Assembly (NCBI GenBank): GCA_964019135.1
Contig: OZ025258.1
Location: forward strand, 34,038,202 to 34,102,201
DNA length: 64,000 bases
Reading direction: 5' to 3'
Source: Arenicola marina
Taxonomy: Eukaryota > Annelida > Polychaeta > Arenicolidae
Shown: in pieces, positions 1-64,000 of the stretch
Layout: every line of letters begins with the position of its first letter
Numbering within the stretch: position 1 is the first letter of the stretch
Position numbers and translations under genes: made by a program
Notes under the pieces: generated by a model
What the model was told of the DNA's origin: nothing
Databases searched by the model: none
The model's input: only the letters and a program-made list of their open reading frames with translations

Positions 1-216
1 AACAATAACCCCATTAATAGTTAGGATCTCTTAAATGCTCGCTAGTGTCCACATCGGCGTAGCATTTTTGTGGTCTCTAGATTGTTGTGGCGTTGATAAA
101 ACAAGGCCAAGCGGTGCAAACAGCGCGATTCTGCTTCCTTCCTCTTATCTGCCTCTGGCCATAAACTGCCGCTGGGGGTTGCAAAACAAAAGAATGACTT
201 GACCCGGGCAGAGTGA

Positions 217-555
217 ATGGACGTAATCGACAAGACCTTCACCGGGAAGAGCCCTGGGCGGCGTGGAGGCCACCATCTGGCCGGTACACCGGCGGCACCG
301 CCTTCAGCGTGGAACCACGTGGCGTGTTTTGTCGACGTTACCTTTTTTTCGACTTGCACGTACGTGCATGTCTCGCCGTTACAGCCGTTGCAACGGAAAG
401 ACCACATGCAACGTGTTGGGGATGTCTGGGTATTAATCTCGGCATTTATTGGTGACAGTCTCCTACCAGAGGGCGGTAGCAGTTTAACACCCCCTTGTGC
501 TTCCCCTCTCTTCCACCCCACCACGCCCACCCACTCCCGCATCCATGAACCCTAA
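217..555 (+). other. Conserved ORF in the 5' block of the units (function unknown)
   Basis: A 112-codon frame beginning MDVIDKTFTGKSPGRRGG. The same frame and start recur at 10199, 16047 and 33513, with both silent and replacement differences and different 3' ends (units 2 and 5 stop early). I do not recognise it. The mixture of early stops and frameshifts between near-identical copies argues against strong constraint. It may instead be 5' UTR or promoter of the repeat gene. Confidence 0.2.
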
Positions 556-909
556 ATGCTTCCCCACCCCCACCCCCACTAACCCACACTGGAGCCGTCT
601 ACTCCCTACCGTTACCAAAAACAACCACCAGCAGCAACCGCCTCGTCGGATAATAATGACATAAAGCTTCCTCCGAACATCCCAGGTGAGTGATCCAAAG
701 TGACACCCCCGTGACCCTGCCCGGGTACCCTGCCAGGAGTGGGTGTCACCCTGGTCAGGGCGGCTCGGCGCCATGCGTCCCAAGGGGGCCGGCAACTCAC
801 TTAATGCTGCCAGCACGCGTGGAGACTGCACGTGAATGACACGGCGGGCGCAGCTGTTGCCATGGTGATAGACGGAGGGGAGGAATGAGGAGTCCCGGGC
901 GCTGCAGCT

Positions 910-1335
910 AAGACTGGTGGTACAACTGGTACTACTGGCTCCACTGCAGCTCAGACTGGTGTTACAACTGGTACTACTGGCTCCACTGCAGCTGAGACTG
1001 GTGTTACAACTGTTACTGCTGGCTCCATTGCAGCTGAGACTGGTGTTACAACTGGTACTGCTGGCACCACTGCAGCTGAGACTGGTGTTACAACTGGTAC
1101 TACTGGCTCCACTGCAGCTGAGACTGGTGTTACAACTGTTACTGCTGGCTCCATTGCAGCTGAGACTGGTGTTACAACTGGTACTACTGGGTCCACTGCA
1201 GCTGAAACTGGTGTTACAACTGTTACTACTGGCTCCACTGCAGCTGAGACTGGTGTTACAACTGGTACTACTGGCTCCACTGCAGCTGAGACTGGTGTTA
1301 CAACTGGTACTACTGGCTCCACTGCAGCGGAAATT
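910..1335 (+). repeat. 42-bp minisatellite
   Basis: About ten tandem 42-bp copies (ggttctactgcagctgagac-like core), seen only in unit 1 as an array. Units 2-4 keep a single copy at the same place. It is evidently related to the neighbouring 51-bp repeat through the shared Gly-Ser-Thr-Ala-Ala segment. Confidence 0.9.
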
Positions 1336-1339
1336 AATG

Positions 1340-1815
1340 TTACCTGTGTTACTGGCCTTACTGCTGGTTTTACTTCAGCTGATACGAATATTACTGATGT
1401 TACTGCTCCTACTGCTGGTTCTACTGCAGCTGATATTAATGTTACTGATGTTACTGGTCCTACTGCTGGTTCTACTTCAGCTGATATGAATGTTACTGAT
1501 GTTCCTCGTCTTACTGCTGGTTCTACTGCAGCCGATATTATTGTTACTGATGTCACTGGTCTTACTGCTGGTTCTGCTGCAGCTGATATGAATGTTACCG
1601 ATATTACTGGTCTTACTGCTGGTTCTACTGCAGCTGATATGAATGTTACCGATGTTACTGGTTTTACTGCTCGTTCTACTGCAGCTGATATGAATGTTAC
1701 CGATACTACTGGTCTTACTGCTGGTTCTACTGCAGCTGATATGAATGTTACCGATGTTACTGGTGTTACTGCTGGTTCTACTGCCGCTGATATGAATGTT
1801 ACTGATGTGACTTGT
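1340..1815 (+). repeat. 51-bp coding minisatellite, unit 1
   Basis: About nine diverged copies of the 17-codon repeat. Copies here differ more from one another than those of unit 4, so this array looks older or less homogenised. Confidence 0.9.
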
Positions 1816-2091
1816 TACTGGTCTCAATTCTGTTACTGATGTTGCTGGTGTTACCACTATTGATAGCATTGACACTGTTACTGCTATTGATATTACTCTA
1901 ACACATTTTCTACCGTTGCTGCCTCTATTGTTTCTATTAATAGTCATTACTGTTAACCATGTTAACTGCCGCAGACGTACAATTACATGTTGAGTACTGT
2001 GAGTACTACTCTAAAACAATGTAAAGTAATGTTATTGCCCTATGGCCATGTCCCACACTTCTTCTACCGCTACAATAACCTACTTAGATAC

Positions 2092-2870
2092 ATAGATTTT
2101 ATTCTCCGAAAAGCGGCATATAACACATTGACAGTATCTGTACACAACTGTGAAAACCTACCAACGTCACATCTATATGTCAGCGATTGCATAATATGTT
2201 GGGTTCCACTGGTCTTTAAATCTCTCCCTCGCTCTTCCCCATGTTTCTTCCCCCACTCTGCTCTCTAGCTCAACATAGTACTTTATAAGCCGAATTATAG
2301 CAGTTACCTTTGGCGTATCTCCTTTCCACTTGCACAGATATATATGGTATTTGGCAACAATAAACAAGAGCAATCAGTTCTGTATGTGGTGAATTTATAT
2401 ATTTACTAAGGTTGGATCGGCTTGAATTATCTAGCCATACGCCTATGTTTTTCTATATCTGTTTTACTATGACACAATCCCAGAACATATGCTCTGATGT
2501 TTCGTCGTTCTGGTTACATAAGGCGCATCTCTTTGATTCCGGCAATTTACACAAAAACAATTGGGAGTTGGTAACCATATTTCTACACAAAAAGTCATAC
2601 TGGAAATTCCCTAGTCGTTCGTCCAGGATAGAGCTCAGGGGTAACTTTTGCATTGTTCGCTGGTTGACATGCTTTTCCCACTTCGATCTTCGCAAAAGTA
2701 CACTCTTTCACGAGTAGCTTATAGACAACATTACAAATTATCACATGCTTCCTTAAAAACGTCATATGTATTCTCTCTGTGCAAAGTGTTTTTTTTGGAA
2801 GGATAGAACCGGCTTGTTTTTTAGTCGTCTTTTAGTCGTGTAGCAGAAGTTTCGGTGATCAATCGACTCC
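2092..2870 (-). mobile_element. L1/Tx1-like LINE ORF2 3' fragment (unit 1)
   Basis: Minus-strand frames (2453-2695 and 2173-2373) encode the C-terminal end of a LINE ORF2 protein. They include a zinc-knuckle-like Cys-Cys-His-Cys segment (RCALCNQNDETSEHMFWDC) and then a helical Lys/Arg-rich end (AKYHIYLCKWKGD, ARERFKDQW), typical of L1/Tx1-clade elements. It is 5' truncated and frame-broken. The same piece occurs at the same place in units 2-4, so it entered before the unit multiplied. Confidence 0.75.
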
Positions 2871-2879
2871 GGTGCTATA

Positions 2880-3158
2880 AAGCGTCCCTGTGCCTATATT
2901 GATCTTTGTCTCTTGAATGCAGAACGTTTTGCGAATTTTTGTTTTCACAATTTTTTTGGTAGAAGCGCCGCAGTAAAATGGGGTGGGGGGGGTCACAGCT
3001 CCTACCCTCAGATAGGGTGGCAGAGAATGTGTCTCGGAAAACCGCGACAGTCGTGTGGTAACGGGAAGAAGGGGGGGGGGGTGGGGTGGGTGGGGGGGGG
3101 GGGGCGGAGGATAGGATGGTGTCTCGCCCTCTGGTGCGAATAACACATCCGAGCAAGA
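2880..3158. other. Unit spacer between the two LINE pieces in unit 1
   Basis: Contains a long G run (about 3070-3105), expanded relative to the same place in units 2-4. The flanking bases match those units. I see no coding content. Confidence 0.5.
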
Positions 3159-3159
3159 T

Positions 3160-6100
3160 CAAAGGCATCAGTGCGAGCACACGTTCGAGTGACGGGGGAC
3201 AGTTTCAAAAGCAGGTAATGGGCCGTGGAAAAAGGCGACGGAACAGCAGCGGCACCGCTTCAAAGTCCCAGGATACGAAGCAAAGACGGATTACCGAGTG
3301 CTACCAGGATCTGGCAGCACTAGAAGAAAGAGGCAACGGGAACATGTCCAAAACTTCAAGTGAGGCAATTGACAAAATCTTGGCGAGAGTGGACTGTTTA
3401 CCAGAAATCAAAGAAGCGATAAACTTCTTGAAGGCAGAAATGATTAGCCTGAAGGAAGCGTCGGTGTACCATAATAAGAGGGTTGACGATTTGGAAGAGG
3501 AAAACGCGAAGTTAAAGGAGCGGGTTGGAGTCCTGGAGAAACAAGATACTGGAGTCCAGCTGGAGAGACAGAAGGCTGCCACAGCTCAACTTAAAGCCAG
3601 CGTTGTGGCCTTGGAGTCATATGGCAGGCGTGAAAATTTAATTTTTCACGGGGTGCCGGATTTTGGGGACCACGAAAACTGCCACAATGCTATCCTGGAT
3701 ATGTTCACGAATAAGCTGAAAATGGATAACCCGGACTCTATAAGACTGCAAAGGTGCCACCGACTCGGAGCGAAACCGCAACCAGGCATGGCCCAAGACA
3801 AGCCAAGGCCCATTATCGCCAGGTTCGCGTTTTTCCCGGAAAGACAAGAGGTCTGGAAAAAGAAGCAAGCATTGCGGGGCACTAAGCTGTTTATTAGTGA
3901 AGATCTACCCAAGCCTATGCAAGAGGAACGACGGCGACTGTTGACAATCATGAAGGCAGCCAGAAAGGATGACAAGTGGGCTTCCGTGGTAGAAAACAGA
4001 CTGATCATAGATGGCAAAACCTACAACGTGGAAACAGCCTCCACTCTCCCCGAAAAGTGGCTGAAAGACATTTAATAACATCACGTATGAGACGGTATAG
4101 AGATACGTGTATAGCGCAGAGCTGCTGCCACGGGGTAGTGAAAGTGTTGCTCATGCCTGTTAAACATTTTGGACTCAATATTATAATATGTTTATGTGTT
4201 CTTGGTCGTTCGATCGAGTCCCTAGAACTCATAGATACCTGGAGGGTTACGCACTCAGATACTAAACGTTTCACCTGGGTCAATCAACAGTGCAAAACGC
4301 AGCGAGCGAGGCTGGATTTTTACCTCTCTTCTCCAGATCTGCATGCCGTTACACAAAGTGCCACAATACGACCTGGGTATAGAACGGACCATTGTCTTGC
4401 TACTATTGATGTAGACATTCTAACAGCTGAAAGAGGGAAGGGGTTCTGGAAATTAAACACTTCTCTGTTTTACGATGAGGAATACGTTAGGCTGATTAAA
4501 GACTGTATTGCAAACGTAGAGAAACAATATAGGGCGACACCAGGTGTGGAAGTCATTAACGATCAACTCTTTTTCGAAATGCTGAAAATGGAAATTCGCG
4601 GTAAAATTATCAGTTATAGTTCGTTTAAGAGAAAGACACTAGACAAGCAGATTTGGGGGATAGAGCAAGATATAAAAAAAGCTAGATATCAGAATAGATC
4701 TAAATGCTGCAGAGAGCGCTGATTTGGTAGCAAAGTGCGATGAGTTAAGTTTTGAACTAGAAAGGCTACGCTCTCCGAAGATAAAGGCCACAATGTTACG
4801 AGCCCGGGCCAAATATGATGAGAAAGGGGAGAAGCCTAGCAGATATTTTTGCAGCCTTGAGAAAAGAAATTATATAAATAAATTAATCACTAAGCTAGAT
4901 GTTAATGGCAAAGAGTTCATGGACCCAAATGACATCTTGGTCGAGCAAATGACTTTTTATAAGAAATTATATTCAAAATGTGACTATATGTCGACATGAA
5001 CCGGTTTTTAAATTCCAAGCATATAAAGCAGCTCTCAGAACAGCAAAAGGCTATATGTGAGGGAGAAATTACTTTGGACGAAGTCAAACAAGTTACAAAG
5101 GGTATGAGAAACAACAAGTGTCCAGGGAGCGAGGGACTCCCAATAGACTTTTATAAGTTCTTTTGGAAGGACATTGGAATACATCTGATGAACAGTCTAA
5201 GACATGCATGTCAGCGGGGTACTCTATCTATAACACAAAGACAAGGTATTATTACCTGTTTACCTAAACCAGAGAAACCTAGACAATATCTGAAAAATTG
5301 GAGGCCTATTACTTTACTTAATGCAGATTACAAAATACTAGCTGGTGTGCTTGCACTAAGGATGAAAAATATTTTACCAACGATCATCAGTTCGGACCAG
5401 AAAGGTTTTTTAAAGAATCGCTTCATAGGAGAAAATACTAGAATTGTATACGATTTAATGCACTATTTAAGAGAACAGAACAAAACAGGGCTATTATTAC
5501 TCGTTGACTTCGAAAAAGCATTTGACTCTTTAAGCTGGGATTATACTACACAGCTTCTACAGGCCTATGGTTTTGGGGATATTTTCTGAATTCTTTAGGC
5601 TGGAAAGAGATTGCAGACAGGGTGACCCCCTGTCCCCATACTTGTTTATTCTTGCGGTGGAACCTCTAGCCATGGCCATCAAAAACTGCCCTGACGTAAA
5701 AGGTATCCAAATGCGAGAGAAAGTATATAAGTTAGGGCAATATGCCAATGACGCTTTCCTATTGTTGGATGGCAGTGAATCATCTCTACGTGCTGCACTA
5801 GGGATCCTTGACTCGTTTTACAAATGTTCGGGTTTGAAAATGAATGTGGACAAAACGAAGGCCGTGTGGTTGAGAAGAAAGCCAAAAGGCAGAGATAAAA
5901 TATGTCCTGATCTATGTCTTGGCTGGGTTACGGAGTTTACACTGCTGGGTATAAAATTCGATACTGACCTACGTAAAATGCTGCAAATAAATCTTAATAC
6001 AAGATTTCAGAATTTCAAGATCTCTTAAGCGCCTACGGGAAGAGAAGTCTCTCTTTGAGGGGTCGGGTTACTGTTGCTAAGACCCTGGCTTTGCCTAAAC

Positions 6101-6330
6101 TGGTCCACGTGCTGTCAGTCCTCCCCTTCCCTAGTAAAGCTTATATTAGTCAGCTAGAGGGTATGATTCGGTCTTTTATATGGCGTAAAAAGAAAAAGTC
6201 TAAAATCTCGCTCACACGTTTGGCACAGGAGGCTGAAGATGGAGGTGTTAATCTGACTCATATTCCGTCAATTACCCAATCACTAAAACTTACATGGGTG
6301 CGTCGGTTAATAACCACAGACGGCGCTTTG
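3160..6330 (+). mobile_element. L1-like LINE, plus strand, 3' truncated, inside unit 1
   Basis: Contains an intact ORF1 and a decayed ORF2. At both ends the flanking sequence matches units 2-4 (left junction 'gagcaagatca' near 3158; right junction 'ccctaaatctggtaat' near 6332). Between those same points units 2-4 carry a different segment of about 880 bp, so the LINE arrived with a deletion or by replacement. There is no poly(A) tail, and the 3' part of ORF2 with the zinc-knuckle is absent. Confidence 0.75.
3218..4075 (+). CDS. LINE ORF1 protein (L1-type RNA-binding, coiled coil plus RRM)
   Basis: 285 residues from the ATG at 3218. The frame is open further upstream, but this Met heads a basic stretch (MGRGKRRRN) and follows the array junction. 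N-terminal basic region; coiled coil at about residues 60-135 with heptads and many Glu/Lys; then the L1 ORF1 RRM entry motif SYGRRENLIFHGVP near 137; and a C-terminal domain with LFISEDLPKPMQEERRRLL near 225. In the L1 family this protein trimerises, binds element RNA and acts as a nucleic-acid chaperone. The ORF is uninterrupted although the partner ORF2 is not. It follows the usual L1 order, with ORF2 downstream in another frame. Confidence 0.8.
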   Translation: MGRGKRRRNSSGTASKSQDTKQRRITECYQDLAALEERGNGNMSKTSSEAIDKILARVDCLPEIKEAINFLKAEMISLKEASVYHNKRVDDLEEENAKLKERVGVLEKQDTGVQLERQKAATAQLKASVVALESYGRRENLIFHGVPDFGDHENCHNAILDMFTNKLKMDNPDSIRLQRCHRLGAKPQPGMAQDKPRPIIARFAFFPERQEVWKKKQALRGTKLFISEDLPKPMQEERRRLLTIMKAARKDDKWASVVENRLIIDGKTYNVETASTLPEKWLKDI

Positions 6331-6360
6331 TCCCTAAATCTGGTAATTCGTTCACAATTG
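4201..6360 (+). pseudogene. LINE ORF2 remnant (endonuclease C-term and reverse transcriptase)
   Basis: Readable in five frame-shifted pieces. At 4201-4722: end of the AP-like endonuclease, with its terminal YRTDHC motif; the N-terminal catalytic part is missing, probably deleted near 4,080-4,200. At 4724-4999: linker. At 4996-5589: RT fingers and motif A (WRPITLLNADYK, then VDFEKAFDSL). At 5567-6028: motif B (RQGDPLSPYLF) and motif C. At 6055-6330: thumb-like region (GRVTVAKTLALPKLVHVLSV). Motif C reads YAND in place of the canonical YADD, so one catalytic Asp is lost. Frameshifts lie near 4720, 4995, 5580 and 6030. It is dead for retrotransposition. Confidence 0.8.
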
Positions 6361-7734
6361 GCCCACAATTACAACAAAATAATTCATTTTACCCATAAGA
6401 AAAAAACCCAATATAACGAAAATAGGAATATATGTATCTACTATCTGGTGCCAGCGATGCTTGACCATTTGAAGGCGCAGCTCTGGGAATGACAAAATGT
6501 GTCGTCACTTCCGGCCCTGGATCAGTCGTAGTTCTGTCCTTCATGTATAGATGCCGGCCTTTGCCCTCCCTGGCCTTGGACTCTGCCCCAGGGAGTACCT
6601 CACTCTCACGGCATGAATCATTTAGTATGTAGAAGACCCAGACTCCAAGACGGCCATCCAAGCAGCGACATTAATGGCCAGAAGATGGCATGCGTCTCTT
6701 CGGTTTCGTCTCTTCTCCTTGGAGTTCTGTGTTAGTGTCTCTCCACGGTCTGGGTGTCCGGAAGGGACCAAACTGCGGTAGTCATGTGGAGTAGCATTAC
6801 GGAATGTGGTGAATGGGAGGCAAAAGAGAAGGTCATATTGTAGTTTTCCCACACAAAAAGTGCTGAGCAGTCTGCCCACACCCCCCCCCCCCTATCACCC
6901 CTCTCCTCCAAACACCCACACCCCAATCATCCCCCATACACACAAGCATATCTTAGCCACTCCCACTCCCACACCCCAGTCACCCTCAAATAAACACTAG
7001 TCATCCACACCTCACATGCAGAACCAGTCCCCTATCTCAGTCACCCTCTCACACTTACCTCAGTCACTCCGACACCTCAGTCAACCCCAACACACCCCAG
7101 TCATCCACACCCCAAGTCATCCAAACCTCACGGACACACACAGTCCCCCACCTCAGTCTCCCTACACGCACGCGTACACATCAGAGTCACCCACCCCAGG
7201 CGCTCCTCCGAGAGGGTGTCTGTCAGGCACTGCGCCGCGCTGACGATAATAATGAGCTATGATTGGTTAATATTACACCTCGCCGTTGCACACACCCCCC
7301 CCCCCCCCGGCCGTCAGAGTCCGAAGGCGCTGCTCATTTACTCGCTGGAGTTCGCTGGCCGGACATAAAAACTAAAATACACAAAAAACAACATCTGAGC
7401 ATGCCGACCATGATTTCGTCATTACTTGTGCTGTGGGATCACACTGACTTACTTGTGGGCGTCCACACTTGCCCCAGAGGCCATTGCTCCCGATACTAGT
7501 ACCCCCCCCCCCGCCTCCCTCCCGCCCTCCAGTCGTTACGGCTGCTATGATAAGACACGTGTGTCGACGCAAGTTGTGTACCCCCCGAGACTCAGCTTCA
7601 GCCACATCGTGAAACCTCGTGGTCGCCTTCAGCCCCTCTCCGCTTCCTTGCGCCTATCCTCCCACCCTAGACCCCATACCCCATGCCCTATATCCTACAC
7701 CCCTCACCCACACCCCTAACCACACACCCTACAA

Positions 7735-8053
7735 GCCACACCCCACACCCCACACCCCACACCCCACACCCCACACCCCACACCCCACACCCCACACCCC
7801 ACACCCCACACCCCACACCCCACACCCCACATCCCACACCCCACACCCCACACCCCACACCCACACCCCACACCCCACACCCCACACCCCACACCCCACA
7901 CCCCACACCCCACACCCCACACCCGACACCCCACACCCCACACCCCACACCCCACACCCCATATCCCACACTCCACACCCCACACCCCACACTCCACACC
8001 CCACACCCCACACCCCACACCTCACACCCCACACCCCACACCCCACAACCCAC
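7735..8053 (+). repeat. (CCCCACA)n heptamer tract, unit 1
   Basis: About 45 near-perfect copies of a 7-bp repeat. The minus strand is (TGTGGGG)n, with runs of four G every seven bases, a strong G-quadruplex pattern. Shared flanks on both sides place it at the same site in every full unit, with different lengths. Confidence 0.95.
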
Positions 8054-8124
8054 CCCTATCGCTCTTTAACCTTAGAGCCTTGCGTGTATCATCCACCAAG
8101 CCATCTGGCCGCAAGTGGCTCCTA

Positions 8125-8132
8125 TGACGTCA
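8125..8132 (+). promoter_or_regulatory. CRE palindrome next to an ETS-like site
   Basis: TGACGTCA followed by an ETS-core-like CACTTCCG. The CRE recurs at 15068, 20912 and 31186, at the same place after the heptamer tract. The half-site version CGTCACTTCCGG also occurs upstream (near 6494 and in the other units). Known CREB/ATF and ETS consensus; any use as a promoter is inference. Confidence 0.3.
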
Positions 8133-8918
8133 CTTCCGTCAGCCGACTCAGCTCGCAATCCCTCTAAATCTCTACAAACGGAAAGCCGGGGATTTAGGAC
8201 GTCGACCCCGTAGAAACCGTCTTTGAAGATGTGTGTATAGTGTATGTGTCCGGGGTAGGGGAGGCCGGAGGGTCAGGGGGACCGGCCGGGGCGGGGCGGG
8301 GGGGGGGGCATAGTCCGATATGATATAGTCTCCGTTAGATCCTGCCTTCGTTACCAGGTGGCAGGCTAGTGTGATTGAGCTGTGCCTATTGTATCTCCAC
8401 CTCGTGTATACTCCAAATACTTTACCTAACAATAAATAAATACTGGCCCTATGCACTTGAAAATACTTAATAGATATATGTATCTGGTTACAAAGGGTAA
8501 AAAAGGAGAAACAAGTATTAAATGCTTCACATATGATACATTGTTTTAGAATGCTAGATGCAACACAAAATGTTAAATTACATGTCTTTCTATTAAGATG
8601 TTCATTCCGTGACCTTTGACACGTTTCACGTATATCCGAACGTAACAGTGGCCAAGAGGGAGGGGCGCTTTGTTAGCACAAACAGAAGCAAAATTTATTA
8701 GCGCTAACTGAAGCAGAATCGGCCCCGATCATACCCCCCGCCCCTTCTCCCCAACTTACCCTCCCACATCACCCGACTAGTCATTAACATTTAAAGCATC
8801 CCCTAAACGCCCTGGACCCGGCCTCTCTTACCCCTCCTCCCCCCACCCCCGGCCCATACTGCCCCTCTTCAATGCTCCATCAGCACATATTCCGGCCGTA
8901 TCCACAGGACGAGAGCGC

Positions 8919-8925
8919 TATAAAA
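8919..8925 (+). promoter_or_regulatory. TATAAAA box in a conserved block
   Basis: TATAAAATGGC within a block conserved at 21709-21715 and 32011-32017 (deleted in unit 2). It lies upstream of the next unit's 5' block and repeat ORF, so it could drive the downstream copy. The ATG that overlaps it opens only a very short frame. Confidence 0.25.
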
Positions 8926-9547
8926 TGGCTGACGATGGCGAGGTGACGAGACGGCGGGGTGCTGGTCTGCCGTGATTTGTGGCCTCCTGTACGATCGCCA
9001 CACGGACAGCACAGGATATGCGGACTGACGGGTATACCCCACGGTAACATGACCGCCATTGTTCGCCGTAGGAAGGGGTTGGCCATGCTCTGTACTGTCT
9101 GGAGCCCAACCCCCCCTCCCCCCGCCACGTTGGCCATGCCCTGTACTGTCTGGAGCCTAACGCCCCGCCCCCCCATCTTCCCCACATCAGCAGGGCCTTA
9201 AACGCCAGTGGGCTGCTGGGGAATGTCTCCAGTTATAGACGTGAACGAGCAGAGACGTCTGGCGGAGACGCGAGGACACAACGCCATCAAGAAACTGACA
9301 GAGACAAACATATGTGTAGTCAAGGTCAGAAAGGGTGTTAGATGGGGGAGACACGGAGAGTGAGAAAGAGCCGGCCGGGGGGTGGGGGGGGGAGGGGTGG
9401 CAAGGCGGGAAATTTCGGGCAGCCGTTTACCGATGAAAGGAGTAAGGAAGAAATAAATTACCGGTAAGTGCCTTATCTTCTGCCAACGTTGCCTTCTAAT
9501 CAATGCTTTATGGTTCTCCCAGTGGCAAAGCACAAAGACATACACCA

Positions 9548-9727
9548 TATACCAAGATGTCAACAAACAACTGACAAGACATATACCAAGATGTAAACAG
9601 ACGACTTACAAGACATATACCAATATGTAAACAGACAACTAACAAGACATATACCAAGATGTGAACAGAAAACAGATAAGACATATACCAAGATGTAAGC
9701 AGACAACTGACAAAACATATACCAAGA
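9548..9727 (+). repeat. 34-bp minisatellite, unit 1
   Basis: About five to six copies of a 34-bp unit (accaagatgtaaacagacaa core). Confidence 0.9.
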
Positions 9728-10470
9728 TAAGACAAGACATCGCTATCTGGGGGAACGACACCTTGTCTGGGGTCAACGGGAAAACCAGAGTATAGAAGAG
9801 CTTGATAATCATTTCTATCTGACAGCATTTTTATTTTGAAGAACAAGTCAGATCACAATTCATTGATATAATTGTGACTTGACTAGAAGCTAGATAAACC
9901 CCTCAAAGTATAAGAAAACGAGTTTGAAACTCATTTCTAAGAGAATCCGCGTTGTGCCACCCGCTCAATACATTAAACATATAACAATAACCCCCTTAAT
10001 AGTTAGCATCTCTTAAATGCTCTCTAGTGTCCACATCGGCGTAGCATTTTTATGGTCTCTAGATTGTTGTGGCGTTGATAACACAAGGCCAAGCGGTGCA
10101 AACAGCGCGATTCCGCTTCCTTCCTCTTATCGGCCGCTGGTCATAAACTACCGCTGGGGATTGTAAAACAAAAGGGTGAATTGACCGGGGCAGCGTGAAT
10201 GGACGTTATCGACAAGGCCTTCACCGGGAAGAGCCCTGGGCGGCGTGGAGGCCATCATCTGGCCGGTACACCGGCGGTACCGCCTTCAGCGTGGAACCAC
10301 GTGGCGTGTTTTGTCGACGTTAACTTTTTTTCGACTTGCATGTACGTGCATGTCTCGCCGTTACAGCCGTTGCAACGGAAACACCACGTGCAACGTGTTG
10401 GGGATATCTAGGTAATAATCTCTGTATTACTGGTGACAGTCTTCTACCAGACGGCACCAGCAGTTTCACC

Positions 10471-10608
10471 CCCGTTCTCACCCTCTCTGCCACCCCCACC
10501 CCCACCAACCCACACTGAAACCGTCTACTCCCTACCGTCACCACAAACCACCAGCAGCAACCGCCTCATCGGATAATAATGATATAGAGCTTCCTCAGAA
10601 CATCCCAG
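10471..10608 (+). other. Possible upstream exon with conserved splice donor
   Basis: The sequence ends in a textbook donor (CCAG|GTGAGT) at 10608/10609. The same donor is found after 685, 16507, 23053 and 33982 in the other units. One frame is open from the stop near 10434 to the donor and reads Pro/His/Thr-rich residues ending in DNNDIELPQNIP. No ATG or signal peptide is visible in it, and the matching acceptor before the repeat ORF is not clear. The left boundary given here is arbitrary. This is inference from splice consensus and conservation between copies only. Confidence 0.25.
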
Positions 10609-10784
10609 GTGAGTGATCCAAAGTGACACCCCCGTGACCCTGCGGGGGTGCCCTGCCCGGGGTGGGTGTCACCCTGGTCAGGGCGGCTCGGCGTCATGCG
10701 TCCCCAGGGGGCCGGCAACTCCCTTAATGCCGCCAGCACGCGGGGAGACTGCACGTGAATGACAAGGCGGGCGCAGCTGTTGCC

Positions 10785-11414
10785 ATGGTGATAGACGGGA
10801 AGGAGGGCGGAGGAGTCCCGGGCGCTGCAGCTGAGACTGGTGTTACAACTGGTACGGCTGGTTCTGCTGCCGCTGATATGAATGTTACCGATGTTACTGG
10901 TCTTTCCGCCGGTTCTACTGCAGCTGATATGAATGTTACTGATTTTAATGGTCTTATTGCTGGTTCTACTACAGCTGATATGAATGTTATTGATGTTACT
11001 AGTCTTACTGCTGGTTCTACTGCAGCTGATATGAATGTTGCTGATGTTACTGGTCTTACTGCTGGTTCTACTGCAGCTGGTATGAATGTTACTGATGTTA
11101 CTAGTCTTACTGCTGGTTCTACTGCAGCTGATATGAATGTTACTGATGTTACTGGTCTTACTGCTGGTTCTACTGCAGCGGATATGAATGTTACTGATGT
11201 GACCTGTATTACTGGTCTCGGTTCTGTTACTGATGTTGCTGGTGTTACCACTATTGATAGCATGGACACTGTTGCTGGTACTACTACTGCTCCACCACAT
11301 TCTCTACTGCTGCTGCCTCTATTCTTTCTGGTAATACTGCCATTACTGTTAACCATGCTAATTGCCACAAAGGTACATGATGAGTACTGCGACTACTACT
11401 CTAAAACAATGTAA
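10785..11414 (+). CDS. Putative mucin-like repeat protein with C-terminal membrane anchor (intact copy)
   Basis: I do not recognise this as a named family. From the first ATG (gccATGG context) it encodes 209 aa: a short linker, then about seven 17-residue repeats of the type MNVTDVTGLTAGSTAAD, then a Ser/Thr-rich stretch, a 20-residue hydrophobic run (LLLLPLFFLVILPLLLTMLI) and the short tail KVHDEYCDYYSKTM. Each typical repeat holds an N-V-T glycosylation sequon and several Thr/Ser, which suits an extracellular, glycosylated, type I membrane or GPI-anchored protein. There is no signal peptide on this exon. The frame is open upstream only to 10728, so the N-terminus probably comes from an upstream exon (consensus donor at 10608/10609). 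Equivalent ORFs in units 1, 3, 4 and 5 are broken. Coding potential is inferred from frame retention, not homology. Confidence 0.45.
   Translation: MVIDGKEGGGVPGAAAETGVTTGTAGSAAADMNVTDVTGLSAGSTAADMNVTDFNGLIAGSTTADMNVIDVTSLTAGSTAADMNVADVTGLTAGSTAAGMNVTDVTSLTAGSTAADMNVTDVTGLTAGSTAADMNVTDVTCITGLGSVTDVAGVTTIDSMDTVAGTTTAPPHSLLLLPLFFLVILPLLLTMLIATKVHDEYCDYYSKTM
10865..11210 (+). repeat. 51-bp coding minisatellite, unit 2
   Basis: About seven copies of the 17-codon repeat, mostly of the GSTAAD type. Confidence 0.9.
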
Positions 11415-11465
11415 GTTAATATTATTGCCCTATGCCCATGTCCCGCTCTTCTTCTACCGCTACAA

Positions 11466-12170
11466 TAAACTAAATACATAGATTTTTATTTTCCGAAAAG
11501 CGGCATATAACACATTGACCATATCTGTACACAACTGTGCAGACCTACCAACGTCACAACTAACTGGCAGCGATTGCATGATATGTTGGGTTCCACTGTC
11601 TTTAAATCTCTCCCTTGCTCTGCCCCGTGTTTCTGCCCCCACTCTGCTCTCTAGCTCAAAATAGTACTTTATAAGCCGAATTATAACAGTTACCTTGACT
11701 CATCTAGCCATGCCCCTATGTTTTTCTATATCTGTTTTACTATGACACAATCCCAGAACATATGCTCTAATGTTTCGTCGTTCTGGTTACATAAGGCGCA
11801 TCTCGTTGATTTAGACAATTTACACAAAAACAAGTGGGAGTTGGTAACCATATTTCTACACCAAAAGTTATACTGCAAACTCCGCAGTCGTTCGTGCAGG
11901 TCGGAGTTCAAGGGTAACTTATACATTGTTCGCCATTTATACTCATCAGTTTTCTGGTTGACGTGCTCCTCTCACTTCGATCTTCGCAAACGTAACCCTT
12001 TCACGAGTAGCTCGTGGACAACATTACAAATTATCACATGCTTCCTTAAAAACGTGATATGGATTCTCTCTATACCAGGTTGTTTTGTGTGGATTGTAGA
12101 ACAGGCTTTTTCTGGTTTTAGTCGTGTAGCAGAAGGTTCTGCGATCAATGGACGCCGGTGCTAGAAAGTT
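11466..12170 (-). mobile_element. L1/Tx1-like LINE ORF2 3' fragment (unit 2)
   Basis: Same fragment as in unit 1, with the Cys-Cys-His-Cys segment encoded within 11726-11926 (minus). A deletion near 11,694 joins 'ttacctt' to 'gactcatctagcc', removing part of the region between the zinc-knuckle and the terminal segment. Confidence 0.75.
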
Positions 12171-12449
12171 CAGGGTGTCCTGTGCCTAATATATTGATTT
12201 GTATGGATGCAAAAAAGCTAATTTTTCTTTTCATCTTTTCTTAGCAGAAGCGCCGCAATATAATGGGCGGGCCACAGGTCCTAGCCTCAGATAGGGTGGC
12301 AGAGAATGTTTCCCGGAAAACCGCGACAGTTGTGTGGTAACGGGTTAGCCAGGGCCGCCCATGCTAAGGGAAGAAGGGGGGTGGGGGGGAGGGTGGCACG
12401 GATGGATAGGACGATGCCTCGCCTTCTGGTGCGAATAACACATCCGAGC

Positions 12450-13331
12450 AAGATCAGAGACCTCCTATTCCGGCCTTCCGTTATTAGCCAGCTCGTTCGA
12501 ATTGTGTATCAGGGCCCAGGACACGACAGTTGACTAATCTTCCATCCTGACCTTCCGCGTCAGGTTTAATTCCTTGTTAAATGGTCCGTCCCATGTTCCA
12601 TTTGTCTCTCGGAAATGTTATTGCTTTGTGAAACAATAAAGCGAAGGAAGCAGAGGAACAGGGACTATTTTCGAATTTATTTCATGTTTTTATCCCGCTA
12701 CCGCTTGCCTTGCACATCAAATGGAAATCTTCTATCTAAGCGGAGAAATATATTGGCAGGCGACCGGACGTAAAGCCAAATAGCGATTGACTTCAGACCG
12801 ATGGAATCGTTTGTCCGAAACAGAAATATCAATCACAGATTGACAATAGATGGCGCCGATTGTCTATGCTAATGGTTTAATCATTTTATTTAGCCCATAA
12901 TGTTACCTATGCAGAGTTTAAAGAATATCCCTTATGGAATACAAGTTTAATTTAAGAGCATGCCATCTGGTAAATATATACTGCTATTAATAAATAATAA
13001 CTCTGTCTCAGAGAAAAAAATATTCTTCAAGAAACAAAACCTATATTCAAACATCATGGCTTTGATTTTTGTTATATATTTTTCGACTGGGTACGAGTGC
13101 ATCGTATTATTTTAATTGTGGACCAATACCAATTGTGAATTTATTGCCAGACTGATAAAGACATAAAGCAACTGATGACAATGATGAGTCTTACAACACA
13201 GTAGGAATCCCAAATGTGAGCATTGATTCATTATTGTGGTACCAATCGTTGCTACGAGTGCCGTATGAAGCTTGGTTTGCCCTGCAGCGTTGTAAGGCTT
13301 ATAACTTTCATTCATCGCTTCATTGATTTGT
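12450..13331. other. Shared unit spacer (about 880 bp) absent from unit 1
   Basis: Present at 12450-13331, about 18437-19316 and 26705-27602, highly similar among the three. It is AT-rich with a plus-strand AATAAA near 12,636. I find no convincing ORF or RNA. In unit 1 the plus-strand LINE occupies this slot. Confidence 0.6.
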
Positions 13332-14721
13332 TCCCTAAATCTGGTAATTTTTTCACAACTGGCCACAATTACATCAACATAATTCATTTTAATTAGGAAA
13401 AGAACCCAATATAACGAACAGAATAGGGAAAATAGGAGTATATGTATCTACTATCTCGAGCCAGCAATGCTTGACCATTTGAAGGCGCAGCTCGACTGGG
13501 AATGACATAAAATGTGTCGTCACTTCCGGCCCTGGATCTGTCGTAGATCTGTCCTTCATGTATAGATGCCGGCCTTTGCCCTCCTTGGCCTTGGACTCCG
13601 CCCCATTGAGTATCTCACTCTCACGGCATGAATCATTTAGTATGTAGAAGACCCAGACTCCCAGACAGCCATCCAAGCAGCGACATTAATGGCCAGAAGA
13701 TGGCATGCGTCTCTTCGGTTTCGTCTCTTCTCCTTGGAGTTCTGTGTTAGTGTCTCTCCACGGTCTGGGTGTCCGGAAGGGACCAAACTGCGGTAGTCAT
13801 GTGGAGTAGCATTACGGAATGTGGCGAATGCGAGGCAAAAGAGAAGGTCATATATTGTAGTTTTTCCACAAAAACGCTGAGCGTTCTGCCCCCCCCCCCC
13901 TATCACCCCTCTCATGCAAACACCCACACCCCAATCATCCCCCTCACACACACGCATATCTTAGCCACTCCCATCCCCACACCCCAGTCACCCTCAAATA
14001 AACACTAGTCATCCACACCTCACATGCAGAACCAGTCCCCTATCTCAGTCACCCTCTCACACTTACCTCAGTCACTCCGACACCTCAGTCAACCCCAACA
14101 CACCCCAGTCATCCACACCCCAAGTCATCCAAACCTCACGGACACACACAGTCCCCCACCTCAGTCTCCCTACACGCACGCGTACACATCAGAGTCACCC
14201 ACCCCAGGCGCTCCTCCGAGAGGGTGTCTGTCAGGCACTGCGCCGCGCTGACGATAATAATGAGCTATGATTGGTTAATATTACACCTCGCCGTTGCACA
14301 CCCCCCCCCCCCCGGCCGTCAGAGTCCGAAGGCGCTGCTCATTTACTCGCTGGAGTTCGCTCGCCGGACATAAAAACTAAAATACGCAAAACACAACATC
14401 TGAGCATGCCGACCATGATTTCGTCATTACTTGTGCTGTGGGATCACACTGACTTATTTGTGGGCGTCCACACTTGCCCCAGAGGCCATTGCTCTCGATA
14501 CTAGTACCCCCCCCCCCGCCTCCCTCCCGCCCTCCTGTCGTTCCGGCTGCTATGATAAGACACGTGTGTCGACGCATATTGTGTACCCCACGAGACTCAG
14601 CTTCAGCCACATCGTGAAACCTCGTGGTCGCCTTCAGCCCCTCTCCGCTCCCTTGCACCTCTCCTCCCACCCTAGACCTCATACCCCATGCCCTATATCC
14701 TACACCCCTCACCCACACCCC

Positions 14722-14998
14722 TCACCACACACCCCACAAGCAACACCCCACACCCCACACCCCACACCCCACACCCCACATCCCACACCCCACACCCCAC
14801 ACCCCACACCCCACACCCCACACCCCACACCCCAAACCCCACACCCCACACCCCACACCCCACACCCCACACCCCACACCCCACACCCCACACCCCACAC
14901 CCCATATCCTACACTCCACACCCCACACCCCACACTCCACACCCCACACCCCACACCCCACACCTCACACACCACACCCCACACCCCACAACCCACCC
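14722..14998 (+). repeat. (CCCCACA)n heptamer tract, unit 2
   Basis: Same heptamer, about 40 copies, with a few variant copies (ccatatc, ccaaac). Confidence 0.95.
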
Positions 14999-16683
14999 CT
15001 ATCGCTCTCTAACCTTAGAGTCTTGCGTGTATCATCCACCAAGCCATCTGGCCGCAAGTGGCTCCTATGACGTCACTTCCGTCAGCCGACTCAGCTCGCA
15101 ATCCCTCTAAATCTCCACAAAGGGAAAGCCGGGGATTTGGGACGTCGACCCCGTAGAATCCGTCTTTGAAGATGTGAGTATGGTGTATGTGTCTGGGGTA
15201 GGGGAGGCCGGAGGGGAGGGGGGACCGGCCGGGGCGGGGCGGGGGGGGGGGGCACAGTCTGATATGATATAGTCTCCGTTAGATCCTGTCTTCGTTACCA
15301 GGTCGCAGGCTAGTGTCATTGAGCTGTGCCTGTTGTATCTCCACCTCGTGTTCTCTGAAAGGCGGAAATCGGGCAGTTTGTGTTGCTATCTATGCGGCGG
15401 GCTCCAAATACTCCAAATACTTTACCTAACAATAAATAAATACTGGCCCTATGCACTTGAAAATACTTAATAGATATATGCATCTGGTTACAAAGGGTAA
15501 AAAAGGAGAAACAAGTATTAAATGCTTCACATATGATACATTGTTTTAGAATGCTAGATGCAACACAAAATGTTAAATTACATGTCTTTCTATTAAGATG
15601 TTCATTCCGTGATCTTTGACACGTTTCACGTATATCCAAACGTGACAGTGGCCAAGAGGGATCACAGCAGTTTTATTTTGAAGAACAAGTCAGATCACAA
15701 TTAATTGGTATAAGCCTAATCGTCACTTGACTAGAAGCTGGATAAACCCCTCAAAGTAAACGCAAACGAGTTCGAAACTCATTTCTAAGAGAATCCGCTT
15801 TGTGCCACCCGCTCAATACATTAAACATATAACAATAATCCCATTAATAGTTAGGATCTCTTGAATGCTCTCTAGTGTCCACATCGGCGTATCATTTTTA
15901 TGGTCTCTAGATTGTTGTTGCGTTGATAAAACAAGGCCAAGCGGTGCAAACAGCGCGATTCCGCTTCCTTCCTCTTATCGGCCGCTGGCCATAAACTGCC
16001 GCTGGGGGTTGTAAAACAAAAGGGTAACTTGACCCGGGCAGAGTGAATGGACGTAATCGACAAGACCTTCACCGGGAAGAGCCCTGGGCGGCGTGGAGGC
16101 CATCATCTGGCCGGTACACCGGCGGTACCGCCTTCAGCGTGGAACCATGTGGCGTGTTTTGTCGACGTTACCTTTTTTTCGACCTGCATGTACGTGCATG
16201 TCTCGCCGTTACAGCCGTTGCAACGGAAAGACCACGTGCAACGTGTTGGGGATGTCTGGGTATTAATCTCTGTATTACTGGTGACAGTCTTCTACAAGAC
16301 GGCACCAGCAGTTTCACCCCCGTTCTCACCCTCTCTGCCACGCCCCCCTGCCCGCCCACTCCCGCATCCATGAACCCTAAATGTTTCCCCACCCCCACCC
16401 CCACCAACCCACACTGAAACCGTCTACTCCCTACCGTCACCACAAACCACCAGCAGCAACCGCCTCATCGGATAATAATGATATAGAGTTTCCTCAGAAC
16501 ATCCCAGGTGAGTGATCCAAAGTGACACCCCCGTGGCCCTGCGGGGGTACCCTGCCCGGGGTGGGTGTCACCCTGGTCAGGGCGGCTCGGCGTCATGCGT
16601 CCCCAGGGGGCCGGAAACTCACTTAATGCCGCCAGCACGCGGGATGACTGCACGTGAATGACAAGGCGGGCGCAGCTGTTGCC

Positions 16684-17343
16684 ATGGTGATAGACGGGAA
16701 GGAGGGCGGAGGAGTCCCGGGCGCTGCAGCTGAGACTGGTGTTACAACTGGTACTGCTGGTTCTGCTGCAGCTTATATGAATGTTACTGATGATACTGGT
16801 CTTACTGCTGGTTCTGCTGCCGCTGATATGAATGTTACTGATGTTACTGGTCTTACTGCTGGTTCTGCTGCCGCTGATATGAATGTTACTGATGTTACTG
16901 GTCTTACTGCTGGTTCTGCTGCCGCTGATATGAATGTTACGGATGTTATTGGTCTTACTGCTGGTTCTGCTGCCGCTGATATGAATGTTACTGATGTTAC
17001 TGGTCTTACTGCTGGTTCTGCTGCCGCTGATATGAATGTTACTGATGTTACTGGTCTTACTGCTGTTTTCTGCTGCAGCTGATATGATTGTTACTGATGC
17101 TACTGATCTTACTGCGGTTTTCTGCTGTTTCTTGTGTTACTGGTCTTAGTTCTTAGTTACTGATGTTGCTGGTGTTACCACTATTAATAACATTGACACT
17201 GTTACTGCTACTGCTATTACTCTAACACGTGTTCTACCGTTGTTGCCTCTATTGTTGATATTAATACTGTCATTACTATTATTCAGGCTAACTGCCACAA
17301 ACTTACATGTTAAGTACTGTGAGTATTACTCTAAAACAATGTA
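16684..17343 (+). pseudogene. Mucin-like repeat ORF, unit 3 copy, frameshifted
   Basis: It starts at the same ATG (16684) as units 2 and 4 and encodes about six 17-residue repeats. It then hits the same one-base insertion as unit 4 and stops at 17082. A second, similar lesion follows near 17,116, with a further indel before the anchor region (about 17,160-17,300). The copy looks dead as a membrane protein. Confidence 0.5.
16760..17075 (+). repeat. 51-bp coding minisatellite, unit 3
   Basis: About six copies of the 17-codon repeat, mostly of the GSAAAD type, as in unit 4. Confidence 0.9.
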
Positions 17344-17403
17344 CATTAATATTATTGCCTTATGCCCATGTCCCATATTTCTTCTACCGCTACAATAAAC
17401 TAC

Positions 17404-18165
17404 TTAGATACATAGATATATTGTGTTCCACTTTTCTTTAAATCTCTCTCTCGCTCTTTCCGGTGTCTCTGCCCCCACTCTGCTCTCTAGCTCAAAATAG
17501 TATTTTATAAGCCGAATTATAGCAGTTATCTTTGGCGTATCTCCTTTCCACTTACATATATATATATGGTATTTGGCAACAATGACAACAAGATTAATCA
17601 GTTCTGTATGTGGTGAAGCAACCTCGAGCATGGCAGATGTGACATTTATATATTTACTAAGGTTTGATCGGCTTGACTCATCTAGCCATGCGCCTATGTT
17701 TTCCTATATCTGTTTTACTATGACACAATCCCAACACATATGCTCTATTGTTTCGTCGTTCTGGTTACATAAGGCGCATCTCTTTGATTCAGACAATTTA
17801 CACAAAAACAAGTGGGAGTTGGTAACCATATTTCTACACAAAATGTTATACTGCAAACTCCGCAGTCGTTTGTCCAGGGTGGAGCGCAGGGGTAACTTAT
17901 ACATTGTTCGCCATTGATACTCATCAATTTTCTGGTTGACGTGCTCTTCCCACTTCGATCTTTGCAAACGTAACTCCTTCACGAGTAGCTCATAGACAAC
18001 ATTACAAATGATCACATGCTTCCTTAAAAACGTCATATGTATTCTCTCTATACCAGGTTGTTTTTTTGTGGATTGTAGAACAGGCTTTTTCTGGTTTTGG
18101 TCGTCTTTTAGTCGTGTAGCAGAAGGTTCTGCGATCAATCGACGCCGGTGCTATAGAGTTCAGCG
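17404..18165 (-). mobile_element. L1/Tx1-like LINE ORF2 3' fragment (unit 3, best preserved)
   Basis: The 144-aa minus frame at 17704-18138 gives the longest readable piece: a segment with LRLQRSKWEEHVN, then RSLQYNILCRNMVTNSHLF, then RCALCNQNDETIEHMCWDC. This is followed, after a frame break, by the terminal segment at 17404-17631 (ARERFKEKW). No target-site duplication or poly(A) tract is obvious. Confidence 0.8.
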
Positions 18166-20694
18166 TCCCTGTGCCTAATATATTGATCTTTATGAATGCA
18201 AAACTTTTTTGCGAATTTTTCTTTTCACCTTTTCTTAGCAGAAGCGAGGCAATATAATGGGAGGGCCACAGGATCTAGCCTCAGATAGGGTGGCAGAGAA
18301 TGTGTCCCGGAAAACTGCGACAGTCGTGTGGTAACGGGTTAGCCATACAGGCAAAGGGAAACAGCGGGTGGAGGGGAGGGTCGCACTAATGGATAGGACG
18401 ATGCCTCGCCTTCTGGTGCGAATAACACATCCGAACAGGATCAGAGACCTCCTATTCTGGCCTTCCGTTATCAGCCATCTCGTTCGAATTGTGTCTCAGG
18501 GCCCACGACACGACAGTTGACTAATCTTCCGCACTGACCTTCCGCGTCAGGTTTAATTCCTCGTTAAATGGTCCGTCCCATGTTCCATTTGTCTCTCGGA
18601 AATGTTATTGCTTTGGGAAACAATAAAGCGAAGGAAGCGGAGGAACAGGGACTATTTTCGACTTTATTTCATGTTTTTATTTTCGGCTTTTATCCCGCTA
18701 CCGCTTGCTTTGCACATCAAATGGAAATCTTCTATCTAAGCGGAGAAATATATTGGCAGGGGCCCGGACGTAAGGCCAAATAGCGATTGACTTCAGACCG
18801 ATGGAATCCTTTGTCCGAAACAGAAAAATCAATCACAGATTGACAATAGATGGCACCGATTGTCTATGGTGATGGTTTAATAATTTTATCTAGCCCATAA
18901 TGTTACCTGCAAGTTTAAAGAATATCCCTTGTGGAATGCAAGAATTATTTAAGAGCATGCCATCTGGTAAATATATACTGCTATTAATAAATAATAACTG
19001 TGTCTCAGAGATAAACATATTCTTCAAGAAACAAAATCTATATTCAAATGTATGTTATATATTTTTTCACTGGGTACGAGTGCATCGTGTTATTGTAATT
19101 GTGGACCAATACCAATTGTGAATTAATTGCCAGACTGACAAACACATGAAGTAGCTGATGACAATTATGAGCCTTACAACACAGTAGGAATCCCAAATGT
19201 GAGCATTGATTCATTATTGTGGTACCAATCGTTGCTACGAGTGCCGTATGAAGCTTGGTTTGCCCTTCAGCGTTGTAAGGCTTATAACTTTCATTCATCG
19301 CTTCATTGATTTGTTCCCTAAATCTGGTAATTTGTTCACAATTGGCCCACAATTACAACAAAGTAATTCATTTTACCCAGAAAAAAACAAAACAATATAA
19401 CGACCAGAATAGGGAAAATAGGAGTATATGTGTCTACTATCTGGTGCCAGCAATGCTTGACCATTTGAAGGCTCGCCTGGGAATGACATAAAATGTGTCG
19501 TCACTTCCGGCCCTGGATCTGTCGTAGATATGTCCTTCATGTATAGACGACGGCCTTTGCCCTCCTTGGTCTTGGACTCCGCCCCAGGGAGTATCTCACT
19601 CTCACGGCATGAACCATTTAGTAAGTAGAAGACCCAGACTCCCAGACAGCCATCCCAGCAGCGACATTAATGGCCAGAAGATGGCATGCGTCTCTTCGGT
19701 TTCGTCTCTTCTCCTTGGAGTTCTGTGTTAGTGTCTCTCCACGGTCTGGTGTCCGGAAGGGACCAAACTGCGGTAGTCATGTGGAGTAGCATTCCGGAAT
19801 GTGGTGAATGCGAAGCAAAAGAGAAGGTCATATTGTAGTTTTTCCACTCATTGACAAGAGTGCTGAGCGTTCTGCCCCCACCCCTCCCACCCCTCTCCTT
19901 CAAACACCCACACCCCCACACACACGCATATCTCAACCACCCCCACACCCACACCCCAGTCACCCCCAAATACACACTAGTCATTCACACCCCACATGCA
20001 CGACTAGTCCCCCATCTCAGTCACCCTCCCGCACTTACCTCAATCACTCCGACACCTCAGTCAACCCCAACACACCCAAGTCATCCACACCCAAGTCATC
20101 CAAACCTCATAGACACACCCAGTCCCCCACCTCAGTCCCCCCTCCCCCCCTCAGCCCCCCTACCCGCCTACACGCACGCGCACACATCAGAGTCACCCAC
20201 CCAACGCGCTCCTCCGAGAGGGTGTCTGTTCCGTCATGCGCCGCACTGACGCTAATAGTGAGCTATGATTGGTTAATATTACGCCTCGCCGTTGCACCAC
20301 CCGGTCGCCAGAGTCCGAAGGCGCTGCTCATTTCCTTGCTTGCGACGGAGTTCACTCGCCGGACATAAAACCTAAAACACACAAAAACCAGCATCTGAGC
20401 ATGCCGACCATGATTTCGTCATTACTTGTGCTGTGGGATCACACTGACTTATTTGTGGGCGTCCACACTTGCCCCAGAGGCCATTGCTCCCGATACTAGT
20501 ACCCCCCCCCCGCCCCGCCTCCCTCCCGCCCTCCTGTCGTTCCGGCTGCTATGATAAGACACGTGTGTCGACGCAAGTTGTGTACCCCACGAGACCCGGC
20601 TTCGGCCACATCGTGAAGCCCGTGGTCGCCTTCAGCCCCTCTCTGCTCCCTTGCGCCTATCCTCCCACCCTGGACCCGATACCCCACACCACAT

Positions 20695-20845
20695 ATCATA
20701 CACCCACACCCCACACCCCACACCCCACACCCCTCACCCCACACCCCACACCCCACACCCCACACCCCACACTCCACACCCCACACCCCACACCCCACAC
20801 TCCACACCCCACACCCCACACCCCACACCCCACACTCTACCCATA
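20695..20845 (+). repeat. (CCCCACA)n heptamer tract, unit 3
   Basis: Same heptamer, about 21 copies; the shortest of the four tracts. Confidence 0.95.
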
Positions 20846-22245
20846 TCGCTCTCTAACCATAGCGCCTTGCGTGTATCATCCACCAAGGCATCTGGCGGCA
20901 AGTGGCTCCTGTGACGTCACTTCCGTCAGCCGACTCGCAGTTCGCAATCCCTCTAAATCTCTACAAACGGAAAGCCGGGGATTTGGGACGTCGACCCCGT
21001 AGAAACCGTCTTTGAAGGTGTGTGTGCGGTGTATGTGTCCGGGGTAGGGGAGGCTGGAGGGGAGGGGGGACCGGCCGGGCCGGGGGGGTGGGCATAGTCC
21101 GATATGTTATAGTCGCCATTAGATCCTGTCTTCGTCACCAGGTGACAGGCTAGTGTGATTGAGCCGCGCCTGTTGTCCCTTCACCTCGTATTCTCTGAAA
21201 GGCGGAAATCGGGCAGTTTGTGTCGCAATCTATGCGGCGGGCTCCAAATACTCGGCAATAACATAAATATATGTAACTAACAGTAAATAAATATATTTAC
21301 TTAACAATAAACATTAACTGGCCCTTGAAAATACTCAATAAATATATGTATCTGGTTACAAGGGGTAAAGAAGAAGAAACAAGTATTAAATGCTTCACAT
21401 GTGATCAATTGTTTTAGAATGCTAGATGCAATACAAAATGTTAAATAGCATGTTTTTTTATTAAAATGTTCATTCCCGAGGTGAAAATTAATATGTGAAT
21501 TCGCTGTTGTGAACCTCGTAAAATAAATAAAGTTTATATAAAAAAAACTCTACCCTCTCACATTACCCAACCAGTCATTAACTTTGAAGCATCCCCTAAA
21601 CGCCCTGGACCCGGCCTCTCTCACCCCCCCCCCACCCCCCTGCCCATACTGCCCCTCTTCAAGGCTCCATCAGCACATATTCCGGCCGTATCCACAGGAC
21701 GAGAGCGCTATAAAATGGCTGACGATGGCGAGGTGACGAGATGGCGGGGCGCTGGTCTGCCGTGATTTGTGGCCTCCTGTATGACCGCCACACGGACAGC
21801 ACAGGATATCCGGGCTGACGGGTATACTCCACGGTAACATGACCGCCATTGTTTGCCGTAGGAAAGGAGTTGGCCAAGTCCTGTGCTGTCTGGAGCCTAA
21901 CGCCCCCCAACCCCCCAACCTTCCCCAAATCAGCAGGGCCTTAAACGCCAGTGGGCTGCTGGGAATGAGGACACAAGGCCATCAAGAAACTGACAGAGAC
22001 AGACATATGTATAGTCAAGGTCAGCAAGGGTGTTAGATGGGGGAGACACGGAGAGCGAGAAAGAGCCGGTCGGCGGGGGGGGGGGGGGAGGGGTGGAAAG
22101 GCGGGAAATTTCGGGCAGCCGTTTACCGATGAAAGGAGTAAGGAAGAAATAAATTACCGGTAAGTGCCTTATCTTCTGCCAACGTTGCCTTCTAATCAAT
22201 GCTTTATGGTTCTCCCAGTGGTAAAGCACAAAGACATACACCATA

Positions 22246-22618
22246 TACCAAGATGTCAACAAACAACTGACAAGACATATACCAAGATGTAAACAGACAA
22301 CTGACAAGTAATATACCAAGATGTAAACAGACAACTGACAAGACATATACCAAGATGTAAACAGACAACTGACAAGACATATACCAAGATGTAAACAGAC
22401 AACTGACAAGACATATACCAAGATGTAAACAGACAACTGACAAGACATATACCAAGATGTAAACAGACATCTGACAAGACATGTACCGAAATGTAAACAG
22501 ACAAGTGACAAGACATATACCAATATGTACACAGACAACTGACAAGACATTTACCAAGATGCAAGATGTAAGCAGACAACTGACAAAACATATACCAAGA
22601 TGTAAACAGACAAGACAT
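22246..22618 (+). repeat. 34-bp minisatellite, unit 3
   Basis: About eleven copies of the same 34-bp unit, mostly identical. Confidence 0.95.
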
Positions 22619-23229
22619 GGCAATCTGGGGAAACGACGCCTTGTCTGGGGTCAACGGAAAAACCAGAGTATAGAAGAGCTTGATAATCATTTCTGTCTGA
22701 CAGTATTTTTATTTTGAAGAACAAGTCAGATCACATTTAATTGGTATAAGCTTAATTGTGATTTGACTAGAAGCTGGATAAACCCCTCAAAGTAAACGCA
22801 AACGAGTTCGAAACTCATTTCTAAGAGAATCCGCTTTGTGCCACCAGCTCAATACATTAAACATATAACAATAACCCCATTAATAGTTAGGATCTCTTGA
22901 ATGCTCGCCAGTGTCCACATCGGCGTATCATTCCCCACCCCCACCCCCACCAAGCCACACTGAAACCGTCTACTCCCTACCGTTACCACAAACCACCAGC
23001 AGCAACCGCCTCGTCGGATAATAATGATATAGAGCTTCCTCAGAACATCCCAGGTGAGTGATCCAAAGTGACACCCCCGTGACCCTGCCGGGGGACCCTT
23101 CCCGGGGTGGGTGTCACCCTGGTCAGGGCGGCTCGGCGTCATGCGTCCCCAGGGGGCCGGAAACTCACTTAATGCCACCAACACGCGGGGAGACTGCACG
23201 TTAATGACAAGGCGGGCGCAGCTGTTGCC

Positions 23230-25666
23230 ATGGTGATAGACGGGAAGGAGGGCGGAGAAGTCCCGGGCGCTGCAGCTGAGACTGGTGTTACAACTGGTAC
23301 GGCTGGTTCTGCTGCAGCTTATATGAATGTTACTGATGTTACTGGTCTTACTGCTGGTTCTGCTGCCGCTGATATGAATGTTACTGATGTTACTAGTCTT
23401 ACTGCTGGTTCTGCTGCCGCTGATATGAATGTTACTGATGTTACTGGTCTTACTGCTGGTTCTGCTGCCGCTGATATGAATGTTACCGATGTTACTGGTC
23501 TCACCGCTGGTTCTGCTGCCGCTGATATGAATGTTACTGATGTTACTGGTCTTACTGCTGGTTCTGCTGCCGCTGATATGAATGTTACTGATGATGCTGG
23601 TCTTACTGCTGGTTCTGCTGCCGCTGATATGAATGTTACCGATGTTACTGGTGTTACTTCTGGTTCTGCTGCCGCTGATATGAATGTTACTGATGTTACT
23701 GGTCTTACTGCTGGTTCTGCTGCCGTTGATATGAATGTTACTGATGATACTGGTCTTACTGCTGGTTCTGCTGCCGCTGATATGAATGTTACTGATGATA
23801 CTGGTCTTACTGCTGGTTCTGCTGCCGCTGATATGAATGTTACTGATGTTACTGGTCTTACTGCTGGTTCTGCTGCCGCTGATATGAATGTTACTGATGT
23901 TACTGGTCTTACTGCTGGCTCTGCTGCCGCTGATATGAATGTTACTGATGATACTGGTCTTGCTGCTGGTTCTGCTGCCGCTGATATGAATGTTACTGAT
24001 GTTACTGGTCTTACTGCTGGTTCTGCTGCCGTTGATATGAATGTTACTGATGATACTGGTCTTACTGCTGGTTCTGCTGCCGCTGATATGAATGTTACTG
24101 ATGTTGCTGGTCTTACTGCTGGTTCTGCTGCCGCTGATATGAATGTTACTGATGTTACTGGTCTTACTGCTGGTTCTGCTGCCGCTGATATGAATGTTAC
24201 TGATGATACTGGTCTTACTGCTGGTTCTGCTGCCGCTGATATGAATGTTACTGATGTTACTGGTCTTACTGCTGGTTCTGCTGCCGCTGATATGAATGTT
24301 ACTGATGATACTGGTCTTACTGCTGGTTCTGCTGCCGCTGATATGAATGTTACTGATGATACTGGTCTTACTGCTGGTTCTGCTGCCGCTGATATGAATG
24401 TTACTGATGATACTGGTCTTACTGCTGGTTCTGCTGCCGCTGATATGAATATTACTGATGTTACTGGTCTTACTGCTGGTTTTGCTGCCGCTGATATGAA
24501 TGTTACTGATGTTACTGGTCTTACTGCTGGTTCTGCTGCCGTTGATATGAATGTTACTGATGTTACTGGTCTTGCTGCTGGTTCTACTGCAGCTGATATG
24601 AATGTTACTGATGTTGCTGGTCTTACTGCTGGTTCTGCTGCCGCTGATATGAATGTTACTGATGTTACTGGTCTTACTACTGGTTCTGCTGCCGCTGATA
24701 TGAATGTTAATGATGATACTGGTCTTACTGCTGATTCTACTGCCGCTGATATGAATGTTACTGATGATACTGGTCTTGCTGCTGGTTCTGCTGCCGCTGA
24801 TATGAATGTTACTGATGATACTGGTCTTACTGCTGGTTCTGCTGCCGCTGATATGAATATTACTGATGTTACTGGTCTTACTGCTGGTTCTGCTGCCGCT
24901 GATATGAATGTTACTGATGTTACTGGTCTTACTGCTGGTTCTGCTGCCGTTGATATGAATGTTACTGATGATACTGGTCTTACTGCTGGTTCTGCTGCCG
25001 CTGATATGAATGTTACTGATGATACTGGTCTTACTGCTGGTTCTACTGCAGCTGATATGAATGTTACTGATGTTACTGGTCTTACTGCTGGTTCTGCTGC
25101 CGCTGATATGAATGTTACTGATGATACTGGTCTTACTGCTGGTTCTGCTGCCGCTGATATGAATGTTACTGATGTTACTGGTCTTACTGCTGGTTCTGCT
25201 GCCGCTGATATGAATGTTACTGATGATGCTGGTCTTACTGCTGGTTCTGCTGCCGCTGATATGAATGTTACTGATGTTACTGGTCTTACTGCTGTTTTCG
25301 GCCGCAGCTTATATGAATGTTACTGGTCTTACTGCTGGTTCTGCTGCAGCTGATATGATTGTTACTGATGCTACTGATCTTACTACTGGTTCTACTGTTA
25401 CTTGTGTTACTGGTCTTAGTTCTGTTACTGATGTTGCTGGTGTTACCACTCTTAATAACATTGACAATGTTACTGCTACTGCTATTACTCTAACACATGT
25501 TCTACCGTTGATGCCTCTATTGTTGATATTAATACTGTCATTACTATTATTCAGTCTAACTGCCACAAACTTACATGTTAAGTACTGTGAGTTCTACTCT
25601 AAAACAATGTACATTAATATTATTGCCTTATGCCCATGTCCCACACTTCTTCTACTGCTACAATAA
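23230..25666 (+). pseudogene. Expanded mucin-like repeat ORF, frameshifted before the membrane anchor
   Basis: From the ATG at 23230 a 707-codon frame runs to 25353 through about 40 copies of the 17-residue repeat, almost all carrying N-V-T. The main alternation is D-V-T-G versus D-D-T-G after the sequon. Near 25,293 one extra base (gctgttttc instead of gctggttc) shifts the frame. The hydrophobic anchor (LPLMPLLLILILSLLLF) is then read only in the next frame, ending at 25666. Unless the extra base is a sequencing error or is spliced around, the product lacks its anchor. Absence of internal stops over 2 kb is expected from a 51-bp period divisible by three, so it is weak evidence of selection by itself. 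Confidence 0.45.
23310..25370 (+). repeat. 51-bp coding minisatellite, unit 4 (about 40 copies)
   Basis: Highly homogeneous tandem repeat of 51 bp. Most copies differ at only a few positions (gtt/gat in one codon, gct/gtt after gcc). Two copies contain actgca in place of gctgcc, which matches the unit 1 and unit 2 type and marks occasional mixing between arrays. Confidence 0.95.
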
Positions 25667-25674
25667 CCTACTTA

Positions 25675-26440
25675 GATACATAGATATATTGTGCTTCACT
25701 TTTCTTTAAATCTCTCTCTCGCTCTTCCCGGTCTTTCTGCCCCCACTCTGCTCTCTAGGTCAAAATAGTATTTTATAAGCCGAATTATAGCAGTTGTCTT
25801 TGGCGTATCTCCTTTCCACTTACATTTATATATATGGTATTTGGCAGCAACGACAACAAGATTAATCAGTTCTGTATGTGGTGAAGCAACCCCGAGCATG
25901 GCAGATGTGACATTTATATATTTACTAAGGTTGGATCGGCTTGACTCATCTAGCCATGCGCTTATGTTTTCCTATATCTGTTTTACTATGACACAATCCT
26001 AACACATATGCTCTATTGTTTTGTCGTTCTGGTTACATAAAGCGCATCGCTTTGATGCAGACAATTTACACAAAAACAAGTGGGAGTTGGTAACCATATT
26101 TCTACACAAAATGTTATACTGCAAACTCCGCAGTCGTTTGTCCAGGGTGGAGCGCAGGGATAACTTATACATTGTTCGTCATTGATACTCGTCAATTTTC
26201 TGGTTGACGTGCTCTTCCCACTTCGATCTTCGCAAACGTAACCCTTTCACGAGTAGCTCATAGACAACATTAGAAATGATCACATGCTTCCTTAAAAACG
26301 TCATATGTATTCTCTCTATTCCAGGTTGTTTTTTGTGGATTGTAGAACAGGCTTTTTCTGGTTTTGGTCGTCTTTTAGTCGTGTAGCAGACGGTTCTGCG
26401 ATCAATCGACGCCGGTGCTATAGAGTTCAGCGTCCCTGTG
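25675..26440 (-). mobile_element. L1/Tx1-like LINE ORF2 3' fragment (unit 4)
   Basis: Same fragment. The terminal segment is readable at 25696-25899 (minus) and the zinc-knuckle region at about 25,990-26,195, now with more disabling changes. Confidence 0.75.
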
Positions 26441-28255
26441 CCTAATATATTGATCTTTATGAATGCAAAACTTTTTTGCGAATTTTTCTTTTCACCTTTT
26501 CTTAGCAGAAGCGCCGCAATATAATGGGAGGGCCACAGGATCTAGCCTCAGATAGGGTGGCAGAGAATGTGTCCCGGAAAACTGCGACAGTCGTGTGGTA
26601 ACGGGTTAGCCATACAGGCAAAGGGGAAACAGCGGGTGGAGGGGAGGGTCGCACGGATGGATAGGACGATGCCTCGCCTTCTGGTGCAAATAACACATCC
26701 GAGCAGGATCAGAGACCTCCTATTCTGGCCTTCCGTTATCAGCCATCTCGTTCGAATTGTGTCTCAGGGCCCACGACACGACAGTTGACTAATCTTCCAC
26801 ACTGACCTTCCGCGTCAGGTTTAATTCCTCGTTAAATGGTCCGTCCCATGTTCCATTTGTCTCTCGGAAATGTTATTGCTTTGGGAAACAATAAAGCGCA
26901 GGAAGCGGAGGAACAGGGACTATTTTCGAATTTATTTCATGTTTTTATTTTCGGCTTTTATCCCGCTACCGCTTGCCCTGCACATAAATGGAAATCTTCT
27001 ATCTAAGCGGAGAAATATATTGGCAGGGGCCCGGACGTAAGGCCAAATAGCGATTGACTTCAGACCGATGGAATCCTTTGTCCGGAACAGAAAAATCAAT
27101 CACAGATTGACAATAGATGGCACCGATTGTCTATGCTGATGGTAAAATCATTCTATTTAGCCCATAATGTTACCTATGCAGAGTTTAAAGAATATCCCTT
27201 GTGGAATACAACTTTAATTTAACAGCATGCCATCTGGTAAATATATATTCCTATTCATAAATAATAACTCTGTCTCAGAGATAAACATATTATTCAAGAA
27301 ACAAAATCTATATTCAAATATCATGGCTTTGATTTTTGTTATATGTTTTTTCACTGGGGACGAGTGCATCGTATTATTGTAATTGTGGACCAGTACCAAT
27401 AGTGAATTAATTGCCAGACTGATAAACACATCAAATAACTGATGGCAATTATGAGCCTTACAACACTGTAGGAATCCCAAATGTGAGCATTGATTCATTC
27501 ATTATTGTGGTACCAATCGTTACTACGAGTGCCGTATGAAGCTTGGTTTGCCCTTCAGCGTTGTAAGGCTTATAACTTTCATTCATCGCTTCATTGATTT
27601 GTTCCGTAAATCTGGTAATTTGTTCACAATTGGCCCACAATTACAACAAAATAATTCATTTTACCCAGAAGAAAAAAACACAATATGACGACCAGAATAG
27701 GGAAAATAGGAGTATATGTATCTACTATCTGGTGCCAGCGATGCTTGACCATTTGAAGGCGCAGCTCGACTGGGAATGACATAAAATGTGTCGTCACTTC
27801 CGGCCCTGGATCTGTCGTAGTTCTGTCCTTCATGTATAGATGCCGGCCTTTGCCCTCCCTGGCCTTGGACTCCGCCCCAATGAGTATCTCACTCTCACGG
27901 CATGAATCATTTAGTATGTAGAAGACCCAGACTCCCAGACGGCCATCCAAGCAGCGACATTAATGGCCAGAAGATGGCATGCGTCTCTTCGGTTTCGTCT
28001 CTTCTCCTTGGAGTTCTGTGTTAGTGTCTCTCCACGGTCTGGGTGTCCGGAAGGGACCAAACTGCAGTAGTAATGTGGAGTAGCATTCCGGAATGTGGTG
28101 AATGCGAGGTCATATTATGGTTTTTCCACTCAAGATTGTTGAGCGTTCTGCCCCCCCCCCCACATCACCCCTCTCCTCCAATCACCCACACCCCGCCCAC
28201 CCCCCCACAATGTTGATATCAACAATTCAATTCTTGATATCAACAATTCAATTCT

Positions 28256-28289
28256 TGATATCAAGAATTCAGCTGAATTCTTGATATCA
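28256..28289. repeat. 34-bp perfect palindrome
   Basis: Perfect inverted repeat centred on AGCT, built from EcoRV (GATATC) and EcoRI (GAATTC) sites. Two partial copies (TTGATATCAACAATTCAA) precede it from 28,212. Confidence 0.9.
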
Positions 28290-28409
28290 TGTATTCGCAT
28301 GAGTGCACACGGCCTTGATGAAAAAACGAAGACTCCCTTGTATGGCGGGCAATACTACGAGGCGCCGTTGCGGTCAAAAGGTATGTGAAACAGAAAAAGC
28401 AGCTTGAAA

Positions 28410-28610
28410 CTGCGCGCATGCAGGTTGAAACTGCGCGGGTGTAGAGTGAAACGTCGCGCGGGTGTAGGTTGAAACGGCGCGCAAGTATGTTGAAATTGCG
28501 CGAGTGTGTTGGAACTGCACGAGTGTGTTGGAACTGCGCGAGTGTGTTGAAACTGCGCGAGTGTGTTGAAACTGCGCGAGTGTGTTGGCACTGCGCGAAT
28601 GGAGGTTGAA
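28410..28610 (+). repeat. 19-22-bp GCGC-rich minisatellite
   Basis: About ten imperfect copies of gttgaaactgcgcgagtgt. Confidence 0.85.
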
Positions 28611-30805
28611 AGTACTAGGGGATCGGCACATGCTGTAGATCTATATATAAAAGTGGTCCCAGGTCAAACGGCTCACGTGTAATTCTCCCCGTCCGGATAG
28701 CGCTGGATGGACAGACATGTGGCCACAGCGGGGTGCCACGACTTCAAAGCCATATAGTGCCTTTCATCCAATTAGCTCCTGATTGTCACATACAGAACCC
28801 CCATTGTCTGCCAGCTCTGTTCCCAGGCTGAAAAAAAGGTGGCATAGTCCGCAGCAGAGTAATCAGGATCCACGGGTTCAGTCAGCTATTTCCCGGACCC
28901 TCCTTCTGAATTCAGGATGACCACTCAGCCTTTTACCGGCAGCAGCGACGCCTCTCCCCCTCACTCACCTGCCCCCTGTTTCACACGCAGCGTTTTTGAG
29001 AGTTGGTCTTTAATTCGCTTACAATAGTTTTCTTTTTGTTTAGTTAGTTTAGTTAGCCTAGGGAGGTACGGTGTACTTTATGTAATATTTATTGTGTAGC
29101 CGGCGTGTAGTAATCATTATCATGGTAATCCTGAATAATTTGCAATGAACACTCTGTGTCGCCTACCCTTATCCCTCCACCCTAGAAGTGGTGCGATTGT
29201 TGTAGATGCTTGTGTTATTGAACAAGATTAATTGGAAGAGGTGTTGTTATAAAACGAACTCGACTGGATTCAGGAGTAGGGTGCGCCGACCTTTGGTATG
29301 GATATCCCCGTGTCATATAGTATTGTGGCTTCCCTTTTTATCTGCCATTGCACAAAGAGGACCTAAGTGTCGCTTACCCACCACACCTCCCTCTCTGGTA
29401 GAAAGATTACAATAAATACAGCGTATTTGTATTACAAAGAGATGTTGTGTCTTTCATATTGAATTTACTAACGTTATTATATAATATCGAAGAGTTTTCA
29501 ACCTAAACAATGGTTGTAACCATTAGTACATGCAATACAACTTTGTCCCATTGAACGCACAACCATACGATCAGAAATCCATTTTCCCGACTATGTTGCC
29601 CAGACTTCAAACAGACTGCTGGTATTTGAATCGCCTGCCATATTTGTAAGGCCCTGCTCTTTCCCTGCTCTTCCAATGTTTCCTTTGTTTTGAAATAATT
29701 ACTTTAAGGTTTCACTGAGGCTGTAACTTTATAGTGTTATTTGTGTTGCGTAATTGTGCAATTGTGTAACATTGTGTAATTGAATTGCGCATATGTGATG
29801 CTATGTCATTACGTTCGAATAAACGGCCCAGTTTATGCCAAGGTATATATTGTCACTACTACAACTGTAGAGGAAAGCAGTGTTGTGTAATGAACATTAA
29901 TATGTGCGCAGTGAGTCGTAAATTCCATTTCGTGATGGCATATGTGTCTGGTATGGCGTATGTGTATGTATGTATGTGTCAAAGGAAAGTAAGATTTGGT
30001 GCTCTAAGCCACTCGTTTGTGCACACCGGGGCTAACCTGTACAAAACCTCAAGCTTCGTAATATGAATCGATAAAACATGCCCCAGATTCAAGCCGGCAT
30101 ACTAGTTGCATGGGGATGGGGACACTACATACAGTTAGGCTGTATGTGCTGCCCTGCTTTCCCCGCATTTTCTTTTCTTCCCCGGACCCGCTGAATTAGG
30201 ACGCCTTGTTTAGAACGACTAGTAGCCACTACTGTAGTAAGGTGGTTGTAGTACGGTAATGCCCCCCCCCCACACACACACACACATACGGCACTAATTG
30301 CGACAGAAGTTAAACAGATGTCGCTGTCATCTACTTAACACATTCCAAACTATGGCCCGCCATAGAGCTATGATTGGTTAATATTTCGCCTCGCCGTTGC
30401 ACCACCCACGTCGCCGGAGTCCGAAGGCGTGCTCATTTCCTCGCTGGTGACGGAGTTCACTCGCCGGACATAAAAACTAAAATACACAAAAACCAACATC
30501 TGAGCATGCCGACCATGATTTCGTCATTACTTGTGCTGTGGGATCTCACTGACTTATTTGTGGGCGTCCGCACTTGCCCCGGAGGCCATTGCTCCCGATA
30601 CTAGAACCACCCCCCCCCCCCCGCCTCCCTCCCGCCCTCCTATCGTTCCGGCTGCTATGATAAGACACGTGTGTCGACGCAAGTTTTGTACCCGCGAGGC
30701 ACAGCTTCAGCCACATCGTGAAGCCCCGTTGTCGCCTTCAGCCCCTCTCCGCTCCCTTCCGCCTATCCTCCCACCCTAGACCCCATACCCCATGCCCTAC
30801 GTCCT

Positions 30806-31118
30806 ACACCCCACACCCCACACCCCACACCCCACACCCCACACCCCACACCCCACACCCCACACCCCACACCCCACACCCCACACCGTACACCCCACAC
30901 CCCACACCTCACACCTCACACCTCACACCCCACACCCCACACCCCACACCCCACACCTCACACCTCACACCTCACACCCCACACCCCACACCCCACACCC
31001 CCACACCCCACACCCCACACCCCACACCCCATATCCTACACCCCACACCCACACCCCACACCGCACACCCAACACCCCAGAGCCCACACCCCACACCCCA
31101 CACCCACACTCCACCCCT
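30806..31118 (+). repeat. (CCCCACA)n heptamer tract, unit 4
   Basis: Same heptamer, about 44 copies, with clustered cctcaca variants that occur in two blocks of three. Confidence 0.95.
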
Positions 31119-32655
31119 ATGGCTCTCTAACCTTAGAGCCTTACGTGTATCATCCACCAAGCCATCTGGCGGCAAGTGGCTCCTATGACGTCATTTCCGT
31201 CAGCCGACTCAGCTCGCAATCCCTTTAAACCTCCACAAACGAAAAGCCGTCTTTGAAGATGTGTGTATGGTGTATGTGTCCGGGGTAGAAGAGGCCGGAG
31301 GGGAGGGGGACCGGCCGGCGCGGGATAGTGGGGGTGGGGGGGGGGGGGCGTCATAGTCCGATATAATATAGTCGCCGTTAGATTCTGTCCCCGTCACCAG
31401 GTGGCAGGCTAGTGTGATTGAGCTGTGAATGTGGTCCCTTCCCCTCGTATTCTCTGAGACCTGAAAGGTAGAAGTTTGTGTCGCAATCTATGCGGCGGGC
31501 TGCAAATACTCATAACATAAATATATGTACCTAACAATAATTAATCATATGCACCTAACAATAAATAAATATATGTACCTAAAAGTACTCAATAAAAGAT
31601 ATGTATCTGGTTACAAAGAGTAAAGAAGGAGAAACAAGAATTAAATTCTTCACATCGGATCCTTTGAGACTTGTTTTAGAATGCTAGATGCAATACAAAA
31701 TGCTAAATAACATGTTTTTCTATTAAGATGTCCATTCTTTGACCTCTGACACGTGTCACGTATATCCGAACGTAACAGTGGCCAAAAGGGAGGGGCGCTT
31801 TGTTAGCACAAACAGAAGCAAAATCGGCCTTGATCATCCCACCCCCTCTCCCCAAATTACCCTCTCACATTACCCAACCAGTCATTAACTTTAAAGCATC
31901 CCCTAAACGCCCTGGACCCGGCCTCTCTCACCCCCCCCCCCCCGCCCATACTGCCCCTCTTCAAGGCTCCATCAGCACATGTTCCGGCCGTATCCACAGG
32001 ACGAGAGCGCTATAAAATGGCTGACGCTGGCGAGGTGACGAGATGGCAGGGGGCTGGTCTGCCGTGATTTGTGGCCTCCTGTATGACCGCCACACGGACA
32101 GCACAGGATATCCGGCCTGACGGGTATACTCCACGGTAACATGACCGCCATTGTTCGCCGTAGGAAAGGGGTTGTCCAAGTCCTGTGCTGTCTGAGGCCT
32201 ACCACCCCTCCCCCGCCACGTTGGCCATGTCCTGTGCTGTCTGGAGCCTACCACCACCCCCACTCCCTATCAGCAGGGCCTTAAACACCAGTGGGCTGGC
32301 TGGGGAGTCTCTTGAGACAGACATGGAGGAGCATAGACGTTTGGCGGAGACGCGAGGACATTAGGTCATCGAGAGACTGACAGAGACAGATATGAATATG
32401 TGTAGATTGGGGGGAGTCAAGGTCAAAAGGGTGTTAGATGGGGGAGAGCCAGAGAGCGAGAGGAGGGGAGAGGGAGGGGGACAAGGCGGGATATTTCCGG
32501 CAGCTGTTTACCGATGTAATAAAAGAAGTAAGGAAGAAATAAATTACCGGTAAGTGCCATATCTTGCCGGGACGTTGCCTTCTAATCAATGCTTTATAGT
32601 GCTGCTAGGGGTAAAACCCAAATTAGTTTCCATTGTTACTCATATCAACAGATAC

Positions 32656-32872
32656 ACCATATACCAAGATGTAAACAAACAACTGACAAGACATGTACCA
32701 AGATGTAAACAGACAACTGACAAGACATATACCAAGATGTAACAAGACAACTGACATGACATATACCAAGATGTAAACAGACAACTGACAAGATATATAC
32801 CAAGATGTAAACAGACAACTGACAAGACATATACCAAGATGTAAACAGACAACTGACAAGACATACCATACA
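32656..32872 (+). repeat. 34-bp minisatellite, unit 4
   Basis: About six copies of the same 34-bp unit. Confidence 0.95.
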
Positions 32873-34158
32873 GATGCAGCGTGTGTACAATATGACAACT
32901 ACAATATAACTCACCTCATCAACAATTAAACTTACCTGGGAAATTAAACTTTATAATATGTATATGGTTGATGTATATGATTACTATATATATACAATAT
33001 TAAGCTGATAATTATAGTTTAATTAAAGTGAACTATACGGTGTTACGGCCACAGCACAATTTGGTGGAACGACACCATGTCTGGGGTCAACGGGAAAACC
33101 AGAGCATAGAAGAGCTTGATAATCGTTACTGTCCGACAGTATTTTTATTTTGAAGAACAAGTCAGATCACAATTCATTACTTTAATTGTGACTTGACTAA
33201 AAGCTAGATAAACCCCTCAAGGTATAAGAAAACGAGTTCGAAACTAATTTCTAAGAGAATCCGCGTCGTGCCACCCGCTCAATACATTAAAGATATAACA
33301 ATAAGCCCATTAATAGTTAGGATCTCTTAAATGCTCGCTAGTGTCCACATCGGCGTAGCATTTTTATGGTCTCTAGATTGTTGTGGCGTTGATAAAACAA
33401 GGCCAAGCGGTGCAAACAGCGCGATTCTGCTTCCTTCCTCTTATCTGCCTCTGGCCATAAACTGCCGCTGGGGGTTGTAAAACAAAAGGGTGACTTGACC
33501 CGGGCAGAGTGAATGGACGTAATCGACAAGACCTTCACCGGGAAGAGCCCTGGGCGGCGTGGAGGCCATCATCTGGCGGGTACACCGGCGGTACCGCCTT
33601 CAGCGTGGAACCATGTGGCGTGTTTTGTCGAAGTTACCTTTTTTTTCGACCTGCACGTACGTGCATGTCTCGCCGTTACAGCCGTTGCAACGGAAAGACC
33701 ACGTGCAACGTGTTGGGGATGTCTGGGTATTAATCTCGGCATTTATTGGTGACAGTCTCCTACCAGAGGGCGGTAGCAGTTTAACACCCCCTTGTGCTTC
33801 CCCTCTCTTCCACCCCACCACGCCAACCCACTCCCGCATCCATGAACCCTAAATGCTTCCCCACCCCCACCCCCACTAACCCACACTGGAGCCGTCTACT
33901 CCCTACCGTTACCAAAAACAACCACCAGCAGCAACCGCCTCGTCGGATAATAATGACATAAAGCTTCCTCCGAACATCCCAGGTGAGTGATCCAAAGTGA
34001 CACCCCCGTGACCCTGCCCGGGTACCCTGCCAGGAGTGGGTGTCACCCTGGTCAGGGCGGCTCGGCGCCATGCGTCCCCAGGGAGCCGACCACTCACTTA
34101 ATGCTGCCAGCACGCGGGAAGACTGCACGTGAACGACACGACGGGCGCAGCTGTTGCC

Positions 34159-34729
34159 ATGGGGATAGACGGAGGGGAGGAATGAGGAGTCCCGGGCGCT
34201 GCAGCTGAGACTGGTGTTACAACTGTTACTGCTGGGTCCACTGCAGCGGAAATTAATGTTACTGATGTTACTGGTCTTACTGCCGGCCGGGGGCGGATCC
34301 GGAAAATCTGGTTATGGGGCCTGGTTTCAGGGTCGGAACCAGATATGCTGGATAGGGGGTGGGGGCGGTTTCGGGTTTCATATGTTAAATGGTATACATT
34401 TCGACCCTAAAATGGGGGGGGGGGGCGTTGGCGGGGGCGAGGCCGGGTCACCCCCCCCCCCTCTGGATATGCCCCTGGCTGGTTCTACTGCAGCTGTGTT
34501 AACTGTTACTGATGTGACTTGTGTTAATGGTCTCGGTTCTGTTACTGATGTTGCTGGTGTTACCACTATTGATAGCCTGGACACTGTTGCTGGTACTACT
34601 ACTGCTCCACCACATTCTCTACTGTCGCTGTCTGTATTCTTTCTATTAATACTGCCATTACTGTTAACCATGCTAACTGCCGCAGACGTACATGATGAGT
34701 ACTGCGACCACTACTCTAAAACAATGTAA
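34159..34729 (+). pseudogene. Mucin-like repeat ORF, unit 5 copy, stop codon plus insertion
   Basis: It carries the same early TGA as unit 1. Only one or two repeats remain, and they are split by a G/C-rich insertion of about 196 bp (34283-34478). The C-terminal part is still in frame: a Thr/Ser stretch, a hydrophobic anchor and the tail DVHDEYCDHYSKTM, with the stop at 34727-34729. Confidence 0.5.
34283..34478. mobile_element. Small MITE-like insertion with imperfect inverted ends
   Basis: About 196 bp interrupts the repeat ORF of unit 5 between 'cttactg' and 'ctggttctactgc', which are adjacent in other units. Its ends are imperfect inverted repeats: left CCGGGGGCGGATCCGG against the right end read in reverse, CCAGGGGCATATCCAG. 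There is no coding content and no long target duplication. It is inferred to be a non-autonomous DNA transposon. Confidence 0.5.
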
Positions 34730-34791
34730 ATAAATGTCATTTCCCTATAACCATAACCGACAATTCTTCTATCGCTACAATAGCCTACTTA

Positions 34792-36090
34792 TATTGGAGG
34801 TACTGCCGGAAATGGGGGGTGGACAATACAGTAATACAGTGGTGGGGTGTGCCGCCTATGCCATAGAGAGCGTACGGAAAAAAGTGCGCGATTTTGTGTT
34901 TATTGAGAAAATAAAATTGGTTAAAAAAGCACCAAAAATAGACACTGACAGCCATGGGAAATTTTATGGAGGTTAAGTACTTGAACACTTTTTATATCAA
35001 CTGGAATATAAGGAGTCATTATTGGGCACTAGAACGGCATATATGTATATACCTAACTGTCCGTATTGCTCCCGGGACCTATGGTCGTTACTAATATTAG
35101 TATTAATATATATCCTGTATTTAATTACTACTGTCGTATATGTAACCAATTTTAGATTAAAGGGTCTGTCCCACAGAATAAAAATAAAGTTTGACCTTTA
35201 TTGAGCTAAAACGCCGATTTTGGGTCAGAAAACTCAATCGTATGTCATACAAGACAAAGCGTACATACAGGAAACCACTTTTTGTGACAATAAGCTAGGT
35301 TTCACGAATATAAAACATGAACCAGATAGGCACATTGTCGGGCCATAAGCGATTGTTCCTCCGGGCATGTCACGTTGCGGTCATGTGCCTCTTATGTGAT
35401 TTTTCCTGTGTAATAATTAATCCATGACCATGATCCATCAATTGGTTTACAATGAATCGAGTTGACGGCCACTTAAGTGAGCTGTTGACTCGGGTCGCGT
35501 AGAGATGGAGGTTACCGTGCTTGAGTGGGCGGCGGCAGGGTGAGGGGGTCATTAGTGTTAAACTTCTGAGATATGTGCGCTCGCGTCCAGGGTGAGCCTC
35601 AAACCAGACATAACAACGTCGGGAAACTAATCATAAGCAGGTAATTGTATTTGGCCAAACACTCTCAACATGATTCAAAGGCGAGACAAGACAATAGGCC
35701 AGTTGGTCACTTTTCCTAAACACCGAAAGATTCCTCTGAATGTCGAAGCGCGGACGGAAGTACACATGAAGGAATAATCTGCGGAAGGTACCCATTGCGC
35801 CTGCGCAGTGTTGATCAGCTTTCCAGTGGCACGACAGGCCTTAACGACTCCTCGCCATAGGTCTTCACCAAGGGGAGGCATCGAACCAATTCTTATTCAT
35901 AAGTACGGGACCCACACCATTAGGCGCGCCTCCCTCTTTGCCTATCCCGACATAAAGGAGTCTGGGAAGGAGAAACACAGTGAAAGTTTTAAAATGCCGT
36001 TTTGTCCATTCCTCATCATGGATGCTTCTCCAGACTCTCCACGCCTATATGTATTTATGTGCAACGCCCGCCCTCGGGGCTCTCTTTGCA
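34792..36090. other. No gene recognised
   Basis: Single-copy-looking sequence to the right of the macrosatellite. Only short uninformative frames are visible on either strand, with no RNA gene or repeat that I can support. Confidence 0.4.
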
Positions 36091-36640
36091 TGATGTCCTC
36101 CCTCGCCTACCTCCCCTCTCCGCATCCTTTCTTCCCCTCCTTGCCTCTTCCTCTCCTCTTCGCCTCCCCCAATGCTTCCCTCTACCTGCCCCCTCTTTTC
36201 TTCCTCTCTCACCCCCTCTCCCCTCTTGTTCTTTCACTTTTTTCGCTCTTAGCCACTCCATTACTCCTTCGCCTTCACCCATCCCTCTCCTTGACTTCAC
36301 CCTCCTTTTCTGCCTTTTAATCTTCCTTTCCCTCCCTCCCCATACATCCCTTTCCTCCCAGGCCTTTGACCTCCCTTGCCCTCCCTCCGTCTCCTTTCCT
36401 CTCCGTTCCCTCCCCTCCCTTCCCCTCCCTCCTTCGTCCCTCCCTTCCCCTCCCTCCTTCTTCTCTCCCCACCCTTCTCTCCCTCCTTCTTCCCTTTCCT
36501 CCCTCCCCCTCCCTCCTTCTTTCCACCCCTCTACCCCTGCCCTCCATTCCCTCTCCTCCCTTCCCCTCCCTCCTTCTTCCCTCTCCTCCCCTACCTTCCC
36601 CTCCCTTCACCTCTCCTCTTCGACCTTCAGCAACGCCTTT
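36091..36640 (+). repeat. Polypyrimidine (CCCTCCTT-rich) tract
   Basis: About 550 bp almost entirely C and T on the plus strand, becoming purest between 36,360 and 36,620 with irregular cccctccctcctt units. It opens long but meaningless frames. Homopurine-homopyrimidine mirror character could allow triplex DNA. Confidence 0.85.
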
Positions 36641-37590
36641 TTCTTGCGAACATGATGAGGTTGTTTACCATGGTTAACACCTATTGATGCAGCCAGGGTC
36701 ATTGCAGTCGGAATATACACCAAAGAGCTCGAACGTTTCCGAGACGGTTGCAAGTAAGGGATTTCCCCGGTGACCTGCTCGGCCTCTGTCCACTATCCCA
36801 ATGTTGATTACTTAATATTATGTTCGTTAACAGCTATACTAGATCCAATGTTTCCAATATTCGACAGATATCTGGCTCCGTCTTGGTCAATGAGGCCCAA
36901 TAAAACCCATATAAGGGGGGGGGGACAGGGGGGGGGGGTCGTGTTATCACGAAGAGTAAATTTCTTTATTCCCATGTCACGATGAGTTAAAAGCAGAACT
37001 CTCCGCATGCAATGGAAGGGCGGATACACGATACTAAATTGACGATTTCCCGATTCACTGTTATATAATATTGAAATTCTCAGTTCACAATTAATGAGAA
37101 TCCTTGAAAATAAAAAGAAAATATTTTCCTCATTACCGGTTCACGGTGAAATGAAAAGCCCAATCCCGAGGAACGCAACTAACTTTGACACCCCACCATA
37201 TAACCGTCATGGGCTGTCTCTGGGCTGTGGGATCCTGTGGGGATATGATCAGAGATAGGTTGGCTCGCAATGCCAGATTGCTCTGTGACTAGATGAAACA
37301 AATAATACATCGCCAATATGAAGATATATTCGCAATTCACGTTGACGCGAATCATGACGTCCTGCCGTATTTCATAAACCAAACTGACATCGGCAGTCGT
37401 TCCTCCCAGGGCCAGGGATGGTGGGTGGTTGGTGTCGCAAGGTCAATGTCAAGGTCAAAGTCAAGGGCACGGTTGCGGTGAAAATTACCGGTCGGTGCAA
37501 TTTTCTCGGCAGTCACCTCGTGTCGTGTCCTGGGGGACACGGTGTCACCTAGTCTAGTGGGGACCTTTACCCAATTTACATATAATGATT
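36641..37590. other. No gene recognised; contains two G runs
   Basis: AT-rich intergenic sequence with G runs at about 36,916-36,938. No ORF with recognisable content. Confidence 0.4.
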
Positions 37591-37601
37591 GCTTGACGTC
37601 A

Positions 37602-37603
<2 letters not shown>

Positions 37604-37643
<40 letters not shown>

Positions 37644-37682
37644 TAGACATGCATTTATATATATATTATATATATATGTATA
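37604..37682. repeat. (AT)n microsatellite
   Basis: About 19 uninterrupted AT dinucleotides (37604-37641), then a second shorter AT tract to about 37,682. Confidence 0.95.
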
Positions 37683-37817
37683 TCAGCAGAGTCTCGCCAC
37701 ATATTGTAGCGTGTATCCTGAGCTTGGATAAAAAGTGGAAGCTGAACACACACTTCGAAAAAATGGTCAGTTGGTGGCGTTATACTCTCAGCCATATTGT
37801 CTCGCTGGGTTCGTCCG

Positions 37818-40800
37818 CCATGCATTGATTGGTGGGACGAGGGGTCGTGCCATGCATTGATTGGTGGGACGAGGGGTCGTGCCATGCACTGATTGGTGGG
37901 ACGAGGGGTCGTGCCATGCCTTGATTGGTGGGACGAGGGGTCGTGCCATGCACTGATTGGTGGGACGAGGGGTCGTGCCATGCATTGATTGGTGGGACGA
38001 GGGGTCGTGCCATGCACTGATTGGTGGGACGAGGGGTCGTGCCATGCATTGATTGGTGGGACGAGGGGTCGTGCCATGCATTGATTGGTGGGACGAGGGG
38101 TCGTGCCATGCCTTGATTGGTGGGACGAGGGGTCGTGCCATGCACTGATTGGTGGGACGAGGGGTCGTGCTATGCACTGATTGGTGGGACGAGGGGTCGT
38201 GCCATGCATTGATTGGTGGGATGAGGGGTCGTGCCATGCCTTGATTGGTGGGACGAGGGGTCGTGCCATGCACTGATTGGTGGGACGAGGGGTCGTGCCA
38301 TGCATTGATTGGTGGGACGAGGGGTCGTGCCATGCCTTGATTGGTGGGACGAGGGGTCGTGCCATGCACTGATTGGTGGGACGAGGGGTCGTGCTATGCA
38401 CTGATTGGTGGGACGAGGGGTCGTGCCATGCATTGATTGGTGGGATGAGGGGTCGTGCCATGCCTTGATTGGTGGGACGAGGGGTCGTGCCATGCACTGA
38501 TTGGTGGGACGAGGGGTCGTGCCATGCATTGATTGGTGGGACGAGGGGTCGTGCCATGCATTGATTGGTGGGATGAGGGGTCGTGCCATGCCTTGATTGG
38601 TAGGACGAGGGGTCGTGCCATGCATTGATTGGTGGGACGAGGGGTCGTGCCATGCATTGATTGGTGGGACGAGGGGTCGTGCCATGCACTGATTGGTGGG
38701 ACGAGGGGTCGTGCCATGCATTGATTGGTAGGACGAGGGGTCGTGCTATGCATTGATTGGTGGGACGAGGGGTCGTGCCATGCATTGATTGGTGGGACGA
38801 GGGGTCGTGCCATGCCTTGATTGGTGGGACGAGGGGTCGTGCCATGCCTTGATTGGTGGGACGAGGGGTCGTGCCATGCATTGATTGGTAGGACGAGGGG
38901 TCGTGCCATGCACTGATTGGTGGGACGAGGGGTCGTGCCATGCACTGATTGGTGGGACGAGGGGTCGTGCCATGCATTGATTGGTGGGACGAGGGGTCGT
39001 GCCATGCACTGATTGGTGGGACGAGGGGTCGTGCCATGCATTGATTGGTGGGACGAGGGGTCGTGCCATGCATTGATTGGTGGGACGAGGGGTCGTGCCA
39101 TGCCTTGATTGGTGGGACGAGGGGTCGTGCCATGCACTGATTGGTGGGACGAGGGGTCGTGCCATGCCTTGATTGGTAGGACGAGGGGTCGTGCCATGCA
39201 TTGATTGGTGGGACGAGGGGTCGTGCTATGCATTGATTGGTGGGACGAGGGGTCGTGCCATGCACTGATTGGTGGGACGAGGGGTCGTGCCATGCATTGA
39301 TTGGTGGGACGAGGGGTCGTGCCATGCATTGATTGGTGGGACGAGGGGTCGTGCCATGCATTGATTGGTGGGACGAGGGATCGTGCTATGCATTGATTGG
39401 TGGGACGAGGGGTCGTGCCATGCACTGATTGGTGGGACGAGGGGTCGTGCCATGCATTGATTGGTGGGACGAGGGGTCGTGCCATGCCTTGATTGGTAGG
39501 ACGAGGGGTCGTGCCATGCATTGATTGGTGGGACGAGGGGTCGTGCTATGCATTGATTGGTGGGACGAGGGGTCGTGCCATGCACTGATTGGTGGGACGA
39601 GGGGTCGTGCCATGCATTGATTGGTGGGACGAGGGGTCGTGCCATGCATTGATTGGTGGGACGAGGGATCGTGCTATGCATTGATTGGTGGGACGAGGGG
39701 TCGTGCCATGCACTGATTGGTGGGACGAGGGGTCGTGCCATGCATTGATTGGTGGGACGAGGGGTCGTGCCATGCATTGATTGGTGGGACGAGGGGTCGT
39801 GCCATGCATTGATTGGTGGGACGAGGGGTCGTGCCATGCACTGATTGGTGGGACGAGGGGTCGTGCCATGCATTGATTGGTGGGACGAGGGGTCGTGCTA
39901 TGCATTGATTGGTGGGACGAGGGGTCGTGCCATGCACTGATTGGTGGGACGAGGGGTCGTGCCATGCATTGATTGGTGGGACGAGGGGTCGTGCCATGCA
40001 TTGATTGGTGGGACGAGGGATCGTGCTATGCATTGATTGGTGGGACGAGGGGTCGTGCCATGCACTGATTGGTGGGACGAGGGGTCGTGCCATGCATTGA
40101 TTGGTGGGACGAGGGGTCGTGCCATGCACTGATTGGTGGGACGAGGGGTCGTGCCATGCACTGATTGGTGGGACGAGGGGTCGTGCCATGCATTGATTGG
40201 TGGGACGAGGGGTCGTGCCATGCATTGATTGGTGGGACGAGGGGTCGTGCCATGCATTGATTGGTGGGACGAGGGGTCGTGCCATGCACTGATTGGTGGG
40301 ACGAGGGGTCGTGCCATGCATTGATTGGTGGGACGAGGGGTCGTGCTATGCATTGATTGGTGGGACGAGGGGTCGTGCCATGCACTGATTGGTGGGACGA
40401 GGGGTCGTGCCATGCATTGATTGGTGGGACGAGGGGTCGTGCCATGCATTGATTGGTGGGACGAGGGGTCGTGCCATGCACTGATTGGTGGGACGAGGGG
40501 TCGTGCCATGCATTGATTGGTGGGACGAGGGGTCGTGCCATGCATTGATTGGTGGGACGAGGGGTCGTGCCATGCATTGATTGGTGGGACGAGGGGTCGT
40601 GCCATGCATTGATTGGTGGGACGAGGGGTCGTGCCATGCACTGATTGGTGGGACGAGGGGTCGTGCCATGCACTGATTGGTGGGACGAGGGGTCGTGCCA
40701 TGCATTGATTGGTGGGACGAGGGGTCGTGCCATGCATTGATTGGTGGGACGAGGGGTCGTGCCATGCCTTGATTGGTGGGACGAGGGATCGTGCCATGCC

Positions 40801-41369
40801 TTGATTGGTGGGACGAGGGGTCGTGCCATGCCTTGATTGGTGGGACGAGGGATCGTGCCATGCCTTGATTGGTGGGACGAGGGGTCGTGCCATGCATTGA
40901 TTGGTGGGACGAGGGGTCGTGCCATGCATTGATTGGTGGGACGAGGGGTCGTGCCATGCATTGATTGGTGGGACGAGGGGTCGTGCCATGCACTGATTGG
41001 TGGGACGAGGGGTCGTGCCATGCATTGATTGGTGGGACGAGGGGTCGTGCCATGCATTGATTGGTGGGACGAGGGGTCGTGCCATGCACTGATTGGTGGG
41101 ACGAGGGGTCGTGCCATGCACTGATTGGTGGGACGAGGGGTCGTGCCATGCCTTGATTGGTGGGACGAGGGGTCGTGCCATGCATTGATTGGTGGGACGA
41201 GGGGTCGTGCCATGCATTGATTGGTGGGACGAGGGGTCGTGCCATGCCTTGATTGGTGGGACGAGGGATCGTGCCATGCCTTGATTGGTGGGACGAGGGG
41301 TCGTGCCATGCCTTGATTGGTGGGACGAGGGGTCGTGCCATGCATTGATTGGTAGGACGAAGGGTCGTG
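37818..41369 (-). repeat. 32-bp minisatellite, about 111 copies
   Basis: 3.55 kb of a 32-bp unit (ccatgcattgattggtggga then cgaggggtcgtg). The array length is an exact multiple of 32. Nearly all variation is at a few fixed sites: the three-state gcaTTg / gcaCTg / gcCTTg site, plus rare gctatg, gatgagg, ggtagg and gggatcg. All three minus-strand frames are open because none of the variants makes a stop, which gives long spurious ORFs. Larger blocks recur (e.g. the gggatcgtgctatg junction at about 39,378, 39,667 and 40,018). Confidence 0.97.
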
Positions 41370-43285
41370 GGTGGTGTTCGGACAGTTTTTATTTATTTTT
41401 TTAATTTCACACGAAAAATCGACGTGAACAGTAATGCAGAATCACAAAGAGCATACAATACGCATTAATAGTTTCTAATGATACACCCACTCTGTACATT
41501 TACTTAGCCCTGCAATCGATAACGTATCCCATTTACTGTATATGCACTGCTTGGCTTTGTCACTTATAAGGGTACTACATGTACCTATATAGCTAGAGTT
41601 TCCAGTGTATAATGTTTAAGCATTATTTTACAAAATATTGCGATATACATATATTTTCCCCAACAAATTACAATCATAAATATATTTCTTTGCTAATATA
41701 AAAGAATTTTATGAGTTTTCAGCATGCAATCGCCTCCTTATTGATGAATTTAATTCTGGGGCAACCTCTATTTTGTATTTAAACCATCCTATCGAACCTG
41801 TCCAAAATTTTCTTACAATCCTGCAATCCCAAAACATATGATTTATTGTTTCTACCTTGTTGTTACAGATAGAGCACATCTCTGAATCCCTCAGTTTACA
41901 TAAGTATAAACATCTGTTGGTCGGTAACACTCTAGTAATTACTTTATATTGAAAGGATCGTAAACGGGAATCTGTCGCGCATTTTGACAGTTGATAAAAC
42001 TTGCCCCAGTCTTGATCCTGGATACTCGTACTGTATATTTACTTTATTTGTTTTCATTTTGGACGATTACTTCAATTAAGGCCAGTAGTTTATGGTACAC
42101 ATATCCTTTTCCTTTTTAAAATTTTGCCACTGTAAACCTTTTTACAGACAATTTAATTTTACCCATTTTCTTTACAATATTTTCTCCATTGTTTGGAAAT
42201 GCTATTAATCAAACCTTGATAGTCTAATACATTTATATGGTGTTCGGAGATGCTGTAGCATAGACTTTTTTGGGGATCTAACATGCGGAATTCCAAAATG
42301 GACAATAACTGCCCTCCTCAGGAGGAACCAAATATTCCATCTTCTGGAGACCTACGGCAACAAACGGGAAAACAGTGACAACGTAAATGTAAGAGAAATG
42401 AATTCGTTCGTTTTGTGAGCGATTTGTGGTTATCCTGTTTTGCATGTCTATTGCAGATAAAAGGTCGTTTTTAAGGTGCAAGCTTGCCTTCTTTACATAC
42501 AACACGACTGAAACGAGTGCTCACCGCTGTTCGGTGCCGCCCAGTATTGGGCAATAACTATTACGCTTCTCGTGCTAACCTTTCCTTTTACAAACTTGCT
42601 GTAGTTTCGGCAGTCTATAATAAGTTATCACCCAAGCTTCTCATGTGACTTGTATTGTGCAAATTGTGGAATTGGATCCAATAGCCTAAAATCACGAGTT
42701 TCCCTTCACTAAATTAAAGTTATCGCCGTAATAATGGACACAATTTGTTGACTTCCGGTTTTTCGGTGGCCATTTTGTTTTGCGATGCTTAAAGCCTGAC
42801 CATTTCTCATCATGACATGTGTGAATCGCTTGATTAACAATTGCAGCGCTTAGTGTAGATTTAAGAGTTCTAACGTTATTACGGAAGTTTTATGTCTTGC
42901 TTAAAGGCTTAAGTGTCCTCTCAGGTGATTTGAAGAAACGTTTATCCTTCTGTTAAGCTGCCATCGCCATGAAGCCAATAGACCGTGGGATGGCTGTTAC
43001 CCACACTGACCGTCCGTGCAGCCGGTGATACGGGGTCCGGGGCCGGGGAATCACCCAGGACTACCCGACCCTTATCCTGAATGATGCCACCCTAGGGTGA
43101 GAGAAACATCTTACCCAGGGAGCCAAGCGTGGTCAAGCGAAATAAGCGACACTAATAGAGGCTTTATGAAGACAGGAATTTTACAACTGAGCCCTGGGGT
43201 GCTTTGATATTGATCATGACGTCACGTTTTATCCCTCCCCCGAGCCTCGTTGTCAGTTGCTGACCATGCCGTTAGCCTCTCCGAG
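41370..43285. other. Intergenic; one LINE fragment, otherwise nothing recognised
   Basis: Apart from the LINE remnant at 41700-42020, only AT-rich sequence and short frames are visible. The GC-richer stretch 42,961-43,180 has no frame that I recognise. Confidence 0.4.
41700..42020 (-). mobile_element. Separate L1/Tx1-like LINE ORF2 fragment
   Basis: The minus frame 41709-41930 reads VLPTNRCLYLCKLRD, then MCSICNNKVETINHMFWDC and then RKFW. This is the C-terminal zinc-knuckle of an L1/Tx1-type ORF2, related to but clearly distinct from the copies in the macrosatellite. A readable upstream stretch continues to about 42,020. It lies just beyond the 32-bp minisatellite, outside the array. Confidence 0.7.
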
Positions 43286-43299
43286 CAAAGGTGTGGGTA

Positions 43300-44515
43300 G
43301 TGATGGGGGACTGGGCCAGGTCTGGTTAGGGGACTGGGCCAGGTCTGGTGGGGGGTACTAGGCCAGGTCTGGTGGGGGGTACTAGGCCAGGTCTGGTGGA
43401 GGTACTAGGCCAGGTCTGGTGGGGGGAATAGGCCAGGTCTGGTGGGGGGACTGGGCCAGGTCTGGTGGAGGGACTGGGCCAGGTCTGGTGGAGGGAGTGG
43501 GCCAGGCCTGGTGGAGGGACTGGGCCATGTCTGGTTGAGGGACTGGGCCATGTCTGGTTGAGGGACTGGGCCAGGTCTGGTGGAGGGACTGGGCCAGGTC
43601 TGGTGGAGGGAGTGGGCCAGGTCTGGTGGAGGGACTGGGCCATGTCTGGTTGAGGGACTGGGCCAGGTCTGGTGGAGGGACTGGGCCAGGTCTGGTGGAG
43701 GGACTGGGTCAGGTCTGGTGGAGGGAGTGGGCCAGGTCTGGTGGAGGGACTGGGCCATGTCTGGTGGAGGGACTGGGTCAGGTCTGGTGGAGGGACTGGG
43801 TCAGGTCTGGTGGAGGGACTGGGCCAGGTCTGGTGGAGGGACTGGGTCAGGTCTGGTGGAGGGACTGGGCCATGTCTGATGGAGGGACGGGGCCAGGTCT
43901 GATGGAGGGACTGGGCCAGGTCTGGTGGAGGGACTGGGCCAGGTCTGGTGGAGGGACTGGGCCAGGTCTGGTGGAGGGACTGGGCCAGGTCTGGTGGAGG
44001 GACTGGGCCAGGCCTGGTGGAGGGACTGGGCCATGTCTGGTGGAGGGACTGGGCCAGGTCTGGTGGAGGGACTGGGCCATGTCTGGTGGAGGGACTGGGC
44101 CATGTCTGGTGGAGGGACTGGGCCAGGTCTGGTGGAGGGACTGGGCCAGGTCTGGTGGAGGGACTGGGCCATGTCTGGTGGAGGGACTGGGCCAGGTCTG
44201 GTGGAGGGTCTGGGCCAGGTCTGGTGGAGGGACTGGGCCAGGTCTGGTGAAGGGACTGGGCCAGGTCTGGTGGAGGGACTGGGCCATGTCTGGTGGAGGG
44301 ACTGGGCCAGGTCTGGTGGAGGGACTGGGCCAGGTCTGGTGGAGGGACTGGGCCAGGTCTGGTGGAGGGACTGGGCCAGGTCTGGTGGAGGGACTGGGCC
44401 AGGTCTGGTGGAGGGACTGGGCCATGTCTGGTGGAGGGACTGGGCCAGGTCTGGTGGAGGGACTGGGCCATGTCTGGTGGAGGGACTGGGCCAGGTCTGG
44501 TGGAGGGTCTGGGTC
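43300..44515 (+). repeat. 23-bp minisatellite, about 52 copies
   Basis: Tandem 23-bp unit (ggtctggtggagggactggg plus cca) with simple variants (ccatg/ccagg, ggtca). A shorter, more irregular form with ggggta spacers leads in from 43,300. Long frames on both strands are a by-product. Confidence 0.95.
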
Positions 44516-45465
44516 AGAGTCTGTTACAGACGATGGGCTTTACTTTTGTTCGTAGTTAAGTTCTGAGCTTACTGCCCGGCCCCGCTTCCTTTGGACCGCC
44601 TCGTTAGTTCACCAGCTCCCCCCCCCCCCCCCACCTCCTGTGTTATTATGTAATACCAACAATTCGGACGCCTTGTTGACGAGGCACTAGGGTTCGAGCC
44701 TGACATTTGAGATGACATTTGACAAGCTCACATATATTGGTATATGTGCTTCTACGCCGGCAATATCGCGTCCCTGTTTGGTCTATGGTGTTCCAGCCGA
44801 GACCACATGTTTACCGGGAGAGATGGGGGCACATTATAGACAGGCAGGGCAACCAGCGCAACTCACCGCCGTCATAACGCAGGATTTACGGGAGATGGGA
44901 GAGGAGGGTGGTATGAAGAGATGGGTGGTGGGCTCAGCGGGTGGGTGGGTGGGTACGGAGGACCCAGGGCCAGCACATAAACAGACCCGCGGTTCCAGTT
45001 CTGAATGCATAAACATTCCCCACGTTAAGTTGTCCGGTATATGCACTAGATGTCTCTACCTTTTTTCCTTCATAATGACAATGAAATTGGGTTCGACGGA
45101 GATTTTGGCAATGGGTGATTAACGTGATACCATACTGTGTTCGGGAATGTTCTGCTGTCTGCTACATCGTGGTGGTTGGCAACTTTAGACGGATAGTAGG
45201 TCCGCTGTATTGGCGCAAATCCGTCACTGGTCTGGCAGGCCAGCAATCGACAAAAGATGTATGGCCAAAACCTATACGATAATAGTTTGAAAAGTAATGA
45301 ACTGCAGGAGACGACGGCGCTCTTAAGACACTGGAACTGTTCATATGCGATAATAGTGCGGTAAGGCGTTTTCAGGACGCTGCTGCTTTTTCAAGAGAGA
45401 TATTTTTCAGTGGATTTTGATTGGGCAATTTTCTGATATCGGCGAAGACTTGATCGTTTTAAAAT

Positions 45466-45873
45466 TTGATGTCGTATGGCGGCCACGAAGGGGTAAAAGA
45501 GCCGCACTTTTCTGCGGAGCAATTAAACTTTATCTCCGCAAAGCTAGTGCCTCGTCATACCCCGGTCATAGTAGTAACATACATCATGGGCGTTAGTACG
45601 AGATGGAAGCTTTTTTATGGCGGAGGAAGAGATTATCTATCCTTAAAGGAACATAGTTTTAGGTTTATGACCGGGTATATGTGGGGACACCTACACGGGA
45701 GATGTAAGTTAACGTTCGAGGAACGTGCATATAAGTGGCTCCAGCAGACATGTCGTCTTCCTCTTGCATTGAACTACCATTTGATGGCAGGTCCTTATTG
45801 GACGTCAAACATACAAAATATTGATTCAAAATACCATAAATATAACGATAATATGTTTAAAGTGTTTCAATAG
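45466..45873 (+). CDS. Unrecognised 135-codon ORF
   Basis: The displayed start is TTG; the first in-frame ATG is codon 2. Normal amino-acid composition (Trp, Tyr, Lys, Gly spread evenly) and no repeats set it apart from the low-complexity frames around it. Segments include WKLFYGGGRDYLSLKEHSF and TFEERAYKWLQQTC. I see no known motif, signal peptide or membrane span, and no splice signals at its ends. It could be a chance ORF or a decayed mobile-element fragment. Confidence 0.15.
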   Translation: MMSYGGHEGVKEPHFSAEQLNFISAKLVPRHTPVIVVTYIMGVSTRWKLFYGGGRDYLSLKEHSFRFMTGYMWGHLHGRCKLTFEERAYKWLQQTCRLPLALNYHLMAGPYWTSNIQNIDSKYHKYNDNMFKVFQ

Positions 45874-46014
45874 TTGTATGAGAATTATTTGAGTAATACA
45901 GTAAAGATGATTGACGTCCTACTAAAATCCAATGCCCTACCAAAAAGTTGGGGTCTACCCCCCCCCCCCTTCCCCCCGCCCCCGAGGCCACAACCCCCTA
46001 GTCAGAGTGTTCTG

Positions 46015-46095
46015 CTAGGTGGCCTAATGGTAGCCCGTGTCTTTATACACACAGGTAACGACTTGAAACTGCACCTTGTCGGTGGTCTGGGTTAG
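46015..46095 (+). ncRNA. Possible tRNA-like SINE head
   Basis: An A-box-like TGGCCTAATGGTAGC is followed about 40 bases later by a degenerate B-box-like segment (acgacttgaaactgc). Weak; no tail identified. Confidence 0.2.
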
Positions 46096-46439
46096 CCCAT
46101 GTGTACTCGAAGGTGGCAACAAACGCCAATTTTAGTTATCAAAGCTGACACCAATAATATTGACTCTGGCACTGGCTGCAGCTTCTCTGCAACCAGACGT
46201 TCAGTTATTTTGCAAACAACAATTCCCCCAGAGTGCAATTTACCCCGATAGGGAAATTTACCCTGAGTGTTAAATTTACCTTGTGAGTGAAATTGATCAC
46301 CATAAGGGGACGTTTTCGTGCTTCCACTTTGTCCTTGTTGTATGTTGCGAGGAGGCACTATAACAATAATTGTCCTTTCTACCCCAACCAGGCAAAGGAT
46401 TAATCAATTATCAAATCAAATTCTGCTGCATAGCGATTA

Positions 46440-47622
46440 TGCCGTTAAATGGCATTCCTCTTCAATCGATTAATGTTAGCTGGCACTTCTCTCCAATCGA
46501 TTAATGTTAACTGCCATTCCTCTCCAATCGATTAATGTTAACTGGCACTTCTCTCCAATCGATTAATGTTAACTGGCACTCCTCTCCAATCGATTAATGT
46601 TAACTGGCACTTCTCTCCACTCGATTAATGTCAACTGGCACTTCTCTCCAATCGATTAATGTTAACTGGCACTCCTCTCCAATCGATTAATGTTAACTGG
46701 CACTTCTCTCCACTCGATTAATGTTAACTGGCACTTCTCTCCAATCGATTAATGTTAACTGGCACTCCTCTCCAATCGATTAATGTTAACTGGCACTTCT
46801 CTCCAATCGATTAATGTTAACTGGCACTTCTCTCCAATCGATTAATGTCAACTGGCACTTCTCTCCAATCTATTAATGTTAACTGGCACTCCTCTCCAAT
46901 CGATTAATGTTAACTGGCACTTCTCTCCAATCGATTAATGTCAACTGGCACTTCTCTCCAATCGATTAATGTTAACTGGCACTTCTCTCCAATCGATTAA
47001 TGTTAACTGGCACTTCTCTCCACTCGATTAATGTTAACTGGCACTTCTCTCCAATCGATTAATGTCAACTGGCACTTCTCTCCAATCGATTAATGTTAAC
47101 TGGCACTCCTCTCCAATCGATTAATGTTAACTGGCACTCCTCTCCAATCGATTAATGTTAACTGGCACTTCTCTCCAATCGATTAATGTTAACTGGCACT
47201 CCTCTCCAATCGATTAATGTCAACTGGCACTTCTCTCCAATCGATTAATGTTAACTGGCACTCCTCTCTAATCGATTAATGTTAACTGGCACTCCTCTCC
47301 AATCGATTAATGTTAACTGGCACTCCTCTCCAATCGATTAATGTTAACTAGCACTTCTCTCCAATCGATTAATGTTAACTGGCACTTCTCTCCACTCGAT
47401 TAATGTTAACTGGCACTTCTCTCCAATCGATTAATGTTAACTGGCACTTCTCTCCAATTCATTAATGTTAACTGGCACTCCTCTCCAATCCATTAATGTT
47501 AACTAGCACTCCTCTCCAATCGATTAATGTTAACTGGCACTCCTCTCCAATCGATTAATGTTAACTGGCACTCCTCTCCAATCGATTAATGTCAACTGGC
47601 ACTTCTCTCCAATCGATTAATG
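46440..47622 (+). repeat. 31-bp minisatellite, about 38 copies
   Basis: Unit core ttaactggcacttctctcca followed by atcgattaatg. Two main binary sites vary: cactT/Cctctcc and gtT/Caac. Nearly every copy has ATCGATTAAT, and most have GTTAAC. Confidence 0.97.
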
Positions 47623-48654
47623 CACAACTTTTGTTCACAAAGGTGGCATAGTTTTAATTCGGGGCCCACTGGGAAATGACGCTTCTAGTTTAGAGCAGAA
47701 TTTATCTTAAATTAAAAGGGCGCATAGTGCTTATTTTTCGAAATATTATTTAAGTCCATAATATTCCGAAGATTATCTGGTTAAACATCATCCAAGACAA
47801 CCTCCATAATCTACGTAGCAAATCTTTGAAGGATATGGCTAACTTTTTCAGTGTTTTAGTATATCTGCCTGTTCTGAAAATAGGTGCAAACATTGTTATT
47901 CAAGGGTGGTTTTGCAAAGGCAAATAAAGCTCCTTCGTTGGGGATTGGGGGTGGAGGACATTTACGCTCCACTCCATTCCACCCATAAACGCACTCCCAC
48001 AGTGCCTTTCCAAAAGTGACCTGTCTAATTCAGTGAAAGCGCATTTACTTAATGCAAGAGCTTCATTTTGCAACGCAAATACTGGTCATTTATGCGTAAT
48101 GTAAAGGGATCGACATGGGTTAGACAATGTCACTGATCGAAGACTGGGAGTTCTCAGGCTGTGCGGTTGCACGGTCCTTCTCGTCGGATCAGCGACTTGT
48201 TTGATTGGGTCTTGGCGGTGGAGTTTTGTAGTTTCCACTTCCACTTAACAGGAACACGCACCCGCAAGCCGAGCGTGCATGGTGGCCGCGCGGGGTGAGT
48301 GATGAGGTTTTCCGTCGTTTTCGTTCGGGTGAATGTTGAGGCAGTGATGTGAGAGCGCCACACAATGCGTAACCACTCCTCGGGTGGTGCCACTCATAAA
48401 ACTTCAACACCCACCCTCCGAAAAAAAGCGCTGGGCCGCGAATCTAATACCCCCCCCCCCCCCCCACCCACCTCACTCCCCTCTACTAGCGTTGTGGACC
48501 CCCTCGCCATCATCCCCCAACCCCGATTTCTGGTTGTCATTCAGCCCCCCCCCCCCACCCGCCCACCGCACACCGGCAGTCCAGAGTAGCTTTACCAATA
48601 ATCATCCCCTGGTCTTCTCACTGTATCATAGCGCTCCACCTAACCCGGCGCCAC
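47623..48654. other. No gene recognised
   Basis: Mixed sequence with C runs near 48,452-48,466 and 48,546-48,556. Short frames only. Confidence 0.4.
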
Positions 48655-48850
48655 CCTCCCCATCCCCATCCCCATCCCCATCCCCATCCCCATCCCCATC
48701 CCCATCCCCATCCCCATCCCCATCCCAATATCCATCTCCATCCCTACCCCCACCCCATCCCCATCCCCATCCCCATCCCCATCCCCATCCCCATCCCCAT
48801 CCCCATCCCCATCCCCATCCCCACCCCATCCCCATCCCCATCCCAATATC
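48655..48850 (+). repeat. (CCCCAT)n hexamer microsatellite
   Basis: About 30 copies of ccccat/catccc with two short breaks (ccaatatccatc), the second repeating the first. Confidence 0.95.
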
Positions 48851-49519
48851 CATCCCTACCCCCACCCATACCCCCACACCTGCCCCCTCCCCGGCTGTGT
48901 CACCCATCACGCCCTATATCAAAGGGACGCCTTTCACGCGTGTAAAAGCATCTCTACCCAGTTCTAAAATTACACGGCTCCCATCTAACCCTTTTCGGAG
49001 CCCCCATGAGCCTGTGAGCCCCTGATCCTCCACCCCCCCCCCCCCCCTCCTCGCCCATCGCCCACCCAGGCAGCGTCCATCCCGCCACCCATCGGCTTTC
49101 CGATGACCCATCCCAGCCATTAGAGAAACACCCTCCAATTATTGGATTTGTCCCCCCGGCGATCGATCTTGGTGGACCAACCAGGGGGTTGGGGGAGGAG
49201 TGGGGTTGGAGGGTAATGGAGGAGGTGGGGTGGGGGCGAAGGTGGTAGCGTCTATTTAGTCGCGGAGGATGGGTGGATGGGGGAGATGAGGGAGCAAGCA
49301 GTAGGGGTGAAGGTGAGGGAGATCGTGCCTGTTGGGTTTGGTCGAGGGGGATGGGAGGGGCGGCTAGGGGAAGGGAGCGGGGAGGGGGGGGGGTTGGACC
49401 AGGCATTGCTTCACGCGGGGTTTGCCCCATTAAACTGTCTCTTAACTACCCCCGATGGCTTCACGCATCGGCGGCGAGAGGAAACTTACGAGAGACAATG
49501 GAGAGGGAGGGCGCGGAGA
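48851..49519. other. No gene recognised
   Basis: G- and C-skewed sequence with C runs (49,031-49,050). Overlapping long frames on both strands are compositional. Confidence 0.4.
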
Positions 49520-49850
49520 ACATCATGAGGGGACCGCAGAAATAGGGATAGGCGATAGGGAAACAAGCCATAGTGAGTCAGAGAGAGAGAGAGGGAGATT
49601 TAGAGAAAAACCCCTGGAGAGAGCGAGAGAGAGCGAGAGAGGGGGAGAGGGAGGGAGTGGGGGGGAGAGAGAGAGAGAGAAGGGCTGGGGGCAGAAAAAA
49701 GCGAGAGAGGGCAGAGAGAGGCAGATTAAGAGACACTTGTAGGCAGACATAAAGAGAGAGAGGGGAGGGGGGGGGCAGAGAGGGAGAGAGGGGCAAAATC
49801 AGAGACAGCTAGAAGATGCATATAGCGACAGAGAGGGAGAAGGGGGAGGG
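49520..49850 (+). repeat. Purine-rich (GA)-type tract
   Basis: About 300 bp dominated by gagaga and ggggag on the plus strand, an irregular microsatellite. It is similar in kind, with opposite strand polarity, to the polypyrimidine tract at 36.1-36.6 kb. Confidence 0.85.
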
Positions 49851-50795
49851 AAGTGATTCAGATTCAAAACTACAATGAGACGAATACAATATCCTGCCAA
49901 ATTGGATTGCTCTAGATATATAGAATATATGTATATGCACCGAAAGAGAGAGAGACAGAGCGAGAGAACAGAAATAATATACAGAGACAGAGAGATGCAA
50001 AACAACATAAAAAAGCGGAAACAAAGAGTGAGCTAGTCGGGGGAGATATATACCACTGTAATGAGTTCAGGGTGAGTCAGACAGAAAGTTAGTGAGATAG
50101 ATGGCGGACTCTAAAAGTACATGGGCTAGTGATTTCCTGTCCTGTTAAAGCTAATGATATACGCAGCTATTCCCCACCTTATATCTCACGTTGGACAGGG
50201 GGAGGGATGTGATTGTTGTTTACTGTATCTTCGTTGAGGTTGCTTTGTTCCTCAGGCTTGCCATGCTAGCTCCACAGTTATTGGAACCAAAAAGTTTGTC
50301 ATTGTTTTCTCAACTGTACATGTAACCTACATTTACTTCACATGTGTTATAAAATAAAACGGTTACAACGAATTTTTGCGCTTTGTATGGCTAGGTTATT
50401 TTTCAATGTGTCTTTCGTCGTTGAACTGTTAGGATACCGTTTTGGCCTGAAGAGTGGTGACACGTTATAGAATGGTGTACATGGTCTGCGCACCGAAGCC
50501 TTTTTTTGGGTATTGTTTCACGTGAAATGGAGATAGGTGTGTATATAATTAACTCACGTATTTCGTTTAATTATAGATACATTGGATCGTACCAGAGCTG
50601 TAACTTTACATCATGTTAATAAACTGGAGTGTAATGACGAATTCCGTACGCTATTTACGACGGTTGTAGTCTGCATGGTATCAGATGAGCCGATCTCGCA
50701 ATCAGGAAACACGTGACACAAACATAACAGTAGAAGTAATTTTAATAGTTCTTAAATATTTGACAACAGGAAGAGCACCGACATCCAGAAGCATC
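49851..50795. other. 3' flank of the channel gene, no other gene recognised
   Basis: Holds AT-rich sequence and a second weak GA stretch (49,940-50,000). The 3' UTR of the minus-strand channel gene should lie at its right end. I see only a variant ATTAAA signal on the minus strand near 50,741. Confidence 0.4.
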
Positions 50796-51115
50796 CTATA
50801 ATATTTCCGTGTGTATATCACGTGATCGCCGCGGCTGGTTGTCCCGGAACGTATGAATGTGATTTTCGCGTGGCGCAGCATGATAGACCGGGCCCAGCCC
50901 CTGGCGAGTGATCCGCGAACTAGCGTCCGGCACGTGGTTGCCGACAGGGTGCGCTCTGTCCTCCATGTTCGACTGGTCGCCTTCGTTTTCCGCGAGGTCG
51001 TAGTCACCATGGTTACTGCGCGCGCAGCAGGCGTTGGTGACGCAGATGTCGAGTGCCTCGACCAATGAGAGGACGCTTGCGCCGAGAAATAGAGCGAGTA
51101 GTCCCCCCGCGTCGG
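50796..51115 (-). CDS. Channel terminal exon: TM2, selectivity filter and cytoplasmic tail
   Basis: The acceptor cttgtgtttcag opens phase 1. The split Ala codon is followed by DAGG, LLALFLGASVLSLVEALDI and ICVTNACCARS, then an acidic and basic tail of about 75 residues ending RDIHTEIL and the stop at 50796. Gly-Ala-Ser in TM2 is the family filter motif. Leu-Val-Glu at the inner end matches the Leu-x-Glu of ASICs. Confidence 0.9.
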
Positions 51116-54100
51116 CTGAAACACAAGTGACAGAACCTTTACAGCTCATACGGCTTTATATCCGTGACAACAGTTTTATTCTTTCTGTGGGGAAAACAGA
51201 AAAGCTAGCTTTATCCTCAGTCCACATGACGGTCGTAGGCGCATTTACTCAGATGCACGTAGTACATTATCTTTGCTTCCAGATGGGGCCAGTAGAACTG
51301 GGTTGGCCGGAACAGAAAAAGCGGACTTTCCTCATATGACGCTTATGAAGCGTTTGGATTTCATATTCATATAAGTGGCAGTAAAGAAATTAACTTATAA
51401 ATTCGATCATGGTGCAAAAGGGCGCGCGTAGAAACACTGACTATTTTTTACTGCGATGCCTCTTGCATAATCGGCAGTCAGTGGTTTGTACCGTTTAATG
51501 GACTCACTTCATTTATACAAAGCATCCTAAAATTCATTATTCAGAGAGAAAATGCCGACACTAAGACCTGAAAAATAAAACTTAATAGTTCTCTTCCAAT
51601 TTCTCAAGCTTAAAAACCACTACACAACTCGGCGTCCTATCTTAATAAAACAGGGAATTACTGCACCCGAGGTCGAGGTTCACCCCTATGCTATAAATAA
51701 GTTACGGAGGAATTGACTTCACTTTCACGGCTTAATACATGGGTTTCAATGCATACGGATAAGATCATTTCAGAGATGGAACATTTTTGTCTTAGTAAAG
51801 TCGTTTTCTATCTGATATGGTCTCCAATATTCATTATATCTGGATCAGTCAGCTTCTATTCCGTGTCGTACTTTAGGGAAGAAAAGATGTCACATCTGAT
51901 CTATCTCGTATAACGGTCTCGCTCCAATTTATGGCAGTAGGCGAGGCGAGTTGTATCGCAGGGAGAGGCGTGATATCTTACGGGGCACTTAGGGCCTACC
52001 GCCACAGAACGTCCCCCGTGTCGCCTGGGAATGGTGATGCCGCAGGGCTAACGTAGATTGCACACTGAAGACGCTCCACGCCGCACTACACCTGTGACGC
52101 CCCTCGTGACACTACACTCGTGACGCCCCACGTGACACTCTGCACTCGTGACGCCCCTCGTGGCACTACACTCGTGACGCCCCTCGTGGCACTACACTCG
52201 TGACGCCCCTCCTGGCACTACACTCGTGACGCCCCACGTGACACTCTGCACTCGTGACGCCCCTCGTGGCACTACACTCGTGACGCCCCTCGTGGCACTA
52301 CACTCGTAACGTCCCACGTGATACTGCACTCGTGACGCCCCACGTGACACTGTACACTCCTGACGCCCCACGTGACACTCTACACTCGTGACGCCCCTCG
52401 TGGCACTACACTCGTGACGCCTCTCGTGGCACTACACTCGTGACGCCCCACGTGGCACTACACTCGTGACGCCCCACGTGACACTCTGCACTCGCGACGC
52501 CCCTCGTGGCACTACACTCGTGACGCCCCTCGTGGCACTACACTCGTGACGCCCCCCGTGGCACTACACTCGTGACGCCCCTCGTGGCACTACACTCGTG
52601 ACGCCCCTCGTGACACTACACTCGTGACGCCCCTCGTGGCACCACACTGGTGACGCCCCTCGTGGCAGTACACTCGTGAGGCCCCTCGTGGCACTACACT
52701 CGTGATGCCCCACGTGGCACTACACTCCTGACGCCCCACGTGACACTCCACACTCGTGACGCCTCACTTGGTACTCTACACTCGTCACGCCCCTCGTGGC
52801 ACTACATTCGTGGCGACCCACGCGACACCAAACACTCGTGACGCCCCACGTGACACTTTAAACTCATGACGCCCCACGTGGCACTCTACACTCGTGACGC
52901 CCCACGTGGCAACACGAGACGCTGTCTCACGAAGCAGCTGGTCCTGTTCTTAATGGAGCTGACTACACTGCCCCCCCCCCTCCCCCTACCCCCCGCCCAG
53001 CTTCGATGGAAACTCCGCCATCTGTACCCGTCCCGCGGTGAGCCCCGTAAGGATTAACGTACTAAGCCACCGGATTAACTGAAAAATGTGTCGGCTTTAC
53101 CCCGAACGCACGGCGAGTAAGCGAGTGGATCCTTTCACAATAAAACTATTCCTTGTCAGCCTGTTTTACACAGGCAGATCACACACACACAACGATACCC
53201 TCCACCCCCTTCTCCCCAACAGCCAGCCTGCAACGCGCCCTGGTGTCAGATTCATCAAGTTGCCAGTTATCGGCAGGACGGGACTTGACGTGTGAGCGAA
53301 GACGACGCGTCGGCAGATAATTATGACGTCATCTAACGATTCAACACCGCGGTTTGCCTGGCAATCAGCGGGACTAATCTCCATCTGACTACAGCGGTAA
53401 TGAGGACATTACTAACAAACCGGCTCATTGCTTGACTACCCCAGGGCCTGGGCGGTACATGCTGGCGGCGAACACGTGGCCTTATCATTAGGTATGGGGG
53501 AAGGGGAGCGCAGGACATGAGCGTTATAACTGTGGTTCTTACCTAGCAAGCGGAAGAGCGGGTAGACGGGCACGTCGAGGACCTCTTCCTGGTTCTCAGG
53601 GCGCCGGAGGATCTCCACTTTGACGATGTTTTCCCTGTAAGCGACGTGTTTTGCATGAGGGATTAGCCACTACTGAGAGAAGACATGGAAGGCTGAGTGG
53701 TGCTCGCCAAGTGTTTAATGATTGTGTCGGACAGGCAAACATCACATCGCATTCAAAGATAAATCAACACCGCCATTATCACCAGAGCAAAATCGTAGTC
53801 ATTCTGAACAGATGTCTAATCGTATTTGACAAACACGTGGTCATTCTGAACCGATGTCTAATCGTATTTGACAAATACGTGGTTATTCTGAACAGATGTC
53901 TGATCGTATTTGACAAACACGTGGTCATTGTAAACAGATGTCTAATCGTATTTGACAAACACCTGGTTATTCTGAACAGATGTCTAATCGTATTTGACGA
54001 ACACGTGGTCATTCTGAACAGATGTATAATCGTATTTGAAAAACACGTGGTTATTCTGAACAGATGTCTAATCGTATTTGACAAACACGTGGTTATTCTG

Positions 54101-57100
54101 AACATATGTCTAATCGTATTTGAAAAACACGTGGTCATTCTGAACAGATGTCTAATCGTATTTGACAAACACCTGGTTATTCTGAACAGATGTCTAATCG
54201 TATTTGACAAACACGTGGTCATTCTGAACAGATGTATAATCGTATTTGGCAAACACGTGGTTATTCTGAACAGATGTCTAATCGTATTTGACAAACACGT
54301 GGTTATTCTGAACAGATGTCTAATCGTATTTGACCAATACGTGGTTATTCTGAACATAAGTCTGATGGTAATTTGACAAACACGTGGTTATTCTGAACAT
54401 ATGTCTAATTGTATTTGACAAACACGTGGTTATTCTGAACAGATGCCTAATCGTATTTGACAAACACGTGGTCATTCTCAACAGATGTCTAATCGTATTT
54501 AAAAAATACGTGGTTATTCTGAACAGATGGATAATCGTTTTTGACAAACACGTGGTTATTCTGAACAGATGTCTAATCGTATTTGACAAACACGTGGTTA
54601 TTCTGAACAGATGTCTGATCGTATTTGACAAACACGTGGTCATTCTGAACATTTGTCTAATCGTATTTGACAAACACGTGGTTATTCTGAACAGATATCT
54701 AATCGTATTTGACAAACACGTGGTTATTCTGAACATATGTCTAATCGTATTTGACAAACACGTGTTAGCCCAGAACAGCTGTCCAAAGGTATCAGGCTAA
54801 CACCAGTTCGTTCTTAAACAAACCACATAATGTAGCATTAATGGGGGGATGGTGTGTATGGTGTGTAAAACACACCTAAGATAGAGAATACAGAAATAAA
54901 ACTCGACTACAGAATATTAGGAACAGGACGCCATGTTGACCATTATGATTCAGAAGAACACCCACCTGACGAACTGGCTATTGACTTCTGTCTCCTTCCG
55001 AAACCTATCCAGATTGGCGCTGAGCGTGGCGAAGGCCTCTTCCAGGACGGTGTCCGTGTCGGCCAGAGCCTGGGAGACCTCGGTGTCCCGACGGAGTCCG
55101 GCCGCCGCCGCCTGCACCTCGGCCGCCTTCCGGATACTGTTGGTGCCCGGCGTGTCGGCGTTGAGCAGGACGTAGAAGTCGGTCAGCGGCAGGGTTGCCA
55201 GCTTGGGGCGCGGCTGATCCAGAAGCTTGGGGTGACTGAACAGATCCATGTAGCCGGCGACTCGGGACGGCTCCGTGTTCATCTCCTGGACGTCCTCCTG
55301 CAGCCTGGCGTACAGCCCGTGCAGATCCGGAACGTCAAGCAGACCCGACCATAAGTTGCCTAAAGCCCCCGCGTAGCGGCGCCACCGCTGCCAGCGTTCG
55401 GCGTCCTGCAGCCGGAGCCTGGCCAGCACGCGGGCCATATCGGACATGGCCCGGGGCACGTCGAGCGCCTGCCACTTGTCCATCAGGTCGGCTTTCCGAC
55501 GGTCTTTATTGGCTAAGTACTGCTGCGCGGCTTGAGAGAAGTCCTTCAGACGGCCTAACGGAGTGGTAAGTCCTTGATCCAGAGTATCGGACGCCTCTCC
55601 GAACAATCCGATTAGCTCCACGGCGGCCGTCTCGAATGTGTGGTTGACCTTCTTGAAGTGTTCCATCTGGCGCTCAGCGGTGTCGACCAGTTTGTCGACG
55701 ACCTTAGCCTGGAAGAGGCTCATGTGCGCCTCGAGGGCAATGTTACTGCGCACAAACGCCGTTTTGGCCGTCACCAAGCTCGTCTCATTGACCGGCTTCG
55801 ACTGGTAGGCGTCCTTGAGAACGTTCTTCAAGGTCAGGAGGTGTTCCATGTAGGCTGTCAGCTCGTCGGACACGTCCTTGTACACGTCCTTGAGGCCCTC
55901 GTGCAGAGAGCCAATGGTCTGGCGGGGCAGCAGGAAGGAGTCGTAATGCCTATTCGGGGTTAGGATGTAAGCCTCAGACGGCTCTATGTTGAGGAAAGAG
56001 TAGTAAACCTGCGTGAAGTTATCCAGCGTCAGGATGTAGAGTTCTAATTTATCCGACAAGCGCTCGTCCATGAGGAAGTATAGCACCTTGCGCATGCTGA
56101 TTTCGGTGACAGACGTCCGCTGCAGTTGCTCCACTACGCGGTCGTACGAAGAAACGAGCTCCGGGAAGGTGCTGTACAGAGGCCGGAAGAGCCGGGAAGT
56201 CACGTGGTCCCATCCGTCGACGAATCCTTGCGATAGTGAACGCCGTAAGCCGTTTAGTCCCACATGGAAATGGAACCACGAGCGTTTCGCCATTTCTTGC
56301 ATCATGTCGTCCACGTTACGTGACGTCATGCGCATGCGCTCTTTCACGATATCCAACCTCTCGTTGAGGTCGGCGAGAGAGTGCGAGAACTGTAGTATAT
56401 CGGCGGTGTTTTCGGCGTCCCTCTCGGGAAGGACCCGCTCCCGCACGTTGCTTGCCTTGAGGACGGAGCTCTTGACGGAGCTGAAGTATGCCTCCTTCAG
56501 GGCGCCGTCCATATTGTGACTGGACAGACCCCTGGTGGTGACCGCGGGAAATATGCGCGGCCAGCTGCAGGGCAGGGGGCACTGGTAGTCTTTGATGGTC
56601 GTGAACCGCTGCAGGGGTGACCCTGGATGCATAGTAAGCCACAATACTGTCATCTGGCATGGTCGTGTACTTCAATACTAATGTAGACAAGTATGACGGA
56701 TGGAAAGAAATGAATTGGTGTTTAGTTCTAAACTGGGCCAATGAAAAAAGGAATACTGGCTGATAATATTTTTATAATTAGCGCGATTATTTCTGTTTGT
56801 TAAAATGACAAAAAGCAGACCGTAATATCAAAACACACTGTTCCCACACAACCCGTCCAGTGACAACGGCATGCCTTTATATTTATGATATACAGCACAG
56901 ATTTTTATTGTGAAATAAATACACATCAATACATGACTTAGAATATTACCAAAGGCAAATGCGGCTATGCGAGCAATCAACAGGAGAATAGAACAAAGAC
57001 TGGGCGAATGTAATGTTTGTGATTGTTCCATAGATTGTTCATAGATAAGACGTGTATGGGTTTATTCTTGTAACCCCACACCTGAACTGTCGTCCCTGTG

Positions 57101-60100
57101 ATTCGATGCCCAGTATCCTTCACATCATCGTCTACTGAAGACGCATCAATAACTCACCTTTAATGGTGGTACAAAGTATGTGGGACGCCAGTGAGCAGAT
57201 CTGGCCGGGCTCTGAAAGTCAATCACATCATTAATATTCCATGCTTATTGGAGAGATTGTCTGGAAGTTGAGGAAGATTAAAAATAATGTGGTGTCAGTG
57301 TGGTCATGGGATAGCCCTGTCCGGACACGAAAGCCCACATAAAACACAATATATACATGAAACAAAAGAGTACGTAATAAAGCAGTGATAATCTAGGGTA
57401 TAAAATTAATCACAAACAGTTCAGAGGCCAATAGTATTTCTGGTCCCAGGTCCGAATGGACGCCGAACAGTTCACTACCCGAACTGGCGGGATTCGAACC
57501 GACGACTATTCGCATCCAGGGCGAATACCTAGCTTCCCATTTGACCCGAGGCTCTTGTGTCCTTTATCCACCCAGCCTGGGCTCAGATATCACTGTCTCG
57601 TGCCAACATTACGTGCCATTCACAATACCATTCCCTTCGCGACAATAAATGTGCTCGTCGTACCTTCTGCTCGGATTCCGGACCAGAAGGGGCTGCAGCC
57701 GCACTCTGACTGCATGATGGCCGTCACGCTGGTCGCCACGCATGCGCTGTAGGACTGGACGGAGCTGCGGCAAGAACCTTCCCCCTCTGTAGAGCGTTTC
57801 ACCTGTCCTTGAGAAACGGAGGCGCGTGCATAGTATCCTATATAGACTGGCAACGTGCGGCTACAACTGGTCGGACAGCAATTATTCAACCATGTCGTGA
57901 CTATCATTTTTTTTGCTTTCCGAAATTTGCTGGACAACTTCTTTGCTCTTGTTGGTGCAAACTGCATGATATTCCAAATGGAGATGGCATGATGCTCAAA
58001 CTTGGGAAGCTTCTTTAGAAGCAATTTAGATATCATGTGCACATAATACTACCTAAAACACCAACTTTTTATTGCCGTTTCAGTTGATGCATATATGTAA
58101 ATGTAAGGAATTTACAATGTTTCTCCGGGAAGAAATCGCGGTATGAAAAGGTTTATTTGTTATGTGTAAAAGAGAACAAAAAATAGACTACTAGATAGAA
58201 AGCATTAAGCATCGCCTCCAAGCAAAACGCTCTGAACTTCATCAAGAAAACTTATCTGTTTCTGTGAACAATAATTTATAATGTGGGAATATACACTGGA
58301 TTGTAAAATATACGATGATTTTCTTCAACGTGATTTTACGCCACCGTTGTTAACCGACGCATGTGGTGGTCTCCAGCCCACACATCAAACACATCTCGGG
58401 TTAGAGCTCCCTGGCCAGACCACGCTACATCCATCACCCAGCCTGATAGGCTACCAAGCGAGAGGGCTTCTTCACCGATAAGACGTGATTCCCTTAATCT
58501 GTGTTGAGTTCATTGTTCTGGAATAATCCTCCGACTTACGTTCCGGATTACAAAGTGGAAGTCCAAGGAACTTGTTTACAGACACGAAGCGGCCCTTGGG
58601 TAATCGATCGGAGGACGATTAATGCTCCAAATTTTTTGTTTGGCACCGCTTTTCCCGTCCAGTAAAATTCAACTCATGGCTGTAGTATAGACCACGGTGT
58701 GAAGCCAGGGCGTGAAGCCATGGACATGGCTGCAGTATGGACCTCGGTGTGAAGCCAAGGCGTTAAGCCCTGGACATGACTGTAGTATGGACCACGGTGT
58801 AAAGCCAGCACGCAAAGCCATGAACATGGCTGCAGTATGGACCTCGGTGTGAAGCCAAGGCGTGAAGCCATGGACATGGCTGTAATATGGACCGCTGTGT
58901 GAAGCCATGGACATGGCTGTAGTATGAACCACAGTGTGGAGCCAAGGCGTTAAGCCATGGACATGGCTGTAGTATGGACCATGGTGTGAAGCCATGGCGT
59001 GAAGCCATGGACATGGCTGTAGTATGGACCACGGCGTGAAGCCATTGACATGGCTGTAGAATGGACCATGGTGTGAAGCCATGGACATGGCTGTAGCATA
59101 GACCACGGTGATAAGCCATGGACATGGCTGTAGTATGGACCACGGTGTGAAGCCATGGACATTGCTGTAGTATGGACCACGGTGTGAGGCCATGTGTGAA
59201 GCCATGGACATGGCTGTAGTATGGACCACGGTGTGAAGCCATGGACATGGCTGTAGTATGGACCACGGTGTGAAGCCATGGACATGGCTGTAGTATGGAC
59301 CACGGTGTGAAGCCATGGACATTGCTGTATGGACTACGGTGTGAAGCCAGGGCATGAAACCATGGACATGGCTGTAGTATGGACCACGGTGTGAAGCCAG
59401 GGTGTGAAGCCATGGACACGGCTGTATTATGGACCACGGTGTGAAGCCAGGGTGTGCAGCCATAGACATGGCTGTAGCATGGACCATGGTATGAAGCCAT
59501 GGACATGGCTGTAGTATGGACCACGGTGTGAAGCCATGGACATTGCTGTAGTATGGACTACGGTGTGAAGCCAGGGTGTGAAGCCATTGACATGGCTGTA
59601 GTATGGACCACGGTGTGAAGCCATGGACATTGCTGTAGTATGGACTACAGTGTGAAGCCAGGGTGTGAAGCCATGGACATGGCTGTAGTATGAACAACGG
59701 TGTGAAGCCAGGGTATGAAGCCATGGACAAGGCTGTAGTATGGACCATGGTGTGAAGCCAGGGTGTGAAGCCATGGACAAGGCTGTAGTATGGACCATGG
59801 TGTGAAGCCAGGGTGTGAAGCCATGGACAAGGCTGTAGTATGGACCACGGTGTGAAGCCAGGGTGTGAAGCCATTGACATGGCTGTAGTATGGACCACGG
59901 TGTGAAGCCAGGGTGTGAAGCCATAGACATGGCTGTAGCATGGACCATGGTGTGAAGCCATGGACATGGCTGTAGTATGGACCACGGTGTGAAGCCATGG
60001 ACATTGCTGTAGTATGGACCACGGTGTGAAGCCAGGGTGTGAAGCCATTGACATGGCTGTAGTATGGACCACGGTGTGAAGCCATGGACATTGCTGTAGT

Positions 60101-63100
60101 ATGGACTACAGTGTGAAGCCAGGGTGTGAAGCCATGGACATGGCTGTAGTATGAACAACGGTGTGAAGCCAGGGTATGAAGCCATGGACAAGGCTGTAGT
60201 ATGGACCATGGTGTGAAGCCAGGGTGTGAAGCCATGGACAAGGCTGTAGTATGGACCATGGTGTGAAGCCAGGGTGTGAAGCCATGGACAAGGCTGTAGT
60301 ATGGACCATGGTGTGAAGCCAGGGTGTGAAGCCATGGACATGGCTGTAGTATGAACAACGGTGTGAAGCCAGGGTATGAAGCCATGGACAGGGCTGTAGT
60401 ATGGACCATGGTGTGAAGCCAGGGTGTGAAGCCATGGACAAGGCTGTAGTATGGACCATGGTGTGAAGCCAGGGTGTGAAGCCATGGACAAGGCTGTAGT
60501 ATGAACCACGGTGTGAAGCCAGAGTGTGAAGCCATAGACATGGCTGTAGCATGGACCATGGTGTGAAGGCATGGACATGGCTGTAGTATGGACCACGGTG
60601 TGAAGCCATGGACATTGCTGTAGTATGGACTACGGTGTGAAGCCAGGGTGTGAAGCCATGGACATGGCTGTAGTATGAACTACGGTGTGAAGCCAGGGTG
60701 TGAAGCCATGGACATGGCTGTAGTATGGACCATGGTGTGAAGCCAGGGTGTGAAGCCATGGACATGGCTGTAGTATGAACTACGGTGTGAAGCCAGGGTG
60801 TGAAGCCATGGACATGGCTGTAGCATGGACCACGGTGTGAAGCCATGGACATTGCTGTAGTATGGACTACGGTGTGAAGCCAGGGTGTGAAGCCATGGAC
60901 ATGGCTGTAGTATGGACCACGGTGTAAGGCCAGGGTGTGAAGCCATGGACATGGCTGTAGTATGGACCATGGTGTGAAGCCAGGGTGTGAAGCCATGGAC
61001 ATGGCTGTAATAAGGACCATGGTGTGAAGCCAGGGTGTGAAGCCATGGACATTGCTGTAGTATGGACTACGGTGTGAAGCCAGGGTGTGAAGCCATTGAC
61101 ATGGCTGTAGTATGGACCACGGTGTGAAGCCATGGACATTGCTGTAGTATGGACTACAGTGTGAAGCCAGGGTGTGAAGCCATGGACATGGCTGTAGTAT
61201 GAACAACGGTGTGAAGCCAGGGTATGAAGCCATGGACAAGGCTGTAGTATGGACCATGGTGTGAAGCCAGGGTGTGAAGCCATGGACAAGGCTGTAGTAT
61301 GGACCATGGTGTGAAGCCAGGGTGTGAAGCCATGGACAAGGCTGTAGTATGGACCACGGTGTGAAGCCAGGGTGTGAAGCCATTGACATGGCTGTAGTAT
61401 GGACCACGGTGTGAAGCCAGGGTGTGAAGCCATAGACATGGCTGTAGCATGGACCATGGCGTGAAGCCATGGACATGGCTGTAGTATGGACCACGGTGTG
61501 AAGCCATGGACATTGCTGTAGTATGGACTACGGTGTGAAGCCAGGGTGTGAAGCCATTGACATGGCTGTAGTATGGACCACGGTGTGAAGCCATGGACAT
61601 TGCTGTAGTATGGACTACAGTGTGAAGCCAGGGTGTGAAGCCATGGACATGGCTGTAGTATGAACAACGGTGTGAAGCCAGGGTATGAAGCCATGGACAA
61701 GGCTGTAGTATGGACCATGGTGTGAAGCCAGGGTGTGAAGCCATGGACATGGCTGTAGTATGAACAACGGTGTGAAGCCAGGGTATGAAGCCATGGACAG
61801 GGCTGTAGTATGGACCATGGTGTGAAGCCAGGGTATGAAGCCATGGACAAGGCTGTAGTATGGACCATGGTGTGAAGCCAGGGTGTGAAGCCATGGACAA
61901 GGCTGTAGTATGGACCACGGTGTGAAGCCAGGGTGTGAAGCCATAGACATGGCTGTAGCATGGACCATGGTGTGAAGGCATGGACATGGCTGTAGTATGG
62001 ACCACGGTGTGAAGCCATGGACATTGCTGTAGTATGGACTACGGTGTGAAGCCAGGGTGTGAAGCCATGGACATGGCTGTAGTATGAACTACGGTGTGAA
62101 GCCAGGGTGTGAAGCCATGGACATGGCTGTAGTATGGACCATGGTGTGAAGCCAGGGTGTGAAGCCATGGACATGGCTGTAGTATGAACTACGGTGTGAA
62201 GCCAGGGTGTGAAGCCATGGACATGGCTGTAGCATGGACCACGGTGTGAAGCCATGGACATTGCTGTAGTATGGACTACGGTGTGAAGCCAGGGTGTGAA
62301 GCCATGGACATGGCTGTAGTATGGACCACGGTGTGAGGCCAGGGTGTGAAGCCATGGACATGGCTGTAGTATGGACCATGGTGTGAAGCCAGGGTGTGAA
62401 GCCATGGACATGGCTGTAGTAAGGACCATGGTGTGAAGCCAGGGTGTGAAGCCATGGACAAGGCTGTAGTATGAACCACTCCGTCATATCGATTAAGTAC
62501 GTTAGAGAACTCGCTGTCGTGCATTCCCCAAATAAACCACTCGACGCTATCGCGTCTCGTGCTTTATTTTGGCGAATGCACTCCAGCTCGTTCTTTAACT
62601 AGTACATACAATTGTTATAACAAGGCATGACATGTGCTCACGTTTGGACACAGGAATTGACTATTGTGTCAATTGCACTGCCCGACGAATACATGAGCCA
62701 CATTGTGGAAACAACGGTTCGTCATTGTGAAGCCCCAGGGGGTAGAGTAGGGGTGGAAAGGCGTGGATGAAGGAGACATTTTGGAAGTCACTGCTTCTTA
62801 GTTTCGTGAAAACATCGCCCCCTGAACAGTGATATGACGGATATAATGAGAAATGTATGCAATCGATAACTGTGGAATTTCCATATATTTTGAGATTTCT
62901 GATCTAACCCCCGCCCCTTTGGTGCTTAACATTGAATTAGGCATTCCATTGTTTGTCTTGAAATTGGCAAGTTCTGTCAACACCAGCCAACTCGGCTCCG
63001 CTCAGCTCAGCTCGACTGATTATACCGTGACACTTGACGAGTCAATATTAATAACTGTTCTTTATCTAGATAATGCACAGTTTTTCCGTTCATTATTAAA

Positions 63101-64000
63101 ATAAAGCACTGTTTTACCGTTCTTTACACACTTACGTTAATACAACACGGCTAGGTCTGTTTTTCGATCCATTCTTCAAGATAGTGAACACTTAAGACAA
63201 AGGCGTTACGTCACACAATTTTTTAATTGAAGTTAACCACAGGAGGCCTTGTATGATGAAGAATCGATGCCTTAAAGTGCCGGCATGATTCTTATAATAG
63301 GGGAAGTCTGTAAGCGTCTGATGGCAGTATAAAGTAGGTCCAAAGGTTTTTGGACTTTGGAGAGTAAGATGTATTTGCCGGGTTCTTGGGGAGTGGTAGC
63401 ATCTGAACTGTGAAATGAGTTGGTGTTTTAGGCAGCTTTGGTGAACACGGTGGTTATACTAGGCCCCGGATCGCCCCGCGACGATAAGGGATTCGAACCC
63501 AGAATCTCCGACCACTGCGCTAACCACTACACCATAGAGCACCCCACTCGCCCTCGTCCCCAGGGTCTGAAATCTATCGGGTATGTGTACCTTGGCATGT
63601 ACCTTGGCTGTCAGTTGAGTGTCTGACAGTTGGAATCTGCCTTGCCACAACATACCTTGGGTTGATACCACAGAAGCAGTATTATTTAGCAGCCAGGGCA
63701 GTAGCCTTGAGTCATGCATCTTAAAGCATGGATTAAATAGCGAAAACAAACATTTTGCTTCGGAAGTTGTTTACTAAAACACCAGCCACGTCGCGTCCTA
63801 AATGAGACTCCGTATATATAGCGATAGCCATCTGGCGGAGTATGGTGGGTAGGTAGCTCACCAGCTGAACGTGAAGGTCAAGGACGCTGTGAATACCAGG
63901 GGCGACCGCATAACTGGGTGCGTAGGCTGGGTGGTCATCCGCGGCGTGAAGTAGTACCAACAGGCCTTGCCCATTGTCAATGAAGGGAATGTATTCATAC
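50796..64000 (-). CDS. DEG/ENaC (amiloride-sensitive / degenerin-type) cation channel gene, 5' incomplete
   Basis: Seven minus-strand exons join with matching phases: >64000-63862, 58570-58540, 57786-57664, 57211-57158, about 56622-54966, 53634-53543 and 51115-50796. The family forms trimeric Na+/cation channels in the plasma membrane with two membrane helices per subunit and a Cys-rich ectodomain. Seen here: palm segment (GLLVLLHAADDHP, then VAPG), LPLC, a Cys-rich domain (YSACV, ECGCSPFW, ILC, CPLPC), the final ectodomain strand (ENIVKVEI), TM2 (GGLLALFLGASVLSLVE, with the Gly-Ala-Ser filter) and a cytoplasmic tail. An Ala at the degenerin position before Asp-x-Gly-Gly matches MEC-4-type degenerins. 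Oddity: about 500 extra residues between CPLPC and ENIVKVEI. TM1 and the N-terminus lie beyond the window. The family call is firm; the subfamily is not. Confidence 0.88.
51116..52080 (-). other. Intron of the channel gene (3' part), nothing else recognised
   Basis: AT-rich intronic sequence between the terminal exon and the 26-bp minisatellite. Confidence 0.6.
52087..52915. repeat. 26-bp E-box minisatellite in an intron of the channel gene
   Basis: About 31 copies, cactcgtgacgcccctcgtg then gcacta. The centre alternates between cctcgtg and ccacgtg, the latter creating a CACGTG E-box in about a dozen copies. Copies vary from 24 to 29 bp. Confidence 0.95.
53543..53634 (-). CDS. Channel exon: last ectodomain strand before TM2
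   Basis: The acceptor gtcgcttacag and donor CTAG|GTAAGA flank 92 nt. It reads ENIVKVEILRRPENQEEVL, then DVPVYPLFRLL, which aligns with the family pattern Asn-(Ile/Val)-(Leu/Val) ... Tyr-x-(Leu/Ile)...Leu-Leu just before TM2. Confidence 0.88.
53795..54775. repeat. 42-bp minisatellite in an intron of the channel gene
   Basis: About 23 copies of gtggttattctgaacagatg then tctaatcgtatttgacaaacac. The period is a multiple of three, so both strands carry long frames (VVILNRCLIVFDKH on the plus strand), which I treat as spurious. Confidence 0.95.
54966..56622 (-). CDS. Channel exon: CPLPC motif plus about 500-residue ectodomain insert
   Basis: Opens with the last Cys pair (DYQCPLPCSWPRIFPAV), then runs for about 530 residues without similarity to the family core. 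The insert has many heptad-like amphipathic helices (e.g. DLNERLDIVKERM, DELTAYMEHLLTLKNVLKD), three or more Asn-x-Thr sequons (NFT, NET, NHT) and no membrane span or extra Cys cluster. The donor is GTCAG|GTGGGT, phase 2. The acceptor is uncertain: after catccag (56622) or after catcaaag (56589). Both fit the incoming phase; the second avoids a duplicated TTIK motif. The frame is GC-rich at third positions and fully open for 1.6 kb, unlike the repeats around it. Confidence 0.85.
57158..57211 (-). CDS. Channel exon: Cys-rich domain, 54-nt exon
   Basis: The acceptor gactttcag and donor AAAG|GTGAGT flank 54 nt reading EPGQICSLASHILCTTIK, phase 1 at both ends. It provides the Pro-Gly and two Cys expected after Cys-Gly-Cys in the family. 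Confidence 0.8.
57452..57550 (-). ncRNA. tRNA-like SINE head or tRNA pseudogene
   Basis: On the minus strand an A-box-like AAGCTAGGTATTCG, a perfect six-base stem (ATTCGC/GCGAAT) with a seven-base loop, and a B box GGTTCGAATCC are spaced as in a tRNA. Position 33 is not T and the T stem is imperfect, so it is not a functional tRNA. It lies in a channel-gene intron. Confidence 0.45.
57664..57786 (-). CDS. Channel exon: Cys-rich domain, first part
   Basis: The acceptor cgctctacag opens phase 1. It reads EGEGSC, then VQSYSACVATSV, then QSECGCSPFWSGIRAE, and ends at GAAG|GTACGA in phase 1. The Tyr-Ser-x-x-Cys and Cys-Gly-Cys-x-Pro pattern is diagnostic of the DEG/ENaC ectodomain. Confidence 0.8.
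58540..58570 (-). CDS. Channel micro-exon (31 nt)
   Basis: The acceptor ctgtaaacaag is followed by FLGLPLCNPE and the donor GGAAC|GTAAGT. Phase 0 in and phase 1 out, exactly what the neighbours need. It supplies the Leu-Pro-...-Cys element that follows the palm strand in this family. The small size, the AAG acceptor and an alternative start at 58594 (8 more codons) leave some doubt. Confidence 0.55.
58679..62475 (-). repeat. 37/50-bp compound minisatellite in an intron of the channel gene
   Basis: 3.8 kb built of two unit sizes, 37 bp and 50 bp. The longer has an extra 13-bp gtgaagccagggt. Units share gccatggacatggctgtagt. Higher-order blocks repeat: about 465-bp blocks marked by 'cattgctgtagtatgga' (near 59,536, 60,001, 61,048 and 61,511), and a block of about 490 bp at 60,534-61,020 that recurs at 61,944-62,432. 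Long minus frames (HGFTPWLHTVVHTTAMSMAS) are by-products. Confidence 0.95.
62480..63861. other. Intron of the channel gene outside the minisatellite
   Basis: AT-rich; holds the tRNA-like element and weak frames only. A donor-like CCCAAG|GTATGT on the minus strand near 63,661 follows a short open stretch, but its residues do not match the channel family. Confidence 0.4.
63462..63545 (-). ncRNA. tRNA-like SINE head or tRNA pseudogene
   Basis: The minus strand reads TGGTGTAGTGGTTAGCGCAG (A-box region) and, after about 20 bases, GGGTTCGAATCCC (B box). The stems are imperfect. It lies in an intron of the channel gene. Confidence 0.45.
63862..64000 (-). CDS. Channel exon: palm-domain segment (5' end outside window)
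   Basis: Reads YEYIPFIDNGQ, then GLLVLLHAADDHPAY, then VAPGIHSVLDLHVQL. This matches the family pattern of Gly-Leu, a His with acidic-Pro loop, and Ala-Pro-Gly. The exon ends phase 0 at CTG|GTGAGC. From Ala-Pro-Gly there are 14 residues before Leu-Pro if joined to the 58570 exon, the same spacing as in ASIC1. Confidence 0.8.

Follow-up and report, generated by a model that had tools for sequence, protein, structure and literature searches.

DEG/ENaC (ASC) channels are trimers with an amiloride-blockable Na+ conductance; they carry a cytosolic N-terminus with a His-Gly motif, and TM1 lies at the N-terminal end. In ASIC structures, the two segments that flank the region considered here form the palm and lead via beta-11, the beta-11/12 linker, and beta-12 to TM2; the names beta-10 and knuckle helix used below were assigned from ASIC1 structures, and we take them to hold for the present gene. 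By sequence search of the PDB, the nearest described relatives of this gene are ASIC5 (9mky), followed by ASIC1 (6ave) and the FMRFamide-gated Na+ channel (FaNaC, 7yvb), and it has in common with ASIC-type channels the GAS filter of TM2, a cysteine-rich ectodomain, the RENxVKxEI motif of beta-11, and CPxxC. The nearest precedent for an added domain in the accessible portions of the open-access literature is the EGAS proteins of C. elegans, which likewise join a DEG/ENaC channel and an added domain in one chain. In ENaC, according to the available text of PMC10148893, two N-glycosylated asparagines matter for force sensing and matrix tethering has been proposed; the title of a reference cited there places these asparagines in the palm and the knuckle, and ENaC shares with the gene described here glycosylation sites in the knuckle or close to it, with a proposed matrix link. 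The same text mentions a tether model for MEC-4, gives the need for a tether as one reason why mechanosensitivity is hard to reconstitute, and treats the opening of DEG/ENaC channels by force or by partners as debated (PMC10148893).

The window, a stretch of 64,000 nucleotides of the Arenicola marina genome (C11:34,038,202-34,102,201), holds on its minus strand a gene that we modelled as six exons joined by five phase-matched GT-AG introns, yielding 799 residues with a stop at the end (Table 1). The joined protein matched the Pfam family ASC (PF00858) with E=3e-18 and 66.5 bits (cut-off 23.6), and within this match exon f covered ASC positions 386-453 (joined residues 649-715). The G-x-S selectivity filter of TM2 is present in exon f as LFLGASVLSLVEAL, and a cysteine-rich ectodomain with a CPxPC-type landmark is present as eight cysteines at joined residues 57-129, CPLPC included. 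In the PDB sequence search, chains of ASIC5, ASIC1, ASIC2, FaNaC, and ENaC were matched via the beta-11/TM2 part, and the part before the insert gave near-zero scores; the alignment of exon a is weak, with domain scores of 2.1-2.5 bits against ASIC5 and -1.8 bits against ASIC1. On the same strand, about 8.3 kb past the window edge, we found a TM1-like frame (L009:8302-8706; ASC 21-78) that falls short of the cut-off of 23.6 with 16.5 bits (E 0.0044), and the 5,000 bases in between that adjoin the window are given as N. The first-pass annotation had described the exons on both sides of the insert as close fits to the family. The beta-11/12 linker of the window gene, RRPENQEEVLDV, is unlike the commoner form in the other loci read (e.g., MQELSYEEIVQQPAY), so this member could gate differently or be a silent subunit; the C7 gene, for example, has a more canonical beta-11/TM2 part. 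Minisatellites, each of a different kind, lie in three of the five introns, with units of 26/106 bp (52083-52911), 42 bp (53794-54764), and about 50/461 bp (58675-62479).

Table 1. Features of the DEG/ENaC channel gene on the minus strand of the window, with positions counted from the first letter of the window.
Feature	Position	Strand	Basis
Exon a: palm/beta-ball segment, GLLVLLHAADDHPAY..YAVAPG	63862..63999	-	GT donor, phase 0; open at window edge
Exon b: cysteine-rich segment, SCRSSVQSYSACVATSVTAIMQSECGCSPFW	57664..57802	-	GT-AG, phase-matched
Exon c: EPGQICSLASHILCTTIK	57158..57211	-	GT-AG, phase-matched
Exon d: CPLPC, beta-10-like stretch, insert of about 500 residues (predicted helical), end FV(R)	54966..56622	-	AG/GT, phases, homologues
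CPLPC landmark within exon d, N-terminal border of insert	56567..56581	-	translation
Putative sequon N201-F-T (exon residue 201)	56012..56020	-	kept in 8/9 family sequences
Putative sequon N278-E-T (exon residue 278)	55781..55789	-	conserved in P0002; 4/7 rows of A2
Putative sequon N326-H-T (exon residue 326)	55637..55645	-	conserved in P0002; 4/7 rows of A2
Exon e: ENIVKVEILRRPENQEEVLDVPVYPLFRLL, beta-11, beta-11/12 linker, beta-12 region	53543..53634	-	GT-AG, phase-matched; ASIC5/ASIC1 alignment
Exon f: TM2, GAS selectivity filter (ADAGGLLALFLGASVLSLVEAL), cytosolic tail, stop	50796..51115	-	Pfam ASC; ASIC5/ASIC1/FaNaC chains match

The exon that the annotation had placed at 54,966-56,622 is bounded at exactly these positions by an AG acceptor (...atccag/GGTCACC) and a GT donor (TTCGTCAG/gtgggt). 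The reported single open exon of 1.6 kb proved to be 1,657 nt long (1 mod 3), with 551 full open codons that lie within a stop-free frame of 573 codons and canonical splice sites at both ends. At the base composition of the exon, 551 codons without a stop have a probability of 1.5e-8, and the GC content by codon position (0.60/0.39/0.79) is like that of coding DNA. Because an exon of this length is entered at phase 1 and left at phase 2, its skipping would shift the frame. Sixteen frames of at least 338 residues were listed for the window, and the 15 others all overlap tandem arrays. When exon d alone was compared with Pfam, ASC was not matched at E<=1, which is what would be expected if it were a separate gene or an alternative exon outside the channel messenger, a case that the annotation itself had raised against its own reading; however, the exon opens with the channel's own CPLPC, both of its phases fit, and a messenger that skips it is out of frame. 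As judged from the sequence, exon d is a coding exon of the DEG/ENaC channel gene that fits its neighbours in phase and could not be skipped without a frameshift.

Elsewhere in the window, positions 1-34276 form a segmental tandem duplication, in which blocks recur at spacings of about 5.9, 7.0, 8.2, and 14.2 kb. The repeated blocks hold the same 51-bp arrays (1308-1812, 10853-11214, 16752-17127, and 23298-25397), together with CACCCCA-type arrays and 34-bp arrays, and the 51-bp unit, read on the plus strand, is free of stops and would give a repeat of 17 aa that contains an NVT sequon.

A total of 534 residues separate CPLPC from ENIVKV in the window gene. We measured the corresponding spacing in eight ordinary full-length DEG/ENaC frames of the same genome and found 54-64 residues from C-x3-C to the EN-like motif in seven of them, the eighth (L002) being unmatched by the script; for ASIC5, counting on the PDB alignment gave about 35 residues between the same landmarks. 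The baseline of about 20 residues that had been quoted for ASIC1 is thus too low, and the comparison gives the window gene a net gain of about 470-500 residues, by which it differs from ASIC5, ASIC1, and FaNaC. In the PDB alignment to ASIC5, the end of the insert, RFRKETEVNSQFVRENIVKVEI, falls on the ASIC knuckle helix, YLSKKLNQSRKYIRENLVKIEI, which places the gain between beta-10 and the knuckle helix. All 19-residue windows with a mean hydropathy above 1.2 start at residue 684 or later, that is, in TM2, so the insert is without a membrane-like segment by hydropathy, as the annotation had held when it described no extra membrane span.

Comparison of the insert with Pfam and the PDB gave no significant match, and no matrix- or ligand-binding domain of known type was found in it. 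A Pfam scan of seven family members (E<=0.1) returned six weak families, each in one of the seven members and none consistent, among them ASC itself (E 0.057, one member); a profile of the seven-row alignment A2 searched against the PDB gave a best E of 0.085 and nothing consistent. The added domain of EGAS proteins is, by name, EGF, whereas the insert of the window gene has neither an EGF match nor cysteines: EGF families were found neither for the insert (Pfam, E<=1) nor for the seven members (E<=0.1), in scans with the N-terminal part outside their range. Cysteine is absent from joined residues 130-717 of the window gene, and other members have up to five cysteines in the insert.

We then turned to the rest of the A. 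marina genome (867 Mb, 762 contigs), in which 100 exon-level ASC matches were found. Searching with the window insert returned seven places, namely the window and six others, and searching with the insert of a paralogue (L024) returned ten, nine besides L024 itself, among the best candidates scored, adding a locus on C2. The results showed that homologous inserts occur at no fewer than eight loci, six of which are on C11, one on C7, and one on C2. All eight inserts start with C-x3-C, which is CPLPC in the window gene, CPIPC in four loci, and CSIPC, CGIPC, and CPVEC in one locus each; all eight are followed on the same strand by a TM2 exon, and seven are preceded on the same strand by a TM1-like exon. 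In the remaining gene, at C11:11.018 Mb, a TM1 exon was not found in the roughly 9 kb read. The insert acceptor is in phase 1 in all seven loci in which it was read, and the donor is in phase 2 in all eight; the C11:11.018 Mb gene also has an alternative GT two bases before its phase-2 donor. L026 has the insert in two or more pieces and the C11:11.018 Mb gene (L035:5936-10000 and L029) in five or more, so an origin of the insert as one intronless piece is not established. In the C2 paralogue (L041:245-2098), an additional stretch of about 40 residues rich in Ser, Thr, and Pro lies within the insert. COX1 on C762 (L042) makes sense when AGA is translated as Ser, ATA as Met, TGA as Trp, and AAA as Lys, presumably the invertebrate mitochondrial code as judged from the expected residues.

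The linkage to a TM2 exon in eight of eight loci again speaks against exon d being a separate gene, as does the L024 search, in which none of the nine other places among the best candidates scored lay away from ASC exons; we consider a separate gene or an exon outside the channel messenger extremely improbable. Since no insert match was listed away from DEG/ENaC exons among these candidates, a free-standing form of the domain was not found. We read the homologous inserts as the mark of an old DEG/ENaC subfamily, which has eight or more loci in this genome. The channel with a domain fused into its ectodomain that the annotation had proposed would accordingly be a layout repeated before each of the eight TM2 exons, and this recurrence, together with the homologue described next, makes the claim of a fused domain strong; that the insert is a fused part of a DEG/ENaC ectodomain appears to us nearly certain.

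Outside the genome, a search with the insert region against 5.8 billion proteins gave a single match, P0002 (E=1.9e-87), with 7,994 candidates scored. P0002 is a protein of 516 aa encoded on an ENA contig of 10,997 bases and is known from the insert alone, its flanks being unseen; it aligns with the window insert without gaps over 515 residues at 31% identity. A search with a two-row profile found P0002 again and nothing else (7,998 candidates scored), and a scan of viral contigs for the insert gave 119 pattern matches, none of which was confirmed as a relative. The C-terminus of P0002 reads K and then a stop directly after the shared FV, and its exon could end at a phase-2 donor like that of the window exon if the K codon is AAG. 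A protein search with the TM2 residues 655-730 found no match at E<=1 among 431 candidates, either because animal DEG/ENaC channels are scarce in the collection or because a query of 76 residues is unable to score in it. Given this result and the roughly 8,000 candidates scored per insert search, the single homologue says little about how widely the domain is spread.

The annotation had also pointed to Asn-x-Thr sequons in the insert. We found three in the window exon, all of which P0002 keeps at identical positions with no further sequons of its own; the shared N201 sequon is lacking, as judged by eye, in the C11:11.018 Mb gene. Unlike ENaC, the window gene has its sequons inside a large insert. 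To our knowledge, ENaC has no inserted domain. The alignment A2 contains 15 invariant columns, N201 and T203 among them, and the conserved positions are scattered along the whole inserted domain. Pairwise identity within the family is 16-45% (nine sequences). In a tree with long branches and a root placed at midpoint only, P0002 and the window gene were paired with support of 100/100, suggesting that the window lineage, provided the root falls outside these two, left the other loci before its split from the lineage of P0002. The end branch of the window member is long, at 1.55 changes per column, and this, with the unusual beta-11/12 segment, would suit a decaying pseudogene whose long frame is a remnant; its open codons, canonical splice sites, third-position GC of 0.79, and the sequons common to P0002 argue the other way, and we regard decay as very improbable.

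When hydropathy is averaged over the window exon together with P0002, it shows a period of 98-100 degrees, the pattern of an amphipathic helix. Across seven stretches the periodicity peaks lay at 96.5-110 degrees, with a permutation p above 0.04 in two, and did not distinguish a heptad from an eleven-residue period. AlphaFold2 models of two family members, made from two-row alignments, contain helix and loop only, with mean pLDDT of 58.8 and 55.7. At this low model confidence, the inserted domain is predicted to be nearly all alpha-helix, and its last helix is predicted, at the same low confidence, to continue into the knuckle helix leading to beta-11. Of the helical insert described by the annotation, the amphipathic repeat stands, and the helical fold is a low-confidence prediction. 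A Foldseek comparison of the insert model with the PDB gave generic long-helix matches only (best E 0.045) and was set aside.

The inserted domain lies between the cysteine-rich ectodomain and TM2 and has conserved sequons, from which we infer that it would be extracellular and N-glycosylated. In a trimer, the three inserts would stand up from the knuckles like a helical crown or a set of arms, anchored between the two palm strands leading to the gate. Binding of this crown to the matrix, a neighbouring cell, or a partner protein, or pulling on it, would then act through beta-11, the beta-11/12 linker, and TM2 on the pore. From a place between the palm segments, a conserved and probably helical, glycosylated mass could readily pass load or binding energy on to the gate. 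We lean towards this explanation as a whole, an insert in the channel with a helical, glycosylated crown or tether acting on the gate. Its single most likely use, by analogy, would be as a tether or docking arm for the matrix or a partner that acts on gating, a choice we put a little short of even. The tether is our first choice because of the role of N-glycans in force sensing by ENaC and the tether model for MEC-4, as given in the available text of PMC10148893. More tentatively still, the insert may be an undescribed ancient domain, all-helical and glycosylated, that founds a DEG/ENaC subfamily and of which three per trimer would form an external lever or docking crown gating the pore directly via beta-11 and TM2.

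The main rival to the tether accepts that the insert is real and part of the channel and makes it a ligand-binding or subunit-assembly module, which would fix the pairing of subunits or bind a soluble peptide or protein. Peptide-gated channels are among the DEG/ENaC channels of molluscs and annelids, according to the available text of PMC10507113, and nine sequences this diverged would be expected from receptor diversification or from specificity in pairing; the distribution of conserved positions along the domain also suits such a module. No pocket or known binding fold was identified in the insert, however, and the long helices predicted at low confidence are more like a stalk. We hold the receptor or assembly module to be possible and the less probable of the two, and keep the tether as the preferred reading.

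No DEG/ENaC channel with such an ectodomain insert was met in the accessible portions of the open-access literature (PMC10507113, PMC9822975, PMC10424705, and PMC10148893), a body of text that takes in no preprints and few subscription papers. The statement of the annotation that it knew of no such architecture agrees with this limited coverage, and within the literature and the protein collection searched, the giant knuckle insert is an undescribed layout. Elsewhere in the genome, two DEG/ENaC loci resemble the window gene in a probably enlarged ectodomain: in L020:3557-5053 and L022:1941-2888, long TTVEPTTEAI-type or ALGDT-type repeats are in frame and run into a finger-like DCxF, perhaps a different kind of ectodomain enlargement. 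In contrast to the insert, these are repeats rich in Thr/Pro/Glu or Ala/Gly/Asp at another site and not a conserved domain. On the minus strand of L016 (698-4633), an open frame of 1,312 aa contains a DSKRCSLSASRHDCDVSM tandem array, which may be intronic, together with a DEG/ENaC ectodomain and TM2.

The knuckle of the DEG/ENaC fold can, as these at least eight loci indicate, hold a segment about nine times the usual length (534 versus 54-64 residues). If the proposed mechanism is true, A. marina would possess a DEG/ENaC channel that comes equipped with an extracellular tether or receptor, and an exon-sized ectodomain between the strands that lead to the gate would be a unit that may be removed or swapped in tests of gating.
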